DNA of 64,000 nt from Syntrophomonas sp. DTU019 (GTDB lineage Bacteria; Bacillota; Syntrophomonadia; Syntrophomonadales; Syntrophomonadaceae): assembly GCA_913757435.1 (NCBI GenBank), contig CAJYDM010000008.1:16746-80745 (forward strand), written 5' to 3'. Position 1 is the first letter of the stretch. Every line of letters starts with the position of its first letter. This document shows, one piece after another, positions 1 through 64,000 of this stretch. The translations under genes and the position numbers were made by a program. The notes under the pieces were generated by a model. That model had not been told where the DNA came from. It ran no database searches and worked only from the letters and a program-made list of their open reading frames with translations.

Positions 1-677
1 AGTTCCATAGCACTATCGTTGGCTTCTGTTTCCAAGGTGGGAGGATGATAGGAAACCAGGAAAAATGGAGGCTTAAGATCAAAGTCCAGCGCTTGCGCCA
101 ATTCCTGTCGGGATAAGAGTTGCAGTTTTTTTAAGTGATCAATACCGGTACTGCCCACATTATAAACCCGCTCCGGATCTTCGCCCAGTTGGATTACCCT
201 TTGGCGGTAGATTTCCGCGGCAACAAAATGAAAATGTGCCATCTTGGTAACAGCATGACGTATGTATTCATCGACCGCACCTTCCGTAATCTCTCCCCCA
301 GCGATATGGGCAACAGTAATATGGTGTAATATGGCAGCCTGCGCTGCAGCCAGTATTTCATAACGATCTCCTAACAGCACCAGTATATCCGGGCGCAAAC
401 GTTCCAGCGCTTCAGCCAAGCCGATGATGGCAAGGCCCAATGATTTGGCCATACCCACTGCAGTATCGCTGGATAAAAGCATTTCCAGTTTTTCATTGAT
501 CTTGAAGCCATCATTTTCAATAATTTGATAGGTAAGCCCATATTCGGGAGACAAATGGGTACCAGTAGCAATTATTTGTAGTTCCAGGTCGGCATCAGCC
601 GCAATTTCTTGCATTAGCCAATACAGGAGTCCATATTCGGCTCTCGTACCGGTAAGCACACAGATTTTCCTATTCAT
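1..677 (-). CDS. legG: UDP-sugar 2-epimerase, hydrolysing (LegG/NeuC type), 3' end cut by window
   Basis: Reading leftward from an ATG at 677, the frame stays open to the window edge (about 225 residues seen). The N-terminus reads MNRKICVLTGTRAEYGLLY, the typical opening of the NeuC/LegG family, which releases UDP from a UDP-N-acetylhexosamine while inverting C2. LLGDRYEILAAA and HIAGGEITEGAVDE are further family motifs. A GGAGG lies just upstream (682-687). It is the third gene of a minus-strand run behind a 4,6-dehydratase and a LegC-type aminotransferase, so UDP-diacetylbacillosamine is the more likely substrate than UDP-GlcNAc. The C-terminal half is outside the window. Confidence 0.85.
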   Translation of the reverse strand, partial: MNRKICVLTGTRAEYGLLYWLMQEIAADADLELQIIATGTHLSPEYGLTYQIIENDGFKINEKLEMLLSSDTAVGMAKSLGLAIIGLAEALERLRPDILVLLGDRYEILAAAQAAILHHITVAHIAGGEITEGAVDEYIRHAVTKMAHFHFVAAEIYRQRVIQLGEDPERVYNVGSTGIDHLKKLQLLSRQELAQALDFDLKPPFFLVSYHPPTLETEANDSAME

Positions 678-758
678 AATCCTCCCTCGGTATAACCCCT
701 TGCTTTTCTATATAAATATAAATAATTCGGAATAAAAAATATGTTCGGCACTTTTCTG

Positions 759-1928
759 TCATGCCAAAAAAGCACTGCTGGGCAGGTTGATGATTCGGCG
801 TTCCAGGCTTTCAGCGGTAGAAAGATCCATCAGCGGGCATTGCGCATACATCGGTAGTTTATGCATAAGAGTCCATGCTGGCCGGGTCATAATACCGTTT
901 TTGTGGGTAAGTTGAAGCACATGATCGCGTTCCTGCATGTGTGCTTCATCCAGCAAGAGCACATTCAGCCAATAATTACTGGTAGCATAGTCCGGTTCGT
1001 GAAATATTTTTATACCTTCCAGACTTTTAAAAGCTTGCTGGTAACGCTGAGCCAGGTCTCGTTTCTTTTTAATGAAATGCGGCAACTGTTCAAGCTGGGC
1101 ACAGCCCAGGGCAGCATTGAGGTTGGGCATACGGTAATTAAATCCTGTCTGATCATGGTTAAAAGCCCATGGGTGGGGAAGTTTGGCCTGTGTACTTAAA
1201 TGCCTGGCTTTTACTGCCATCAGGCTATCATTGGTTAGTATCGCCCCACCGCCTCCAGTAGTAATTATTTTATTACCGTTGAAACTAATAATAGAGAGGA
1301 GACCGTGATGACCTACATGCTTTCCTTTATAATATGATCCTAAGGCTTCGGCTGCATCTTCAATTAGAATCAAATTATGTTCTTGACAAAGTCGCAGCAA
1401 AAGATCCAGATCTACCGAATGTCCAAAGGTATGCATAACAATTAAGGCCTTGATACGACGGCCTGTATTCTTGTTGAAACATCCTTCCGGTTTTTGCGAG
1501 GCTACATCATGCAAATATTGATTCAATTTAGCACCGTCTAAGCCCAAACTGTATTCACTGCTGTCTACAAAATGGGGAATAGCTCCAATATATTTAACCG
1601 CATTGGCAGTAGCGATAAAAGTAAGGGTTGGCAACAATACTTCATCGCCTGCTTTAACCCCGGCTACGAGCAGGCTTAAATGTAGAGCTGCGGTACCATT
1701 CACAACCGCAACCGCGTATTTAGCACCGGTAAAGGTTTTAAGGCGCTCTTCAAAATCATTCACATATTGTCCCGCAGAAGATACCCAACGTGAATCGATA
1801 CACTGTTTTATATAGTTCCATTCATTACCAGCAAAAGAAGGTTCATGCAAGACTAACGGACGCTGATGATTCGGCAGAATTATGTCCAACACTTGCATAA
1901 TGGCATCAGCCTTGAATTTTGATTTCAT
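759..1928 (-). CDS. legC: LegC-family PLP aminotransferase
   Basis: This 389-residue protein is a DegT/DnrJ/EryC1-fold sugar aminotransferase of the LegC type. It would aminate the 4-keto sugar made by the upstream dehydratase, using PLP. The AVVNGTAALHLSL segment binds the cofactor phosphate, IEDAAEALGS carries the pyridine-nitrogen Asp, and FNGNKIITTGGGG carries the Schiff-base lysine. Its ATG overlaps the TGA of the dehydratase by four bases (1925-1928), indicating translational coupling. The order 4,6-dehydratase, aminotransferase, hydrolysing epimerase matches the front of the legionaminic acid pathway used to glycosylate flagellin or surface glycans. Confidence 0.88.
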   Translation of the reverse strand: MKSKFKADAIMQVLDIILPNHQRPLVLHEPSFAGNEWNYIKQCIDSRWVSSAGQYVNDFEERLKTFTGAKYAVAVVNGTAALHLSLLVAGVKAGDEVLLPTLTFIATANAVKYIGAIPHFVDSSEYSLGLDGAKLNQYLHDVASQKPEGCFNKNTGRRIKALIVMHTFGHSVDLDLLLRLCQEHNLILIEDAAEALGSYYKGKHVGHHGLLSIISFNGNKIITTGGGGAILTNDSLMAVKARHLSTQAKLPHPWAFNHDQTGFNYRMPNLNAALGCAQLEQLPHFIKKKRDLAQRYQQAFKSLEGIKIFHEPDYATSNYWLNVLLLDEAHMQERDHVLQLTHKNGIMTRPAWTLMHKLPMYAQCPLMDLSTAESLERRIINLPSSAFLA

Positions 1929-2935
1929 AGATTATACACATCAGTTCGATACTTTTTTAGATGGTTAGGATCGCAAAACCAATGTATGGTTTCTTCTAGC
2001 CCTCGTTTTAAGCCATCTATACCTCCATAGGTTGGATGCCAGCCCAGGAGTCTTTGGGCTTTACTATTATCTGCCCACAGGCGCTCTACTTCACTTTTTT
2101 TCGGCCGCAGGCGCTCTGCATCTGTTTCAATTTTTACTTCTACCTGCATGAGATCGATAATTGTTTTCGCCAGACTTCCCACCGCAATTTCATAATTACT
2201 GCCGATATTAATAATTTCTCCGATAGCTTCATCACATGCCGCAACGGCTAAAAATCCCGAGATGGTGTCCTGGATATAATTAAAGTCGCGCGTGGGATGG
2301 GTTGCTCCTAGTTTTATTATTCGTTGTCCGCTGGCGAGTTGAGTGATAATCGTTGGGATAACGGCCCGAGCCGATTGGCGTGGTCCATAGGTATTAAAGG
2401 GACGGATGATGGCAACCGGTGTTTGGAAAGAACGATAAAAGGCTAATGCCAGTTGATCGGCAGCGATTTTAGTAGCAGCATAGGGAGACTGTCCCTGGAG
2501 AGGATGATTTTCATCTATAGGTACATAACGGGCGCTGCCATAGACTTCACTGGTGGAAGTATGGATAACCTTCTCTACACCTAATTCACGAGCTGCCTGT
2601 AATATATTTAATGTGCCTTTAATATTGGTATCCACATAAGTCTCCGGTGAGTGGTAAGAATAGGGAATAGCAACCAGTGCAGCTAAATGAAAAACCAGAT
2701 TGCAGCCTGTCATGGCTTTCTTGACCCCATATGGATCACGTATATCTCCTACAACAATATCCAGCTGCTGCAGGATGTCCGGTGGAGTATTATCTAACCA
2801 ACCCCTGGAGTTAAATGAATTATAAAAAACAAACGTCCGCACGTTGCACCCTGATCTCACCAAGGCCTCCGCCAGATGTGATCCCAGGAATCCATCAGCA
2901 CCAGTGAGTAAAATTTTGCCACTATTAAGTTTCAT
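1925..2935 (-). CDS. legB: NAD-dependent 4,6-dehydratase (LegB type)
   Basis: An extended short-chain dehydrogenase of 336 residues. The N-terminal GADGFLGSHLAEAL is the NAD-binding glycine motif, and YAATKIAADQLAL holds the YxxxK catalytic pair. HTSTSEVYG and RPFNTYGPRQSARAVIPT are typical of nucleotide-sugar 4,6-dehydratases. The ATG at 2935 was chosen over the longer frame opening at 2980, because AAAGAGGATT sits just before 2935 and the Rossmann motif begins at residue 7 from there. It likely makes the 4-keto-6-deoxy UDP-sugar used by the next gene. It is divergent from the gene at 3063 across a 127-bp gap. Confidence 0.88.
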   Translation of the reverse strand: MKLNSGKILLTGADGFLGSHLAEALVRSGCNVRTFVFYNSFNSRGWLDNTPPDILQQLDIVVGDIRDPYGVKKAMTGCNLVFHLAALVAIPYSYHSPETYVDTNIKGTLNILQAARELGVEKVIHTSTSEVYGSARYVPIDENHPLQGQSPYAATKIAADQLALAFYRSFQTPVAIIRPFNTYGPRQSARAVIPTIITQLASGQRIIKLGATHPTRDFNYIQDTISGFLAVAACDEAIGEIINIGSNYEIAVGSLAKTIIDLMQVEVKIETDAERLRPKKSEVERLWADNSKAQRLLGWHPTYGGIDGLKRGLEETIHWFCDPNHLKKYRTDVYNL

Positions 2936-3062
2936 ATCAATCCTCTTTTCATGTCCTACTATTCCGATTATATTTAGCATTTGGGATTGTTATCACTCTT
3001 TTCTTTTAACTGGAATAATATGTTTAGTAGTATTAAATTTTTCATTAAAGGGAAGTGAAACC

Positions 3063-3929
3063 ATGAAAAAGACTGTTTTGTCTTGCTTTGAAGCCAATAA
3101 AAATCATGTTTATAATTGTAATTTTTTACTTCCAAATAATTGTAGAAATGTTCCAGATGGTTGGCTGATTTGCGCAAATGAGGGTTATGCTCGGTTTTGT
3201 TGGCATAAATCATGCCGTAGTAAATCTTCGGTAACCATCCAGAACACTTGCCCGCAATTTAGTAGTATATGCCAGGAAAGACCCTATTATATACCGGTTA
3301 ATGCCCAGGAAGAGTGGCAGGTAGGAGCAGTTTTAAAGGCTAACCGGAAAATGCGGGCCAGTATTATAGTGCACATGATTAATAGCTGTGGTCAGATTTC
3401 CAGCTTCGAAATGATTTTTATGCTGCAGCCTGGGTGCCGCTACTATTATCGGCATATAACTATACCTGACGATATGCAGTTAGCCTTCCTGGAAATAGGT
3501 ACCGCCGAACTGAAAATTCTGAGTATACGTGGAGTAGTTTTTAGAAAAGATGAATCGAAAATAAATGTTGGTGTAGTTGAGGCTGTTAAAAAGATAATAG
3601 AGCCGGTTAAAATTGATAGATATATCTGTGATACGAGTGAAGACGTCATTGCTACTATGATTGAACAGGTTTCGGAAACAAAAAATGTACTTTTACTTAG
3701 AAATTATACTTTTTCCGTACTAAACTTGGGAAGTATGCCGGCACTGGTTAGACTCCAATCAAGTCCAGATGGGATTCATTTCATGGATGAACCTATGGGA
3801 GATGAAATAATTGCACCCGATGAAGTTAAAGCCTATACGTATAACTATTTTCTCCCCTTTGTTCGAATCTGTTTTAAAACGGAAACAGGCAGCACTCATT
3901 TACGCGTTTTTTTCCACGGACATGATTAA
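3063..3929 (+). CDS. DUF6385-like protein
   Basis: A 288-residue protein starting at ATG 3063 after GGGAAGTGAAACC; the longer frame from 2844 has no ribosome site. The C-terminal third (NYTFSVLNLGSMPALVRLQSSPDG, then a late VRICFKT strand) resembles the DUF6385 beta-sandwich found in Clostridia. The N-terminal half (CFEANKNHVYNCNFLLPNN, many Cys and aromatic residues, GYARFCWHK) looks like a carbohydrate- or surface-binding beta domain. There is no signal peptide or membrane segment. The position beside a nonulosonic-acid sugar operon suggests a surface or spore-coat role, but this is inference only. Confidence 0.55.
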   Translation: MKKTVLSCFEANKNHVYNCNFLLPNNCRNVPDGWLICANEGYARFCWHKSCRSKSSVTIQNTCPQFSSICQERPYYIPVNAQEEWQVGAVLKANRKMRASIIVHMINSCGQISSFEMIFMLQPGCRYYYRHITIPDDMQLAFLEIGTAELKILSIRGVVFRKDESKINVGVVEAVKKIIEPVKIDRYICDTSEDVIATMIEQVSETKNVLLLRNYTFSVLNLGSMPALVRLQSSPDGIHFMDEPMGDEIIAPDEVKAYTYNYFLPFVRICFKTETGSTHLRVFFHGHD

Positions 3930-3958
3930 GCAGTCCTGTAATGCTTAAAAGAACTTTG

Positions 3959-4238
3959 AAAAAAGGGACGCCTTTCTCTACAATGAAATTGTGCTAGATC
4001 CAGCAAAGACGGCACAAATCATAGTTCGGAGGCGTCCCTATATGAAAATACACAGAATGAAAAGATTCCGCAAATCAATTTTTTGACTCTGGTGGTTGGA
4101 ATAGATATGGCCAAGGAAACGCACTACGCTAGAGCTTTTGTCTACAGGGGGATAGAGCTATTCAAGTTGCTCAAATTCAGCAACACTGCAAGGGTTATGA
4201 AGACTGGTGCATTGGCATATGTCTCATCAATAGCTTAA
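3959..4238 (+). pseudogene. IS110-family transposase remnant, N-terminus only
   Basis: In the frame starting at 4041 the translation runs NFLTLVVGIDMAKETHY, then ARAF and RGIELFKLLKFSNTA, the N-terminal RuvC-like DEDD segment of IS110 transposases. It then shifts frame and stops at 4236-4238. The rest of the gene is missing. An inverted repeat AGGGACGCC/GGCGTCCCT flanks the untranslated part before it (about 3963-4040), as expected near an IS110 end. This is a dead fragment marking the left border of the mobile island. Confidence 0.65.
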
Positions 4239-4296
4239 GCCGTCTGTTGCCAAGGTGCGTTGCCTCAAGAAACCACCTACCTGGGCTCCCGGCGGC

Positions 4297-4560
4297 TTGG
4301 CTGTTGAATCAGATGCGGAAACGTTTAGATGTTTTCTTCTCCGTTACCAATATATTTGACCTTGAGGTTGATCTGTTGATTCTGGACACTACCACCACCT
4401 ACTTTGAAATAGAGGTGAAGATGAGGATACTGATGAACAGGACAGTCTTCGAAAGCGTGGTCATGGCAAAGATAATCACCCGAAGAAACCCTGGCCAGTG
4501 TTGCGGAAGGGGTCTAAGCAAAGAATCATACCTAAAGTTACAGCGAGGCAGGACGCGCGT
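4297..4560 (+). pseudogene. IS1634-family transposase remnant
   Basis: A short stretch translates as VTNIFDLEVDLLILDTTTTY, the region around the first catalytic Asp (DTTSTYFE motif) in IS1634-type transposases. After FEIE the homology continues in another frame as EDEDTDEQDSLRKRGHGKDN, so a frameshift is present. Both ends are lost. It is not a copy of the intact IS1634-family element at 6072-7835, whose equivalent region reads differently. A long open frame fuses this debris to the traG start, but that fusion is accidental. Confidence 0.6.
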
Positions 4561-4600
4561 CCTGTTTTTTTGCGTCCTATTTTTTTTGAAGGAGAAATAT

Positions 4601-5372
4601 ATGGATAAACGAAAGATGTATCTCTTCTTTCTGCCGGTCCTGTTCCTCTTGGACATATGGATAGTGGGATACATTTCAGCATTCTTTGTCGCTCCAGAAG
4701 TATTGGGGTTTATTAAAGAACACCCCCTCCGCGCAACATGGGAATTGACGATTGCTCTGTTTGGAAAAAATGCTTCCCCCGCAGGGGAGGCGATAATCCA
4801 TACCTGGAAATGGGCTAATCTCTTATTAATGATATCTGTCCTGTCGCTTCTAGGCGCACATCGGCTGGGAACTCAAAGCAAAACCGAACCTGAATATCAC
4901 GGAAACCTTCTGGGTTCGGAACGATGGGCCACCTTTAATGAAATCAAAAAGATTTTCAGATTCAAACTCTCTCCGGGCTTATTATTCGGAACCTTCAACA
5001 ACAGACCCCTGATACTTCCTTCTGATATAGGAGGAAACCTGAACGTATCCGTTCTAGGGCCGCCCGGCTCCGGTAAATCAAGGGCTTATGTGAGATTGAA
5101 CTTATTCCAGGCCGTAGACAGCGGTTGGTCGGTAGTGGTCACTGATCCCAAAGGAGAACTCACCAGGGATTTCCGATCATTTTTTTTAAAACAAGATTAC
5201 GATGTGAAGATATTTAACTTGGTTGATATGCTCCACTCCGACCGTTGGAACCCGCTATCACAAGTAAAAACAGACATAGACGCGCAGCTTTTTACTGAAG
5301 TAGTGATCGCGAACACTCAGGCACCAGGTAGAAAGAGCGGTGACCCCTTCTGGGACCGCGCTGAAGCGAACT
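4601..5372 (+). CDS. VirD4/TraG type IV coupling protein, exon 1 (residues 1-257)
   Basis: Exon 1 of a conjugative coupling ATPase that would dock relaxase-bound DNA at a type IV secretion channel. It starts at ATG 4601 behind GAAGGAGAAATAT. There are two N-terminal membrane segments (about residues 6-30 and 66-84) and then the Walker A GPPGSGKS near residue 152. The family motif DPFWDRAEAN ends exactly at the intron junction, followed by GUGCG at 5373. Joined to the exon beginning at 9646, the codons read AAC T/TG CTG AAA and give the expected NLLKALTLYV. The spliced product would be 605 residues, normal for the family. Without splicing the frame stops at 5393-5395, 21 bp into the intron. 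Confidence 0.85.
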
Positions 5373-6071
5373 GTGCGTCCGTAATGGCAATGTAGAAAAT
5401 CTGCCATAGCAAGCAGTGGGCGTGACCCATATACCCATCATCAACCGGTTTACCTGAGAGGGAAACCTCAAAAGGGAAAATAGCATACTGGTGAAACCAT
5501 GAGTTGGCAAGTTACCATGCCACGACTGAATGGGAAGATGAAATCTGGCGAAAGCCGACCAATAGATACAAGGATAAAACCTGAATTGGTTGAACGATAG
5601 TCTGAGTGGTCTGACTCGGGTCTATGACGTAAGGTAACTACAATCGTCATACTGTAAATCTGTCTTTCCGCAAGTTTGGGAAAGATAGCATGGGGAATTT
5701 ACAGCACAATTTCAACAAGAAATAAAAGGCGAAAGTCGTATCCGACAATCTATTGGGCTAGTTTCTACATTTGCTAAACGGAGATTGCCTAAGTTGGAAC
5801 GCTTGCAATACAAGCTATTAAGCACAAGGTTTATGAATATCCAATATGGCAACGGAGCCGCCATAGTAGTCTGAGAGCGGGAAAGCCGTTTACATGGCGA
5901 AGGGCGGCAGCTTATGAACTTAACATTGATTTAGGAAGGTGTGAGAGACACTATGAGAAATCCCGAAAAAATGTTGAGCAGTCTAGTAAAACACAGTGCA
6001 CAAAAAGAGTACAAGTATGAACGCCTGTACCGTCTGCTTTACAATCAGGAAGTGTGTTTAGCTGCATACCA

Positions 6072-7835
6072 CCTGGATTCCCGTCAACTCATAACGAGGT
6101 GGGCAATTCAACCCCCAACGCGTGATAGACTTCTTTTTGCTTTTCTAGCAGTTCGCCTACACGCAGCCGTTGACCAGGGAACTCAAAGCATTCAATAACA
6201 TCCAGCTTATCCAAGGCTCCCTGGATGCTATACTTTTGGAACAACTTCGACACCTGCATTTGCTTTTTGATGTAAGACAAGTAGATCAGTGCCACAAATT
6301 CAACGAAAAGCTTGCCATCCAAGCTTTGCTCGGATGATACTAGAGCGCGGCGCAGGTTTAACCGTTCTTTTAGGTTGCCAAAAGCCTTTTCTACCAGATC
6401 CTTGTTCCGGTAGGTTTCAAGAGCAGTAATCGCATCCATGGTTTCGTTGGTGAGTAGTGCAAAAAACCCGAAATACTTCTTGGCCTGTAAAACCGCTTCT
6501 TCCTTTACGGTGGCCTTTGTACCCCGTTTTGGTGTGGTTTTAACATCGAAGTACTTCCTATACTGAGTTTCATGTTCTGGAACCCGCTTGCCGGATTCTA
6601 GTTCGCGACGTAGCATGATCAACTTTCTGTCAAAGGCCTTTTCCTCATCAGCTGCTTTTTCAATGTTGTAGTAATAGTGAACGTAGATCCGACGGGGTTC
6701 TTTTAGGGTTTCTTTCTTGTATGGTCGATACTGGGTATACTGCCATTGGGTTTCAATGCTGCGGTAATAAAGCTCATAGGTCTCGCTGTAGTGCTCAAAG
6801 TTGCGAAAGTTGTCATAGACACCCTCCAAATTGGACTTCATAAAGTTTAGAGACATTTTGCCGGCAATGAGGAATTTTACATGGTCTTTGAAAAGGGCAT
6901 TCAGGTTTTCTTCACTGTAGAAACCCCGGTCCATGACCAACTTCACCTTGGAAAACCCCAGGGTGTCCAAATCTGACAATAAGTGCTTCAAGGTTTTGGA
7001 GTCGGGGATGTTACCTGCCAGTTTTCGATAGTAAAAGGGCAGGTTGGAGGTTTGGCCAAAGACCAGCGCTAGGTTTAGCTGGGGAAGTCTGTCATCCTCC
7101 TTGTTTTTCCCATACTGCACTTGTCGTAGGGATTCCGAATAACTTGAGATGGAGGTAATGTCATAGGCCCAGTATTCTTTTTCGCTTCTGCGCTTCCCTT
7201 GCAGCTTGAAGAAATGCTGCTTTTCTTCTTCAGTAATGGAGGCGAACAACTCGCTGCTTCTTTGAGAGGGTATGTTTTTACCATAGGGGTGCTTGTGAAG
7301 GCTTCCCCACTTTTCAAAGCGGTACAATGGGTTATGGTCTTCCAGAACCAGGTAATAGGCTGTGGACAATATCTGCCGGTAGGTTGCCGGGAAACAGGTC
7401 TTTAAGTCTTGGGTTATGCCCAGCTTCTCGCTAATAGCATCTAGTAGATAGGTAGCGCCATAGAAAAAGCGCGCAGTTTCCTCCGTGGGTACTGGACCCC
7501 TTTTAGCAGGGACGGATTCGTCCTTCTTCTTTCGCCCCCGACCGTCTGTAGGAAGGATTTCGCCAGTCTTGTCATCTACTCGTCCAATGAGGGTTCTTCT
7601 AGAACGCGACTGCTGCTTCTCCTTGTCCCAGTAGGATACGGATTGATATGCGTATGTAATTCCAGAGCGTTTATCTTTCTGATGAATGATTGCTGCCACA
7701 GGAGCACCTCCTCGTTATGCATATTATTACACATAACGAGGTTTGGGGCAATTATAAATGTTCGCCAAAGTAAGTAAATTCATAGGTTTTCAGCCTTTTT
7801 CTCGCTGACTCGTTATGTGTCAGCGGGAGGGCAGG
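6072..7835 (-). mobile_element. Intact IS1634-family insertion sequence with TIRs and 6-bp target duplication
   Basis: Imperfect 27-bp terminal inverted repeats lie at 6072-6098 and 7809-7835. Both begin CCTG at the outer edge and share CATAACGAG at the inner edge. Direct repeats ATACCA at 6066-6071 and 7836-7841 are the target duplication. The 1764-bp element carries one transposase gene on the minus strand, whose stop codon lies inside the left TIR. The perfect duplication and the uninterrupted transposase point to a recent insertion. Confidence 0.92.
6089..7699 (-). CDS. IS1634-family (IS4-group DDE) transposase
   Basis: A full-length 536-residue transposase starting MAAIIHQKDKRSGITYAYQS. 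WAYDITSISSYSES holds the first Asp region, VMDRGFYSEENL the second, and the C-terminal YRNKDLVEKAFGNLKERLN the catalytic Glu with the Y(2)R(3)E(6)K-like spacing of the IS4 group. It cuts and pastes the surrounding element. GGAGGTGC lies just upstream of the ATG. No frameshift or stop is present, so it could be active. It lies antisense to the intron ORF and to traG. Confidence 0.92.
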   Translation of the reverse strand: MAAIIHQKDKRSGITYAYQSVSYWDKEKQQSRSRRTLIGRVDDKTGEILPTDGRGRKKKDESVPAKRGPVPTEETARFFYGATYLLDAISEKLGITQDLKTCFPATYRQILSTAYYLVLEDHNPLYRFEKWGSLHKHPYGKNIPSQRSSELFASITEEEKQHFFKLQGKRRSEKEYWAYDITSISSYSESLRQVQYGKNKEDDRLPQLNLALVFGQTSNLPFYYRKLAGNIPDSKTLKHLLSDLDTLGFSKVKLVMDRGFYSEENLNALFKDHVKFLIAGKMSLNFMKSNLEGVYDNFRNFEHYSETYELYYRSIETQWQYTQYRPYKKETLKEPRRIYVHYYYNIEKAADEEKAFDRKLIMLRRELESGKRVPEHETQYRKYFDVKTTPKRGTKATVKEEAVLQAKKYFGFFALLTNETMDAITALETYRNKDLVEKAFGNLKERLNLRRALVSSEQSLDGKLFVEFVALIYLSYIKKQMQVSKLFQKYSIQGALDKLDVIECFEFPGQRLRVGELLEKQKEVYHALGVELPTSL

Positions 7836-7902
7836 ATACCAGAAAATATATGCCAAGCCGGGGAACCTTACTAGGGGCATAGATAAATCTTCCATTGACG
7901 GA

Positions 7903-9537
7903 ATGAACATGAAACGTATCGACGCAATTATCGAATCCCTGAAGGATGAAAGCTACCAGCCCAAGCCTTCACGGCGGACATATATCCCTAAGAAAAACGG
8001 GAAAAAGCGTCCGCTAGGGATACCCTCGTTTGATGATAAATTGCTACAGGAAGTCATCCGCATGATACTGGAGGCCATTTACGAAGGCAGTTTTGAGCCA
8101 TCTTCTCATGGATTCCGTCAGTGTAGGAGCTGTCACACAGCCCTGATTAGTGTGCAGAAGACCTTCACAGCAGTTAAATGGTTCATCGAAGGGGATATTC
8201 ACAGCTTTTTTGACAGTATCGATCATGACATTTTAATTGATATATTGCGAGAACGAATTGCGGATGAACGATTTTTGCGGCTAATACGAAAGTTTCTGAA
8301 CGCTGGATATATTGAAGACTGGACTTTCCACAAGACCTACTCCGGCACCCCGCAGGGCGGTATCATCAGCCCGATTCTGGCAAATATCTATCTGGATAAG
8401 CTGGATAAATACATGAAAGAGTATTGTAAGGCTTTCAATAAAGAAAAACGGCGGGACAGAAATCCGGTGTATCGGCAGAATGAAACACTTATGCTGAAAA
8501 CCCGGAAGGAGCTTGCTATAGCAACTCATGAAGCAGAAAAAAAGAGAATTATTGAGCGAATCAGGCAACTGGAACGGGAGCGTATGACCCTTTCCCCAAC
8601 CCTGGCGATTGCCACGGGGTACAAAAGGCTGTTTTATGTCCGGTATGCGGATGATTGGTTATGCGGTGTAATCGGCAGCAAAGAAGATTGCAAAACAATC
8701 AAAGAGGATATTAAGCAATTTCTTCATAAAAAACTGCGCCTGGAACTATCAGAAGAAAAAACACTCATCACCAACGCCAAGGATAAAGCCCATTTTCTAG
8801 GGTTTGATATCTATGTCCGTCATACGAATTTAGCAAAGCGGGACGCTCTTGGCAGGCTGGGCAGGAACTATACTAAGAAGGTGGTTTTGGCAATATCCAA
8901 CGATACCATACGCCAAAAACTACTGGATTATGGCGTAGTCAAGATAATACACCATCAGGGGAAGGAAATCTGGAAGCCATGGCATCGCAACAAATTGAAA
9001 AACCATGACGACCTTGAAATTATCGAATCCTACAATGCCCAGATTCGCGGGTTTTACAATTATTATCGTATTGCCAATAACAGTTCAATTCTCAATAATT
9101 TCTACTATATCATGAAATATAGTATGCTCAAGACTTTTGCGGGCAAGTACAACACAACAAAGTCAAAAATCATTCAGCGGTATCGCGTTGGAAAGGACTT
9201 TGGCGTGACATACACAAATGCAAAAGGCAAAGAGATTACCCGGCTATTCTATAATCAAGGGTTTAAACGGAAAACAGATTGTTCATACAAAAAGTGCGAC
9301 ACTATAGTTCCTATGGCGTTATTTAATACCTCCACCAGTCTGATAGATCGATTACGAGCAAACAAATGCGAAGTTTGTGGGAAAGAAGACACAGAACTTC
9401 ATGTTCACCATGTCAGGAAGATCAAGGACCTAAAGGACAAGGATTTCTGGGATTCATTCATGATTGCTCGACGTAGGAAAACGCTGGTGCTGTGTGAATC
9501 ATGCCATTCAAAATTACACTGGGGAAAACTAGACTGA
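7903..9537 (+). CDS. ltrA: Reverse transcriptase-maturase with HNH domain, residual 3' frame
   Basis: The surviving 544-residue frame of the split intron protein (residues 61-604 of the original). RT motifs are clear: GDIHSFFDSIDHD, SGTPQGGIISPILANIYLD and the catalytic YADD in FYVRYADDWL near 8640. A maturase X domain follows. The C-terminus is an HNH endonuclease: CEVCGKEDTELHVHH ... LCESCHSKLH. The ATG at 7903 is internal to the original protein and has no obvious ribosome site, so translation from it is doubtful. Confidence 0.85.
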   Translation: MNMKRIDAIIESLKDESYQPKPSRRTYIPKKNGKKRPLGIPSFDDKLLQEVIRMILEAIYEGSFEPSSHGFRQCRSCHTALISVQKTFTAVKWFIEGDIHSFFDSIDHDILIDILRERIADERFLRLIRKFLNAGYIEDWTFHKTYSGTPQGGIISPILANIYLDKLDKYMKEYCKAFNKEKRRDRNPVYRQNETLMLKTRKELAIATHEAEKKRIIERIRQLERERMTLSPTLAIATGYKRLFYVRYADDWLCGVIGSKEDCKTIKEDIKQFLHKKLRLELSEEKTLITNAKDKAHFLGFDIYVRHTNLAKRDALGRLGRNYTKKVVLAISNDTIRQKLLDYGVVKIIHHQGKEIWKPWHRNKLKNHDDLEIIESYNAQIRGFYNYYRIANNSSILNNFYYIMKYSMLKTFAGKYNTTKSKIIQRYRVGKDFGVTYTNAKGKEITRLFYNQGFKRKTDCSYKKCDTIVPMALFNTSTSLIDRLRANKCEVCGKEDTELHVHHVRKIKDLKDKDFWDSFMIARRRKTLVLCESCHSKLHWGKLD

Positions 9538-9645
9538 TTTCATAAGTGGAGAGCCGGATACGCGGAGACGTGTAAGTCCGGTTCGGAGGCGAATGTTTGG
9601 AAACCTACCGAAGTGATTCGACAAGGCGCCGAGCATTTAGCCTAC

Positions 9646-10691
9646 TGCTGAAAGCTCTCACCCTGTACGTCCTTAATGAACTTCCTCAGTCTGAGCGAAA
9701 CCTTGGTTCGCTATACCAGATTTTAGCCTCCGGCGATTCGAAGTACATGGACCTGATATTCAGCCCGCTGCCTTTTGATCACCCGGCTAAAATGCCATAC
9801 AACATATACGCCGAAACCTCAGCACAGGTAAGATCAGGGGTCATCATCGGACTGGGGACCAGATTACAGGTCTTTCAAAATACTTTAGTGAGATCACTCA
9901 CTGAAGAATCAGACATCAGTTTGGAAGCTCCAGGTCACACCAGGACCGCGTATTTCTGCATCGTGTCTGATATGGATAGAACCTTTGATTTTCTGGCTTC
10001 CTTATTCTTTTCTTTCTTATTTATAAGCCTCACTCGTAGCGCGGATCGGAACGACGGCAGATTGCCGACCACCGTAAATTTTTTATTGGACGAATTCTGC
10101 AACATCGGACACATCCCGGACTTCACCAAAAAAATATCTACCATGCGCAGCAGAGGCATTGCTTGTTCAGTAATATTCCAATCGATAACTCAACTTCAAA
10201 GTCACTACCCTGATGGAGACTGGGAAACGATCATGGCCGACTGCGACTCCTGGCTAACGCTCGGAGTGAAAGACGTAACCAGCGCGAGATATATCTCCGA
10301 ACACCTGGGCAAGGGCACGATCGAAGTTGAAGCCCAGACGCGCCGGGTGTTCGCAGTATTCGACTTCGGGAGCAAGCGCAAAGACTCAAAAGCCCGCTAT
10401 CTTATGAACCCTGACGAACTCACTCATATGCCACCCCAGGATGCAATCCTGTCAGTGTCATGGGGACTAAACCCCATCAGAATAAAAAAACTAGACTTCT
10501 CAAAACACCCCATGACTAAATTGTTGCAGCCAGCTTCGGTGTCGGATTTTAAGCCCGACTGGGCGGAGGAATTCAAGAAAACCGGAGGCAAGAAGATCAC
10601 TTACGCATCAGAAATAAAGACGGAAACCACCAAAGACGAAGCGCCCGGAATATATACGAAAGGCGGTGACTGTGATTCGTTTTGGAGCTAA
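9646..10691 (+). CDS. VirD4/TraG type IV coupling protein, exon 2 (C-terminal 347 residues)
   Basis: Exon 2 begins at 9646 and continues LLKALTLYVLNELPQSERN. It contains the Walker B region NFLLDEFCNIGHIPDF (about residue 400 of the spliced protein), IFQSITQLQSHYPDGDWETI and the C-terminal all-alpha and motor segments typical of TraG ATPases. The stop is at 10689-10691. On its own this part lacks Walker A. No other conjugation genes (relaxase, VirB4, VirB6) remain in the window, so the gene is a leftover of an integrative conjugative element. It overlaps the start of the next small ORF. Confidence 0.85.
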
Positions 10692-10854
10692 AGCCAATCT
10701 TGGCAACGAACTAGAAACCTTGTTAGACACAGCCTGCCAACAATACTACCAGAGAAATCGGCTCGGTCAACACGGAAATACAATCGGCCCCTGCCGCCTC
10801 ATATTCCTTCGCAATCTGCAAATATGGAAAATCTGGGGATATCAATCCTTTTGA
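10672..10854 (+). pseudogene. RecU-like (Holliday junction resolvase) N-terminal fragment, tentative
   Basis: Starting at GTG 10672, overlapping the end of traG, the frame reads [20 protein letters not shown] and then [11 protein letters not shown]. The NLG-nELE-lld-nqqYyqr pattern resembles the start of phage and plasmid RecU-type resolvases. After about 32 residues the similarity ends. Another frame then reads [20 protein letters not shown], which I do not recognise, up to the IS1182-family element. It is probably a frameshifted and truncated gene of the old conjugative element. Confidence 0.3.
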
Positions 10855-10938
10855 AGGGGAGGCCTTCTTGCACGCACAGAGCCACTGGGGGTCACAGGGC
10901 CATGATACCAGACCTCTTTGCGGTAGGTCTTGTCACCC

Positions 10939-12603
10939 TTATAGCTTGCCCAGGGTCATCCGGGAAAACTGCTTAATATTTCGGGCTATAATTTTGTAAG
11001 CAGTGAACAAGTAAGTTTTTAGCATGCCACGTGTGTAAAGGTTATTCAGATCTTCTCCTCTTTTTAGAGCGGAGTTGGTTGCTTCGATTCCAGCACGATA
11101 ACTGGTGTTTTCACGTCTGACCTCAATATCGTGTATTTGATCTCTAACCCGGTCAGCCTGGATGGTTTTTAAACTAACCCGTAATATCCGGTCTTTCTTC
11201 TGGGTCTTTACTGGACATATATCAAAATTCGGGCATCCTTGGCAATCCTCGTGTTTGAAGTGGCAACTGCTAGTCTTGGAACCGGGATTGAAATCGCTTC
11301 TAAATGGGCTCTTGCCCTGGGGGCAACTGATTATTTTCATATCATCATCAAACTTAAAACTGGTTGTGGAAAGTTTATCTGATGGAGCCTTACGTCCGGT
11401 CATATCTGTATAGTGTAGGTTAACCTCTAGCTCATCTGCCATTTCTATGACCTCTTGGCCGTAGTAACCTCCATCTAAGTAGATGTCCAATACATCCGTA
11501 CTTTGTTTAATGATGGGTATGCGCTCCTTAGCCATCTCTACATCGCTGATGTTATTGGGTTGTACTGAAAAGTCGGTAATCACCTGAATCGGGTTTTCTT
11601 TGCTACTGGTTTCGCTCACGTTTAAAACGTATCCGCTATGGTTCTTACCCGCTTTGTTACGGAAGGTAGCGTCACTATCATAAGCTGATTGCAGGGAACC
11701 GCTTTCAATTTCACTACTGGGCTTGGCGAGCCATATTCCCTTAGATTCATCGAAGGCAGCCTGTTCGCCTAGAAAACGCTTAAGCAGAACCATTTCTCGT
11801 TTTGAAGCAAGGTTACGATCCTTATTTGCCAAGTTATCTACCTCTTGCATGAGGTTAAGGACTTTCTGGAACCTGCTTTCCAGTTCCTGATTTCTAGTTC
11901 TGTATAGTAAATCAGTTCTGAAGCTATCTCTTAACACTTGTTTGAGATTATCGGAAAGCATGTTAGAAGCAATGCCTCTTACCGCTTGAACCAATACATC
12001 CAGGGCTAACGAGAGTCTACCGGCTTTCTTGATATTGGGAGAAATCAAGGTAGAATCCATACGCTGGTCATCGGTTTTTATCCCGGCTTGTTCGATAAAA
12101 TTCTTGGTTAGGATTTCAAACTGTTGGAAAATCACTTCATCTTGCTCGGGATACTCTAATATGTGCCTATAAACTCTTTCTCTGAATTCGTAAAGGGTAC
12201 GTTCAGCCAGGTAAACCTCACCCAGGTTTCTTATACCTAGGGCATAATTGACCTGGAAGTTAAAGTAGAACTGCTCGATTAATTCTTGATCAGTATAACC
12301 AAACATGTTTTTGATAATCTCTAATGACATCAGTATATTAACTGGAACATTGGGTCTGCCGGTATCAAGACAATACATGGGGGCAAACAGATCTTCGTTG
12401 ATTTTACAAAAAACATGTTCATAGAAAACTGGTGCCCAGGTTTTGTTTAGTAGTTTGGCTACACTTGGTCTCATGGACTGGTAATGGCTAAAAAGTTCAT
12501 CTTGATAGTGACTATCGTTTTTACGGAACATACTGCAAAACCACCCTAAAGTTAGTTTATCTTTTATTTGCTTTAAATATCTAACTATTACTTCGATATT
12601 CAC
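10939..12603 (-). CDS. IS1182-family transposase
   Basis: A 554-residue DDE transposase. The N-terminal region (ELFSHYQSMRPSVAKLLNKT, then RPNVPVNILMSLEIIKNMFG and FNFQVNYALGI) matches the DUF772-type domain of IS1182 proteins. DQRMDSTLISPNIKKAGR contains the first catalytic Asp, YLDGGYYGQEVIEMA the second, and the Cys cluster CHFKHEDCQGCPNFDICPVK is the usual inserted zinc-like region. RRENTSYRAGIEATNSALKRG supplies the Glu. The reading frame is complete. Confidence 0.88.
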   Translation of the reverse strand: MNIEVIVRYLKQIKDKLTLGWFCSMFRKNDSHYQDELFSHYQSMRPSVAKLLNKTWAPVFYEHVFCKINEDLFAPMYCLDTGRPNVPVNILMSLEIIKNMFGYTDQELIEQFYFNFQVNYALGIRNLGEVYLAERTLYEFRERVYRHILEYPEQDEVIFQQFEILTKNFIEQAGIKTDDQRMDSTLISPNIKKAGRLSLALDVLVQAVRGIASNMLSDNLKQVLRDSFRTDLLYRTRNQELESRFQKVLNLMQEVDNLANKDRNLASKREMVLLKRFLGEQAAFDESKGIWLAKPSSEIESGSLQSAYDSDATFRNKAGKNHSGYVLNVSETSSKENPIQVITDFSVQPNNISDVEMAKERIPIIKQSTDVLDIYLDGGYYGQEVIEMADELEVNLHYTDMTGRKAPSDKLSTTSFKFDDDMKIISCPQGKSPFRSDFNPGSKTSSCHFKHEDCQGCPNFDICPVKTQKKDRILRVSLKTIQADRVRDQIHDIEVRRENTSYRAGIEATNSALKRGEDLNNLYTRGMLKTYLFTAYKIIARNIKQFSRMTLGKL

Positions 12604-12730
12604 AGTGGTTTATCCTGCTGTTTTACAATATTTTTGGGGTTTTTGCAGTGGAATCAATAATAAATAGTAACGAAAAAATTGCCGCCGAGACGGGGTCATC
12701 GACAAAGGATGTCGACAGCCCCGTCTAAAT
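10939..12730 (-). mobile_element. IS1182-family insertion sequence (ends approximate)
   Basis: The element is defined by its transposase (10939-12603, minus) and by a GC-rich hairpin at about 12691-12727 (AGACGGGG...GTCGAC / GTCGACAGCCCCGTCT) upstream of it, of the kind found near IS1182 termini. I could not find a matching terminal repeat or target duplication on the left side, so the left end may be truncated or lie within 10855-10938. It closes the right side of the mobile island. Confidence 0.6.
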
Positions 12731-12896
12731 GTTATTATGGTTTCAAGCCTCCCCACCGGCAGGCGTTTTCTTTGAGGTTGTTTCAGATTCTAAGGCTTTG
12801 ATTTGAGGCGAGACCTCATCCTAATATGACTCTTACAGCCCAATGGAGGAAAGCGGGGCCCAAAAGAGAATATTCTATAATGAGGTGCCTAATCAG

Positions 12897-13433
12897 ATGT
12901 CTATCAAGAGAAATCAACCCCAAATCGATATCAAGGTGATTTTTGCTAAAAAGCGCCGCGCCATAGCTATCAGGATTGAGGCTGCGGCTGCCCGGGGCCA
13001 GGTATACCTAGAGTCAGGCAGTACAGAAGCTTTAGCCGATTTCGCTGATCATGTCCTGGTAACCATTCGTGAAGGTGCCTTTGAATTGCTCCGATCGGTG
13101 CCAGAGCAGACCTTGTGGAGCAGTCAGTGGTCTGAAATACTGGACCGCTGCCACGGCTTCGTTGACGACCAGGGCGAGTATCTTTTCAAAAGATGCCTGG
13201 AGCTGTGGGGCAGTGATGCTCAGGCTGTACAAGTCTATATCGAAGATGCCTGTCACCGCATCAAAACTGATTTGAGCGGAGAAGTGGAGATCGCCCAACG
13301 TTTACACAGGCAGAGCCCCTGGGAGGTTAAAGTGCGCCCGGGCATCAAGATCCCCCCTCAGGAAACCATCAAGCTGCTGGTAATCAGCATTGCCGCATTG
13401 GCCTTGGGGTTTCTGCTGGGAAGACTTATATAG
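12897..13433 (+). CDS. Hypothetical protein with C-terminal membrane anchor
   Basis: A 178-residue protein from ATG 12897, preceded by GAGGTG nine bases upstream. The alternative ATG at 12843 adds 18 residues and lacks a good site. The body is soluble and mostly helical (ALADFADHVLVTIREGAFEL, YIEDACHRIKTDLSGEVEIAQ). The last 22 residues (TIKLLVISIAALALGFLLGRLI) form one transmembrane helix, a tail-anchor layout. I do not recognise a family. It is the first chromosomal gene right of the IS1182-family element. Confidence 0.55.
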   Translation: MSIKRNQPQIDIKVIFAKKRRAIAIRIEAAAARGQVYLESGSTEALADFADHVLVTIREGAFELLRSVPEQTLWSSQWSEILDRCHGFVDDQGEYLFKRCLELWGSDAQAVQVYIEDACHRIKTDLSGEVEIAQRLHRQSPWEVKVRPGIKIPPQETIKLLVISIAALALGFLLGRLI

Positions 13434-13502
13434 CAGTGTTTAGGGCTTAATAAATGCACTGGTATTTAAAGAAATGGTAGTTATCATCTGGCAATTAAGG
13501 TC

Positions 13503-13673
13503 TTAATAGCCGTGGTTGAAGCCTTCAGCCATCAAACCGAGTCCCATCACGGCGAACACCAGCATCCAGTTGGTGTTGAGGGGAAAAGGCTGCAGGATCA
13601 CGAAACCGATGAGGAACAGTCCCAGGGCGATACGGATGCCTCGGTCTAAGGCATCGAGATTTTTATAGTCCAT
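13503..13673 (-). CDS. Small two-helix membrane protein, DUF2892/YgaP-like
   Basis: A 56-residue ORF on the minus strand from ATG 13673 with a strong GGAGGGG site in front. It reads MDYKNLDALDRGIRIALGLF, continues with LIGFVILQPFPL and has a second hydrophobic stretch. The LDRGIRIALGL start followed by two short membrane helices is the DUF2892 pattern. Its function is unknown. A second protein of the same style is encoded at 16323-16523. The gene is convergent with the ORF ending at 13433 and divergent from cobS. Confidence 0.6.
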   Translation of the reverse strand: MDYKNLDALDRGIRIALGLFLIGFVILQPFPLNTNWMLVFAVMGLGLMAEGFNHGY

Positions 13674-13878
13674 TTGCTACCCCTCCAGTTCGAATCTAGT
13701 TGTTAATTTGCCCTGGGGGCGGTTTAATAAATCCTCGGACGCTATGAATATAAAACCTTTTGGGGAAAAAAAGACCAGTGCGGGTCACTTAATCCAGGAT
13801 GCGGAGAAAACTGGGATTGTTGTTAAACAGGCCGGTTCGCTTAAGCTGTTATGTTGATACATTTGGAGGAGGAAAGAT

Positions 13879-14619
13879 ATGCGCAGTCTGCTGCTGGCCA
13901 TCAGTTTTTTAACTATTTTTCCGGTTTACGGCAATCGCATCGCTGATGATAGGGAATTTTCTAATTCGCTGTATTTCTATCCCCTGGTGGGCTTTATTAT
14001 CGGCATGATCCTCCTGCTGGTGTTAAAAGGGGCGGAAATGCTGGGGCCAGGCCTGGCCACAGAGGCTTTGCTGCTGTTGGTCTGGGTGGCAGTCACCGGG
14101 GCTCTGCACTTGGACGGTCTAATGGATTCCGCCGATGGCTTGTTCTCCGGCAGAGAGCGGGAGCGCAAATTGGAGATCATGAAGGACAGCCGGGTGGGCG
14201 CCATGGGAGCGGTGGCGCTGGTAGTAGCTTTACTGCTCAAACTGGCTTTCCTGGATAATCTGTCCCCGGTGGATAAGGCCTGGGTGATCCTGGTGGCACC
14301 GGCCGCGGGGCGCTTTATGATGGTGTATGCGGTTTGCCGCTACCCATATGCCAGGCCTGCAGGAGGCCTGGGAGCGGCGTTCGGCGGTCAGGCGGGATGG
14401 CCTCAACTGACCGGGGCGGCTCTGCTGCTGGCTGCCGGCGCCTGGTTGGTTTTTGCCGGGACGGCTTTGCTTGCGGTCGCGATTGCGGTTGTTACTGGAA
14501 TGACGATCGCCGCCTGGATAGCCCGGCAGTTAGGGGGCTTGACCGGCGACAGCTTCGGGGCTTTATGTGAATGCACCGAGACAGTATTCATAATGGCTGC
14601 GGTATTACTGCTTCATTAG
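13879..14619 (+). CDS. cobS: Adenosylcobinamide-GDP ribazoletransferase
   Basis: A 246-residue polytopic membrane enzyme that joins adenosylcobinamide-GDP to alpha-ribazole, the last step of cobalamin nucleotide-loop assembly. The CobS signature is clear: GALHLDGLMDSADGLFSG followed by LEIMKDSRVGAMG (about residues 75-115), with several hydrophobic helices around it. A strong GGAGGAGG precedes ATG 13879. It is followed 24 bp later by a CobC-like phosphatase, so the two form a small salvage operon. No cobalamin riboswitch is seen upstream. Confidence 0.93.
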   Translation: MRSLLLAISFLTIFPVYGNRIADDREFSNSLYFYPLVGFIIGMILLLVLKGAEMLGPGLATEALLLLVWVAVTGALHLDGLMDSADGLFSGRERERKLEIMKDSRVGAMGAVALVVALLLKLAFLDNLSPVDKAWVILVAPAAGRFMMVYAVCRYPYARPAGGLGAAFGGQAGWPQLTGAALLLAAGAWLVFAGTALLAVAIAVVTGMTIAAWIARQLGGLTGDSFGALCECTETVFIMAAVLLLH

Positions 14620-14643
14620 AGCCTTATTTAAAGGAGTATCAAC

Positions 14644-15234
14644 ATGAGGTTAATTCTGATCAGACACGGGGAAACCGCGTGGAATGCCAGCCAGAGGTAT
14701 CAAGGCCAGACTGATATACCGCTGAACGAGAGCGGGCGGGAGCAGGCCAGGCGGCTGGCGGACTATCTGGCAAAAAATGAAGCTCTGCAGGCAGTGTACT
14801 GCAGCGATCTGTCGCGGGCCATCGAGACCGCTCAGATTTTGGCCCGGGAAGCGGATATTGAGCCCATCCCGGATAAACGGCTGCGTGAATTCTGTTTCGG
14901 CCTTTGGGAAGGTCTAACTTTTAATGAGATCTGGGAGAGCTACCGTGAGGACTTCGAGAATTGGTTCAATAACTTCGAGGAATTCTGCGTGCCTGAAGGA
15001 GAGTCTTTCAGCGATTTGTCTGCGCGCAGCCTGGAGGCTATCGAAGAGATAAAGGCCAAACATTCCGACACCGTGGCAGTGGTCACCCACGGAGGGGTAA
15101 TCAAGGCGGTGCTGTGCAACCTTAAACACAGCCCTGATCCCTGGCGGGATACCGTTCCCCCCGGATCAATTACCATTGTCGACTTTTTCCCTGAGCATAC
15201 CGAGATCCGCTGCGTAGGCCTGACGGTTCAATAG
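14644..15234 (+). CDS. cobC: Histidine phosphatase, probable alpha-ribazole phosphatase
   Basis: A 196-residue histidine-acid phosphatase. LILIRHGETAWNASQRYQGQ holds the phospho-accepting RHG motif at residues 7-9, YCSDLSRAIETA the second Arg, and VVTHGGVIKAV the second His. Its place directly after cobS (24 bp, with AAGGAG before the ATG) favours alpha-ribazole-5'-phosphate as substrate over a glycolytic or generic phosphatase role. The family is promiscuous, so the substrate is inferred from context. Confidence 0.8.
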   Translation: MRLILIRHGETAWNASQRYQGQTDIPLNESGREQARRLADYLAKNEALQAVYCSDLSRAIETAQILAREADIEPIPDKRLREFCFGLWEGLTFNEIWESYREDFENWFNNFEEFCVPEGESFSDLSARSLEAIEEIKAKHSDTVAVVTHGGVIKAVLCNLKHSPDPWRDTVPPGSITIVDFFPEHTEIRCVGLTVQ

Positions 15235-15349
15235 AGAACCCGGCAGATCATCACTGCATGGGCCATATTTGCGCCCAACATCCGATATATCTCCTTTCAA
15301 CTACATCCGCCAACTTACATAAAACTGGTAGACACGCATATAATAAAGC

Positions 15350-15580
15350 GGATATAAAAACATAAAAGGCACCCTTGAGTGCCGAGGACGGGTTGAGCAT
15401 AGCATTGGCCTTGACATGAGCAATAAAACCTTTTCACATACAGCAGATATGAAAATATCGCCCGGGTCAAGTCATCCCGGTAATTTTGAGTATTGGGCTG
15501 ACATATGTTGTAGAGGGGATGTCTGCCAGATGGCCAGGTTAACGACTCAACCCGCATGGGCAAGACGACTCGTGGTTCTC
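15350..15580 (-). ncRNA. Candidate structured RNA with terminator, possibly 6S-like
   Basis: No convincing gene lies in 15235-15763. On the minus strand CGGGTTGAG (15554-15546) can pair with CTCAACCCG (15397-15389) about 150 nt later. Inside are GGCC/GGCC, GACAT/ATGTC, ACATA/TATGT and CAGC/GCTG pairs, with a CCGGG...CCCGG apical hairpin, making a long bulged rod. The rod is followed by a hairpin with GGCAC/GTGCC arms (15368-15383) and a T-rich run, a rho-independent terminator. Rod shape and size fit 6S RNA, but I cannot confirm the family and no clear promoter is visible. Confidence 0.4.
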
Positions 15581-15763
15581 TAGCAACAAAGAGGAACAAG
15601 ATTTCCTTTTTATTGCACTGTTTTTTTTCGTACACTTCACATATAATCAAATAAATAGAAAGCAGAAAAGTCGGCAGATAATGTCAAAACAGCCTGTGAA
15701 GGGAACGGAACAACCGTCGTAAACGTAGTTTTGGGGAATGCAGCAAGATGCGGAGGTGAGGCT

Positions 15764-16165
15764 GTGAGTAAGCGATGGGGTAAAGGCGATCCAGTGAACT
15801 TATCCGATTTATTAAAAATTACTCCGGTTGCCAATGAAATAATTCAATTAGCGGAAGAACTGGAAATAAGCGTAGCAGACATACTATGGATAGTGACGCA
15901 GATCATTGATAACGGTGATGAAATCGATGCCAAGGCGTATGCTAAGCTGTTCAATGAAGAAGATTTGAACATGGAAGAAGAATGGGAAGACATTGAAATT
16001 GATAACATAGAGTCAGATATGGAACAGGCCACTTACACCGTCGACGTTAAAATCAACAGTGCCGGCCGCTTCCCGGAAGTAGGCTTCAAAGCCGGAATCA
16101 ATGAGCGTGAGGATATCAGTTACTTCTTCGACATGGTTCTGGATATGTTGGAGAAGTTGGAATAA
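15764..16165 (+). CDS. Hypothetical acidic protein
   Basis: A 133-residue acidic protein starting at GTG 15764 behind CGGAGGTGAGG. An N-terminal helical part (LLKITPVANEIIQLAEELEI) is followed by a very acidic linker with about half Glu/Asp, then a C-terminal part, VDVKINSAGRFPEVGFKAGI, with a short helix. There is no membrane segment, signal peptide or recognised family. It is a single-gene unit, since a perfect terminator follows at 16197. Confidence 0.5.
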   Translation: MSKRWGKGDPVNLSDLLKITPVANEIIQLAEELEISVADILWIVTQIIDNGDEIDAKAYAKLFNEEDLNMEEEWEDIEIDNIESDMEQATYTVDVKINSAGRFPEVGFKAGINEREDISYFFDMVLDMLEKLE

Positions 16166-16196
16166 ACCGAATCCCAGGATATACTAAACTACAACC

Positions 16197-16231
16197 AGAG
16201 CCCGGGATCTCCCGGGCTCTTTGATGTGTTT
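16197..16231 (+). terminator. Rho-independent terminator
   Basis: A 10-bp perfect stem, AGAGCCCGGG (16197-16206) and CCCGGGCTCT (16211-16220), has a four-base loop and a T-rich tail. It ends the transcript of the acidic hypothetical gene. Confidence 0.85.
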
Positions 16232-16322
16232 ATGAAGGCTAAAATACTGCTAAGCGAATCACCGAATTACGCGAGGCTTAATGGCTTTTTTGATTTCCTT
16301 ATCAAGGATAAAATCGAGATGG

Positions 16323-16523
16323 TTATAAGCTCGACTTCTGGCTTTGCCACCAGTCTATGAGCTCTGCCAGGGGGGAATATCTGAGGATGGCGCTGGCCAG
16401 TTCGACGGTTCCCAATACTCCGCAAACGGTGGCCGGCCATCCGCTTACCAGACCGGTTCCGGAAGCAAAGAAAAAACAGATCGCCAGGATAAACCTGGCC
16501 ATGGCCCCATCACGACTCAACAT
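16323..16523 (-). CDS. Small membrane protein, DUF2892/YgaP-like
   Basis: A 66-residue ORF read from ATG 16523, with AGGTGG seven bases upstream; a longer frame to 16562 has no ribosome site. It reads MLSRDGAMARFILAICFFFA, with two hydrophobic helices, a GWPATVCGVLGTVELASA turn and a WWQ end. The pattern resembles the DUF2892 family like the 56-residue protein at 13503-13673, but the sequences are not close. The role is unknown. Confidence 0.5.
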   Translation of the reverse strand: MLSRDGAMARFILAICFFFASGTGLVSGWPATVCGVLGTVELASAILRYSPLAELIDWWQSQKSSL

Positions 16524-16664
16524 ATCTAGACCACCTGACCTTTCTCTTATTATCCTCACCACCGTGCTGCCCGATTATGTGGGTACAATTTCCCAACAAA
16601 AGATTCAAGCCCGACTAGCCTTGAGATATACTGAATGGAACAGAGGAAAGCGAGGCTGAATAAT

Positions 16665-18236
16665 ATGACCGATTGGGCAGTACTGCTAGCTACAGGGGCT
16701 GGATTGATTATAGGCGGATTAGGGATGGCTATGGCCATGCGAGGGCACTTTGAGGCTCAAAAGGGCTTGTATGAGCAGAACAGTGAACTGGAACGGTCCA
16801 TGTATCAGAGCCACATCGGCCATAAAGAACAGCAGTTGGTGGAGCTGCGCCAGCGGGAGGCCGTTTTAGAACAGAAATGCGCTGAATTGACCGGGGAACT
16901 GCAGAACGAGCAGCAAAAACGTTCAGCCGCCGAGGAACGCTGTTTGCGCATTGACGCTCTGGAAATCGCCCTGGAGAAGAAAGAAGGCCGGTTAAGTGAA
17001 TTGCAGGTGGAGTTGAACCGTCTGCACAAAACCCAGGCAGGACTGGAGGAACGACTGCAGGAGAGTACAAAGAGGCTGGCCGAGGAGAAGCAATTGCTGG
17101 ACCAGGCCAGGGAAAAGCTGACCGAGGCTTTTGCCTCCCTGTCGGCTGAGGCCTTGCGCAAGAACAATCGGTCATTTCTCGACCTGGCCGCCACTTCCTT
17201 GCAGCAATTCCAGGAAGGCGCCAAAAACGATCTGGAAATAAGGCATAAAGCCATTCAAACCCTGGTGGAGCCGGTTCTCAATTCTTTGAAAGAAGTTGAT
17301 AATAAAATGCAGCAACTGGAGAAGGAGCGCACTGCTGCATATGCCGGACTGATGGCTGAGGTGGGCAATATGACCCGCACCCAGGCACAGCTGCAGCAGG
17401 AAACCGCCAATCTGGTGAAGGCTTTGCGCCGCCCCGAGGTCAGAGGCCGCTGGGGAGAGATGCAATTGCGCCGGGTGGTGGAGTTGGCGGGGATGATCAA
17501 CCATTGTGATTTCGTGGAACAACTGAGCAGTTCAAGCCCGGATTCCCGCCTGCGTCCTGACCTGATTGTCATGCTTCCTGGGAACCGGCGCGTTGTGGTC
17601 GATTCTAAAACCCCCTTGCAGGCCTACCTGGATGCCATGGAGAGCGAAGATGATGATCTCAAAAGAGCCCGGCTGGCTGACCATGCCCGACAGCTCAGAA
17701 CCCACATCAGCCAACTGGGAAACAAGAGCTACTGGGAGCAATTCCAGCCCACCCCAGAGTTCGCGGTTATGTTCATACCTGGGGAGGCCTTTTTTTCCGC
17801 CGCTTTGGAATACGACCCCAGCCTGATTGAGTACGGCTCACAGCAGCAAGTCATGCTGGCCACGCCAACCACTTTGATAGCCCTGCTCAGGGTAGTGGCT
17901 TTCGGCTGGAAGCAGGAGGCCATTGCTGATAATGCCCGGGAAATCAGTGCTCTGGGCCAGACCTTGTATGAACGTATTCGGGTCATGAGCAGGCATTTTG
18001 AAGAATTGCGCAAAGCCCTGGAACGAAGTGTTGAGGCCTACAATCAGACGGTAGGTTCTTTAGAGAGTCGGGTGCTGGTCACCGCACGGCGTTTTGCGGA
18101 ATTGGGCATCTCTGCCTCAAAACCGCTCGCGAACACGGTGATGATAGATAAGCATCCCCGTGCCCTGCTGGGAATGGTAGATGATTCTCTGGCTCAGGCA
18201 TCCAGCAGCACCGATCAGGAAGGTGGACCCGGGTAG
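16665..18236 (+). CDS. rmuC: DNA recombination protein RmuC
   Basis: A 523-residue protein with an N-terminal transmembrane helix (residues 5-25), a long coiled coil (about 30-190) and the RmuC nuclease-like domain: EVRGRWGEMQLRRVVELAGM, RLRPDLIVMLPGNRRVVVDS, KTPLQAYL and ALEYDPSLIEYG. RmuC limits inversions at short inverted repeats; the D...DSK core resembles restriction endonuclease folds. ATG 16665, with GAGG nine bases upstream, is preferred to the ATG at 16635. The gene stands alone; the next transcript has its own promoter region and terminator. Confidence 0.92.
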   Translation: MTDWAVLLATGAGLIIGGLGMAMAMRGHFEAQKGLYEQNSELERSMYQSHIGHKEQQLVELRQREAVLEQKCAELTGELQNEQQKRSAAEERCLRIDALEIALEKKEGRLSELQVELNRLHKTQAGLEERLQESTKRLAEEKQLLDQAREKLTEAFASLSAEALRKNNRSFLDLAATSLQQFQEGAKNDLEIRHKAIQTLVEPVLNSLKEVDNKMQQLEKERTAAYAGLMAEVGNMTRTQAQLQQETANLVKALRRPEVRGRWGEMQLRRVVELAGMINHCDFVEQLSSSSPDSRLRPDLIVMLPGNRRVVVDSKTPLQAYLDAMESEDDDLKRARLADHARQLRTHISQLGNKSYWEQFQPTPEFAVMFIPGEAFFSAALEYDPSLIEYGSQQQVMLATPTTLIALLRVVAFGWKQEAIADNAREISALGQTLYERIRVMSRHFEELRKALERSVEAYNQTVGSLESRVLVTARRFAELGISASKPLANTVMIDKHPRALLGMVDDSLAQASSSTDQEGGPG

Positions 18237-18349
18237 ATAATACGCGAAATTTTTCTAAAAACTTAACAGAAATCGCCATATTTTTTGTGGTGGAGGATAC
18301 TATAATATATAATATGAGTTGAAGACAAAATACCCGGAGAGGAGGTGAG

Positions 18350-18436
18350 ATGCAATTGGATAAAAAGCTTATAGATGAGATCCTGCGTTCGATTGGACTG
18401 GAGCACATCGAGGACGACAGAGATGACAGAGAATAA
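18350..18436 (+). CDS. 28-residue microprotein
   Basis: ATG 18350 follows a near-perfect GAGAGGAGGTGAG ribosome site. The product is MQLDKKLIDEILRSIGLEHI followed by an acidic tail, EDDRDDRE. The stop at 18434-18436 is immediately followed by a 16-bp perfect terminator hairpin. An A+T-rich block with overlapping TATAAT-like sequences (18300-18315) lies upstream. Strong translation signals and a dedicated terminator suggest a genuine short protein. It would be an amphipathic helix with a charged tail; no family is recognised. Confidence 0.55.
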   Translation: MQLDKKLIDEILRSIGLEHIEDDRDDRE

Positions 18437-18480
18437 GAAGAAGCCATTTAAGAACCCTTAAATGGCTTCTTCATTTTTCT
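18437..18480 (+). terminator. Strong bidirectional terminator
   Basis: A 16-bp perfect stem (18437-18452 with 18457-18472), a loop AACC and T-rich flanks on both sides. It ends the microprotein transcript on the plus strand and the pda gene on the minus strand. Confidence 0.9.
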
Positions 18481-18498
18481 GCCAGCCCCTGCCCAAGG

Positions 18499-19233
18499 CT
18501 ACTCCTCAGCCTGGCGCAGCAGTTCGGAAATGGTCACTATTTCGTAGCCCTGACTGTGGAGGTTATGGATGATGATCGGCAAGGCCTGGGCGGTTTGTTT
18601 GCAGGTATCGCTGGCATGCATCAGGATGATGTCGCCGGGATGAACGCGCTTGTTGATGCGCTCCACAATTACTGAGACTCCCGGGTTCATCCAGTCCAGT
18701 GAGTCGGTGCCCCATTGTATGGCCTTATAATCACACTCGCGAATGGCTTCCATGACATTGTCATTGTAATCGCCGTTGGGGGTGCGGATGAGGCGGGGGG
18801 CTTCACCAGTCACCTCCTGAATCGCCTGGTGAGCCTTCATGATTTCCTCCTTGACCTCGGTCTTGCTGAAAATGGTGAGATTGAGGTGCCGGTGCCCGTG
18901 GCTGGCTATCTCGTGGCCGTCGGCCTGAATGCGTTTTACAATTTCAGGATACTGAGTGGCCCAGGGGCCGGAGATGAAAAAGGTACATTCTACCTGTTCG
19001 GCTTGGAGTATATCCAGGACCTGAGGGGCGGTTTCAAAACCCCAACTGATATCAAAGGTCAAGGCAACGATTTTCTTGTCGGTTTTAACCTCCTGCAGCG
19101 GTTTTTGTTTCAGGAAGGCCTGTACATAAACCCCACTGGTTGCCAAAAGCAGCATCACCAGTACGGCGATCACTACCAACTTGGTCTGCGGATTCATTTC
19201 ATAAAAACCAAAGAATCTGGGCAAAATCCTCAC
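18499..19233 (-). CDS. pdaB: Polysaccharide deacetylase, PdaB-like sporulation type
   Basis: An exported or membrane-anchored NodB-fold deacetylase, 244 residues from GTG 19233; ATG 19197 is the alternative start and the longer frame to 19368 has no support. A membrane helix (TKLVVIAVLVMLLLATSGVY) precedes the catalytic domain. VALTFDISWGFETAPQVLDI is motif 1 with the catalytic Asp, SHGHRHLNL is the metal-binding HxxxH-like motif, and RTPNGDYND is motif 3. TFDISWG is characteristic of PdaB-like sporulation proteins acting on cortex peptidoglycan. Confidence 0.85.
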   Translation of the reverse strand: MRILPRFFGFYEMNPQTKLVVIAVLVMLLLATSGVYVQAFLKQKPLQEVKTDKKIVALTFDISWGFETAPQVLDILQAEQVECTFFISGPWATQYPEIVKRIQADGHEIASHGHRHLNLTIFSKTEVKEEIMKAHQAIQEVTGEAPRLIRTPNGDYNDNVMEAIRECDYKAIQWGTDSLDWMNPGVSVIVERINKRVHPGDIILMHASDTCKQTAQALPIIIHNLHSQGYEIVTISELLRQAEE

Positions 19234-19364
19234 TCCCTTGCCTTTAATGAATTCTATGGCGAAAAAGGCGGCTTTATTCAGATTTTCCCCAGGCTGATCA
19301 ACTCCTCTATGGTGACAAGACCTAACCTTCGCCGCGTTTCCGCCGTGCCTGCAGGGTAACCCCG

Positions 19365-19395
19365 GCAAAAAAATACCGGGGGATTATCCCCCGGC
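19365..19395 (-). terminator. Rho-independent terminator
   Basis: The inverted repeat CCGGGGG/CCCCCGG (19376-19394) is followed on the minus strand by a run of seven T. It ends the 73-residue gene at 19420. Confidence 0.8.
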
Positions 19396-19419
19396 TGTAA
19401 TGGCCGATCTGTGACGCAA

Positions 19420-19641
19420 CTATTCATCCACCAACTGCAGGTCCCACTCTTCGGTGCCCCAGATGTTGCAGGCCAAAACCAAGGCCTCGACAGCGGATTT
19501 GGCAGAATACTCTGTGTCTATGCGGTTCTCATCGGGATCTACCCAAAATATGCGCCAGCAGTCACCCTGTTCTTCGGCCCACAATTCTGTCCTGCCTTCC
19601 ATGCCTGCTGCTTTGATGGTACCGATCAATTCCTTAGCCAT
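19420..19641 (-). CDS. Hypothetical small protein
   Basis: A 73-residue protein from ATG 19641, behind GGAGGGGACAAAT; the ATG at 19656 is upstream of that site. It reads MAKELIGTIKAAGMEGRTEL, then WAEEQGDCWRIFWVDPDENRI, and ends in WDLQLVDE. It has alternating strands and a helix, no membrane segment, and four Trp in a short protein. No family is recognised. It is a single-gene unit with its own terminator. Confidence 0.5.
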   Translation of the reverse strand: MAKELIGTIKAAGMEGRTELWAEEQGDCWRIFWVDPDENRIDTEYSAKSAVEALVLACNIWGTEEWDLQLVDE

Positions 19642-19870
19642 ATTTGTCCCCTCCACTTGCTCTTTTTTCCATAGTTCCCTTTTTGACAGTAAAATCCTCT
19701 AAATATTTCTTCCAAAAGAATAGCAAGCTTTGTTGAACGATTTATTGAAGGTCGGCGATCGTGTCGCTTACGCCGGATTTGCATTGATTAAAACGGCTGA
19801 ATCCGGTCATAAAAAATGTCATAGGTTGCTTTTCCAGGCGGAGTAATGGGGCCTTAGATACTCGTGCTTT

Positions 19871-21124
19871 TTAGAACAGTCTTGTCTGCGTCTCGGCTAT
19901 TGAAAAGCAAACATAAAACACGGTTCCCTGCGAGCTGGTCTCCACCTCTATTCTGGCATTATGACGGGCGGCAATGCTGTAGCACACTGCCAGCCCAAGC
20001 CCGGGACCGTCATCTTTGGTGGTCAGAAAAGGAGTGCCCAGCCTGTCCAGAAGTGGCGCGGATATTCCCGGCCCTTCATCCTTGATAAATAGCACCACTT
20101 CATTATCCTGCAATGTGGTGCCAATAGTTAGCGTGCCCCCGGGCGACATGACCTCCAGGCCATTATAGGACATATTAAATACCAGCTGGCGAATCTCACT
20201 CTCATCTATTAGTACCTGTGGAGTATAGCCTAAGTCCAGACGGGTGTTCATTGCTCGTTGGACCGCGTCGGCTTTGATGAGAGGGTGCAGCGCTGTGATG
20301 ACCTCGTGCAGGTAAGTCGGCTTTGGGTCGATGTTCTTGTCTTTGGCCATTCCCAGGAACTTGGTGATGATATCGTTGGCCCGGTCCAGTTCATCGATCA
20401 TGAGGTTAAAATAGGCAAACTCGTCGGCGTATTCATATTTAGAGCCCAGCATCTGCAAGAAGCCCCGTACGGCTGTCAAGGGATTTCTGATTTCGTGGGC
20501 GATGCTGGCAGCTATTTCCCCGATCAGGTTGAGGCGGTCCATACGTGCCAGGTTGAATTCCATCAGCCGCATAGCGGTGATATCCTGGAAGGCGATCAGA
20601 CGACATAATTGGTGGTTGAAGTCGATTAAATCCAGGGAAGCCAAGACTGTTAAAACCCTGCCCGTGACCGTGTGCAGCTGAGTTTCAACATTGTCGATTT
20701 TGCCTTTGTCAGCAAGTTCGGAAAGTGCTTCGGCAAACTTATCCTGGTTGGTCCAGATGCCAAGTTCCTGAGGGGTATGCCTGATCAGCTGATCGCGTCG
20801 GCACTCTAATTTATCAATAAAAGCCTGATTGGCCTCCAGGAATACTCTGCTGTCCATGCTCAAAATTGCCATCATGATCGGACTTTGGTTAAAAACCCGG
20901 AAAAAGCGTTCTTCTGCCCGAGGACGATCGATTTCCAACAGTTTTTCTGCAATCCAATGCAAGTTGTGGTCACTATCTTGCAAGGCATGAGTAACCAGAG
21001 CATGTTCGATTTTCAGCCACAGCCTTTGCGCCAGAGAACGCTGCAACTCGATTTGGTCATCACTCCACACCCGTGCACCGGTTTCACCGTACGAATGCTG
21101 GTTCTGGTCTGCCTTGTCTTTCAT
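19871..21124 (-). CDS. PAS-domain sensor histidine kinase, sporulation-kinase type
   Basis: A 417-residue soluble kinase from ATG 21124 with GGAGGTAGGC in front. An N-terminal helical region is followed by one PAS domain (about residues 80-185: FRVFNQSPIMMAILSMDSRV). HisKA has the phospho-His in SIAHEIRNPLTAVRGFLQML, and HATPase has the N box ESEIRQLVFNMSYNGLEVM and G boxes DEGPGIS and GPGLGLAVC. No response regulator is adjacent, as in KinA-E-type kinases that feed Spo0F or Spo0A. Its catalytic half is very similar to that of the kinase at 23093, so the two are paralogues. Confidence 0.85.
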   Translation of the reverse strand: MKDKADQNQHSYGETGARVWSDDQIELQRSLAQRLWLKIEHALVTHALQDSDHNLHWIAEKLLEIDRPRAEERFFRVFNQSPIMMAILSMDSRVFLEANQAFIDKLECRRDQLIRHTPQELGIWTNQDKFAEALSELADKGKIDNVETQLHTVTGRVLTVLASLDLIDFNHQLCRLIAFQDITAMRLMEFNLARMDRLNLIGEIAASIAHEIRNPLTAVRGFLQMLGSKYEYADEFAYFNLMIDELDRANDIITKFLGMAKDKNIDPKPTYLHEVITALHPLIKADAVQRAMNTRLDLGYTPQVLIDESEIRQLVFNMSYNGLEVMSPGGTLTIGTTLQDNEVVLFIKDEGPGISAPLLDRLGTPFLTTKDDGPGLGLAVCYSIAARHNARIEVETSSQGTVFYVCFSIAETQTRLF

Positions 21125-21350
21125 GCCTACCTCCACTCCACCGTACCACAGCATTGCAAAGATACACCAAGCCACCCTTAGACCATTCCAAACAGTAAAC
21201 AAATTAGATGGGACGATGGCCATTAATGGGCAAAAGCCTTAGTGAAATGATAGTTTTTGCGAAAACTCAGGAAAAACAGGCTGTAGTGTTAGGAAAACAC
21301 AACGTAATTGGTCATTATTAGCAATCTAACATAAGTATTAAGCTGAGCTG

Positions 21351-21605
21351 TGTCGAACTTTGCGTAGTTTATGAGCCAGGAGTGGAGATGTTTGCTGGCA
21401 GGATAACTCGCTTTTTGGGGAAATGTGGCAGTTAACCTCGGCGCTGCTAAAGCCGCCATATGGTTTTATGGTGATAATTGGGATTGTCGAAATAAGGCGT
21501 TTAAACAAAATTTGTTGATATATTTAGAAAAACTTTAGAAGAGACGGTGGCAGGAAAAATGTCATTTTATATGGAAAGGCTCGTGATATACCCCAGCTTT
21601 CGACG
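21351..21605. promoter_or_regulatory. Cluster of Spo0A-box-like sites
   Basis: The 530-bp gap between the two divergent genes holds TGTCGAA at 21351-21357, TTGTCGAA at 21484-21491 and TTTCGACG (reverse orientation, one mismatch) at 21598-21605. The B. subtilis 0A box is TGTCGAA. Three sites within 255 bp between a sporulation-type kinase and a secreted protein gene could be functional. A 7-mer occurs by chance, so confidence is moderate. No gene was found in the gap. Confidence 0.4.
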
Positions 21606-21656
21606 GCCGCCAGGCGTATTTATGTAGAGCATAATTATATGGAAGGATGTCATGAT

Positions 21657-22772
21657 ATGACAACAAATACTGAGTTTTGGCAGAGGGCGATAAAAACCTC
21701 TCTATGCTTACTGTTGTCCCTGGGACTGATCCTGAACCTGTGGTGCCTGCAATCTCTGGCTGCCAGCGCGGTAGTCACCGGCAGCGTGGTCAACGTGCGC
21801 TCCGGACCGGGCACCGGGTATACAGTGGCGGGAGTCCTCTATAATGGTACGCAGTTGGAGGTGACCGGTCATAATGGGTCCTGGGAAAAGGTCCGTTACG
21901 GTTCCCTGGAGGGCTGGGTACTGTCCTCACTAATAAAGGTCTCACCGCCTCAGACCCTGGTGGTGGGGGTCGGAGTCGCCAACCTGCGTTCCGGACCGGG
22001 CACCGGTTACGACATTGTCGGTGAGGCCACCAAAGATGAGGTGCTGACGCTGGTGTCCCAGGAAGGTGATTGGTATCTGGCCCAGACTGCTGCAGGGCTG
22101 GGGGTATATATCCGTAAGGATATGGTTGCCGGGCCAAAGGCAAGCATTGCGCTTAGTCAAAATGATGCTCCCGACACTGGCATTTTGGGGCCGCCGGTAA
22201 AAATGGTTTTAAATGGTCGGTCCCAATCGGGCCCCATCTCACCCATTGTGTATAACCATCGTGTGCTGGTACCCTTACGCGAGGTCTTCGATGAAGTCGG
22301 AGGCACAGTGGGTTGGAACAAGGCCGCTCAAACTGCTACGGTCAATTGGGGCAGCAAGAAGATAGTGCTGCCGGTCAATTCCTATGAACCAACCGTAAAT
22401 GGGTCGGTGTGGGGCACTGATGTGCCTACTATGATAGTACAGAATAACACTATGGCCCCGCTGCGCTTTATTATTGAAGCCCTGGGTGGCACCGCTTGCT
22501 GGGATTCTAAGACTGCTACGGTGTATGTCTTCATCCCGCCTGCAGACGGATTGAAGGCAGTGGCATTGGTTGTCAACTCGCCGGGCGTCAATCTGCGCAA
22601 CGGACCGGGTACTCAATATCAAGTGGTCGACCAGGCCATGCGAGGAGAACAAATGGCGGTTGTGGAACAGCAGGACGGCTGGTACAAAGTCACCCGACGA
22701 GGACAGACCGCCTGGGTGGCTGGCTGGGTAGTTGATGTGATCTGGGGGTATGCATCAAATAATATACAATGA
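21657..22772 (+). CDS. Secreted SH3b / copper-amine-oxidase-N domain protein
   Basis: A 371-residue exported protein. ATG 21657 follows GGAAGGATG; an upstream in-frame ATG at 21639 overlaps that site. The signal peptide is about residues 1-37 (TSLCLLLSLGLILNLWCLQSLAAS). Two bacterial SH3 domains follow (VVNVRSGPGTGYTVAGVLY and VANLRSGPGTGYDIVGEA), then a copper amine oxidase N-terminal-like domain (LVPLREVFDEVGGTVGWNK, MAPLRFIIEALGG; about 180-290), then a third SH3 (VNLRNGPGTQYQVVDQAM). These modules bind cell-wall peptides. It has no catalytic domain and is probably a cell-surface or spore-envelope protein. Confidence 0.85.
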   Translation: MTTNTEFWQRAIKTSLCLLLSLGLILNLWCLQSLAASAVVTGSVVNVRSGPGTGYTVAGVLYNGTQLEVTGHNGSWEKVRYGSLEGWVLSSLIKVSPPQTLVVGVGVANLRSGPGTGYDIVGEATKDEVLTLVSQEGDWYLAQTAAGLGVYIRKDMVAGPKASIALSQNDAPDTGILGPPVKMVLNGRSQSGPISPIVYNHRVLVPLREVFDEVGGTVGWNKAAQTATVNWGSKKIVLPVNSYEPTVNGSVWGTDVPTMIVQNNTMAPLRFIIEALGGTACWDSKTATVYVFIPPADGLKAVALVVNSPGVNLRNGPGTQYQVVDQAMRGEQMAVVEQQDGWYKVTRRGQTAWVAGWVVDVIWGYASNNIQ

Positions 22773-23092
22773 TTTTCCAGGTTTATTTCTTTAGTGGCAT
22801 TTGGCAACAAAGTTCAATTCACTTTATCATCTATCCCATTACCGGAATACTATTGGTTTATTTGGAAAATGTATTGCCGTATGGGATATTTCTTCCTAAT
22901 TTGTAAGCCCCGATATGCTACAATTATTGCTAGGTTATATATATTAGAAGACTGCGTGCATAGCCTCCTGCCTCCTGGCCTGGAGGTATGCCACGGTATG
23001 GTTTAAAGCCATGCTATGAATAGGGGGGGCATTACCCGCTATTGGCACCAAAGGTGGTGCATGGTAGAGGTATTGCGTGTATCGAGGTAAGC

Positions 23093-25105
23093 ATGGAAGA
23101 CAATAAGATACATAAATGGGAACAAGTCGAAGCCGAATTGTTGAAGGCCAACCGGCGTGAACGCCTGCTCAACGCTGTAACCTGTCGGCTATTGGCCAAC
23201 GATGACCCTCAGAGCATAATAGACGACCTGTGTAAGGACACCATGGAATATCTGGAATGTGAGTTTTTTTTCAACTATCTACTGGACCGGGAAATGGATT
23301 GTCTGCATCTAAATGCCTGGGCCGGTATACCCCGGGAGGAAGCTGTTAAAATAGAATGGCTCGAATATGGGGCGACGACATGCGGGTGTACAGCCGGGAA
23401 TGGTTCCCCCCTGGTATCAGAAAACATGACCACCATCCCAGATCTCGGGACTGACCTGATCGAGTCTTACGGTTTGCAGGCTTATGCCTGCCACCCGCTA
23501 ATGATAGGCGAAGAGCTTTTGGGGACCATCTCCTTCGGCACCTGTTCGCGGCAGGTTTTCACCGAGGAAGAATCGGCCTTGATGAGAACAGTGGCTGATC
23601 ACATCTCCATGGCTATGGGCCGCCTGCTGGTAAACCAGGAACTGAGAAAGAGTGAACAGCGGCTGGAATCGCTGGCGCAGGAACGCACCCGTGAGTTGGA
23701 GGAATCCAACCAGAACTTCACTAAAATTCTCGAGAGCATCACTGATGCTTTCTTCACTATTGACCGCGACTGGAAGGTTACTTATTGGAATGGGGCGGCC
23801 GAGCAGATGTTCAGCGTCACCCGTGAGCAGATTTTGGGCAATGTATTTTGGGAGGTTTTTCCTGAATCGGTGGGGTCGGAATTCTATTACGAATACCATC
23901 TGGCTATGCGCTACGACATCCCAGTGTCGTTCGTAGCCCATGGAGGTGACATCGATCTCTGGGTAGAAGCCCGGGTTTACCCCTCACCATCCGGTCTCAC
24001 CATTTATCTGCACGATTTCACCGAGCGCAAACTGGCCGAAGATGAACTGCGCAATTCTGAGGAGCGCTTTTATACTATCTTTAACAACAATCCTGATGCC
24101 ATAGCTATAGTGCGCATGAAAGATAACCGCTATGTGGATGTGAACCAGAGGTTCCTTAACCTGACCGGTTATAGCCGGAATGAGGTTTTGGAGCATACCC
24201 CTGAGGAATTGGGCCTGTGGTCCCTGGATAGGGCAGAGCTGGATTCTTGTCTGGGATATTTGGAATCAAGAGGTGAGGTTCACAATTGCGAACTCCGAAT
24301 AAGAACTAAGACAGGGAAAATCGCCAGTGTTTCCTTGTCAATGGTCATGATAAACCTGAATGGGGAATTGTGCAGAATAGCTATTATCAGAGATTTGACC
24401 AGGGAAAAGATGATGGAGGCGGAGATTACCAGGCTGGATCGTTTGAACCTGGTGGGGCAAATGGCTGCCAGCATCGGTCATGAAATAAGGAACCCCATGA
24501 CAGCAGTGCGAGGGTTTCTGCAAATGCTGTGTGAAAAGGACGAATACCAAGAGGAGCGGGCCATCTTCGACCTTATGATAGAAGAACTGGACCGTGCCAA
24601 CTCCATCATTAGCGAATACCTGGGTATGGCCAAAGACAAAAAAATCAATTTACAGCTTAAGCAGTTGGACGACATCGTACAATCGCTGGAGCCTATCCTC
24701 CGTTCTTCGGCCCTGAAAAAGGATATGAACCTTAAGCTCGATTTGGCCGAGCCATCAACGTGCCTGATTGATGAGAACGAGATCCGCCAATTGGTCCTGA
24801 ACATGGCCCACAACGCTTTCGAAGCGATGCAAAGCGGCGGCTTACTGACCATAGGTACCTTAGAGGAAAATGATCAAGTGGTCCTCTATATTAAAGACCA
24901 GGGTTCGGGCCTTGATGCAGAGATCATGGAAAGATTAGGCACTCCCTTCGTTACTACCAAGGAAGAAGGCACCGGACTGGGGTTGGCGGTCTGCTATAGC
25001 ATTGCTGCCCGGCAGAATGCTAAAATCGATGTGGAGACCGGACCTGCCGGGACTACCTTCCTGGTCAGATTTCCTATAGCCACGAGGTCGGGCGTCGGGA
25101 CATAA
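23093..25105 (+). CDS. GAF-PAS-PAS sensor histidine kinase
   Basis: A 670-residue cytoplasmic kinase starting at ATG 23093 behind GAGGTAAGC. A GAF domain (about 25-180; includes CGCTAGNGSPLVSENMTTIP and ACHPLMIGEELLGTISFG) is followed by two PAS domains (about 205-325 and 335-450). HisKA carries SIGHEIRNPMTAVRGFLQML. The HATPase domain (ENEIRQLVLNMAHNAFEAM, DQGSGLD, GTGLGLAVC) is intact. The Cys pair at CGCTAG may bind a ligand. It is an orphan kinase and a clear paralogue of the kinase at 19871, probably feeding the same phosphorelay. The 320-bp gap before it holds no gene. Confidence 0.88.
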   Translation: MEDNKIHKWEQVEAELLKANRRERLLNAVTCRLLANDDPQSIIDDLCKDTMEYLECEFFFNYLLDREMDCLHLNAWAGIPREEAVKIEWLEYGATTCGCTAGNGSPLVSENMTTIPDLGTDLIESYGLQAYACHPLMIGEELLGTISFGTCSRQVFTEEESALMRTVADHISMAMGRLLVNQELRKSEQRLESLAQERTRELEESNQNFTKILESITDAFFTIDRDWKVTYWNGAAEQMFSVTREQILGNVFWEVFPESVGSEFYYEYHLAMRYDIPVSFVAHGGDIDLWVEARVYPSPSGLTIYLHDFTERKLAEDELRNSEERFYTIFNNNPDAIAIVRMKDNRYVDVNQRFLNLTGYSRNEVLEHTPEELGLWSLDRAELDSCLGYLESRGEVHNCELRIRTKTGKIASVSLSMVMINLNGELCRIAIIRDLTREKMMEAEITRLDRLNLVGQMAASIGHEIRNPMTAVRGFLQMLCEKDEYQEERAIFDLMIEELDRANSIISEYLGMAKDKKINLQLKQLDDIVQSLEPILRSSALKKDMNLKLDLAEPSTCLIDENEIRQLVLNMAHNAFEAMQSGGLLTIGTLEENDQVVLYIKDQGSGLDAEIMERLGTPFVTTKEEGTGLGLAVCYSIAARQNAKIDVETGPAGTTFLVRFPIATRSGVGT

Positions 25106-25342
25106 TCCCACTATCAATTGCCGCGTTTCGGTTCGCGACCGGGGTGCGTCTCATGGTGGTATACTGGCAGCAACGGAAAACCAGCACAAAAGGCCGGGGA
25201 CTATAAACCCCGGTATTGCTATGCGCCTGTGAAAGCAAATGTATTGGAGCACCAAGCTTAGGTGGTTGTTATAGCGTAACTATAATTATTCTTCTCTGGC
25301 AAGGGTAAAGCTATATTAATATTATGTGGGGTGGTAATGATT

Positions 25343-25975
25343 ATGAATGTTTGCAGGGAATGTTCCCAAGAACATAATGATAGCCTTCAGCTTGGACAAG
25401 GTGGGTGTATTTGCCCTGATTGCTTGAAGGCCAAAGAAAATAGACTTGTCAGCAGCAAATCGGGACTATCCAAAGAAGAATCGTCGAAACCGCCATCAAA
25501 CGTATGGGATACTACTGCTATAATAATTGCCGGATTTATCGCCGCAGTGGGTGTATATTTGATCTTTCGTTTCAACAATACAGCTCATACCATATGGATT
25601 ATCATTATAGGTTATCTAGCCAGCCGCGGGGTGCAAAATGTGATGAAAAGTAAATCACAAAAGCATAACGAAATGTTTTACCGTGAAAAGGAGAGTAGAA
25701 TAGCGGAACTCCAAAAGAATATCGATAGCCTTGAAGGGGAGTTGAGTTCAATTTACGAGGAGGCAGTGAAACACAGAGAACAGGGACGCTGCCAGCATTG
25801 TGGACGGATAGAGCGCCCCAGCATGGCCCCATTCCAGGTATACAATTTTTCAGATGCTGAAACGGAAGGCAGCTATGATTTTTCCCACTTGATGCTTCTA
25901 TGCGAAAACTGTCGCTCCAAAATCGATGAATCCGGGAATGAATTGAGCAAGAAAGAGAGAAGGAAAAAAAAGTGA
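25343..25975 (+). CDS. Zinc-ribbon membrane protein of unknown function
   Basis: About 210 residues; ATG 25343 is favoured by the GGGGTGG site, with ATG 25337 and GTG 25331 as alternatives. The N-terminus carries paired cysteines (CRECSQEHND...CICPDCLKAK), then two membrane helices (TAIIIAGFIAAVGVYLIF and IWIIIIGYLA), a coiled coil (ESRIAELQKNIDSLEGELSS), and a second Cys set (CQHCGRIERPSM...LLCENCRSKID). The last set resembles an HNH-like zinc knuckle without obvious catalytic His. No family is recognised. A terminator follows at 26060. Confidence 0.5.
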   Translation: MNVCRECSQEHNDSLQLGQGGCICPDCLKAKENRLVSSKSGLSKEESSKPPSNVWDTTAIIIAGFIAAVGVYLIFRFNNTAHTIWIIIIGYLASRGVQNVMKSKSQKHNEMFYREKESRIAELQKNIDSLEGELSSIYEEAVKHREQGRCQHCGRIERPSMAPFQVYNFSDAETEGSYDFSHLMLLCENCRSKIDESGNELSKKERRKKK

Positions 25976-26059
25976 AACAAACCTGAATGGTAATACTTGG
26001 GGAAACCTGACCGAAGTATCCAAAACCCTGTAGATCGGAGCTAAAAAATAGATGGGGTG

Positions 26060-26096
26060 CTCCCGGAGAACTCAAAACCGGGAGTTTTCTTATTTT
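26060..26096 (+). terminator. Rho-independent terminator
   Basis: CTCCCGG (26060-26066) pairs with CCGGGAG (26078-26084) and is followed by TTTTCTTATTTT. It ends the zinc-ribbon gene transcript. Confidence 0.8.
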
Positions 26097-26200
26097 GAAC
26101 GGTCATATGTCCCCTCTCAGACTGCGACAATAACAATGAAGCCGCAAAAGCTGATATATCGGGATTCTAATTTTGTAATCATCCATTCGTTATTCGGTTT

Positions 26201-26233
26201 AAAATAAAACAAACCCCTATATATCGGGGTTTG
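26201..26233 (-). terminator. Terminator of the tRNA-Val gene
   Basis: AAACCCC/GGGGTTT hairpin (26211-26232), read leftward into GTTTTATTTT. It lies 14 bp past the tRNA 3' end on the same strand. Confidence 0.75.
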
Positions 26234-26246
26234 CAAATGTCTTTTA

Positions 26247-26321
26247 TGGTGGGCCGTATAAGATTCGAACTTATGGCTTCTTCCGCGTCAAGGAAGCACT
26301 CTCCCACTGAGTTAACGGCCC
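26247..26321 (-). tRNA. tRNA-Val (GAC)
   Basis: Read on the minus strand, acceptor GGGCCGT pairs with ACGGCCC. The D arm CTCAGTGGGAGAGT is normal. The anticodon arm CTTCC-TTGACGC-GGAAG gives anticodon GAC (Val, GUC codons). The T arm ATAAG-TTCGAAT-CTTAT is perfect, and CCA is encoded. Confidence 0.93.
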
Positions 26322-26483
26322 GTGTGCTTATAAATTATATAACGATTGGCAGCGAAAATCAACAGCTTAGCGGATGAGTTGTTAAAGGTTTAAATTTGAA
26401 GGAGGATCTCCAATGATCGTCCTGAAATGAGAAAACATGGGAACATCCGTCCTTAGGCCTCTAAAGGTGATTAGTCTTTTCAC

Positions 26484-26507
26484 AGCCGGATATTCTGCTA
26501 TAATAAC
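26484..26507 (+). promoter_or_regulatory. Putative sigma-A promoter for the 29-residue peptide gene
   Basis: TTTTCA, a 16-bp spacer and TATAAT lie just upstream of the peptide gene at 26539. Positions are approximate to a few bases. The -10 is consensus and the -35 is weak. Confidence 0.45.
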
Positions 26508-26538
26508 TTTAATTGTACATATTTTGGGAGGTGAAGAA

Positions 26539-26628
26539 ATGAAATCTAGTTATGAGAAACCTTTATTAATGATTTACGATGACCTTCAGGCGATTACCGC
26601 CGGTAGCATAAGCATTGGGCTCAGCTAA
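26539..26628 (+). CDS. 29-residue peptide, RiPP-precursor-like
   Basis: ATG 26539 follows a very strong GGGAGGTGAAGAA ribosome site. The product starts MKSSYEKPLLMIYDDLQAIT and ends AGSISIGLS. The K-YEKP-x(5-8) opening, acidic middle and small-residue tail recall short Clostridial peptide precursors of the CLI_3235 style, but the tail has no Cys. No radical SAM enzyme, protease or exporter is nearby, so a modified product cannot be argued from context. A long palindromic repeat starts right after and may end its transcript. Confidence 0.5.
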   Translation: MKSSYEKPLLMIYDDLQAITAGSISIGLS

Positions 26629-26643
26629 TTAGAAGGCAAAGAC

Positions 26644-26762
26644 AAAAGGGACGGTTCAGGGACAAAGGGACCAGGGACAAAGGGACGGTTCTGTTGTCCC
26701 AATTATTGGGACAACAGAACCGTCCCTTTGTCCCTGCAGAACCGTCCCTTTGTCCCTGTTTG
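26644..26762. repeat. Palindromic GGGACGGTTCT repeat element
   Basis: A perfect inverted repeat with 31-bp arms spans 26673-26735 (centre T26704). Each arm contains GGGACAAAGGGACGGTTCTG. Partial extra copies of GGGACGGTTC lie on both sides (26647, 26741). A related but different element is at 54457-54555. It can form a very stable hairpin and probably acts as a terminator. Confidence 0.9.
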
Positions 26763-26922
26763 GTTAGCAGGGTACTGTTCCCCCGCATTCATTGATTAAA
26801 TAAAATCCCCCTCTTTATGCACCTATATCCATCATTTACACTATGAAACATCGGACTTGCTACTGAATAATGGTTTTTTGGCAAACATATAATTAGACTA
26901 ACTTTTATGCAGGAGGCCATTT

Positions 26923-27858
26923 ATGGTTTACGAATTACAGGTAATCACCATGCGGACGCCAAACCGCCTGGGGGATTTGATCAATGAGCGGCTAGAGTGG
27001 ATAAAACAGCGGGGGTATGAAGTGGAGATCGTATCAGAACCCCTGGACGAGGAAATGGACAGTCTGCTTTTTAAACTGCACGTGACTGATCGGCCTGAGA
27101 GCGTATTCCAAAGTGATGATATTGTTTACATTTGCAGGCATCAACTGGCCGAGGCTATAGCCGAACATATAGTAAACGGCTGGGAATCTCGCCTGTTGTG
27201 GCGCGAGATCCAGCGTGTCTGCCGGTCCATGTCACCGCAGGATAAACAGCGATTGCTGGCCAAAGCAGAGGAATTTATCAAATGCTGCCATTCCAGTGAG
27301 AGCCTCAATATGCTTATGAATTTTGGCCGCAAGAGCCGCATCGCCAGCCGCGTCTTGGGCTACATTGAGGAAGCCCGGCAACTGGTGGTGGAAGGCTTTA
27401 TCACCTTCTGGATGCAGGATTACATGACTGAGATCAAGTTTGCTGTGGAGGTGGCCATAGAAGAACTGCGCAATGAAAAGGAATACAATGATTTCGTCAA
27501 TTTGTTGCGTTATTTCGTAGAGACCCAACCTGCCAAGGTTCAGGAGGTAAACCTGCTTATGAGCAGCAACGGGGTGTTCTATCTGTGGGACAGTGCCGGC
27601 ACCAAAATCGACGAAAGCTATATGGACTACTATCTGGATGATATGCTTATGGAAGAAATTGACTTGGATGATGTCCTGGTCAGTATACTGGTGACCATCG
27701 CCCCCAGGCGCATAATAATACATGAGAGTGATGGCCTTGTCCTCAAAGAATCGGTCACCATGATTCGCAATGTATTTCAGGAACGCATCGTGACCTGTCC
27801 TGGCTGTGAGCGCTGCAAACAACTGGCTGGCCACGAGGCCGGGCTGCGCCGTCCCTGA
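26923..27858 (+). CDS. ytxC: YtxC-like sporulation protein
   Basis: A 311-residue protein from ATG 26923 behind CAGGAGGCC. The C-terminal two thirds (IVNGWESRLLWREIQRVCRS, then YIEEARQLVVEGFITFWMQDY, and DLDDVLVSILVTIAPRRIII with CPGCERCK at the end) match the YtxC family. In Bacilli and Clostridia this gene sits just before thrS, as here. Its role in sporulation is poorly defined. It is soluble, with no signal peptide. Confidence 0.8.
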   Translation: MVYELQVITMRTPNRLGDLINERLEWIKQRGYEVEIVSEPLDEEMDSLLFKLHVTDRPESVFQSDDIVYICRHQLAEAIAEHIVNGWESRLLWREIQRVCRSMSPQDKQRLLAKAEEFIKCCHSSESLNMLMNFGRKSRIASRVLGYIEEARQLVVEGFITFWMQDYMTEIKFAVEVAIEELRNEKEYNDFVNLLRYFVETQPAKVQEVNLLMSSNGVFYLWDSAGTKIDESYMDYYLDDMLMEEIDLDDVLVSILVTIAPRRIIIHESDGLVLKESVTMIRNVFQERIVTCPGCERCKQLAGHEAGLRRP

Positions 27859-27962
27859 CTGTAACCCGCCTGTACTGTCTGCCTTTCCCCAAATCCCTCT
27901 TTATTGCGACTGCCTGTGAAATCTGCTATATTTGTTTAAAACAGTTAGGTGGCCTATGAGTC

Positions 27963-28556
27963 TTGCAGTTATTGATCATACCTTTGATTGGCGCCTTCAT
28001 CGGGTATATTACTAATGTTTTCGCCATCAGGATGCTTTTCTGGCCCAAGCAACCAGTCAAATTATTTTGCTTCGAACTGCAGGGCTTGCTCCCCAAGCGG
28101 CAACGAGAAATTGCCGAGAGTATCGGAACATTGATCGAAGCGCGCCTGTTGTCTGTAGATGAACTGTTTGACAGCGTCGACACCCCGGAACTACGTCACC
28201 GCATTTTGAATGAGGTGGTGCAGACTCTGAAGAAGAGGCTGCGTCAGACCATGCCGCGCGTGTTACCGGACAGGCTTTATCGCTTGATCGAGGAGAGTCT
28301 GGAAAAGATCGTGCGCCAGGAAGCGGACCACATTATCCATAAGGCTATCAAAAGCGGGCGGGAAACCGTCTCGGCAAAGATAAGCGTCAAACAACTGGTA
28401 GAGGACAAGATCAACGCCTTTGACCTGGACGAGCTGGAGATGTTGATCCGTGGGGTTGCTCATACCGAACTCAGGTTTATTGAGGTTTTAGGTGGTGTCC
28501 TGGGCTTCCTGATCGGGTTGATCCAGGCGGCCATTGTTTTATTTTTCCCAAGCTGA
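27963..28556 (+). CDS. DUF445 family membrane protein
   Basis: A 197-residue protein starting at TTG 27963, with AGGTGG ten bases upstream. The opening LIIPLIGAFIGYITNVFAIR followed by MLFWPKQPVKLF is the hallmark of DUF445 (YheB-like) proteins. It has an N-terminal membrane helix, a helical soluble region and a C-terminal helix (VLGGVLGFLIGLIQAAIVLF). The usual family length in Clostridia is similar. The function is not established. It is followed 25 bp later by thrS, likely in one transcript. Confidence 0.8.
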   Translation: MQLLIIPLIGAFIGYITNVFAIRMLFWPKQPVKLFCFELQGLLPKRQREIAESIGTLIEARLLSVDELFDSVDTPELRHRILNEVVQTLKKRLRQTMPRVLPDRLYRLIEESLEKIVRQEADHIIHKAIKSGRETVSAKISVKQLVEDKINAFDLDELEMLIRGVAHTELRFIEVLGGVLGFLIGLIQAAIVLFFPS

Positions 28557-28581
28557 CAGATTGCAGGCAGGAGGTATTTAA

Positions 28582-30492
28582 ATGGTATCAGTAAAATTAA
28601 AAGACGGCAGTGAGAGGCAGTTTCCCAAAGGCACCACCCTTTTGCAGGCAACTGAAGGAATCAGCAAGAAATTGGCCAAAGAAGCTCTGGTGGGCCGGTT
28701 TAATGGTGAATTGACCGATCTCAACCGACCCCTTGACGAAGACGGGGTATTGGAACTGATCGGTTTCGAAGATCCTTCCGGACAGGATGTGTACCGGCAC
28801 AGTTCTTCCCATGTCATGGCCCAGGCGGTCAAGAGGCTGTGGCCGGATACGCAACTGGCCATCGGGCCTGCCATCGACAAGGGCTTCTATTATGACTTTG
28901 AGAGTACCCATACCTTTACTCCCGAGGATTTCGCAGCTATCGAAGCGGAGATGAACAGTATCATAAAGGCCAACTATCCCATCATCCGCAAGGAAATGCC
29001 CCGTGATGAGGCGATTCGCTTTTTCAAGGAGCGGGGCGAGGAATACAAAGTCGAGCTGATCGAGGATTTGCCTGAGGATGCTCAGATCAGCCTGTATCAG
29101 CAGGGGGAGTTTGTGGACCTTTGCGCCGGTCCACACGTGCCTTCCACCGGGCGGATCAAAGCGGTCAAACTGATGAGCCTGGCTGGAGCCTACTGGCGCG
29201 GCAGTGAGGCCAACGCCATGCTGCAGCGCATCTACGCCACCTCGTTTCCCAAGAAGGCACAGTTGGATGACTACCTGTACAAGCTGGAAGAAGCTAAGAA
29301 ACGCGACCACCGCAAACTGGGCCGTGAACTGGGCCTATTCGTCATAGTTGATGAGGGCCCGGGCTTTCCGCTGTTTCTGCCCAAAGGCATGATAATTAGG
29401 AATGAACTGGAGAATTTCTGGCGTATTCAGCACGCCCTGGCCGGTTATCAGGAGATCCGCACCCCCATCATCCTCAATGAGGAGTTGTGGCACCGCTCCG
29501 GCCACTGGGACCATTATAAGGAGAACATGTACTTCACCAAAATAGATGAGGAAGACTATGCGGTCAAACCCATGAACTGTCCGGGCGGGCTATTAGCCTA
29601 TAAACAGAACCTGCACAGCTACAGGGAATTGCCTCTGCGCATGGGCGAGATGGGCCTGGTGCACCGCCATGAACTTTCCGGGGTGCTGCACGGCCTGATG
29701 AGGGTGCGAGCCTTTACTCAGGATGATGCCCATATCTTCATGCTGCCCGAGCAGATCATTGCAGAAATCAAAGGGGTCATCGATCTGATCGACCGTTTCT
29801 ACAGCTTGTTCGGCTTCCCTTACCATGTGGAACTGTCCACCCGGCCTGAAAAATCTATGGGTTCGGATGAGGATTGGGAAGTTGCCACCAACGCCCTGGA
29901 ACAGGCCTTGATAGAAAAGGGCATGAACTATAAGATAAACCCCGGCGATGGTGCTTTCTATGGCCCCAAGATCGATTTCCACCTCCGCGATTCGCTGGAC
30001 AGGACCTGGCAGTGCGGCACCATTCAGCTGGACTTCCAGATGCCGGAGCGTTTTGATATATCCTACATCGGCGAGGATGGCGAAAAACACCGCCCGGTGA
30101 TGATACACCGCGTCATTTATGGCAGCATCGAGCGTTTTATAGGCATCATCACCGAGCATTTTGCCGGGGCTTTTCCCGTCTGGTTAAGTCCGGTACAGGT
30201 CAGGGTCCTGCCTATCACCGACCGCCACCATGATTATGCCCAAGAGGTCTTAGCCCAACTCAAAGAAGCCGGCCTGAGGGCTGAAGCCGATCTACGCAGT
30301 GAGAAGACCGGCTACAAAATCCGCGAAGGCCAGTTGCAGAAAATCCCTTACCTTTTGGTGGTGGGGGACAAAGAGGTGGAAGCCGGAACTGTTTCGGTAA
30401 GGCATCGCAAAGAAGGCGACCTGGGCAGTCAGGGTTTATCCGAGTTTATCCAGACTATAAAACAGGAGATAGAGGAAAAACTTATCAGATAA
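28582..30492 (+). CDS. thrS: Threonine-tRNA ligase
   Basis: A full-length 636-residue ThrRS. The N-terminal TGS domain (1-62) is followed by the editing domain with HSSSHVMAQAVKRLWPD (HxxxH), and DLCAGPHVPSTG carries its distal Cys/His. Class II motifs are MNCPGG (zinc Cys), VHRHELSGVLHGLMRVRAFT (motif 2) and a C-terminal anticodon-binding domain (PVQVRVLPITDRH). GGAGG precedes the ATG. No T-box is present before it, unlike many Firmicute thrS genes, so it is probably co-transcribed with the DUF445 gene. Confidence 0.97.
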   Translation: MVSVKLKDGSERQFPKGTTLLQATEGISKKLAKEALVGRFNGELTDLNRPLDEDGVLELIGFEDPSGQDVYRHSSSHVMAQAVKRLWPDTQLAIGPAIDKGFYYDFESTHTFTPEDFAAIEAEMNSIIKANYPIIRKEMPRDEAIRFFKERGEEYKVELIEDLPEDAQISLYQQGEFVDLCAGPHVPSTGRIKAVKLMSLAGAYWRGSEANAMLQRIYATSFPKKAQLDDYLYKLEEAKKRDHRKLGRELGLFVIVDEGPGFPLFLPKGMIIRNELENFWRIQHALAGYQEIRTPIILNEELWHRSGHWDHYKENMYFTKIDEEDYAVKPMNCPGGLLAYKQNLHSYRELPLRMGEMGLVHRHELSGVLHGLMRVRAFTQDDAHIFMLPEQIIAEIKGVIDLIDRFYSLFGFPYHVELSTRPEKSMGSDEDWEVATNALEQALIEKGMNYKINPGDGAFYGPKIDFHLRDSLDRTWQCGTIQLDFQMPERFDISYIGEDGEKHRPVMIHRVIYGSIERFIGIITEHFAGAFPVWLSPVQVRVLPITDRHHDYAQEVLAQLKEAGLRAEADLRSEKTGYKIREGQLQKIPYLLVVGDKEVEAGTVSVRHRKEGDLGSQGLSEFIQTIKQEIEEKLIR

Positions 30493-30496
30493 GCCC

Positions 30497-30525
30497 TTGC
30501 AGGGCGAATCTGCTTATGTTATAAT
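30497..30525 (+). promoter_or_regulatory. Sigma-A promoter of the infC operon
   Basis: TTGCAG (30497-30502), 17 bp and TATAAT (30520-30525). Transcription would begin near 30532 and give a leader of about 155 nt. Confidence 0.75.
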
Positions 30526-30529
30526 TTTT

Positions 30530-30674
30530 GGCGTAATCAAGCAGGAGCTTAGCTTCTCACCTTACTACTGCGGTTCGTAAGGTATTATACCAGTCATTAC
30601 AGGCTCTGGAGTCGACCAGGCCTGTTAACCTGAAGTATAAGAAGCGAGCCTTGCTGCTCGCTTTTACATTTTTA
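30530..30674 (+). promoter_or_regulatory. infC-rpmI-rplT leader with attenuator (L20-leader-like)
   Basis: A 155-nt untranslated leader ends in a terminator-like hairpin, AAGCGAGC/GCTCGCTT (30642-30663) plus T-rich tail, placed before infC rather than after a gene. Upstream, CCTTAC...GTAAGG and CAGGCCTGT... segments can form alternative stems. This arrangement matches the L20-controlled attenuation leaders of Firmicute infC operons. The regulation is inferred from that family. Confidence 0.65.
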
Positions 30675-30687
30675 TGGAGGTGAATTC

Positions 30688-31224
30688 ATTATCAGTAAGG
30701 ATTGGAGAGTTAACGAAGAAATCCGGGCCAAAGAGGTTAGGCTTATCAGTGAAACTGGGGAGCAATTAGGGATCGTGCCCATACGCGAAGCTTTGGAGAT
30801 GTCGCTTGTTAGAAACCAGGATCTGGTTGAAGTAGCGCCTTCGGCCAAACCACCGGTATGCCGTTTCATGGACTACGGCAAATTCAAGTTCGAACAGAAC
30901 AAGCGCGATAAGGAAGCACGGAAAAAGCAGAAGATCATTTCTGTTAAGGAAGTCAAAATGAGGCCTAACATCGAGGACCATGATTTTCAGACCAAGGCCA
31001 AAAATGCCCGCAAATTTCTTTTAGGGGGCGACAAGGTCAAGCTGACCATCATGTTCAAGGGAAGACAGATCACCCACCCGGAGCTAGGCGAGCGACTCTG
31101 TATTAAACTTGCTGAACATTTAGCGGATATATCTACAGTAGAGAAGAGCCCCAAAGTAGAGGGGAGAAATATGACTAGCATATTTGTGCCCAAAGCTGAC
31201 ATCGAAAAAAAGGAGGATGCCTAA
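30688..31224 (+). CDS. infC: Translation initiation factor IF-3, ATT start
   Basis: 178 residues starting at the rare ATT codon 30688, seven bases after GGAGG (30676-30680). The translation then reads ISKDWRVNEEIRAKEVRLIS, matching the conserved IF-3 N-terminus; starting at the first ATG (30805 or later) would lose it. The N domain, linker and C domain (MFKGRQITHPELGERL) are complete. The ATT start is the known autoregulatory device by which IF-3 rejects its own start codon. The TAA is followed without a gap by rpmI. Confidence 0.95.
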   Translation: MISKDWRVNEEIRAKEVRLISETGEQLGIVPIREALEMSLVRNQDLVEVAPSAKPPVCRFMDYGKFKFEQNKRDKEARKKQKIISVKEVKMRPNIEDHDFQTKAKNARKFLLGGDKVKLTIMFKGRQITHPELGERLCIKLAEHLADISTVEKSPKVEGRNMTSIFVPKADIEKKEDA

Positions 31225-31419
31225 ATGCCGAAAATGAAGACCCACCGGGGAGCCGCTAAGCGATTCAAAATGACCGGTAGTGGTAAGATAAAGCGCTCCA
31301 AAGCCAATGCCAGCCACCTGCTGGGTGACAAGAGCCCCAAGAGAAAACGCGGCCTGCGCAAAGCCGGACTGGTCAGCAAAGCCGAGACCAGCCGCATTGC
31401 CAAGCTGATTCAGCAATAA
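31225..31419 (+). CDS. rpmI: 50S ribosomal protein L35
   Basis: A 64-residue very basic protein, [20 protein letters not shown], typical of bL35 in length and sequence. Its ATG abuts the infC stop codon, and AAAAAGGAGGATG at the end of infC serves as ribosome site. It is the middle gene of the operon. Confidence 0.97.
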
Positions 31420-31436
31420 ACGGGAGGTAGTAAAAT

Positions 31437-31796
31437 ATGCCGAGAGTTAAACGTGGTGTTACATCACATCGCAGACATAAAAAGATTCTGAAGCTGGCCA
31501 AAGGATATCGCGGCAGCAAATCCAAGCTCTACCGGGTGGCCAATGAACAGGTAATGAAATCCGGCCAGTACGCGTACATCCATCGCCGCCTCAAAAAGAG
31601 GGATTTCCGCCGCTTGTGGATAGCCCGCATCAACGCTGCCGCCCGTAATAACGGTATGTCGTACAGCCGCCTGGTGCATGGCCTTAAAGTGGCTGGAGTG
31701 GATATCAACCGCAAGATTTTATCGGAGATGGCCATTAGCGACCCGCAGGGCTTCACCAGACTGACCGAAGTCGCCAAAGCCAGCGTAAGCAAATAA
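31437..31796 (+). CDS. rplT: 50S ribosomal protein L20
   Basis: The 119-residue bL20, with [20 protein letters not shown] at the N-terminus and the conserved [27 protein letters not shown] precedes the ATG. L20 binds 23S rRNA and, in relatives, the leader of this operon. A terminator follows at 31816. Confidence 0.97.
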
Positions 31797-31815
31797 ATTA
31801 CTTAGAGAATCGAGG

Positions 31816-31857
31816 GGCTGTTCCATGGGTGAGACTAGGGAACAGCCTTAAGTTTTT
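31816..31857 (+). terminator. Terminator of the infC operon
   Basis: GGCTGTTCC (31816-31824) pairs with GGAACAGCC (31839-31847), then TTAAGTTTTTC. A second hairpin (31904-31932, GAAAATCC/GGATTTTC) has its T-run on the minus strand. The rest of 31858-32156 shows no gene. Confidence 0.75.
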
Positions 31858-32156
31858 CAGGGCCAACAAAACTAACATGAGCCTTCGGTTCACAAGCATG
31901 AATGAAAATCCTTTGGCTTTAAGGGGATTTTCGTAAAAAAAGAACGGCAGACTGTGTAAAAACTATTCTACGTTTTTTGGGCGCCCCACTTTTGGCTGTT
32001 TTGGGGCTGATATATGGGATGGGGGCTGGCATTTAGTTCGGAATGGCACGACTGTCCCCCACTTTGAGAGCACAGTTCATGAATTCGAGGACTTTTCGCA
32101 CGGTCTGACGTCCCTCTGTCCCCCTGTTGGCCTGTTGGTCGAAATAGGTGGTTTAC

Positions 32157-32954
32157 ATGAAAGAGTTGATTTCGAAAGATAACCCCATAGTCAAGGAGAT
32201 TGCCCGGTTAAAACAGAAAAAATACCGTGATCTGGCAGGGATGTATGTGCTGGAGGGACGGAACCTGGTAGAAGAGGTCCTGAAGAGCGGGCAGCATCCG
32301 GTTTATCTTGTGGCGGAGAGACAGCGTCTGGACCAGTACCAGGAAATAATCGCCGCACATCCCAACCTGCCCTGGCATGTGGCAGATGCACGCATCATGA
32401 GGCAGTTGAGCGATACAGAGAGCCCGCAGGGCATGCTGGCGGTAATGGCCAAACCCGTGTACAAGTTGGAACAAGTGGCCAGACCGGGGGGGTTGTTGGT
32501 AGTGTTGGATCAGCTCAGCGACCCCGGCAATGTCGGAACCATTATCCGCACCTGTTGGGCATTCGCAGTTGATGGGTTGTTGTTGACCAGAGGGAGTGTA
32601 GACCCATTCAATCCTAAAGTGGTGCGCAGCAGTATGGGAGGAATCCTCAAGGTGCCGGTGATTGAGGACGTCACTACCACACAACTGCAGCAATTGACAG
32701 GCCTGGGCTATCATCTCTTGGCAACAGCAAGCGCCCAGGCGATGCCGATCTATGCTGCCGATTTCAATGGTTCAGTGGCCGTAGTGATTGGCAGCGAAGC
32801 CAGGGGCTTGAGTCCTCAGGTGGCGGCCATATGCGACTCCACTGTAACCATCCCCTGCGCGTTAGGCGTGGATTCGCTAAACGCTGCTGTAGCATGTGGT
32901 ATTATCCTGGGCCATAGTTGGCGGTGTCGTTTTCATCGCGATTCTTTTGTCTAA
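32157..32954 (+). CDS. ysgA: TrmH/SpoU-family RNA methyltransferase (YsgA-like)
   Basis: A 265-residue SPOUT methylase. The N-terminal substrate domain (SKDNPIVKEIARLKQKKYRD, YVLEGRNLVEEVL) is followed by the knotted SAM domain: LDQLSDPGNVGTIIRT (motif 1), VVIGSEARGLSP (motif 2) and IPCALGVDSLNAAVACGIIL (motif 3). ATG 32157 follows AGGTGG. It would 2'-O-methylate rRNA or tRNA; the exact target is unknown. Its position before pheS is the same as ysgA in Bacillus. Confidence 0.88.
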   Translation: MKELISKDNPIVKEIARLKQKKYRDLAGMYVLEGRNLVEEVLKSGQHPVYLVAERQRLDQYQEIIAAHPNLPWHVADARIMRQLSDTESPQGMLAVMAKPVYKLEQVARPGGLLVVLDQLSDPGNVGTIIRTCWAFAVDGLLLTRGSVDPFNPKVVRSSMGGILKVPVIEDVTTTQLQQLTGLGYHLLATASAQAMPIYAADFNGSVAVVIGSEARGLSPQVAAICDSTVTIPCALGVDSLNAAVACGIILGHSWRCRFHRDSFV

Positions 32955-32975
32955 CCAAAATTGGTGTGATATAAT
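32947..32975 (+). promoter_or_regulatory. Sigma-A promoter before the YqzL-like/pheST region
   Basis: TTGTCT (32947-32952), 17 bp and TATAAT (32970-32975). It overlaps the last codons of the TrmH gene and would drive the YqzL-like ORF and possibly the pheST leader. Confidence 0.7.
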
Positions 32976-33023
32976 AGCTCTAGTTGGGCCCTAGCTTTAA
33001 CAAAGAGGGGTGAAGGGTTAGTG

Positions 33024-33113
33024 ATGACGCAAGCTGACGATTTGTGGCGCCTTTTCGAGGTGTCCGGCTGCATTGTATATTACCTCTTGTATAAGATGAT
33101 GGTTACCCAATAA
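33024..33113 (+). CDS. YqzL-like microprotein
   Basis: A 29-residue ORF with in-frame starts GTG 33021 and ATG 33024 and strong upstream purine sites (GAGGGGTGAAGGG). It reads MTQADDLWRLFEVSGCIVYY followed by LLYKMMVTQ. The W-x-LFE-x-(S/T)G-x-I-x-x-YLLYK pattern is that of YqzL proteins, usually about 45 residues, so this is a short version. Its function is unknown. It sits between a sigma-A promoter and the pheS T-box. Confidence 0.6.
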   Translation: MTQADDLWRLFEVSGCIVYYLLYKMMVTQ

Positions 33114-33124
33114 TACTGATATAA

Positions 33125-33375
33125 TAAACGAGGAACAGGACAAGTAGCCTGTGTTGTGATCCCGACAGGGAGGTGCGGTCAGCGATTGAGAGCCGGACTC
33201 GGGGTGGGTGCAGGCCAATTCACCTGGGAGTTGTGGGCTGAAATCTTGAGTAGGCTTTACCGGGGTGCCCCGTTAACGGCAAGGAGAGTGAGTCAGGTGC
33301 ATTACCTGGCTAATATGGGTGGTACCACGGAACATGGCTTTCGTCCCTCGGGGACGAGCTTTTTTATTTTCTGAA
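33125..33375 (+). promoter_or_regulatory. T-box riboswitch controlling pheST
   Basis: The leader carries the T-box core GGGTGGTACCACGG (33317-33331). It is followed by a terminator hairpin, CGTCCCTCGGGGACG plus TTTTTT (33343-33365). A stem I region with GGACAAGTAGCC... lies upstream, and UUC at 33219-33221 followed by A is a plausible Phe specifier. A TATAAT at 33120-33125 may be the -10. Uncharged tRNA-Phe would stabilise the antiterminator and switch on pheS-pheT. Confidence 0.88.
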
Positions 33376-33390
33376 GGAGGCGACGGCAAG

Positions 33391-34413
33391 ATGTTGGCAA
33401 GACTGGAACAGCTATCAAAGCAGGCTGAGGCAGCCCTGAGCGTAGCGGCGGATTTGGAGGCGGTAAACGACATCAAGGTCAAGATGCTGGGCCGCAAAGG
33501 GGACATAACCCTGTTGCTACGGGGCTTAAAAGATCTGGGGGCTGAAGAACGCGCTGCGGTCGGCAAACGGGGCAACGAAGTCAAAGCACGTTTGGAAGAG
33601 CTTATAAGCAATCGTACTGAAGAGCTGCAGCGCTCGCAGTTGGAAAAAAGGCTGCAGCAAGAGAGTATTGATGTGACTCTTCCCGGGGTACCCCTGCCGC
33701 GGGGAAGCAGGCACCCACTCACCCGCATCAATGAGGAAATCGTACGGATATTTACCGGCATGGGCTTTAGCGTCGCCGAAGGTCCGGAAATTGAACTGGA
33801 TTATTACAACTTCGAGGCCTTAAATGTCCCCAAAGACCATTCCGCCAGGGACATGCAGGATTCTTTCTATATAGATGAGGATGTATTGCTCAGAACACAT
33901 ACTTCGCCGGTGCAGGTACGCACCATGGAGAAGATGGCTCCACAGCTGCCGGTGAAAATAGTGGTACCGGGCAAGGTCTACCGCAAAGACGACGATGCCA
34001 CTCATTCACCCATGTTCCAGCAGGTGGAAGGTTTGTTGATCGATCGTCACATCACCTTTGCCGATCTTAAGGGTACTCTGATGCTGTTTGCCCAGGAGAT
34101 GTTCGGCTACAATGTGCGGGTGCGCTTTCGCCCCAGCTTCTTTCCTTTCACCGAACCGAGCGCGGAGATGGACATATCCTGCGTGATGTGCGGCGGCTCA
34201 GGCTGTCGGGTATGCTCCCACACCGGCTGGCTGGAGATATTAGGCTCAGGGATGGTGCACCCCAATGTACTTCGCTATGGAGGCTATGACCCCGATAAGG
34301 TCTCCGGCTTTGCATTCGGCATGGGGGTGGAACGCATCGCCATGCTGAAATACGGCATTAATGACCTGCGCTTATTCTTCGACAATGATTACAGATTTCT
34401 GCGTCAATTTTAG
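33391..34413 (+). CDS. pheS: Phenylalanine-tRNA ligase alpha subunit
   Basis: A 340-residue catalytic subunit from ATG 33391, behind GAAGGAGGCGAC; the frame from 33319 runs into the T-box terminator. A coiled-coil tRNA-binding N-terminus (1-90) is followed by the class II catalytic domain: [33 protein letters not shown] (motif 2) and [20 protein letters not shown] (motif 3). It also has [20 protein letters not shown]. Under T-box control with pheT 11 bp downstream. Confidence 0.97.
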
Positions 34414-34424
34414 GAGGTGACAGG

Positions 34425-36476
34425 ATGGGAGTATCATTAAACTGGCTAAAACAATATGTTGATATCGAAGAAAAACCCGAAGTGATCGCCCACCGTCTCT
34501 CCATGGCGGGAATTCTGGTGGAAGGCCTGGAGAAGGTCGGCAGCGATTTGATAATGGATTTGGACTTGACCCCTAACCGGGGCGACTGCCTGGGGTTGAT
34601 AAACCTGGCCCGAGAGGTTTCAGCCTTAACTGGCAAACCGGTCAAGATCCCCGAGGTCAAACTGTATGAGAATGCGGAGCGTATCGAGGATTACATTGAA
34701 GTGGAAATTGAAGATCCCGACCTGTGCCCCCGTTATGCGGCCCGGGTGGTCAAAAATTGTGTTATTAAACCGTCTCCGCAGTGGATGCAGGAGGCTCTCA
34801 GCAATTCCGGAATCCGCCCTATCAATAATATAGTCGATGTCACCAATTACGTGATGCTGGAAACCAACCAGCCCTTGCACGCTTTTGATTATCGACTTTT
34901 GGGGGAAAACCCCCGCATCGTAGTGCGCCGCGCCAAGGAAGGGGAGCCATTCACCACCCTGGATGAGGTGGATAGAATTCTGGACAGCAACATGCTGGTC
35001 ATCACTGATGGGAATAGACCGGTGGCTTTAGCCGGGGTTATGGGTGGCATGAACACGGAGATAAATGATGATACCTGCGATGTGCTCTTGGAGTCCGCCA
35101 ACTTCCTGGGGACGAATATCCGCAAGACTGCTCAGAAACTGGCCATGCGCAGTGAGTCTTCTATGCGCTTCGAGAAAGGCCTGGACATCAATGGGGTTAT
35201 ATACGCCGTAAACCGGGCTGCGCAGCTATTGCAGGATCTGGCCGATGGCGAAGTGGTCTGGGGCATTTGTGATTGCTATCCGCAAAAAGCTGTACCGGTA
35301 GAGATTCTGTTGCGCCCCGATAGAGTCAACCACCTGCTGGGGACGGATATTAGTGCAGAGGCCATTAAGGGATATATGAACAGGCTGGGCCTACCTTATG
35401 ACGAAAAAGAGCACGGTCTGCTGGTGCATGTACCCAGTTACAGGGTCGACCTGTCCATAGAAGCCGACTTGATCGAAGAGGTAGCGCGACTCTATGGATA
35501 TGATAACATTCCCAGCAGCCTTCCCAGAGATGCCAGCCGGGGCAGGCTGAGCGAATACCAGCAATTCCGTCAAGAGGCCACCGTGATCATGGCTCGTTAT
35601 TGCAATGAGGTCATAAACTACAGCTTTATTAATCCGGCTGTATTTGACCAGATCATGCTGCCAGGAGACAGTCATTTACGCCGCACGGTCAACATAGCCA
35701 ACCCGCTCTCTGAAGAACAGAGCGTGATGCGCACTCTCTTGCTGCCCGGTCTGCTGAAAAGCCTGAGCACTAACTTGGCCAGGAGAAACCTCAACATGGC
35801 CTTGTTTGAAACCGGCAAGGTGTTCTATCCCGGTGATGAAAAGCTGCCCCGGGAGAACTTGAAGCTAGGAGCCATTGTCTGTGGACGCAGTGAAATCAAC
35901 TGGATCAAATATGATGTAGAGATGGATTTCTTCTTCCTCAAAGGCGTGACTGAGATTCTGCTACAGGGACTAGGCTGCTCGGAAGTCAGTTTTGCGGCGG
36001 GGGCGATGCCTGGCTACCATCCTGGGCGCACGGCGGTTCTATCGAGTAAAGGTGAGGAGATCGGGGTCTTGGGCGAACTGCATCCTGCGGTATTGGAAGC
36101 ATACAATATCAAGGAGCGGGCTTGTGCCCTGGAAGTGGATCTGGATAAGATTTATTCGCTGTCCAGCCAGCGCATCGAAGCCCGTGGGATACCGCGCTAT
36201 CCGGCGGTGGAGCGCGACTTGGCCCTGCTCTTAAAGCAGTCCAAGACCGTAGCCCAAACGGTGCAGGCCATCCGCGAAGCGGCCAGCAATCTCTTAGAGA
36301 CGGTACACCTGTTTGACGTTTATGATGGTGAACAGGTCCCGAGCGGATATAAGAGCCTGGCCTTCCGCCTGACCTTCCAGGCGTATGACCGTACCCTGAC
36401 CGATGCCGAGGTGAACGCGGAGATGGATGCTATCCGTAGGAGTGTACAAGAGAGATTAGAGGCGGCACTGCGATAA
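34425..36476 (+). CDS. pheT: Phenylalanine-tRNA ligase beta subunit lacking the tRNA-binding OB domain
   Basis: 683 residues against about 800 for bacterial PheT. The normal start (MGVSLNWLKQYVDIEEKPEV, MAGILVEGLEKVG) jumps at residue 39 directly to SDLIMDLDLTPNRGDCLGLI, which normally follows an OB-fold of about 110 residues. All later parts are present: B3/B4 editing core (INNIVDVTNYVMLETNQPLH), B5, catalytic-like B6-B7 (YSFINPAVFDQ) and the C-terminal anticodon-binding FDX-ACB domain (IPRYPAVERDLALLL). The junction is clean and in frame (near 34542), with no sign of decay, so a true domain loss is likelier than a sequencing error. Confidence 0.95.
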   Translation: MGVSLNWLKQYVDIEEKPEVIAHRLSMAGILVEGLEKVGSDLIMDLDLTPNRGDCLGLINLAREVSALTGKPVKIPEVKLYENAERIEDYIEVEIEDPDLCPRYAARVVKNCVIKPSPQWMQEALSNSGIRPINNIVDVTNYVMLETNQPLHAFDYRLLGENPRIVVRRAKEGEPFTTLDEVDRILDSNMLVITDGNRPVALAGVMGGMNTEINDDTCDVLLESANFLGTNIRKTAQKLAMRSESSMRFEKGLDINGVIYAVNRAAQLLQDLADGEVVWGICDCYPQKAVPVEILLRPDRVNHLLGTDISAEAIKGYMNRLGLPYDEKEHGLLVHVPSYRVDLSIEADLIEEVARLYGYDNIPSSLPRDASRGRLSEYQQFRQEATVIMARYCNEVINYSFINPAVFDQIMLPGDSHLRRTVNIANPLSEEQSVMRTLLLPGLLKSLSTNLARRNLNMALFETGKVFYPGDEKLPRENLKLGAIVCGRSEINWIKYDVEMDFFFLKGVTEILLQGLGCSEVSFAAGAMPGYHPGRTAVLSSKGEEIGVLGELHPAVLEAYNIKERACALEVDLDKIYSLSSQRIEARGIPRYPAVERDLALLLKQSKTVAQTVQAIREAASNLLETVHLFDVYDGEQVPSGYKSLAFRLTFQAYDRTLTDAEVNAEMDAIRRSVQERLEAALR

Positions 36477-36538
36477 TATATCCAATCAATTGTGGGAGCC
36501 CTGTTTTGTGTGGGAAAGGCTTATAGTAAATCTGCCAA

Positions 36539-36572
36539 TAACTTTGGCGCCTGGCGCCAAAGTTATTTTTAT
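36539..36572 (+). terminator. Terminator of the pheST operon
   Basis: AACTTTGGCG/CGCCAAAGTT hairpin (36540-36564) followed by ATTTTTATT. The remaining 36573-36904 shows no convincing gene. Confidence 0.88.
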
Positions 36573-36904
36573 TGGGGAAGCAAGGGGACACAATCCGTTT
36601 AGCAGTCTGCATCCGAACCCATAAAAAAAAAGTATTCATTCACGTTTTTGAAACTGAAGGTTCATGGAAGTCTTGCTTCCTTTACGCCGCCTCCCGTTCT
36701 CTTCCATAAAAAAATTGGAAGAACGCATTTCACCCCGCTTCTTGCCGCTGCCCTCCTGTTTCCACCATCTAACCAGCCTGTAAATGTTTTTGCTTCTATA
36801 TGAGAGGCTTTTTAGGGCAGTATGATTTGTGTTGATCACATTTTTCTATGGTTAATAAGTCCATACTATTAGAACCGACATTCAACCGACTGGAGGCAGT
36901 GTTA

Positions 36905-37606
36905 TTGGCCAATGACCATAATAGGGTACCGCTTAGAAAGAGACAAATATCAAAATATTCTTGGGTATTAGCGGTAATCCTGGGTTTAGCCTTGGCAGGC
37001 TATTTGTGGCAGGGATATCTCAACTCTGGGAGGGCTGTAACCCAGCCAGCAAGTCCCGCTGACATGGTGGATCTGCGCGATTATATCCCCGGCATCCAAA
37101 TTGAACTGGTTTATGCCACCGAAAACAATGTGTATAAAAAGCCTATATATGATAGTGATCAAGCCCTGTTGCGCCGGGGCACTGCGGAGAAGCTGAAAAA
37201 AGCACAACAGACCCTGCAATCCCAGGGCTATTCCCTGAAGATATGGGATGCTTACAGGCCTCCGCAAGCCCAATATCGGCTGTGGGAGGTGATGCCGGAC
37301 CGCCGTTATGTTATTGATCCTAATCAGGGTTTCTCCAATCATTCCCGGGGGGCGGCGGTAGATGTGACCCTTGTCGATCTGACCGGCCAGGAACTTTTCA
37401 TGCCAACTGGATTCGATAATTTCACCGCCCAGGCCGACCGCGATTATCGAGATATAAGCCAGGTCCAGGCGGACAATGCTCGGCTTTTGGAAAAAGCCAT
37501 GGTCGACAGCGGATTCAGTAGTATCTTCTATGAATGGTGGCATTTCAATGACACTGATCTTGGCCAGTACAGTGTATACTGGCCACCGCAGGCTCAGATT
37601 CCATAA
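36905..37606 (+). CDS. Membrane-anchored D-Ala-D-Ala dipeptidase, VanX-like
   Basis: A peptidase M15D (VanX/DdpX) enzyme cleaving D-Ala-D-Ala or related dipeptides. TTG 36905 follows GGAGG by eight bases; the in-frame ATG 36848 has no ribosome site and would give 252 residues. A membrane helix (YSWVLAVILGLALAGYLW) precedes the catalytic domain. YRPPQAQYRLWE, the zinc-binding SNHSRGAAVDVTLVD (SxHxxGxAxD) and FYEWWHFND (ExxxH-type) supply the active site. There are no vanH or vanA neighbours, so a wall-recycling or spore role is likelier than vancomycin resistance. Its terminator is at 37712. Confidence 0.85.
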   Translation: MANDHNRVPLRKRQISKYSWVLAVILGLALAGYLWQGYLNSGRAVTQPASPADMVDLRDYIPGIQIELVYATENNVYKKPIYDSDQALLRRGTAEKLKKAQQTLQSQGYSLKIWDAYRPPQAQYRLWEVMPDRRYVIDPNQGFSNHSRGAAVDVTLVDLTGQELFMPTGFDNFTAQADRDYRDISQVQADNARLLEKAMVDSGFSSIFYEWWHFNDTDLGQYSVYWPPQAQIP

Positions 37607-37711
37607 ACTGAAAATGCTTTAATAAATTGTTAGCAGGAAGTCGAACAGATCCACCGAATAAATAATATTAAGCAATACAGGCACGGTCGCGAAGATTGCA
37701 TACGCCGTGAA

Positions 37712-37737
37712 AAAGAGGGCATAAGGCCCTCTTTTAC
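37712..37737 (+). terminator. Rho-independent terminator
   Basis: AAAGAGGG (37712-37719) with CCCTCTTT (37727-37734) and a short T-run ends the dipeptidase gene. Between here and 37960 there is a second GC hairpin (CCCGG/CCGGG, about 37876-37906) and TATAAT near 37917, probably the next gene's promoter region. Confidence 0.75.
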
Positions 37738-37960
37738 TTGGGGTCTAGAAGTCAGATAAGTGATTTTAGTAGCTTTTCCTCGCGAAAAAGCAGAAGATTT
37801 TACCGTGTCGGCTATTTCCTGCTGCTAACGACAGCATAAGCTCGGAAACGCTTATCTTTTGCACATCTTACGAAGCCCGGCTTAATGCGATGATGCGCAC
37901 AACCGGGCCGTATTGTATTATAATGAACGTTAGATGACTGTGGGAAGAGGGGGAACTAGT

Positions 37961-39634
37961 ATGGCTATCTCAAGTTATCAGAGCTATGACATCAATGTGC
38001 ATGTCAAGGGATTTGGAACTTATGTAATACCTGCTGAGAGCACCACTGCAGAGCTGATCGATACACTGCGCGACAGGTTGCGCCATCGGGTGGTGGCGGC
38101 CATAATCGACAATCAGTTGGAGGATTTGAGCTTTGTCCTCGATAAGGACTGTGATATCGAACTGGTGGATATCAGTAGTGAGATCGGGGCCAGAATTTAC
38201 CGCCGCAGTGTAGTCTTTATGCTCATCCGTGCCTGCCGGAGCCTATTTCCCTATAGCGAGCTGATTGTCAAGCATTCGCTTTCAAACGGCTTATACTGTG
38301 AACTCGAAGATATTTCACTAAGTGATGAGGATATAGAGCAGATCCAGAAGCGTATGCGTGAATATGTGGTACAGGATCTGCCCATCAGCAAACATGTAGT
38401 GAGCCGCGAAGAGGCGCGGCGCATCTATGCTCGGCAATGCCAGCTGGACAAGGTCGGGCTGTTGGAGTACCGGGATAAGGCCACCGTCCACATCTATGAA
38501 CTGGACGGCCATTATGAATATTTTTACGGTTATATGCTGCCAAATACCTGTGATTTGGACAGTTTCCGCCTCATCAATTATCCTCCCGGGATGATATTAC
38601 AGACTCCGGATGTCAACTACCCGGAAGGTATTCGGCCGTTCACCGACCTCCCCAAATTATTCAACGTCTACCAGGAGGCCAAAAAATGGGCGGTTATGAT
38701 GGGCACTCCCCATGTGGCCGCTTTGAACGGTATTATTCAGCAGGGCGGCCTGAAGGATCTGATAATGATCAACGAGGCCTTGCATGAGAAGAAAATCTCT
38801 GACATCGCGGACCAGATCTGCTCTGACCCCGCCATCCGGCTGGTCACCATAGCCGGTCCTTCTTCTTCGGGTAAGACCACTTTTGCCAACCGTCTGATGA
38901 TACAGCTTAGAGCTAATGGAAGGCGCCCCGTGGCCATTTCCCTGGATAATTACTTCCTCGATCGCGATCTTACCCCAAAAGATGAAAATGGAGAATTTGA
39001 CTTTGAAGCCCTTGAAGCCTTGCAGTTGGACTTGTTCAATGACCACCTCTGCCGCCTCATTGCCGGAGAAGAGGTGGAGATCCCGCGCTACGATTTCCTG
39101 ACCGGCAAAAGCCACCTGCAGGCCAGCAGAATGCAGGTGCCGCCCGGGGAATTGATAATCATTGAAGGTATTCATGGACTGAACGAAAAGCTGACCTTCA
39201 GCGTTCCTTCACAGCAGAAATTCCGCATATATATAAGTGCATTGACTCAGCTGAACATCGATTACAGCAACCGTATACCGACCACAGATTCGCGTCTGAT
39301 TCGCAGGATCGTTCGTGACAATCGGGTCAGAGGCTATTCCGCTCTGGAGACCTTGCGCCGGTGGCGTTCGGTACGCCGCGGGGAGGAGCGTAATATATTC
39401 CCATTTCAGGAGAACGCCGATGTGATGTTCAATTCCTCCTTAGTCTATGAACTGGCCATCTTAAAACCGCATATCGAGCCTTTACTAGAGGAAATCAAAC
39501 CAGATGTGCGGGAATATGTAGAGGCCACTGCACTATTGAAGTTCTTGAGTTATTTCCGCGCCGCAACTGATGACTTCGTTGCGCCCAATTCGATACTGCG
39601 CGAATTTATCGGAGGAAGCTGGTTTAAGGATTAA
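37961..39634 (+). CDS. TGS-domain nucleoside (uridine kinase-like) kinase
   Basis: 557 residues from ATG 37961 (GAAGAGGGGG upstream). The N-terminal 200 residues copy the ThrRS layout: a TGS domain, then an editing-domain-like fold (RRSVVFMLIRACRSLFPYSE). The HxxxH metal site is absent there, so editing chemistry is unlikely. The C-terminal half is a P-loop kinase of the PRK/uridine kinase family: TIAGPSSSGKTTFANRL (Walker A), ISLDNYFLDRDLTPKDENGE and IIIEGIHGLNEKLT. This fused architecture is common in Clostridia. The substrate is not certain. Confidence 0.85.
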   Translation: MAISSYQSYDINVHVKGFGTYVIPAESTTAELIDTLRDRLRHRVVAAIIDNQLEDLSFVLDKDCDIELVDISSEIGARIYRRSVVFMLIRACRSLFPYSELIVKHSLSNGLYCELEDISLSDEDIEQIQKRMREYVVQDLPISKHVVSREEARRIYARQCQLDKVGLLEYRDKATVHIYELDGHYEYFYGYMLPNTCDLDSFRLINYPPGMILQTPDVNYPEGIRPFTDLPKLFNVYQEAKKWAVMMGTPHVAALNGIIQQGGLKDLIMINEALHEKKISDIADQICSDPAIRLVTIAGPSSSGKTTFANRLMIQLRANGRRPVAISLDNYFLDRDLTPKDENGEFDFEALEALQLDLFNDHLCRLIAGEEVEIPRYDFLTGKSHLQASRMQVPPGELIIIEGIHGLNEKLTFSVPSQQKFRIYISALTQLNIDYSNRIPTTDSRLIRRIVRDNRVRGYSALETLRRWRSVRRGEERNIFPFQENADVMFNSSLVYELAILKPHIEPLLEEIKPDVREYVEATALLKFLSYFRAATDDFVAPNSILREFIGGSWFKD

Positions 39635-40074
39635 GTTCTGACAGGCTGATTTGAACTGACCGGTTGAGCACAGAATAATATAGTGTTCGAATTTCTGTTT
39701 ATAGATTTTTTCCTCGTTGGTGAGCATGCTCTGTTAAGAGTGACTGGATAATCAACGAGCTGATTGAGAACTGATTTCAAACTTACATAGATAAAACGTC
39801 ACCAGGGGGTCCGGACTGATCACTTATTTTTTCCTCGGCGTAGGGGTGGGGCTCTGCTCCATCCGAAAAAACGGGTGCCCTTCGTCTACCTTCAGGGCTT
39901 ATTGAGGCGGGCCGGGCCTAAGGGCGGTTTAAGCAGGTAGAATGAGCAACAGCAGAGGGAGGTAGGCACTGTCCTAATAGTATCTGTATAGTTAAAAAGA
40001 AATGATTCGAAAGTGACTCAGAAAATGACACAGATAAAGCGTCCCCGTGTGTCATTAAGATAAGGAGGGTTGTA
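39635..40074 (+). other. Intergenic region without a recognisable gene
   Basis: This 440-bp gap has no ORF with coding character. It contains two related strings, GATAAAACGTCACC (about 39791) and GATAAAGCGTCCCC (about 40033), and a TGACAC...GTGTCA inverted repeat near the latter. They may be regulatory or decayed repeat sequence. AAGGAGGGTTG at the end is the ribosome site of the next gene. Confidence 0.4.
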
Positions 40075-41499
40075 ATGCCGAGTCTGTTTCAACGTCGTCT
40101 GACCCTGTTCTATTTTTTGCTCATCGCAGCCGTCATGGCGGCCATGGGGTTTATACTCTATATGGTTATCGATCGCAGCGGCTTCGATTTCACTGCGGAC
40201 AAGTTCTTGATGACTGTACTCCTGGCCGCAGTCGCTGTAGGTATTCTAGCCCTATTGATGAATATCTTGATTGCTGCACAGATTTCGCGGCCGCTGGATA
40301 TCATCACCGCCGGGGTGGATAACATGTCGGAGGGCAATCTGCAGCACCGCATCCACCTATTACCCTCGGATGAGTTGTACCATCTGGCTCAGACCATTAA
40401 TGAGATGGCTGAAAGGCTGGAGAACAACCTGATCGAAATCTCCTCGGTGCGAAATCGTCTCGCCCTGGTGCTGGACACCACGGTCAATGGCATCTTCACC
40501 GTAAGCCAGTACGGCCGCATCACTTATATGAACCGCCGGGCTGCCAAGATTCTGGGCATTGGCCCTGAACAAATTGGCCAAAAACACCAAGAAGTCCTGC
40601 AAAACCAGATATTGGTGGATATGATCGATAAGGTGCGCGTAAATTATCAGCCTATTCGCAGCGAGGTTAAATTCCACGGTGTTTATGACCACCTTCTGGA
40701 AGTGAATGTGGTTCCCTTAAGAACCGGCTTAAATGGACGGGAGGATGGAACTTTAGCCATCTTCAATGACATCACCGAACTAAAAAGGCTGGAACGGGTC
40801 CGTAAGGATTTTGTGGCCAACGTCTCCCACGACCTGTTGACACCTGTGAATAACATCACCGGATGTGCCAAGCATCTCTTGAACAGACGGGATATGGCAG
40901 ATCAGGAAATCAAGTCTAACCTGGAATCTATCTATGAACAGTCCATCCGCCTGGAACTCCTTATCAACCGGTTAATGGAGCTGTCCCGCATAGAATCTGG
41001 GCGCATGCAGTTGCACAAGCAGAACCTGGATCTTACAGCAGTGATCAACAAATCCATCAGCATGTCGAGGATCGACCACGAACAGGAATTTATTGTGGAA
41101 TTCAACCCGCCCCAACACCCTTTGATGGTCGATTTCGATGAACAGCTCATAGTGCAGGTAATGCTGAACCTGCTGGACAACGCCATCAAGTTCAGCCCAC
41201 CGGGTTCACCGATCATAATATCCGTGGAAGATCGCCCGGAGGAGGTCAAAGTAATGGTTGCCAACCAGGGCGAGGGCATCCCCCCACATGAAAAAGACCG
41301 TATTTTCGAGCGTTTCTACCGGGTTGATAAAGAGAGGTCCAATGACAGTGGGGGATTTGGCCTGGGGCTATCCATAGTCAAACACCTGGTCGAACACCAC
41401 AACGGCAAGCTGGGGGTAGAAAGCGAAATAGGAAGCGGGGCCACCTTTTTCTTTACCTTGCCCCGCCAGCATGAGGACGAAAAGGAATCAGCCCAGTAG
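40075..41499 (+). CDS. PhoR/WalK-like sensor histidine kinase (orphan)
   Basis: A 474-residue membrane kinase. Two membrane helices (12-30 and 41-65) enclose only about ten residues, so there is almost no extracellular sensor. Then HAMP (ISRPLDIITAGVDNMSEGNL), PAS (about 125-235), HisKA with VANVSHDLLTPVNNITG and HATPase (NLLDNAIKFSPPGSP, ANQGEGIPPHEKDRIFERFY, GFGLGLSIVK). The H box reads HDLLTP where HELRTP is usual. No response regulator gene is adjacent, unusual for this class. Confidence 0.87.
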   Translation: MPSLFQRRLTLFYFLLIAAVMAAMGFILYMVIDRSGFDFTADKFLMTVLLAAVAVGILALLMNILIAAQISRPLDIITAGVDNMSEGNLQHRIHLLPSDELYHLAQTINEMAERLENNLIEISSVRNRLALVLDTTVNGIFTVSQYGRITYMNRRAAKILGIGPEQIGQKHQEVLQNQILVDMIDKVRVNYQPIRSEVKFHGVYDHLLEVNVVPLRTGLNGREDGTLAIFNDITELKRLERVRKDFVANVSHDLLTPVNNITGCAKHLLNRRDMADQEIKSNLESIYEQSIRLELLINRLMELSRIESGRMQLHKQNLDLTAVINKSISMSRIDHEQEFIVEFNPPQHPLMVDFDEQLIVQVMLNLLDNAIKFSPPGSPIIISVEDRPEEVKVMVANQGEGIPPHEKDRIFERFYRVDKERSNDSGGFGLGLSIVKHLVEHHNGKLGVESEIGSGATFFFTLPRQHEDEKESAQ

Positions 41500-41687
41500 C
41501 TCAGTCTGTTCGTGGCAGCGGCGGTTGATGGAACCGGATGTGGTTTGCCAGGTGCATTAAGCCCGGTCTTACAACCCAGCCGCCTGATTTACGATCGAAA
41601 ACTTCATGACCCCAAATGGCAGGAAATAAAACCCGCTGTAGAGAATTAACAGCAGATATTGACCTTGAAACGAGGGAGGGCGTCTGG

Positions 41688-41960
41688 TTGAACAGAAATC
41701 AAATTGCCAAGGTTACGGTTTCGATATTTAACGAAGACTATGTAGTAAGAGGAGAAGAGGATCCTGAATACATACAGATGCTGGCCTCCTATGTGGACAG
41801 ACGCATGCGCATGATTTACCAGCGTAATCCCAATCTGTCAAGCACCAAGGTGGCGGTGCTGACCGCCCTCAATTTGGCAGATGAGTTGAATAAGCTTCAG
41901 GAAGACTATGATGAGCTGGTCAAGGCCATGGAGGAGGAGCGTAAAAGCAGGATGGGCTGA
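41688..41960 (+). CDS. zapA: Cell division protein ZapA
   Basis: A 90-residue protein starting at TTG 41688 behind GAGGGAGGG; the frame from ATG 41616 adds unlike residues. KVTVSIFNEDYVVRGEEDPE then YIQMLASYVDRRMRMIYQRN is the ZapA N-terminal domain, and a C-terminal coiled coil follows. It promotes FtsZ bundling at the division ring. It is three bases upstream of polX, as zapA is near polX in Bacillus, but the usual cvpA between them is absent. Confidence 0.88.
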   Translation: MNRNQIAKVTVSIFNEDYVVRGEEDPEYIQMLASYVDRRMRMIYQRNPNLSSTKVAVLTALNLADELNKLQEDYDELVKAMEEERKSRMG

Positions 41961-41963
41961 ACC

Positions 41964-43628
41964 ATGAACAACCAGGAAGTCGGGCAGATATTGGAGCGCA
42001 TTGCCGCCCTGCTGCAGCTCAGCGATGAGAATCCCTTTAAGATCAGGGCTTACCGACAAGCGGCACACAGTATCTATAACCTGGAATGCGATCTCTACGA
42101 TCTTTATGCACAGAAGCGCCTTAGAGAGATCTCCGGGGTGGGCAAAACCGTTCAGGCCCACATCGAAGAGATTTTGAAAACTGGTGCTTCTGCTTATTTA
42201 GAGGAACTGAGCCGGCAGATCCCGGAGACGGTCGTGGATATGCTGCGTGTTCCTGGTCTCGGTCCCAAAACTGTGGTGCAGCTATATCAGGAACTGGGAA
42301 TCGATAACCTGGCGGATCTTAAGGACTCAGCCCGTGCAGGCAGACTGAGAAACCTTCCAGGTGTGGGACCCAAAACCGAAGCCCGGATATTACAAGGCCT
42401 TCAGGTTCTACAGCAAAACGCGGACAAACACTCCATAGGACTGGCTCTGCCAATGGCTGAGAAATTGAGAGAGCACCTGCGCATCAACATGCCTGAGACC
42501 GAGGTGGAGATAGTAGGCAGCCTGCGCCGGGGCAAGCCCCTGGTCAGTGATGTGGATATCCTGGTCGGGACTCTGGACAACAGGCGGGTAGGTCAGATCA
42601 CATCAAAACTGGCCAACCTGGATATACGAGAGCAGGAGATGGACCGTATTGCTGGTTTGTTGCCTTCTCAGATCCCCTTCGAGATAATTCTGGTAAACCC
42701 TGAAGAATTCGCCTATCACCTTTTTACCAGCACCGGATCCAAATCCCACCGTGCCCGGGTTCTGGAGGAGATTTCGGCCAGGCCGGATAGCTTCTGCGAT
42801 GAAACTCAGATTTATCATCACTGCCACCTGAGCTATATCCCCCCTGAATTGCGTGAAGACCGCGGGGAAATCGAAGCCGCCCGGGATAACCGCCTGCCCC
42901 AACCAGTGAGTCTCGGCGATATCAAGGGCGACTTGCATATGCATTCCAATTGGAGTGATGGCTCGGAAAATCTAATAGACTTGATGGCCGCAGCCCGCGC
43001 CCGGGGCTATGAATACCTGGCTATTACCGACCACAGCAGCTCCCTGCCCATTACCGGAGGCCTGGACCGGGAACGCCTTCGCATGCAAGGGCACATCATC
43101 GCTGAACTCAACCGGCAGCCCGGGCCCCGGCTGCTGCGAGGCATCGAGTGTGAAATTCTGAAGGATGGCAGTCTGGACATTGTCGACGATGAACTGAAGC
43201 AGTTGGACGTGGTAATCGCCTCGATTCACAGCCATTTCCGCTTAGACCGCCAGGCCCAGACGGAGAGGTTGCTGCGCGTTATAGAGAATCCACATGTAGA
43301 TATTATTGGGCACCTGACCGGGAGGATGCTCAATCGTCGGCCTGGATATGAACTGGACTTGGAACGGATTCTACAAGCGGTGCAAAGACATAAAAAGGTC
43401 CTGGAAATCAATTCCCATCCCTACCGTCTGGATATCGATGAGCATATCACCAGGCAGGCGGTAAGCCTGGGAATAAAGCTGGCGGTCAACAGTGATGCCC
43501 ATAATCGATCGGAACTTGAACTGCTGCGTTATGGCATACTTTCAGCCCGGCGCGGCTGGGCACAAGCCAGGGATGTGATAAATACCTGGAGCCTGGCGGA
43601 GATCATGGCCTATTTCCACTCCTCGTGA
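41964..43628 (+). CDS. polX: DNA polymerase/3'-5' exonuclease PolX
   Basis: A 554-residue family X polymerase with a PHP exonuclease. Helix-hairpin-helix motifs (REISGVGKTVQAHIEEIL, VPGLGPKTVVQLYQELGI, LPGVGPKTEARILQGL) lead to the polymerase core with GSLRRGKPLVSDVDILVG. The C-terminal PHP domain has DLHMHSNWSDGSENLIDL, ITDHSSS and GIECEIL metal ligands. It acts in gap-filling base excision repair. ZapA lies three bases upstream, so they are co-transcribed. Confidence 0.95.
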   Translation: MNNQEVGQILERIAALLQLSDENPFKIRAYRQAAHSIYNLECDLYDLYAQKRLREISGVGKTVQAHIEEILKTGASAYLEELSRQIPETVVDMLRVPGLGPKTVVQLYQELGIDNLADLKDSARAGRLRNLPGVGPKTEARILQGLQVLQQNADKHSIGLALPMAEKLREHLRINMPETEVEIVGSLRRGKPLVSDVDILVGTLDNRRVGQITSKLANLDIREQEMDRIAGLLPSQIPFEIILVNPEEFAYHLFTSTGSKSHRARVLEEISARPDSFCDETQIYHHCHLSYIPPELREDRGEIEAARDNRLPQPVSLGDIKGDLHMHSNWSDGSENLIDLMAAARARGYEYLAITDHSSSLPITGGLDRERLRMQGHIIAELNRQPGPRLLRGIECEILKDGSLDIVDDELKQLDVVIASIHSHFRLDRQAQTERLLRVIENPHVDIIGHLTGRMLNRRPGYELDLERILQAVQRHKKVLEINSHPYRLDIDEHITRQAVSLGIKLAVNSDAHNRSELELLRYGILSARRGWAQARDVINTWSLAEIMAYFHSS

Positions 43629-43920
43629 CCAGTCGAGCCTGGAACGCAAAAGGTACATGCTGATCTATAAACCTCAATGAGCCGGTTTTATTGGCTATGC
43701 CCTCTAAGTCTTAGCTAAGATCCCCTGCCGCTGTCCTTTCTAACCGGAATGTATTCCTGTTTTGCGCCCCATTCACAAATTATCTCTGCACTCAGGAGTT
43801 TTCAGCATTAAGTATAAACGTCTCGCCTGATTCTCTTCTCAGGCAAGGGCCAGAGGGGAATAAACCCATTGTACTAAGCACAATAATAAATCATACCGGC
43901 ATTTAAGGAGGTTGGGACCT

Positions 43921-44589
43921 GTGCTGAGTTTTGCGCTTAGGGCTGCAGTGATGTATTTTCTGGCTTTGATCATGGTAAGGGTATTAGGCAAGCGGGCCCT
44001 GGGTGAACTGGGGCCTTTTGATTTTGTGGTCATGACCGGGGTAGGCCACACTGTGGTCTCCATCGCCCTGGACCAGAGCATCCCGTTCATAGAGGGAATA
44101 ATAGTACTGTTCACGCTGGCTGGCCTGGAATGGTTAATGTGCTACCTGGGGTTGAAAAGCCAGAAGTTGTCTAATCTCATTATCGGCACCCCCAAGGTGC
44201 TGATCGAGGACGGCCGCATCATCAAAGAGAACCTGGCCAAAGAGAATTTCAATGTCGATGACCTCATGCAGGAACTGCGCAAACAGGGCATCCCTGATGT
44301 GGATATGGTGGAAAAAGGGGTCCTGGAATCCTGCGGGGGATTCAGCGTGATCTTGCGTGGCGGAGATGAACCCGTGACCAGGCGTGATCTGGGCATAGCC
44401 CCGCCACCGCGCAGTGAAATCCTGACCCGGGTAGGGATGTCCCGCAAAGATTTCTTCCAGCAACAGCAGGGGCCTAGCTGGCAGGGTGAACCAGAGTTGT
44501 CCCTGCCGGAGGCCTTCAACAAACTGCAAGCCCAACTGGAGAATCTGTCGACTCGCCTGGATGAGATAAGCAAGGCTGTAAAGGCCTAA
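43921..44589 (+). CDS. DUF421 (YetF-like) membrane protein
   Basis: A 222-residue protein from GTG 43921, nine bases after AAGGAGG. Three N-terminal membrane helices are followed by the soluble DUF421 beta domain: GKRALGELGPFDFVVMTGVG and NLIIGTPKVLIEDGRIIKEN, then LRKQGIPDVDMVEKGVLES. The C-terminus carries an extra coiled coil (FNKLQAQLENLSTRLDEISK). In spore formers such proteins occur among YetF/YrbG/YkjA/SpoVA-neighbour types; the molecular role is uncertain. The 292-bp gap before it holds no clear gene. Confidence 0.85.
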   Translation: MLSFALRAAVMYFLALIMVRVLGKRALGELGPFDFVVMTGVGHTVVSIALDQSIPFIEGIIVLFTLAGLEWLMCYLGLKSQKLSNLIIGTPKVLIEDGRIIKENLAKENFNVDDLMQELRKQGIPDVDMVEKGVLESCGGFSVILRGGDEPVTRRDLGIAPPPRSEILTRVGMSRKDFFQQQQGPSWQGEPELSLPEAFNKLQAQLENLSTRLDEISKAVKA

Positions 44590-44659
44590 TATATCGGTTT
44601 GTGATATAATGGAAACGCATTTTTATACTGCCGATTTTTGACGGTGAAAGGTGGTTATT

Positions 44660-45607
44660 ATGAAGTTACGGGAAATATACGAACTGGCAATAAACCTGGG
44701 AAAAAAATACGACCCGCGCGGAGATGGAATCAACGCTCTGCTGGAGAGGGAAGAGAAGGCTTACCAGGCATTGAAGAGTGATGAACAAGAATTCTACGAC
44801 ACTGAATGTCTGGTCAATCCCTACGCAGATACCCGCATCTTGAACGGCACCGGGAATGAAGACATTAAAACCGTGATGACGGGGATAGACATTGAAACCC
44901 CGGAGGTCCTGCTGGCAGACCAACTCAAAGGCCGAGGCCGCCAGATCGACGCGCTCATCGCCCACCATCCCGAAGGCATAGCCCAAGTTGCCCTGCACCA
45001 GGTGATGCATGTGCAGGCTGACATGCTGGCTGATGCAGGTGTGCCTATCAATGTCGCTGAGGGCATCATGGTGTCTCGCATCGCCGAGGTGCGCCGTGCC
45101 CTCATGCCCGCCAATCACCAGCGGGCGGTCGACGCAGCCCGGCTATTGGATATGCCTTTTATGTGCGTGCACTCCCCGGCGGACAATCTGGTCAACCATT
45201 ATCTCAACCGGCTGTTTGCTGAAAACGCCTATCGCAGCGTGGAAGATGTGGTGGAATTGCTCTTGACCATTCCCGAGTATAAAATGGCCCGCCGCCTCAA
45301 GGCCGGCCCGCGCATTCTGGTGGGGGACAAAAAGCGGCGCGCCGGGCAGATCTTTGTCAAAATGACCGGGGGCACCGGAGGATCGGAAAAATCCTATGAG
45401 AAGCTGGCGCAGGCCAGGGTGGGTACGGTGATCGCTATGCATATGACTGACAAGCATCGTCAGGCAGCTAAAGACAACCATATAAATGTGATCATATCCG
45501 GACATATGGCCAGCGATTCGCTGGGCATGAACCTATTCCTGGATGAACTGACCAAGCGGGGCCTGGAAATACTGCCTTGTGCCGGGTTGCTGCGGGTGGA
45601 GCGTTAA
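44660..45607 (+). CDS. NIF3-like protein
   Basis: A 315-residue protein from ATG 44660, behind AAAGGTGG. The DALIAHHPEG string, a C-terminal IISGHMASDSLGMNLFLDEL and the metal-dependent layout match the NIF3/YqfO fold, in the longer form seen in Clostridia. The N-terminal 80 residues are extra. NIF3 proteins bind two metals; a GTP cyclohydrolase-like or metal-chaperone role is debated. The next gene starts 22 bp after its stop. Confidence 0.75.
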   Translation: MKLREIYELAINLGKKYDPRGDGINALLEREEKAYQALKSDEQEFYDTECLVNPYADTRILNGTGNEDIKTVMTGIDIETPEVLLADQLKGRGRQIDALIAHHPEGIAQVALHQVMHVQADMLADAGVPINVAEGIMVSRIAEVRRALMPANHQRAVDAARLLDMPFMCVHSPADNLVNHYLNRLFAENAYRSVEDVVELLLTIPEYKMARRLKAGPRILVGDKKRRAGQIFVKMTGGTGGSEKSYEKLAQARVGTVIAMHMTDKHRQAAKDNHINVIISGHMASDSLGMNLFLDELTKRGLEILPCAGLLRVER

Positions 45608-45629
45608 TCGTCGCCCAGGAGGAAACATC

Positions 45630-48098
45630 GTGGAATTATTAGCCCCGGCCGGCAATTGGACCGCCATGCAAGCCGCCTTTGCCAACGGCGCCGATGCGGT
45701 CTATCTGGGTGGACAGAAGTTCAATGCACGCCACAGCGCGGACAATTTTAGCATGGATCAGGTCCAGAAGGCGGTTGAATACGCCCGGGTACGTAATAAA
45801 AAAATGTATATTACTTTCAATACCTTGATCGACAATCAGGAATTCTCGGCTGCGCTGGATTATGCCTATGATCTGTATGCTGCTGGGGTAGATGCTGTCA
45901 TCGTGCAGGATCTCGGTCTGTTGACCAGCTTGCGCCGACTGTTGCCCCAATTGCCTGTGCATGCCAGCACACAGATGACGGTGCACAACAGCCCAGCGGC
46001 GGCGCTGCTGTTGCAACAGGGGGTATCCCGCCTAGTGCTCGCCCGGGAGATGAGCATCGCCGAGATCAAGTGTCTCCACCAGGATATTCCGGGAATAGAA
46101 CTGGAAGTCTTTGCACACGGAGCCTTGTGCTTCTGCTATTCCGGACAATGCTTGTTCAGCAGCATGGTAGGGGGCAGAAGCGGAAATAGAGGCCGCTGTG
46201 CGCAGCCCTGCCGCTTGCCTTATCAACTGATCAAAGAAGATGGCAGAGAAAAGCGGGTGATGGATACAGCCGGGCGCTACCTGTTGAGCCCGGCCGACCT
46301 GTGTGTGGTGGATCATCTGGCTGAACTCAGAGAAGCCGGAGTGACGGCGCTAAAAATCGAGGGGCGAATGAAACGGGCTGAGTATGTGGCGGTGGTTACC
46401 TCAGTCTACCGTCAGGCCTTGGACTTGCTGCAAGTTGATGCGTCAGCCGTTATTGATGAATTGCAGCGCAAGAAGCTCTACCAGATATTCAACCGCACCT
46501 TGGGCAGCGGTTACCTGTTGCCTGAGCACAAGGTGCTAAACATAAACCGCCCCAATAACCGGGGAGTATATTTAGGACGGGTCATTTCCCACCAGGCCGG
46601 GTACTTGACTATTAAATTGAGCGAAGAGCTGGCCTTGGGAGACGGCATCGAGGTCTGGGTGGCACAGGGCAAAGGGCCTTCCGCCATCGTCAGAGCCATT
46701 CTTGTGGAGGGAACGGCAGTGGCCCAGGCAGGGCGCGGACAGACTGTGACCATCCCGCTTACAGGCCGGGCAGCGCCGGGAGACCGGGTATTTAAGACCC
46801 ATGATGAGGCCTTAATCAATGCTGCCCAAGCCAGTATTGAGTTGGATAAGGAATTCAAGATCCCGGTTCGGATGAAAGTGCAAATCGAAAGCGGAAAGCC
46901 TATGTTGCTGACCCTTGAGGATTTCAAAGGCCACCGGGTGCAAGTGGAAAGCGCCAACACCGCGGTAGCATCTCAGAGGCAGCCCCTACAGGAAGATACT
47001 ATAATGGAAAAATTGGGTCGCCTGGGGGGGACCCCTCTAGCCCTGCAGGAATACCAACTGGAATACCAGGGCGGGCTAATACTGCCTTTTAGCGACCTGA
47101 ACGACAGCCGCCGCCGGGCTGTTGAGCAGCTCCTGGATTTGATAATCGACCGCCCTCCTCTCAATATAGATGATCGGCAGCGCTTCGATCAGGAGGTTAA
47201 GGCGCATCAGCCCAAGTCCGGCCGAAGGCCTTCACAGGCGGCGCTCCTGAGCATTGCGGTAAGCACCCCGGAAGCGGTCCGTCAAGGGGTGGAGGCTGGT
47301 GCTGACCGGGTCTACATCGCCTGGCAGGGGTTGCGTGGCTTTACTGTCGCCAGGGAAGATCTAACCTCGCTGTACCGCTGGGGAAAACAGCGCGGTGCGG
47401 AAATAGTGGTGGCCTTGCCCCGTATACAGCAAAACGGTCAGATGGTGCCCGGGAATGATTCAAATTCTGCCGGGTGGGGCAGTTTTCTGGTGGGGAATCT
47501 GGGAGCACTAAACTGGGTGAGTCAGGAAAATATAGCCTCATACGGTGATTACGGATTGAATTGTTTCAATCAATACACTTTGGACTGGCTGTTAAACCAG
47601 GGCCTGCAGGGAGTCTGCCTGTCCCCGGAGCTGAACCTGGAGCAGCTCCACAGTTTTAGCGATCTAAGCGGTGCTGAACTGCTGATTCACGGTGACCTGA
47701 CCCTGATGGTTTCGGCCAGCTGTCCCATTAAAGCCGCATTGGGCGGGGAGAAGTGCAGGAACGCCTGCAGTCAAGGCCAATTCTGGCTAAAGGACGAAAA
47801 AGGCTACCAATTTCCGGTAGCCACCGACAAAAAATGCCGCTTCTATGTGTTTAATTCCCGGCGTCTGTGCCTGCTGGACGATTTGGACAGCCTGTTTACA
47901 TTGGGCCTGGCCAGTTTGCGCATCGAGGCCTGGCGTGATCACGCGGCACAAGTTGCTGAAACCGTAGCCGTCTACCGGCGCGCTCTAAATGGGCTTTTAC
48001 AGGGCAAGAAGGTGGATCTGGTGCTGCTGCGCAAAGTTCTGCAGCAGAAGCAGGGTTTCAACCCCACCAAAGGACATCTGTACAGAGGTGTTTTGTAA
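45630..48098 (+). CDS. U32 family peptidase / rRNA hydroxylation-type protein
   Basis: 822 residues from GTG 45630, with AGGAGG nine bases upstream. The N-terminal TIM-barrel U32 domain contains the signature EVFAHGALCFCYSGQCLFSS and the Cys set GRCAQPCRLPY. The central part (about 370-470) is a DUF3656-like beta domain. The C-terminal 300 residues resemble a second, degenerate U32-like half with CPIKAALGGEKCRNACSQG. Double-length U32 proteins of this type include RlhA, needed for 23S rRNA C2501 hydroxylation, so an RNA-modification role is more likely than proteolysis. Confidence 0.85.
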   Translation: MELLAPAGNWTAMQAAFANGADAVYLGGQKFNARHSADNFSMDQVQKAVEYARVRNKKMYITFNTLIDNQEFSAALDYAYDLYAAGVDAVIVQDLGLLTSLRRLLPQLPVHASTQMTVHNSPAAALLLQQGVSRLVLAREMSIAEIKCLHQDIPGIELEVFAHGALCFCYSGQCLFSSMVGGRSGNRGRCAQPCRLPYQLIKEDGREKRVMDTAGRYLLSPADLCVVDHLAELREAGVTALKIEGRMKRAEYVAVVTSVYRQALDLLQVDASAVIDELQRKKLYQIFNRTLGSGYLLPEHKVLNINRPNNRGVYLGRVISHQAGYLTIKLSEELALGDGIEVWVAQGKGPSAIVRAILVEGTAVAQAGRGQTVTIPLTGRAAPGDRVFKTHDEALINAAQASIELDKEFKIPVRMKVQIESGKPMLLTLEDFKGHRVQVESANTAVASQRQPLQEDTIMEKLGRLGGTPLALQEYQLEYQGGLILPFSDLNDSRRRAVEQLLDLIIDRPPLNIDDRQRFDQEVKAHQPKSGRRPSQAALLSIAVSTPEAVRQGVEAGADRVYIAWQGLRGFTVAREDLTSLYRWGKQRGAEIVVALPRIQQNGQMVPGNDSNSAGWGSFLVGNLGALNWVSQENIASYGDYGLNCFNQYTLDWLLNQGLQGVCLSPELNLEQLHSFSDLSGAELLIHGDLTLMVSASCPIKAALGGEKCRNACSQGQFWLKDEKGYQFPVATDKKCRFYVFNSRRLCLLDDLDSLFTLGLASLRIEAWRDHAAQVAETVAVYRRALNGLLQGKKVDLVLLRKVLQQKQGFNPTKGHLYRGVL

Positions 48099-48149
48099 AG
48101 GTATATTATGATATGTTGACCTATTATCTCACAGAAATGAGTTGAAACC

Positions 48150-50486
48150 GTGCAAAGTGAAACCCTTAAAAAGTTGGAGTTCGATAAGATACAAGAGCGC
48201 CTGGCAAATCTGACCCAGTTTGAGGGGGGGCGCAGCCGAGCTTTTAAAATGAAGCCCTCCCAGGATATTCAGATCATCAGGCAGCGCCTCAATGAGACTC
48301 AGGAGGCTATGGAATTCCTGCGTTTTGGCGAGCCAGCATATTTCTATGAACTGAAACTGATAGACCAGGCATTGGCTAAAGCCCGTATCAGAGGCACCCT
48401 CAACACCAGCGACCTGCACGACATTTACCTGATTTTGCATGCGGCGCGCCTGGCTGGCAAATCCATGCAATCAGCGAAGTACCCAGCTTTATCACAATTA
48501 TGCTCCGGCCTTACGGTGATCAATGACCTGGAAACGGAGATTGACCGCTGTATAGGTGAGGACGGCCAGGTGAGAGACAGCGCCTCGCCGCAGCTGCGCA
48601 GCATCCGCAGTCAGATTTCCACGCTGCGTTTGCGCATTAAAGAGTACTTGCAGGATTTCATCCGTTCCGGCAACAATCAGAAGTTGCTCCAGGACAGCAT
48701 CGTCACCGAGCGTGACGGCCGCTATGTGGTGCCGGTGAAGCAGGAGCACCGCCACGAAGTGCGGGGCATCGTCCACGACGAGTCGGCCAGCGGGGCTACA
48801 GTATTTATTGAGCCTATAGCGGTGGTGGACAACAATAACCGCATACGGACCCTGCAGGCGGAAGAGAAGCGTGAGATAGAGCGCATCCTGCAGGAACTTT
48901 CGGCTGCAGTGGCGGTCTATACTGAGGAACTGGCAGCTAATCAAGAGATCCTCTCCATACTGGACTTTATTTTGGCCCGGGGGCGTCTGGCTTACCGCAT
49001 GAACGCTTACCGTCCCGATGTAAATCCGTCGGGTATCATGGACATCAGCCGCGGGCAGCATCCTCTGTTGGGGGAAGAGGCTATCCCCATTAATATACAG
49101 TTGGGGCAGAGTTTCGATATACTGGTCATCACCGGACCCAATACCGGAGGCAAGACCGTGACTTTGAAAATGGTGGGACTGTTGGCGGTGATGGCCATGA
49201 GCGGCCTCTTCATTCCCGCCCGGGAAAACAGCCGTATCCCTATTTATAAAGAGATCTACGTGGACATTGGGGACGAACAGAGTATCGAGCAGTCATTGAG
49301 CACTTTCTCTGGCCACATGAAGAACATCATTAATATCATAAATCGAGCTGACCGGCACTCCTTGGTCTTGCTGGATGAATTGGGGGCCGGCACCGACCCG
49401 GTGGAAGGGGCCGCACTAGCTCGGGTGGTTCTGGAGGAACTGCTGAATAGACGGGCCCAGGTGATCGTAACCACTCATCAGAGCGAACTGAAGAGTTTTG
49501 CTTATCAAAATGAACGGGTCGAAAATGCCTGCGTGGAATTTGACCCTAAAACCTTGAAACCGACTTATGAACTGACCATTGGTATGCCGGGGCAGAGCAA
49601 CGCCTTCCAGATCGCTTCCCGCTTGGGGCTGGACAAAACACTGGTAGAGAAGGCCAAGAAACTGGTACCGGAACGTGAGGCCGAGGTGGGCAATATGATC
49701 CGCGAATTGAAAGCGGGACGCCTTGCCGCACAGAGCGAGGCTGAACAGTTGGCCGTGCTGCGCCGCCAGTTGGAGGAACAGCAGCAGCAGCTCGAAGCCG
49801 AGCGTTTGGATTTCGCAGCAGCCCATCGGGAAATACTGGCCAAAGCCCGCCAGGAAGCGTCCCAATACCTGCGTCAGGCCAAGCAGGAATCTGACCAGGC
49901 AGTGCAGGAGTTAAAAGAACTGCTAAAAGACAAACAGAACCCGCCGCGCTGGCATGAGGTGGAGGCCAGACGCAAGCGGATCACCCAACTGCCTGCAGAG
50001 CTATCCTTACCCGAGCCGAAACGGGAGACAGAACCGGGCCATATCAGTGCCGGGGATCATGTGCTCATCAGCAGCATCAACCAGCGCGGCACGGTATTGA
50101 GCGGGCCTGATGCGGAGGGCAGTGTACAGGTGCAAGTCGGTTCCATTAAGCTCACGGTAAAACAATCGGACCTGGTCAAGAGCAAGAAACTGGAAGCAAA
50201 GCCCAAAAAGGAACGCGCCACCACCTATTTGGAAAAAGCCCGGGCTATATCCAAGGAAATTGACCTGCGCGGCAAGATGGCCGATGAGGCTTTGATCTTG
50301 CTGGACCGTTACCTGGATGATGCCCGTCTGGTAGGACTGGAATCAGTACGGATCATACATGGCAAAGGCACTGGTGCCCTGCGTGCTGCGGTTCGGGAGT
50401 ACCTCAAGGGCAGTCACTATGTCAAGGCCTTCCGGGATGGACTGCGCGAGGAAGGCGGCTACGGGGTCACAGTAGCAGAACTGTAA
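48150..50486 (+). CDS. mutS2: Endonuclease MutS2
   Basis: A 778-residue protein starting at GTG 48150 with a weak site. It lacks the MutS mismatch-reading domain, has a long core with clamp and the ATPase ITGPNTGGKTVTLKMVGLLA (Walker A near residue 330) and LLDELGAGTDPVEGAALA (Walker B). A coiled-coil/KOW region and a C-terminal Smr nuclease domain follow (EIDLRGKMADEALILLDRYL, VRIIHGKGTGALR). It suppresses recombination or rescues collided ribosomes. The stop codon is the start of a 28-bp palindromic repeat. Confidence 0.95.
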   Translation: MQSETLKKLEFDKIQERLANLTQFEGGRSRAFKMKPSQDIQIIRQRLNETQEAMEFLRFGEPAYFYELKLIDQALAKARIRGTLNTSDLHDIYLILHAARLAGKSMQSAKYPALSQLCSGLTVINDLETEIDRCIGEDGQVRDSASPQLRSIRSQISTLRLRIKEYLQDFIRSGNNQKLLQDSIVTERDGRYVVPVKQEHRHEVRGIVHDESASGATVFIEPIAVVDNNNRIRTLQAEEKREIERILQELSAAVAVYTEELAANQEILSILDFILARGRLAYRMNAYRPDVNPSGIMDISRGQHPLLGEEAIPINIQLGQSFDILVITGPNTGGKTVTLKMVGLLAVMAMSGLFIPARENSRIPIYKEIYVDIGDEQSIEQSLSTFSGHMKNIINIINRADRHSLVLLDELGAGTDPVEGAALARVVLEELLNRRAQVIVTTHQSELKSFAYQNERVENACVEFDPKTLKPTYELTIGMPGQSNAFQIASRLGLDKTLVEKAKKLVPEREAEVGNMIRELKAGRLAAQSEAEQLAVLRRQLEEQQQQLEAERLDFAAAHREILAKARQEASQYLRQAKQESDQAVQELKELLKDKQNPPRWHEVEARRKRITQLPAELSLPEPKRETEPGHISAGDHVLISSINQRGTVLSGPDAEGSVQVQVGSIKLTVKQSDLVKSKKLEAKPKKERATTYLEKARAISKEIDLRGKMADEALILLDRYLDDARLVGLESVRIIHGKGTGALRAAVREYLKGSHYVKAFRDGLREEGGYGVTVAEL

Positions 50487-50552
50487 AAGTGCCAGGCACC
50501 ACAATTATTCAGTATTGCACAATAACTGAATAATTGTGGTGCCTGGCACTTT
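50486..50552. repeat. Palindromic AGTGCCAGGCACC repeat, likely bidirectional terminator
   Basis: Perfect 28-bp arms (50486-50513 and 50525-50552) with an 11-base loop, squeezed between the convergent mutS2 and PBP genes. Each arm contains AAGTGCCAGGCACCACAATT. It is unrelated in sequence to the GGGACGGTTCT elements at 26673 and 54486 but has the same design. Confidence 0.9.
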
Positions 50553-50560
50553 ATGGGATA

Positions 50561-53020
50561 TCAATCCCGGCGATTATCCACATCTTTATCCCGGGCGCTC
50601 TTTTTGGTTTCCTGATGATCAGCCAGTGGACAGCGTGGTAGTTTTTGTCCCTCCTGTATCACAATACGCTGCCGGTACTGTTCAGGGCAGCCGCCGGTTT
50701 CGTTGCGGCCGGGTATATTGGCCTCATACAGGCGGCCATTGTGGCGGGGGTCGCTGCAAATCACCACATCATTACGGAATATTCCGGAAACGCTGAACTC
50801 ATTGTGCAAATCGCAGGTTTCCGTAGGGACTTTATTTCCAGCCGCACTCTGTGCTTCTGCGATTACCATGGCCCGGGTTTCAGGATGGGGACAGAATACT
50901 CCCGCCAGCTTGCCTGAATCGGGACAGATGGTGACCAGTTGATGGCGGTCACATGTTTCGGTAGGAGCCACATTGGCCAGGCAATAGTCGGTTATGATCC
51001 GGTCACGAGGACAGATTTCTCCGGGAAGCTTGCCAGAATCCGGGCATACTGAAACCTGGATGATATTGCCGGGCATGGCAGGTTGACCGGGCTTGAAATC
51101 CTTATGAGCCTGGGTCAAAATCGAGGAGAACAACCGGGCCGGGATATCACCACCAAAGGCTGTTTCCGATGGATACTGCCGTGGATAGTTACGCAGGGTG
51201 TCCTTCTGATCGAATCCCTGCCATACCGCACAAGCATAGCTGGGGGTAAAGCCACAGAACCAGGAGTCTCGGTAATCATCAGTGGTCCCGGTCTTGCCAG
51301 CGGTGAAAACCCCCGGGACCTGTCCCCGGGTGCCGGTTCCGGAGGTAACCACAGTGCGCATCATACTGGTCATGAGCCAGGCGGTCTGTTCGGTCATAAC
51401 CCGCCTGGAATTCGGGCTGTAAGAATAAATCTCGGCGCCCCGGGCATCAACAATGCGGCGTATAAAATGGGGATCGTTGTATACCCCATTATTGGCAAAG
51501 GCGGCATAGGCGGATGCCATTTGCACCGGGGTTACCCCTTGAGTTAGTCCTCCCAGAGAAAGCGGAGCCAGGGCCAGATCGTTGGTGCCGGGGGTGTCTA
51601 AGAGAGGCAGGCCCAGGGAACGGCCGAAATCGAAGGCGGCACGGATGCCAACCTTATCCAGCATCTGCACAGCATAGGTATTGATTGAGTCCTTCACCGC
51701 AGCGCGCATGGAGATAATTCCGCGGAAACGGCCGTCGTAATTTTGGGGTGACCATACCGTGCCCCCGGATTTATAGCTTATGGGTGAATCATCCAGGGCA
51801 TAAAATGGCATCAGGCCAGCTTCCAGAGCCGGAGCGTATACAGTCAGGGGCTTGATGGCTGAACCTGGTTGACGGTATGCGGCGATGGCGCGGTTAAACT
51901 GCCGCTGTGCCTGATAGGTGCGGCCTCCCATGATGGCCTTGACCTCCCCGTTTTCGGCTGCGACTACCGCCATGGCAGATTGCACTGCCTGTCCGCTGGG
52001 ACTGGTCTGTTTTAGAAAACGGTCAGGGTTTGCGTATAGTTCCTCAGAATACTTCTGCAGATCGGCGTCCAGGGCGGTATAGATTCTGAGACCGGCCCGA
52101 TATATGGCTGCCTCAGCATCGCTGGTATCCGGATAGGTCTTCTGCGCACTTAAAATATTGATAGCTTCCTCAATAACCGCATCCACATAGTAACCATACT
52201 GTTTATTGCCCAGGCCCCCGTTCTTAAAGTTCAAATTGGCTTCATAGGCGGCATCGGCTGTAGCCTGGTCTATATAACCGGCCATGACCATGTTGTTGAG
52301 CACATCCCGCTGTCTGGCTTTGGCCCGGTCCAGGTGCTGGTAAGGGTCGTAATAATTCGGACCCTGAGGGAGCCCGGCCAGCAGTGAGCATTCAGCCAGG
52401 TTCAGTTCGGAGACATCTTTGCCGAAATAAGTGTTGGCAGCTGCCTGCACCCCATAAGCTCCATTGCCGAAAGGGATGATATTAAGGTAGGCATTCATGA
52501 TCTCATCCTTGGAATAAACTGATTCCAGTTTAAAGGCGATCAGGATCTCCTTGGCCTTGCGCTCCCAGGTGGTCTCAAGGCTTAGATAGGCGTTGCGGGC
52601 CAGTTGCTGGGTTATGGAACTGGCCCCTTCCCCTTTTAGGTCGCCGGAAGTGAGGTTGCGGTAGAGCGCCCTGGCGATGCCACGGAAATTGACCCCGTGG
52701 TGCTTGTAGAAATTGCGGTCTTCGGTAGCCACAAAGGCATTTATAAGATCCTGCGGCACCTTGTTCAGTTCAACTTCGGTGCGGTTTTGCCCGGCATGCA
52801 GCCCGCTCACCAATTGATCCTGATCATCGTAGATCAAGGTGGTTTTGGCACCGGACAGTTGTCCGGGGTCAAAAGCTGGCAGATCACGGGCAGCAAAAAT
52901 GAACAAAGCCAGTAAACAGATGAAACCTACTGCTGCCAGGCCGCCAACCGCCATCGCTATCTTTCGAGGCCAGTTGTTGACCTTAAATGAGCGAGGCTTG
53001 CTTTTATTATTCTCTGTCAT
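50561..53020 (-). CDS. Class A penicillin-binding protein (PBP1A type)
   Basis: An 819-residue bifunctional peptidoglycan synthase. A cytoplasmic basic tail and one membrane helix (about 20-45) lead to the GT51 glycosyltransferase (ATEDRNFYKHHGVNFRGIA, GEGASSITQQLARN) and the transpeptidase with PGSAIKPL (SxxK) and GKTGTTDDYRDSWF (KTG). The last 160 residues are a Cys-rich tail with repeated CPDSGKL...CP...PTETCD-H units. ATG 53020 follows GGAGG at 12 bases. It is convergent with mutS2 and divergent from tyrS. Confidence 0.93.
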   Translation of the reverse strand: MTENNKSKPRSFKVNNWPRKIAMAVGGLAAVGFICLLALFIFAARDLPAFDPGQLSGAKTTLIYDDQDQLVSGLHAGQNRTEVELNKVPQDLINAFVATEDRNFYKHHGVNFRGIARALYRNLTSGDLKGEGASSITQQLARNAYLSLETTWERKAKEILIAFKLESVYSKDEIMNAYLNIIPFGNGAYGVQAAANTYFGKDVSELNLAECSLLAGLPQGPNYYDPYQHLDRAKARQRDVLNNMVMAGYIDQATADAAYEANLNFKNGGLGNKQYGYYVDAVIEEAINILSAQKTYPDTSDAEAAIYRAGLRIYTALDADLQKYSEELYANPDRFLKQTSPSGQAVQSAMAVVAAENGEVKAIMGGRTYQAQRQFNRAIAAYRQPGSAIKPLTVYAPALEAGLMPFYALDDSPISYKSGGTVWSPQNYDGRFRGIISMRAAVKDSINTYAVQMLDKVGIRAAFDFGRSLGLPLLDTPGTNDLALAPLSLGGLTQGVTPVQMASAYAAFANNGVYNDPHFIRRIVDARGAEIYSYSPNSRRVMTEQTAWLMTSMMRTVVTSGTGTRGQVPGVFTAGKTGTTDDYRDSWFCGFTPSYACAVWQGFDQKDTLRNYPRQYPSETAFGGDIPARLFSSILTQAHKDFKPGQPAMPGNIIQVSVCPDSGKLPGEICPRDRIITDYCLANVAPTETCDRHQLVTICPDSGKLAGVFCPHPETRAMVIAEAQSAAGNKVPTETCDLHNEFSVSGIFRNDVVICSDPRHNGRLYEANIPGRNETGGCPEQYRQRIVIQEGQKLPRCPLADHQETKKSARDKDVDNRRD

Positions 53021-53205
53021 ATCGAAAATGAGCCTCCTGGATATAATAATAAGTATTAATTTGACGAAATGCCCCGTTATTCCTGCCGTTTACGCTAAGG
53101 GCCGGAAAAACTGGATTTTGTACTATATACGCCTGTACTCTTCTCAATATTGCACATTATTGCGGCATTGTGCTATCATTTTTTTTATGGTAAGGAGGTT
53201 ATTTT

Positions 53206-54423
53206 GTGGAAAATGCTATTGAAATACAGGCCGAACAGCAGTTGCAGCAGATTCGCCGCGGAGTGGTAGAGATCGTGCCTGAGGCTGAACTGAAGCAGAA
53301 ACTGTTGCGCTCACTGCAGAGCGGAAAACCTTTGCGCATAAAACTGGGATTGGACCCGACCGCACCTGATATCCATCTGGGACACACCGTGGTCCTGAAC
53401 AAATTGCGTCAGTTCCAGGATTTGGGCCATGAGATCCATCTCATCATAGGCGATTTCACTGGGCGCATCGGAGACCCCAGCGGCAAATCCGAAACCCGTA
53501 AACAGCTTACCGAAGAACAAATCCAGATCAATGCCAAAACCTATCAGGAGCAGATATTCAAAGTACTCCGGGCTGACAGGACTATTGTGCATTATAACAG
53601 CGAATGGCTGATGCCTTTAGACCTCGCCCAGGTCCTGCAGTTGGCCGGCAAATACACCGTAGCCCGCATGCTGGAAAGAGATGATTTTGATAAACGCTAC
53701 AAGGAAGGTCTGCCCATCGGAGTGCACGAATTCATGTATCCCCTCATGCAGGGTTATGATTCAGTGGTACTAAAAGCCGATGTGGAGATGGGGGGCACCG
53801 ATCAGAAGTTCAATCTGCTGGTGGGACGGCACCTGTTGAGGGAATACGGGCATGAACCTCAGGTAGCCTTAATGATGCCGATATTGGAAGGCACTGACGG
53901 GGTGCAGAAGATGAGCAAGAGCCTGGGCAATTATATCGGGGTCAATGACGAACCCTACGAGATGTTCGGCAAGACCATGTCTATCCCAGACCAGCTCATC
54001 TGCCGGTATTTTGAATTACTCACCCGGGTTCCTATGGAAGAGGTTAAGGCCATAGATGAGGCCATGCAGAAGGGCTCTTTAAACCCAAGGGATGCCAAAA
54101 TCCGTCTGGCCAAAGAGATCATCACCATGTACCACGATGCTAACGAAGCCATAAAAGCCGAAGAACGATTCAAATTGGTATTCAGCCAGGGTGAGATCCC
54201 GCAGGATATCCCTGCGGTGACGGTCCCCAGCGGTGAAGTCTGGCTTCCCAAGTTTCTTACCGACAACGGCTTGACCACCTCCACCAGTGAGGGGCGGCGG
54301 TCGATCAACCAGGGAGCGGTACGCATCAATGGCGAAAAAGTAGAAGAGGAAAACATCCTCCTCAGCGGTCAAATGGTAATTCAGCTGGGCAAGCGCAAAT
54401 TCCTGCGCGTTACGGCCGAATAG
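53206..54423 (+). CDS. tyrS: Tyrosine-tRNA ligase
   Basis: A 405-residue class I synthetase starting at GTG 53206 with AAGGAGG. LGLDPTAPDIHLGHTVVLNK holds the HIGH-type motif, and KMSKSLGNYIGVND the KMSKS loop. The C-terminal S4 domain (GRRSINQGAVRINGEKVEEE) binds tRNA. The sequence is of the TyrZ-like type rather than the TyrS of E. coli. The 185-bp upstream gap contains no T-box, unlike pheS here. A palindromic repeat after the gene probably ends transcription. Confidence 0.95.
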   Translation: MENAIEIQAEQQLQQIRRGVVEIVPEAELKQKLLRSLQSGKPLRIKLGLDPTAPDIHLGHTVVLNKLRQFQDLGHEIHLIIGDFTGRIGDPSGKSETRKQLTEEQIQINAKTYQEQIFKVLRADRTIVHYNSEWLMPLDLAQVLQLAGKYTVARMLERDDFDKRYKEGLPIGVHEFMYPLMQGYDSVVLKADVEMGGTDQKFNLLVGRHLLREYGHEPQVALMMPILEGTDGVQKMSKSLGNYIGVNDEPYEMFGKTMSIPDQLICRYFELLTRVPMEEVKAIDEAMQKGSLNPRDAKIRLAKEIITMYHDANEAIKAEERFKLVFSQGEIPQDIPAVTVPSGEVWLPKFLTDNGLTTSTSEGRRSINQGAVRINGEKVEEENILLSGQMVIQLGKRKFLRVTAE

Positions 54424-54456
54424 GCTAATACAAAATTGAATCACGCATGTTAAGGG

Positions 54457-54555
54457 GTGTGACAGGGGACGGTTCTCCGACAGGTGTGACAGGGGACGGT
54501 TCTCCGACACAAGGGGACAGCCGTCCCCTTGTGTCGGAGAACCGTCCCCTGTCAC
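54457..54555. repeat. Palindromic GGGGACGGTTCTC repeat with a duplicated half
   Basis: Inverted repeat with 33-base arms (54486-54518 and 54523-54555, centre AGCC). A 26-bp direct copy of the left arm start precedes it (54457-54482 repeats at 54484-54509). The GGGACGGTTCT core is shared with the element at 26673, but flanking bases differ (ACACAAGG against AACAGAAC...). It lies just after tyrS and likely terminates it. Confidence 0.9.
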
Positions 54556-54608
54556 TGTCCTAATGGTCATACACTGTATTCCTTCTAATACAAGTTCAAG
54601 TCGGTTGG

Positions 54609-54878
54609 TTATTGACCCGTCTCCAGGGCTTTTAAGTCCCGGCTCATTTCATCTAAATGGCCTTCGTAAAATATGGCGTAACCTGCTATGTTAGGGTAAT
54701 CCAGCGATATCAGACGAATAAAAGTAAAGCCCCTTTCCTCCAGGGAAGAGCGGCTTATGTTGCGCAGCAGTTGAGAATCTTTGCTGTTTACTTTGCGGTT
54801 CCAGCAGTATATTTCATTGCCTTTGTTATTGGTCATCACTGTAGCCACTAGTGTGCGCACGTGAATCACTCCAGTCAT
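54609..54878 (-). CDS. Hypothetical small protein
   Basis: An 89-residue ORF from ATG 54878, or possibly GTG 54860 behind GGAG. It reads VRTLVATVMTNNKGNEIYCW then RKVNSKDSQLLRNISRSSLE and ends FYEGHLDEMSRDLKALETG. It appears to be a soluble alpha/beta fold. No family is recognised. It is downstream of, and convergent with, tyrS. Confidence 0.45.
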   Translation of the reverse strand: MTGVIHVRTLVATVMTNNKGNEIYCWNRKVNSKDSQLLRNISRSSLEERGFTFIRLISLDYPNIAGYAIFYEGHLDEMSRDLKALETGQ

Positions 54879-54979
54879 TTTTATTTTAGGTCGCGATACG
54901 ACATGTTATTAACAAACGATTGGTATAAATGAGGATCTGTAATCCATATGGAATTATGCAAAATAGCAATGCCGTAATA

Positions 54980-55018
54980 ATTCAATGAATCACAAAATAA
55001 TGCAATAATGAATCATTG
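54980..55018 (+). promoter_or_regulatory. Candidate upstream activator sites for the CoA-transferase promoter
   Basis: ATTCAATGAAT (54980-54990, perfect palindrome) and CAATAATGAATCATTG (55003-55018, imperfect palindrome) share ATGAATCA. They lie about 95-135 bp before the sigma-54 -24 box, where enhancer-binding proteins usually bind. Confidence 0.4.
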
Positions 55019-55112
55019 TAGCCAGCTGTGCAACAGAAAATCGAAATACATTGTTGGCAAGGATGTCGAAATATAGGTAAATAACGTCGATATTAATCCT
55101 ATCCGACTGATA

Positions 55113-55128
55113 TGGCACAGTTCTTGCT
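55113..55128 (+). promoter_or_regulatory. Sigma-54 promoter
   Basis: TGGCAC (55113-55118), five bases, TTGCT (55124-55128): an exact match to the -24/-12 consensus. The start would be near 55140, giving a leader of about 350 nt before the CoA-transferase. The predicted sigma-54 activator is encoded convergently downstream. Confidence 0.88.
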
Positions 55129-55192
55129 TGTTTATATGGGCGGTACTCGCATTACTATTACTTACTCCTTATCAGCTATATTTTTTTAACAT

Positions 55193-55303
55193 GCTGCTAT
55201 TTTATAGTGACAGAGGCTAAACATATTCAGAAACATACCAGTATTCTGACTAACAATCAAGTCAGCATGAAGCCATTATAAAATAGCAGCCCCCTCCTTT
55301 TTT
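55193..55303 (+). promoter_or_regulatory. Long-range stem and T-run in the CoA-transferase leader (attenuator-like)
   Basis: GCTGCTATTTTATA (55193-55206) and TATAAAATAGCAGC (55277-55290) are a perfect 14-bp inverted repeat enclosing 70 nt. Inside is CTGACT/AGTCAG (55246-55265). The right arm is followed by CCCCTCC and six T (55298-55303). The layout fits a conditional terminator or an RNA processing site. Confidence 0.6.
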
Positions 55304-55491
55304 CCAAGGTGGGGAGAGCCTGCGCAAGAGATATAATTTTCAATACAGAATGCATTAACACAGAAATGACAATAATAATAGCCAAAGGAGTAGTGTGGCC
55401 TAAGTAGTGCTATTGCCATTTGGTGCAGTAAATGCAGCCAGAATCGGGGAACGAAATTTGAAGGTTAGGGTAATGAGGAGGGAAATGTATA

Positions 55492-56868
55492 ATGTTGTAT
55501 GATCGCTGGAAAGAGGAGTATCAAAAGAAGTTGATTACTGCGGACCAGGCAGCCCAGCTGGTCAAATCCGGGGACTGGATTGAATACGGCTTCGGTATTA
55601 CCTCGGGACGTGACTTCGACGAAGCCCTGGCAAAGAGGGTAAACGAATTACAGGATGTTAAGATCCGCTGCGACATCGGTGCCTACCAGCACTTTACGGC
55701 AGAGGCCAACCCGGAAGGTGACGTTTTCACCTGGAACAGCTGGCATGTGGCCGCACATGACAAAAAGTTCATTGGTCAGAACCTCTACTATATTCCTATG
55801 AAATTCCATGAAAATCCCAAAATGACTCGTGAAGACTGTGCGCCGAATGATATTGCGGTGATTCAGTGTACCCCCATGGATAAACATGGCTACTTTAATT
55901 TCGGAGCCGGTGCAGTTAACTGCTGGGCTATGATGGAAACCGCCAAGATAACCATTCTGGAAGTTAACACCAAAATGCCCAGGTGCCTGGGTGGCTCACA
56001 AGAGAGTGTTCATATCAGCCAGGTTGACTACATTATTGAAAGCAAAAACGGTCCGTTGACCACCATAGCACCTGCCAAAGCCAGCGCGGTGGAAATGGAA
56101 ATCGCCAAGTTAGTCATGGCCAAACTGCGTGACGGCTCTTGCATTCAGCTCGGTATCGGCGGTCTGCCCAATGCGGTCGGCACCATGGTGGCCGAATCCG
56201 ACCTCAAGGACATTGGCGTACATACTGAAATGTATGTGGATGCTTATCTGGAAATGTTCAAAGCTGGCAAAATCACCGGTGCTAAGAAAAACATCGATCG
56301 CTACAAACAGGTTTATGCCTTTGTCATGGGCAGCGAGGAATTATATGAATATATGGATGACAATCCGGGACTGGCTTCCTACAACGTGGACTATACCAAT
56401 GATCCCAAGGTCATCTGCCTATTGGATAACTTCGTATCTATCAATGCCTGCGTTGAAGTTGACCTGTTTGGTCAGGTATGTTCGGAATCCTCCGGGGTTC
56501 GCCACATTAGCGGAACCGGCGGGCAGCTGGACTTCGTAGAAGGCGCCTATAAATCCAAAGGCGGGCAGAGCTTCGTATGTATGCCCTCAACCTTTACGGC
56601 CAAGGACGGCACAGTCAAATCCCGTATTCAGCCTATACTGACTCCGGGGGCCATCGTAACTGACCCGAGAACCGCAGTTCATATGCTGGTTACTGAATAC
56701 GGCATCGCCAACATGAAAGGCAAGAGCACCTGGGAAAGAGCAGAAGCTCTGGTGAATCTGGCACATCCGGACTTCAGGGAAGAACTGATTCAGAAGGCTA
56801 CCGAGTTCAAGATCTGGAGAAGAAGCAACAAGATCGACGGCTCTGTAACCGCCGCAGTTGGGGAATAA
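55492..56868 (+). CDS. Butyryl-CoA:acetate-type CoA-transferase
   Basis: A 458-residue family I CoA-transferase of the acetyl-CoA hydrolase/transferase group. It would swap CoA between acetate (or acetyl-CoA) and butyrate-type acids, the activation step of butyrate use in Syntrophomonas. The IGGLPNAVGTMV region and GVHTEMYVDAYLEM carry family motifs; Glu246 of HTEM is where the catalytic glutamate is expected. ISGTGGQLDFVEGAY binds CoA. It is driven by a sigma-54 promoter 364 bp upstream and ends before a repeat-rich 3' region. 4-Hydroxybutyrate or another acid could be the substrate, since this subfamily is hard to split by sequence. Confidence 0.85.
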   Translation: MLYDRWKEEYQKKLITADQAAQLVKSGDWIEYGFGITSGRDFDEALAKRVNELQDVKIRCDIGAYQHFTAEANPEGDVFTWNSWHVAAHDKKFIGQNLYYIPMKFHENPKMTREDCAPNDIAVIQCTPMDKHGYFNFGAGAVNCWAMMETAKITILEVNTKMPRCLGGSQESVHISQVDYIIESKNGPLTTIAPAKASAVEMEIAKLVMAKLRDGSCIQLGIGGLPNAVGTMVAESDLKDIGVHTEMYVDAYLEMFKAGKITGAKKNIDRYKQVYAFVMGSEELYEYMDDNPGLASYNVDYTNDPKVICLLDNFVSINACVEVDLFGQVCSESSGVRHISGTGGQLDFVEGAYKSKGGQSFVCMPSTFTAKDGTVKSRIQPILTPGAIVTDPRTAVHMLVTEYGIANMKGKSTWERAEALVNLAHPDFREELIQKATEFKIWRRSNKIDGSVTAAVGE

Positions 56869-56889
56869 TGGCTGCAAAGCCTTGTTTCA

Positions 56890-57091
56890 GAGCGCCTTGA
56901 AGGAGCGCCAGGTGTCTATGAGTGCCAATGAGCACCGACAGAATGAACGCCTTCGAGCGTCAGCAGAGCGCCTATAAGCGCCCATAGAGCACCATCGAGT
57001 GCCCGGTAGACAAAAAAAAGAGCGCCAGGAGCGCCCCATACAACAGAGCGCCTTGAGCGCCCCCCAAGGATATTGAGTACCTTAGAGTACC
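56890..57091 (+). repeat. Array of 16 GAGYRCC repeats in helical phase
   Basis: AGYRCC-type hexamers start at 56891, 56904, 56921, 56931, 56946, 56956, 56967, 56977, 56988, 56998, 57021, 57030, 57047, 57056, 57076 and 57086. Most are AGCGCC preceded by G; others are AGTGCC, AGCACC, AGTACC, plus AACGCC and AGCGTC. Successive copies usually lie 9-11 bp apart, as pairs with a 3-5-bp spacer. The array follows the CoA-transferase stop and ends just before its terminator, so it would form the mRNA 3' untranslated region. It has no CRISPR-like spacers and no coding sense. Confidence 0.9.
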
Positions 57092-57093
57092 TA

Positions 57094-57130
57094 CGGCAGA
57101 TAAGTGACGATTATCTGCCGTTTTCCTTTA
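57094..57130 (+). terminator. Terminator after the repeat array
   Basis: CGGCAGATAA (57094-57103) pairs with TTATCTGCCG (57111-57120), followed by TTTTCCTTT. It ends the CoA-transferase transcript and touches the 3' end of the convergent activator gene. Confidence 0.88.
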
Positions 57131-59926
57131 TTCTTTTATTCCATACTTAGCTGCTTTGCGCACTACCGAAGGTTGACTGATCCCTAAAGCTTTGGCCACC
57201 TTGTAGGTGGAATTATGCAACGTAAAGGCCTTTTGCAAGAGGCGCCGTTCTGTCTGCTCAATAGCCATAGGCAAGGGCATCAAGTCAGTATCGATCTCGC
57301 CCTGGATATTCGATAATTCCAGGCAGGAATGTACATCATCCTTGGTTATAGTATCATGCAGGTTGGTGACTACCAGGCGTTCGATGAGATTCTCCAGCTC
57401 GCGAATATTTCCCGGCCAATCATATATCAGCATGGGCTGAATGGCATCGCTAGACAGTAGTTTGCTCATCTGATGCTTGCGGTTGTAATAATCCAAAAAG
57501 TACTTGCTCAAGACTGGGATGTCCTCACGCCTCTCTCTTAATGGGGGCACATATACCGGTATCACATTGAGGCGATAAAACAGGTCCTGACGGAACAACT
57601 GTGAAGCCACCATTTGCTGCAAGTTGCGGTTGGTTCCGGCCAGAATTCTGGTATCTACTGAGATGGGTTTGTTTCCACCTATGCGGACGACCTGTTTGTC
57701 CTGCAAAACGCGTAGTAATTTAACCTGCAGATCGAGAGGCATCTCGCTGATTTCATCCAGGAACAGGGTGCCTTCATGGGCCAGTTCGAACATGCCCGCC
57801 TTGCCGGATTTGCTGGCTCCGGTGAAGGCGCCCGGTTCGTAGCCGAAAAGCTCTGATTCCAAAAGGTTGGCTGGGATAGCGCCGCAGTTCACTTTGATGA
57901 AAGGGTGGTCTCTGCGGCCACTGTAGCTGTGCAGGACATCGGCGATGACCTCTTTGCCCACCCCGGATTCGCCCTGTATCAAGACGGTGGAATCAACCGA
58001 AGCTACATGGGTTATCATCTGCAAGAGTTCGCGCATTTTGCGGGAATGGGCGATGCAGTTGCGTCGGTTCTGCAGCTTCAAGTGGGTCAGCTCAGCTTGA
58101 TAGAAACGGCTCAATCCTTCCAGGTGTTCAACTTTGACGTGTAAATCGTTTAATTCGGTCATATCGCGGACATTGGTGACCACCAGGACAATATTGCCCG
58201 AATCGTCAAATATGGGGGTGCTGGTTACCAAGGCGGTCTTGCCTGTATTTGACTCCAGGGGTATGGTGACCTGTTCACGGCGCTGCAGTGCCAAAAGCGT
58301 ACCGGAGCGGGAGAAAACCCCTTCCCTGACTAGGTCAGCCATATTGCGCCCCACCACTTCATCCGCCGAAACCCCAAGTATGCGCTCAAAGGCTTTATTG
58401 ATTCTAAGGGTGTTGCCCTCGCCGTCACTTATATACAGTCCGTCGAAAGAAGATTCAAAAACGGCTGCCAGTTCTCGCTGACGTCGATCCTCAGAATGTT
58501 CCAGCCGCCTTTCCAATTCCGTAAGTTCAGTCATATCACGGACGTTGGTTACTACCAGGATTATATTGCTCTGATCATCAAATATGGGGGTGCTAGTTAC
58601 CAGGGCTTTCTTGCCGATGTTGGACTGCAGCGGAATGGTGACCCGCTCCCGGCGCTGTAAAGCTAACAGGGTTCCGGAGCGGGAGAAGACCCCTTCCCTG
58701 ACCAAGTCCGCCATGTTGCGGCCTACCACTTCTGCGGAGGTAACACCCATGATGCGTTCGAAGGCTTTATTAATACGCAGGGTATTGCCCTCTCCGTCAC
58801 AAATATACAATCCATCGAACGACGATTCAAAAACTGCGTTCAATTCTTTCTGGCGCTGGTCTTCAACCCGCTCCAGCCGTTTTTCCAGTTCTATCAGTTC
58901 AGTCATGTCACGGACATTGGTGACCACCATGACTATGTTGCTATCGGCGTCAAAAATCGGCACACTGGTGACCAAAGCGGTTTTGCCGATCCTGGAAGTG
59001 AGCGGAATGGTTACCGTCTCGCGGCGCTTTAAGGCCAAAAGGGTGCCGGAACGGGAGAAGACTCCCTCTGCTACCAGATCAGCCATATTGCGGCCTACCA
59101 CCTCAGCAGAGGTGACGCCCAGTATGCGTTCAAAGGATTTGTTGATGCGCAAGGTTACCCCTTGTCCATCGCAAATATACAAGCCGTCAAAAGAAGATTC
59201 AATAATGGCGTCAAGCTGGCTGTTCAGCTGCTGGGTGCTCTCCAGTTCCTGAACCACCTTTTCCAGGTCGGAGGTCTCCTGCAATACCGCCACTGCACCG
59301 ATAATTTCATTATCAACCACAACCGGGCTGCGTGAAGACAGAAAGGTTCTGCCCACTGTGTCTATGCGGCGTAAGAACTGCGTCTGGCCGCTGCGTACGA
59401 TATTGGTCAGCTGGCTGTTGTTGAATACTTCTCTGATATCCTTGCCGTAGGCCTGCTTCTGCTCAACCCCGGTAACCTTGGCTGAAGCCTTGTTGAAGAT
59501 ATTGATGCAACCATACTTGTCCACCCCTACGATGGGATTATAGATCCCGTCCAGATAGCCCCGCCAGGCCTTGCGTTCCCGCTTGATCTGTCTCTGGAAA
59601 TAGTAAAGAGCCCGATCCTTCCAGCCTTCTCGGGGAGCATCCGGTACCTCGGCCTGGAGGCGCTCAGCAAAGGATTCCAGATCCTCTGCATATTGAGCAA
59701 ATTCCGGATCCTTGTTCATTAAGGTGGCAACCTTGGTTCGCACTGGCGTACCTTCGGCAATGACCTGCAACAGATGCGAACGGGTCAAAGTGCCCACAGT
59801 CTCCCCACCCGAAGTTACTTTTACCATGTCCAGATGATGGTCCAGCATAAAACGTGCAGCATGATTGGCGGTAGTGTCGGGGGTGATTTCTAGCGGGAAA
59901 TGTTGTTCAGCGGTATTGGCACTCAT
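57128..59926 (-). CDS. Sigma-54-dependent activator with CBS-like, four PAS, AAA+ and HTH domains
   Basis: A 932-residue regulator from ATG 59926 (GAGAGGGAG upstream). An N-terminal CBS-like segment (20-75) is followed by a first PAS (about 120-225). Three near-identical PAS copies follow at about 240-360, 363-483 and 486-606, each with SSFDGLYICDGEGNTLRINK and VTNVRDMTEL. The AAA+ domain has Walker A GESGVGKE, the sigma-54-contacting GAFTGA in GYEPGAFTGASKSG and Walker B LFLDEISEM. The C-terminal Fis-like HTH (NSTYKVAKALGISQPSVVRK) is complete. It is convergent with the CoA-transferase and likely activates its sigma-54 promoter, sensing a small ligand through CBS/PAS. Confidence 0.93.
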   Translation of the reverse strand: MSANTAEQHFPLEITPDTTANHAARFMLDHHLDMVKVTSGGETVGTLTRSHLLQVIAEGTPVRTKVATLMNKDPEFAQYAEDLESFAERLQAEVPDAPREGWKDRALYYFQRQIKRERKAWRGYLDGIYNPIVGVDKYGCINIFNKASAKVTGVEQKQAYGKDIREVFNNSQLTNIVRSGQTQFLRRIDTVGRTFLSSRSPVVVDNEIIGAVAVLQETSDLEKVVQELESTQQLNSQLDAIIESSFDGLYICDGQGVTLRINKSFERILGVTSAEVVGRNMADLVAEGVFSRSGTLLALKRRETVTIPLTSRIGKTALVTSVPIFDADSNIVMVVTNVRDMTELIELEKRLERVEDQRQKELNAVFESSFDGLYICDGEGNTLRINKAFERIMGVTSAEVVGRNMADLVREGVFSRSGTLLALQRRERVTIPLQSNIGKKALVTSTPIFDDQSNIILVVTNVRDMTELTELERRLEHSEDRRQRELAAVFESSFDGLYISDGEGNTLRINKAFERILGVSADEVVGRNMADLVREGVFSRSGTLLALQRREQVTIPLESNTGKTALVTSTPIFDDSGNIVLVVTNVRDMTELNDLHVKVEHLEGLSRFYQAELTHLKLQNRRNCIAHSRKMRELLQMITHVASVDSTVLIQGESGVGKEVIADVLHSYSGRRDHPFIKVNCGAIPANLLESELFGYEPGAFTGASKSGKAGMFELAHEGTLFLDEISEMPLDLQVKLLRVLQDKQVVRIGGNKPISVDTRILAGTNRNLQQMVASQLFRQDLFYRLNVIPVYVPPLRERREDIPVLSKYFLDYYNRKHQMSKLLSSDAIQPMLIYDWPGNIRELENLIERLVVTNLHDTITKDDVHSCLELSNIQGEIDTDLMPLPMAIEQTERRLLQKAFTLHNSTYKVAKALGISQPSVVRKAAKYGIKE

Positions 59927-60191
59927 TACTCCCTCTCCCTCTATTCTTCTTCTCTCTCTATCGATTCAATATCCTATTATAATTCACAATTTAATTATAA
60001 CCTCACTGAAAGAGTTGTCCAATACATATATTTATAAACCGGCAAACTTGCAACAACGATTCAAAAGTGATTTAATTATATTTACTGCACACATGTCATT
60101 ATTCACGGTTTCGGCGGTCTATTAGGAAGGCAGGTCTGTTAACAGCAAGGGGAGACATTCAGGTTAGTTAAGAGTACCGGCCTAATTTGTT

Positions 60192-60220
60192 TTGACAATA
60201 CATTGGCGCTATATTATAAT
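60192..60220 (+). promoter_or_regulatory. Consensus sigma-A promoter for the tRNA pair
   Basis: TTGACA (60192-60197), 17 bp and TATAAT (60215-60220): a perfect consensus promoter 28 bp before tRNA-Gln. The rest of 59927-60191 shows no gene. Confidence 0.92.
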
Positions 60221-60247
60221 AATCTTCGCGGGTATTTTCCCGAGTTT

Positions 60248-60321
60248 AGCCGGTTGGTGTAACGGTAGCACGACTGACTCTGGATCAGTTCGTCAGGGTT
60301 CGAATCCTTGACCGGCTGCCA
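60248..60321 (+). tRNA. tRNA-Gln (CTG)
   Basis: Acceptor AGCCGGT/ACCGGCT. The anticodon arm ACTGA-CTCTGGA-TCAGT gives CTG (Gln, CAG codons). The T arm holds GGTTCGAATCC, the discriminator is G, and CCA is encoded. Confidence 0.93.
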
Positions 60322-60324
60322 CTT

Positions 60325-60400
60325 GGCCCCATCGTCTAGAGGCCTAGGATGCCGCCCTCTCACGGCGGAGACAGGGGTTCGATTCCCCTTGGGGCTACCA
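60325..60400 (+). tRNA. tRNA-Glu (CTC)
   Basis: Acceptor GGCCCCA/TGGGGCT with a G-T pair at position 1:72. The anticodon arm CCGCC-CTCTCAC-GGCGG gives CTC (Glu, GAG codons). The T arm GGGGTTCGATTCCCC is good, and CCA is encoded. It lies three bases after tRNA-Gln and shares its promoter. Confidence 0.92.
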
Positions 60401-60419
60401 TATTTAAGCCAAATTATTT

Positions 60420-60445
60420 AAACCTACCTTTTGGTAGGTTTATGC
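60420..60445 (+). terminator. Terminator of the tRNA pair
   Basis: AAACCTACC (60420-60428) pairs with GGTAGGTTT (60433-60441). The T-run is short, so it is of moderate quality. Confidence 0.55.
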
Positions 60446-60496
60446 CATTTCTGGACACTGTTATCTCCCCAAATAGGGCTTTCAAATCTTCGCGGC

Positions 60497-60703
60497 ATCT
60501 GATCGGATCAGATGATAAGTTACAATACATTTCGCAAATATAAATAGCGCCCAAGTTGATTAAAAGGACATGGGCGCAGCCACTTGGTAAGATGGGTCTA
60601 AGGACTTAAACATGACCTTTTGAACGTAATCATGCAGCATATCTCTTGATATGACCATCCTCGTCTATGCCACTCACTGGAGTTTTCATGATTACATAAG
60701 CCA
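60497..60703. other. Intergenic inverted repeats and gltX terminator
   Basis: Between the tRNAs and gltX no gene is convincing. CATCTGATC-G-GATCAGATG (about 60497-60515) is a perfect 9-bp palindrome. GCGCCCA/TGGGCGC (about 60547-60577) read leftward ends in TATTTATATTT and likely terminates gltX. GTAATCATG (about 60627) pairs with CATGATTAC (about 60689) around a CATATC/GATATG hairpin, making a possible RNA stem on the minus strand. Confidence 0.45.
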
Positions 60704-60737
60704 CAGCAAGAGAGCCCCAAGCAGTAGTCCGTAGCTG

Positions 60738-62213
60738 TTATTGAAGCCTATGGTTAGCTTGATTCTGGTCTATCCAGCCCATAGCCTGCTTGATTCGCTC
60801 TATGCATCTATCCCGGCCCAGCAACACTGCCACCTCGAATATGCCCGGGCTGTTGGTGCGGCCTGTCAAGGCCAGCCTCAGGGGGTGGATCAGATCCGCA
60901 GCTTTGACATTCAAAGCTGAGGCTTTATTCCGCAGCGCAGTTTCCAATGATTGCAGGGTGAAATCCTGGTCGGCCGAGAATACTTCCAGATCAGCTTGCA
61001 ACAGCTCCATAGAATTTTCGCGGGCAAAGTGCTTCTTGGCGCCCTTCTCGTCATAACCGCTCACCGGTTCAAAGAAGTAGGCTGCTGCGTCAATAAGATC
61101 GGGGATCAATTTTGCCCTGCCTTTTATCAATTCCACCACTTCAATTAAATGCCCCATAGTTGAGCTGGACAGCCAGGCTTTGACCCGGTCGGCCCGCATT
61201 ATCTCCTCTGCCAGCAATTCTGACTGAGCCTGGCTTATATAATAGCCATTCATCCAGGTCAGCTTTTCAAGATCATAGACTGCCGCTGAGCGAGAGACAT
61301 GGTCAAGATTAAAAAGCGGTATGATGTCATTCACATCCCACAGATCCTGATCGGTGCCGCTGGACCAGCCCAACAGGGCCAGGTAATTGAGCAAGGCCTG
61401 GGGCAGATACCCCAGTTCCCGGAATTCCTGCACCGAGGTGGCACCGTGGCGCTTGGAAAGCTTGCTGCGGTCGGGAGCCAGTATCATAGAAACGTGGGCG
61501 AACTGAGGCAAAGGCCAGTTCAAGGCCTGGTATATCAGAATCTGGCGGGGGGTGTTGGACAGGTGCTCCTCGGCACGGATCACGTGGCTGATCGCCATCA
61601 AATGATCATCGACCACCACTGCAAAATTGTATGTAGGCCAGCCGTCCGATTTGGCTATGATGAAATCATCCATCAAACTGTTGGCGAATTCTACCTCGCC
61701 GCGGATAAGATCATCCACTCGGGTAGTACCTGTAGACGGGACCCGCAGGCGGATAACTGCAGCTTCACCGCTTTTTACCCTCTGCAGTGCCTCAGCCCGA
61801 TCCAGGGAGTCACAGCGGCGCGAATACCTGTATTCGCAGCCTTCTTCACGAGCCCGGGCTTTTTCTGCAGCCAGATCTTGAGTGCTGCAAAAACAGTAAT
61901 AAGCTGCACCCGAGTCGATCAACTCTTGCAGATACTTCTGATAAATATCCAAACGCTGGCTCTGGCGGTAAGGGCCATAGTTGCCACCTTTGTCAGGACC
62001 CTCATCCCAATCGATACCCAGCCAACTTAAACCCTCTAGGATGCCCTGGGCTGAGTCTTGAGTGGAGCGACCCGTGTCGGTATCCTCCAACCTGAGGACA
62101 AGATTGCCGCCATAATGTCGGGCATATAGCCAGTTAAACAAAGCGGTTCGGGCTCCTCCGATATGCAAAGCTCCGGTAGGGCTGGGAGCAAAACGCACTC
62201 TTATCGATTTCAT
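60738..62213 (-). CDS. gltX: Glutamate-tRNA ligase
   Basis: A 491-residue class I synthetase. RFAPSPTGALHIGGARTALF holds the HIGH motif, and DRSKLSKRHGATSV the KMSKS-type loop. The Cys cluster YYCFCSTQDL...CEYRYSRRC is the zinc-like motif. The C-terminal anticodon-binding helical domain is complete. It charges tRNA-Glu and, in Firmicutes without GlnRS, also tRNA-Gln; both of those tRNA genes lie just beside it on the other strand. Confidence 0.96.
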   Translation of the reverse strand: MKSIRVRFAPSPTGALHIGGARTALFNWLYARHYGGNLVLRLEDTDTGRSTQDSAQGILEGLSWLGIDWDEGPDKGGNYGPYRQSQRLDIYQKYLQELIDSGAAYYCFCSTQDLAAEKARAREEGCEYRYSRRCDSLDRAEALQRVKSGEAAVIRLRVPSTGTTRVDDLIRGEVEFANSLMDDFIIAKSDGWPTYNFAVVVDDHLMAISHVIRAEEHLSNTPRQILIYQALNWPLPQFAHVSMILAPDRSKLSKRHGATSVQEFRELGYLPQALLNYLALLGWSSGTDQDLWDVNDIIPLFNLDHVSRSAAVYDLEKLTWMNGYYISQAQSELLAEEIMRADRVKAWLSSSTMGHLIEVVELIKGRAKLIPDLIDAAAYFFEPVSGYDEKGAKKHFARENSMELLQADLEVFSADQDFTLQSLETALRNKASALNVKAADLIHPLRLALTGRTNSPGIFEVAVLLGRDRCIERIKQAMGWIDQNQANHRLQ

Positions 62214-62537
62214 CTAACAATCTCCCTCGAATATTTATTGTAAGACTATTCTTAACCATTTTATCCGCTTCCTGTTCAATATGCCAGTTTTGCAAGAATG
62301 AGAAAATGTACAAACCTGACCTGCCCCTGTTAATAGAGACCATAGAACCTTGATGGGTTTTGGCAGGTGATGATACTCATATATATAATGAACGGTTATG
62401 AAATGATCAGTGGTACATTCGAAAAGGCATTCTCAAAAAATTGCATATTATGACCGTTTGAGGAAATACTATGACAAACTCAAAATTTGCTTCATTATTA
62501 TACATCCCTATTAAAGATAAATAAAAAGGAGTGTTAA
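62214..62537. other. Intergenic region between gltX and the DUF1540 gene
   Basis: This 324-bp, A+T-rich gap separates divergent genes. No ORF, tRNA or clear hairpin is seen. AAAAAGGAGTG at the right end is the ribosome site of the DUF1540 gene. Confidence 0.5.
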
Positions 62538-62921
62538 ATGACAGCAATCGTTTGCCATGCCTATAGCTGCATTTTTAACTATACCCGGGAGCGCTGCGGA
62601 GCCGACCAAATCAATGTGGCCGTACAGAATAACCGGGTTTTCTGCAGCACCTACCGCAACCAGGAGGCTTATGACAACTCGGCTGATGACGACAACTTGG
62701 GTATGAGCAATGCGGTAACGGTTGCTTCCGACCCCCTGGTGGAGTGTCGGGCGTCCACCTGTTTTTATAATGAAAATATGGCTTGTTATGCGGCGGCTAT
62801 CGAAGTGCTTGGAGAACATGCCCTGGATTCAACTGAAACGCGCTGCAAAACCTTTCTGCCTCGTGATAGCGATGAGTCTGGCGTCGATGAACGTTTTGAG
62901 CTGGAGCGGCATGCTGATTGA
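62538..62921 (+). CDS. Double DUF1540 protein
   Basis: 127 residues with two DUF1540-like Cys motifs: VCHAYSCIFNYTRERCGADQ near the N-terminus and VECRASTCFYNENMACYAAA ending in CKTFL. Each has the C-x(4)-C-x(n)-C spacing thought to bind metal. The second copy is complete, and the first lacks the final CxTF where a CSTY is found. It is typical of spore-forming Firmicutes; the role is unknown. AAGGAGTG precedes the ATG. Confidence 0.75.
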   Translation: MTAIVCHAYSCIFNYTRERCGADQINVAVQNNRVFCSTYRNQEAYDNSADDDNLGMSNAVTVASDPLVECRASTCFYNENMACYAAAIEVLGEHALDSTETRCKTFLPRDSDESGVDERFELERHAD

Positions 62922-63021
62922 TCAGGCCTGGATAATGGCAGCATATTCCTGTCAATAATGCTACCCCAGTATGAACCAAACGTACACACCCCTCATAATA
63001 TAACAGCACGGGGGTGATGTA

Positions 63022-63675
63022 ATGTTGGGGAGGCGATCCGCCAGTCCCTTGCTGATTGTGGTAATAATTGCAGCCTTGTTGGTCAGTTTCTTGGTGTTGG
63101 ATTTAAAGCTGAAGGCCAGCACCATAGCAATTGCTAGGGCTCAGGCTCAGGTGATTGGGGTAAGACTCATCAACAATATAGTCAACGAAAAGATAGCCAG
63201 TCAGGTCAGCTACAATGACTTGGTGATGGTCCACAAAGATAATAACGGGCGTATCGTACTAATTCAGCCCAACACCATAATGTTAAACAAGATCATGGCC
63301 ACCACCGTGCTAGAGATATCAAACTCTATGGGCCAAATGCAGGGTTCCGCCATAAACATACCCTTAGGGCAATTGTCGGGTTCCAATTTATTAGCCGGAT
63401 ACGGCCCCAAAATTCAGGTAAAAATAATACCAGCGGGGCAGGTGCATGTGGAGGTACACGACAAATTTGAGCAGGCCGGAATCAATCAGACCAGGCATTT
63501 GATCTACTTTAATATAAAAGCAGCGATCCAAGTAGCGGTTCCACTCATGAAGGAGAACGTGGAAGTCAACACCACCATTCCCCTGGCGGAAACCATTGTG
63601 GTAGGGGATGTCCCCCAGACCTATGTGAACATGACAGGCGGCGGAGAGTTAATATATCCTTATATAAAGAAATAG
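63022..63675 (+). CDS. yunB: Sporulation protein YunB
   Basis: A 217-residue membrane-anchored protein: N-terminal helix (LLIVVIIAALLVSFLVLDLK), then the YunB domain (INNIVNEKIASQVSYNDLVM, IPLGQLSGSNLLAGYGPKIQ, MKENVEVNTTIPLAETIVVG). YunB is under mother-cell control in Bacillus sporulation. GGGGGTGATGTA precedes ATG 63022. The length matches the family. Confidence 0.88.
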   Translation: MLGRRSASPLLIVVIIAALLVSFLVLDLKLKASTIAIARAQAQVIGVRLINNIVNEKIASQVSYNDLVMVHKDNNGRIVLIQPNTIMLNKIMATTVLEISNSMGQMQGSAINIPLGQLSGSNLLAGYGPKIQVKIIPAGQVHVEVHDKFEQAGINQTRHLIYFNIKAAIQVAVPLMKENVEVNTTIPLAETIVVGDVPQTYVNMTGGGELIYPYIKK

Positions 63676-63744
63676 GTGTTATGGCAACGAAGCAAGTCGA
63701 TAATCCAAACTGAAAAAGTGCCTCACAAAAAAATTGCCGAATGC

Positions 63745-63773
63745 TTGACAATAGTTATTCAGGATGATAATAT
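63745..63773 (+). promoter_or_regulatory. Strong sigma-A promoter near the right edge
   Basis: TTGACA (63745-63750), 17 bp and TAATAT (63768-63773). The following 225 bp hold no coding ORF of quality. They contain CCTTTTAAAAAAGG and two copies of ATAAGTGCGAA-like strings (about 63829 and 63901). This could be the leader of a stable RNA operon starting outside the window; that is a guess. Confidence 0.6.
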
Positions 63774-64000
63774 AAGTCTTGCGCGCACGACTGGTAAACG
63801 GTTAGCGCGGGGCAGAAAAGCCGGAAAGCGTAAGTGCGAAGGCTCAATGCCAGGCCCCTATAAAGGGGAAAGGTTCTGATAAAACTGAACAGCAAGAAGA
63901 TAAGTGCGAAAAGATTGGAACTGTATCAAGGAGACTTGATATAAGCCAGTCAAGGCCCTTTTAAAAAAGGGAAAACAAGCCAGAGACGATTTGGCTAGGT

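Follow-up and report, generated by a model that had tools for sequence, protein, structure and literature searches.

Engineered coat-protein binding arrays have a layout similar to that of the locus described here. REP/BIME palindromes are dispersed and occur in many genomic copies, and GGA is important for recognition by CsrA. Among described regulatory RNAs, CsrB holds 18 CsrA-binding copies and CsrC nine in one RNA, with a consensus, RUACARGGAUGU, that is centred on GGA (PMC4347634). The target RNAs of ANTAR proteins have loops with A as the first and G as the fourth base and precede a terminator in leader regions (PMC3369931), ToxI of type III toxin-antitoxin systems is made of structured RNA repeats in tandem with a terminator behind them (PMC8860590), and overlap between the 3′UTRs of convergent genes is a widespread feature that can have a regulatory role (PMC7821165), as far as the sections of these sources drawn on here extend.

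Within the window, that is, the whole 64,000-nt stretch of DNA analysed, the region behind a CoA-transferase gene carries a row of eight small hairpins built from one heptamer, GAGYRCC, that shares single features with each of these systems. Like the ANTAR targets, the row comprises tandem small hairpins with short stems, and in the plus-strand reading the loop is a hexanucleotide in 20 of the 30 hairpins of the window and three relatives. The loop begins, however, with C in 30/30 on the plus strand and with C or T on the minus strand, and there are up to eight units in a 3′ region instead of two tandem hairpins; lacking the A1/G4 hexanucleotide loop, the array is not an ANTAR target of the described kind. 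The genome has two ANTAR-domain matches and one CsrA match over the cut-off. With the CsrB/RsmZ sponges the array shares the many copies of a putative protein-binding sequence in one RNA, but GGA occurs in only 6/30 of its plus-strand loops, which argues against a CsrA sponge. ToxI similarly has tandem structured repeats with a terminator behind them, but its repeats are longer pseudoknots, whereas the units here are hairpins of 16–20 nt; moreover, no same-strand toxin ORF lies downstream, the next gene being an opposite-strand activator. The convergent gene ends with a common sequence recall the excludon arrangement, although the sections of PMC7821165 drawn on here contain no description of a self-complementary heptamer array.

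The placement of palindromic units between gene ends is reminiscent of REP/BIME elements, but each of the four same-genus genomes has one array, and elsewhere in the genome only three further matches to the two-heptamer pattern were found, two of which fall within frames of 775 and 568 aa that lack a stop codon. These few further copies rule out a dispersed family of repeats, including palindromes of the REP/BIME type. We note a single GAGCGCC-TTG-GAGCACC (L003, G000:C5:163051-163067) outside long frames and near T-rich sequence, the core of which is not fully complementary. Covariance models of 4227 Rfam families gave no match to positions 56800–57200 up to an E-value of 1, in keeping with the first-pass annotation, which knew of no named family that fits. 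Among the papers listed by a literature search, which covered few subscription journals, none describes such a hairpin array in its title or abstract opening, and none of those listed deals with RNA regulation in Syntrophomonas-like bacteria, as judged by titles.

The plus strand of positions 56890–57091 (202 bp) contains 13 exact copies of GAGYRCC together with three that are one base off, namely GAACGCC at 56945, GAGCGTC at 56955 and AAGCGCC at 56976, giving 16 in total. Across both strands of the whole window there are 45 matches compared with 25.6 expected from shuffles, and at least 45 were reached in 0/100 shuffles; the shuffle rate predicts 0.04 exact copies per 202 nt of one strand (Poisson p ~1e-28). 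The first-pass annotation had put the copy number at 16, far beyond chance, which agrees with this count. Its start and end of the array are likewise correct, but all five of the coordinate pairs it gives must be lowered by 1 (for example, 56921/56931 should read 56920/56930).

The 16 copies fall into eight close pairs, such that the GYRC of the first copy is complementary to the GYRC of the next across 2–6 nt. The core pair types are CG/CG, TG/CA, CA/TG and TA/TA, and in hairpin 3 ACGC is matched with GCGT. Overall, the 4-bp core is fully Watson-Crick in 28/30 hairpins of the window and three relatives, and it is fully complementary in 14/16 of the informative hairpins, namely those that are not GCGC on both sides. 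As a control, the 3′ half of each hairpin was compared with the 5′ half of the next, where complementarity was seen in 0/22 informative pairings. In re-pairing tests using the six-pair form, positions 1/7′ included, the observed total was reached in 0/200000 trials of random re-pairing within species and in 4/40320 single permutations shared across the three species with eight hairpins, with fractions per species of 0.0005 (window), 0.003 (UBA4922), 0.033 (UBA4807) and 0.002 (DTU019). We consider the pairing of the halves to be well supported. Changes in one half are accompanied by a matching change in the partner half, ruling out the earlier proposal that the variation arose by decay of an ancestral array at CpG. 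The constraint is not confined to the core: G is found at position 1 in 57/60 halves, A at position 2 in 59/60 and C at position 7 in 59/60, so that positions unexplained by the 4-bp core are about as invariant as the core itself. With their matching and co-changing halves, the eight pairs likely act as a row of small RNA hairpins, in agreement with the remark in the first-pass annotation that the array could equally be an RNA element.

The relatives compared are Syntrophomonas sp. UBA4922, UBA4807 and DTU019, which together with the window provide only four sequences. The first-pass annotation had suggested a search of related genomes and had named absence from all close relatives as evidence against the array; when the search was run, the array was found in 4/4 same-genus genomes, the window's own included. 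The 268-bp region has a counterpart in these four and in 0/57 other genomes of a 61-genome set, and the three-heptamer pattern occurs in 4/63 genomes of the order, which are the same four, and in 0/59 others, where absence means absence from the available sequence, many of the genomes searched being incomplete. Among the genomes searched, the array is a real, conserved row of hairpins with matched changes that is restricted to one genus. The window, UBA4922 and DTU019 each have eight hairpins in identical order, whereas UBA4807 has six, having lost two and retaining a broken core in two of the remaining six, with a single hairpin where the other genomes carry hairpins 6 and 7. With gapped columns excluded, pairwise identity is 86–97% for heptamer columns, 54–67% for linkers and 35–59% for loops, compared with 47–59% at fourfold synonymous sites of the neighbouring CoA-transferase; the heptamers have therefore remained static against strong drift at neutral sites. 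Both partners have changed at four pairs, in hairpins 3, 4 and 7 and in the terminator stem, compared with 0 pairs in registers slid by 1–3. Two controls lend less weight to these changes: four such pairs were also reached in 6/500 column shuffles, and further types of pair do not exceed the shuffle level (409/500).

Table 1. Positions of the hairpins and neighbouring features in the window.
Feature	Position	Strand	Remarks
Sigma54-type promoter-like site TGGCACAGTTCTTGC	55113..55127	+	Exact to the consensus searched; starts 379 nt before the CoA-transferase ATG
CoA-transferase ORF, 458 aa	55492..56868	+	Pfam AcetylCoA_hydro, AcetylCoA_hyd_C
Small stem GGCT..AGCC right behind the stop codon	56870..56881	+	Stem in 4/4 genomes, loop variable
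Hairpin 1, GAGCGCC-TTGAAG-GAGCGCC	56890..56909	open	
Hairpin 2, GAGTGCC-AAT-GAGCACC	56920..56936	open	
Hairpin 3, GAACGCC-TTC-GAGCGTC	56945..56961	open	A-U replaces G-C at positions 3/6′
Hairpin 4, GAGCGCC-TAT-AAGCGCC	56966..56982	open	GTGC/GCAC in DTU019
Hairpin 5, GAGCACC-ATC-GAGTGCC	56987..57003	open	Absent from UBA4807
T8 tract directly after hairpin 6	57012..57019	-	7–8 T in 4/4 genomes
Hairpin 6, GAGCGCC-AG-GAGCGCC	57020..57035	open	With the T tract terminator-like on the minus strand (57037-57019)
Hairpin 7, GAGCGCC-TT-GAGCGCC	57046..57061	open	GTGC/GCAC in DTU019
Hairpin 8, GAGTACC-TTA-GAGTACC	57075..57091	open	Same heptamers in 4/4 genomes
Terminator-like palindrome, then T-rich stretch	57093..57121	+	One compensatory C-G/T-A pair among 4 genomes
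Convergent PAS/sigma54-interaction/HTH activator ORF, 932 aa	57128..59926	-	ORF and Pfam domains

The location given by the first-pass annotation, after the CoA-transferase and before a terminator-like palindrome, is confirmed (Table 1). The convergent activator may drive the CoA-transferase, judging from its position. A search for sigma54-type sites with up to one mismatch returned one match in the window compared with 5.7 expected by chance, a count that alone is no proof; support for the candidate site comes from its exact match and from the like position of similar sites in three same-genus relatives, where they lie 360–375 nt upstream of the gene. Among the 19 loci tested, four have an upstream sigma54-type site, namely these three relatives and L039. 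If the site is used, the interval 55113–55491 would place a long 5′ leader before the CoA-transferase. The activator gene itself contains, at 58154–59210, 2.8 copies of a 372-bp repeat (76% match) in its region of repeated PAS domains. Other features of the window are a T-box leader at 33122–33351 (Rfam RF00230, 101 bits), a group II intron match at 9549–9645 (Rfam RF00029, 57.9 bits), an exact 27-bp tandem duplication (2.0 copies) at 54456–54509 behind a tyrosyl-tRNA synthetase-like gene, and, at 26657–26758, two adjoining exact tandem duplications of 15 and 22 bp, whose units share a 15-mer that is inverted between them (CAGGGACAAAGGGAC / GTCCCTTTGTCCCTG).

The pairing signature, the conservation of order and sequence in 4/4 same-genus genomes and the location behind the stop codon and ahead of the terminator-like palindrome are observed directly, whereas the action as RNA rather than as single-stranded DNA, the protein partner and the regulatory effect are what we infer from them. 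We tentatively favour, with confidence that falls somewhat short of even, the interpretation that the eight hairpins form a multivalent docking array for a putative RNA-binding protein, setting the fate of the CoA-transferase and convergent activator messages. A protein partner is suggested because the conservation of G1, A2 and C7 is roughly as strict as that of the core, a constraint that neither an exonuclease barrier nor a terminator would need. Recognition by one protein would be the simplest account, since the unpaired or non-standard positions are invariant while the loops and linkers vary and the cores are compensated. Counting against a docking array are the small number of four sequences, the losses in UBA4807 and the position of hairpins 1–5 past the site where a minus-strand transcript would probably terminate.

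The main rival is a structural double 3′ end that dispenses with a dedicated protein, which we regard as rather unlikely. Here, hairpin 6 with its T8 tract would end the activator message and the palindrome would end the CoA-transferase message, whereas the remaining hairpins would shield the ends from exonucleases or separate the two convergent transcripts. Such an arrangement fits the presence of terminator-like sites on both strands and, more generally, the widespread occurrence of overlapping convergent 3′UTRs noted in the sections of PMC7821165 drawn on here. On the minus strand, hairpin 6 comprises eight pairs, five of them GC, followed by a U tract, and thereby has the GC-rich hairpin and U tract of an intrinsic terminator; its two extra lower pairs on this strand, one of them G-U or G-C, also speak for this role, as does the T tract, which is present after hairpin 6 in 4/4 genomes even though UBA4807 has lost the neighbouring hairpin. 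However, terminator-like sites in the region number 6 compared with 5.0 in shuffles and are thus not in excess, and neither stability nor termination would need a single heptamer in 16 arms with invariant unpaired positions. Neither does a convergent arrangement call for the heptamer: a convergent activator-like frame, recognized by short motifs and not by a profile, lies within 3 kb in 24/60 loci with enough downstream sequence, and in 19 other loci it ends within 400 nt with no GAGYRCC there (at a 20th, L058, the gap after the gene is masked). Within 400 nt behind the gene, GAGYRCC is found only at three same-genus loci, with 10–16 copies, and 0 times at each of the other 57, such that the convergent gene pair has a wider distribution than the array. 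A role of hairpin 6 in terminating the activator message may be compatible with either explanation.

The evidence on which strand works as RNA is divided, as the transcript limits favour the plus strand and the continuous 6-bp stems with G-U ends favour the minus strand. A plus-strand transcript running from the CoA-transferase stop codon to the terminator-like palindrome would include all eight hairpins. The thermodynamic hairpin on this strand is a 4-bp stem, mostly with a 6-nt loop C-NNN-GA, where A2 and C7′ form no standard pair. Extending every unit to a 6-bp stem with a bulged A is weakened as a proposal by changes at positions 1/7′, three of four of which break the pair while the fourth yields G-U, and also by a predicted stability 3 kcal/mol lower than that of the plain 4-bp form (two examples computed). 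In the minus-strand reading, A2 and C7′ correspond to a G-U pair, and the unit is a continuous 6-bp stem with a loop of 3–5 nt in 29/30 hairpins; DTU019 has the only two exceptions at these positions, where the G-U pair is changed to A-U and to G-C.

A functional RNA on the minus strand, with 6-bp stems GGYRCU-C(N2-4)-GGYRCU bearing G-U at both ends and carried in the activator message or in read-through, poses a sub-question that is compatible with the other explanations, and we consider it doubtful. This register accommodates 178/180 pair cells as standard pairs, more than the bulged plus-strand form (175/180) or the ungapped plus-strand form (120/180), but the G-U argument represents one repeated motif and not 60 independent facts. 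The consensus energy is lower on the minus strand (-73.4) than on the plus strand (-52.8), but much of the difference in folding energy reflects base composition, the means of dinucleotide shuffles (-86.4 and -73.1, respectively) differing by 13 kcal/mol compared with 16 for the real strands. The loops are A-rich on the minus strand (42 T and 21 A as read on the plus strand), but the linkers are A-rich on the plus strand (107 A, 46 T, partly an A tract). Likewise, the T8 tract follows hairpin 6 on the minus strand, but hairpins 5–1 then lie downstream of it. Folding z-scores are -3.7 (plus) and -3.9 (minus), and local folding with a span of up to 25 is stronger on the minus strand in 4/4 genomes. 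In the full-length ensemble, the core pairing probability ranges from 0.00 to 0.99 on the plus strand and from 0.00 to 1.00 on the minus strand, and global folding often favours alternative pairings between distant, near-identical heptamers. This predicted competition counts against independent hairpins, unless co-transcriptional folding or a partner holds them in place.

An element acting as DNA, either a double-stranded direct-repeat array or, conceivably, extruded hairpins (cruciform) bound by a DNA-binding protein, appears improbable. The dense direct repeats and the spacing of 10 bp in 5/8 pairs are in its favour, and the first-pass annotation had taken this spacing for helical phasing with protein binding on the same face of the DNA. 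That reading does not hold, as 10 bp corresponds to a heptamer plus a 3-nt loop and the partner halves are mutually complementary, which a duplex direct repeat would not need. In the remaining three pairs the spacing is 13, 9 and 9; within every pair it equals the 7 nt of the heptamer with a loop length of 6, 3 or 2 added, and between pairs it is irregular, so that there is no helical register.

Matches to the heptamer pattern outside the genus are of a different character. The three-heptamer pattern matched 17/396 genomes of the phylum, with G000 and G001 left out, and the laxer GAGNNCC pattern matched 13/59 non-genus genomes of the order. Among 31 distinct out-of-genus loci checked, which are part of these matches (L118-L134, L136-L148, L150), 29 are located within stop-free frames of 158 aa or longer and the other two in frames of 135 aa (L144) and 100 aa (L145). 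A scan of 273 sequences, restricted to the form with A at position 2, six standard pairs and a loop of 2–4, found at least four such hairpins in 260 nt at none of those loci. It flagged the viral stretches L234, L243, L228, L222 and L266 (three units), each a head-to-tail repeat of period 9 made of one or two types of heptamer. A separate scan of viral sequences was seeded with GAGCGCC only and gave at least 120 stretches. BLAST of the array against phages and plasmids gave no match. A simple low-complexity or coding repeat without function, which most of the out-of-genus three-heptamer matches resemble in looking like coding or period-9 repeats, is scarcely credible at this locus, where no long open frame crosses the array, the heptamers stay while loops and linkers drift, and changes occur in pairs.

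Returning to the docking array, we envisage that the same protein would recognize each hairpin, eight times in a row, and that binding would change message stability or termination, or would titrate the protein, while hairpin 6 might double as terminator of the activator message. A more specific proposal, which we hold with less confidence still than the docking array in general, is that of a new RNA element, where a self-complementary heptamer used 16 times gives eight hairpins, the YR step is a pairing code and the whole is an oligovalent scaffold for a putative RNA-binding protein. The code (CG/CG, TG/CA, CA/TG, TA/TA) would keep each half with its own partner, and the scaffold would be shared by the two messages that converge at this locus for fatty-acid metabolism in syntrophic bacteria. 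If the docking-array reading holds, the locus represents an unnamed natural hairpin array located where the 3′ ends of an enzyme gene and its possible sigma54 activator meet; if true, it would point to a new RNA-binding protein and to 3′-end control in Syntrophomonas-like bacteria.
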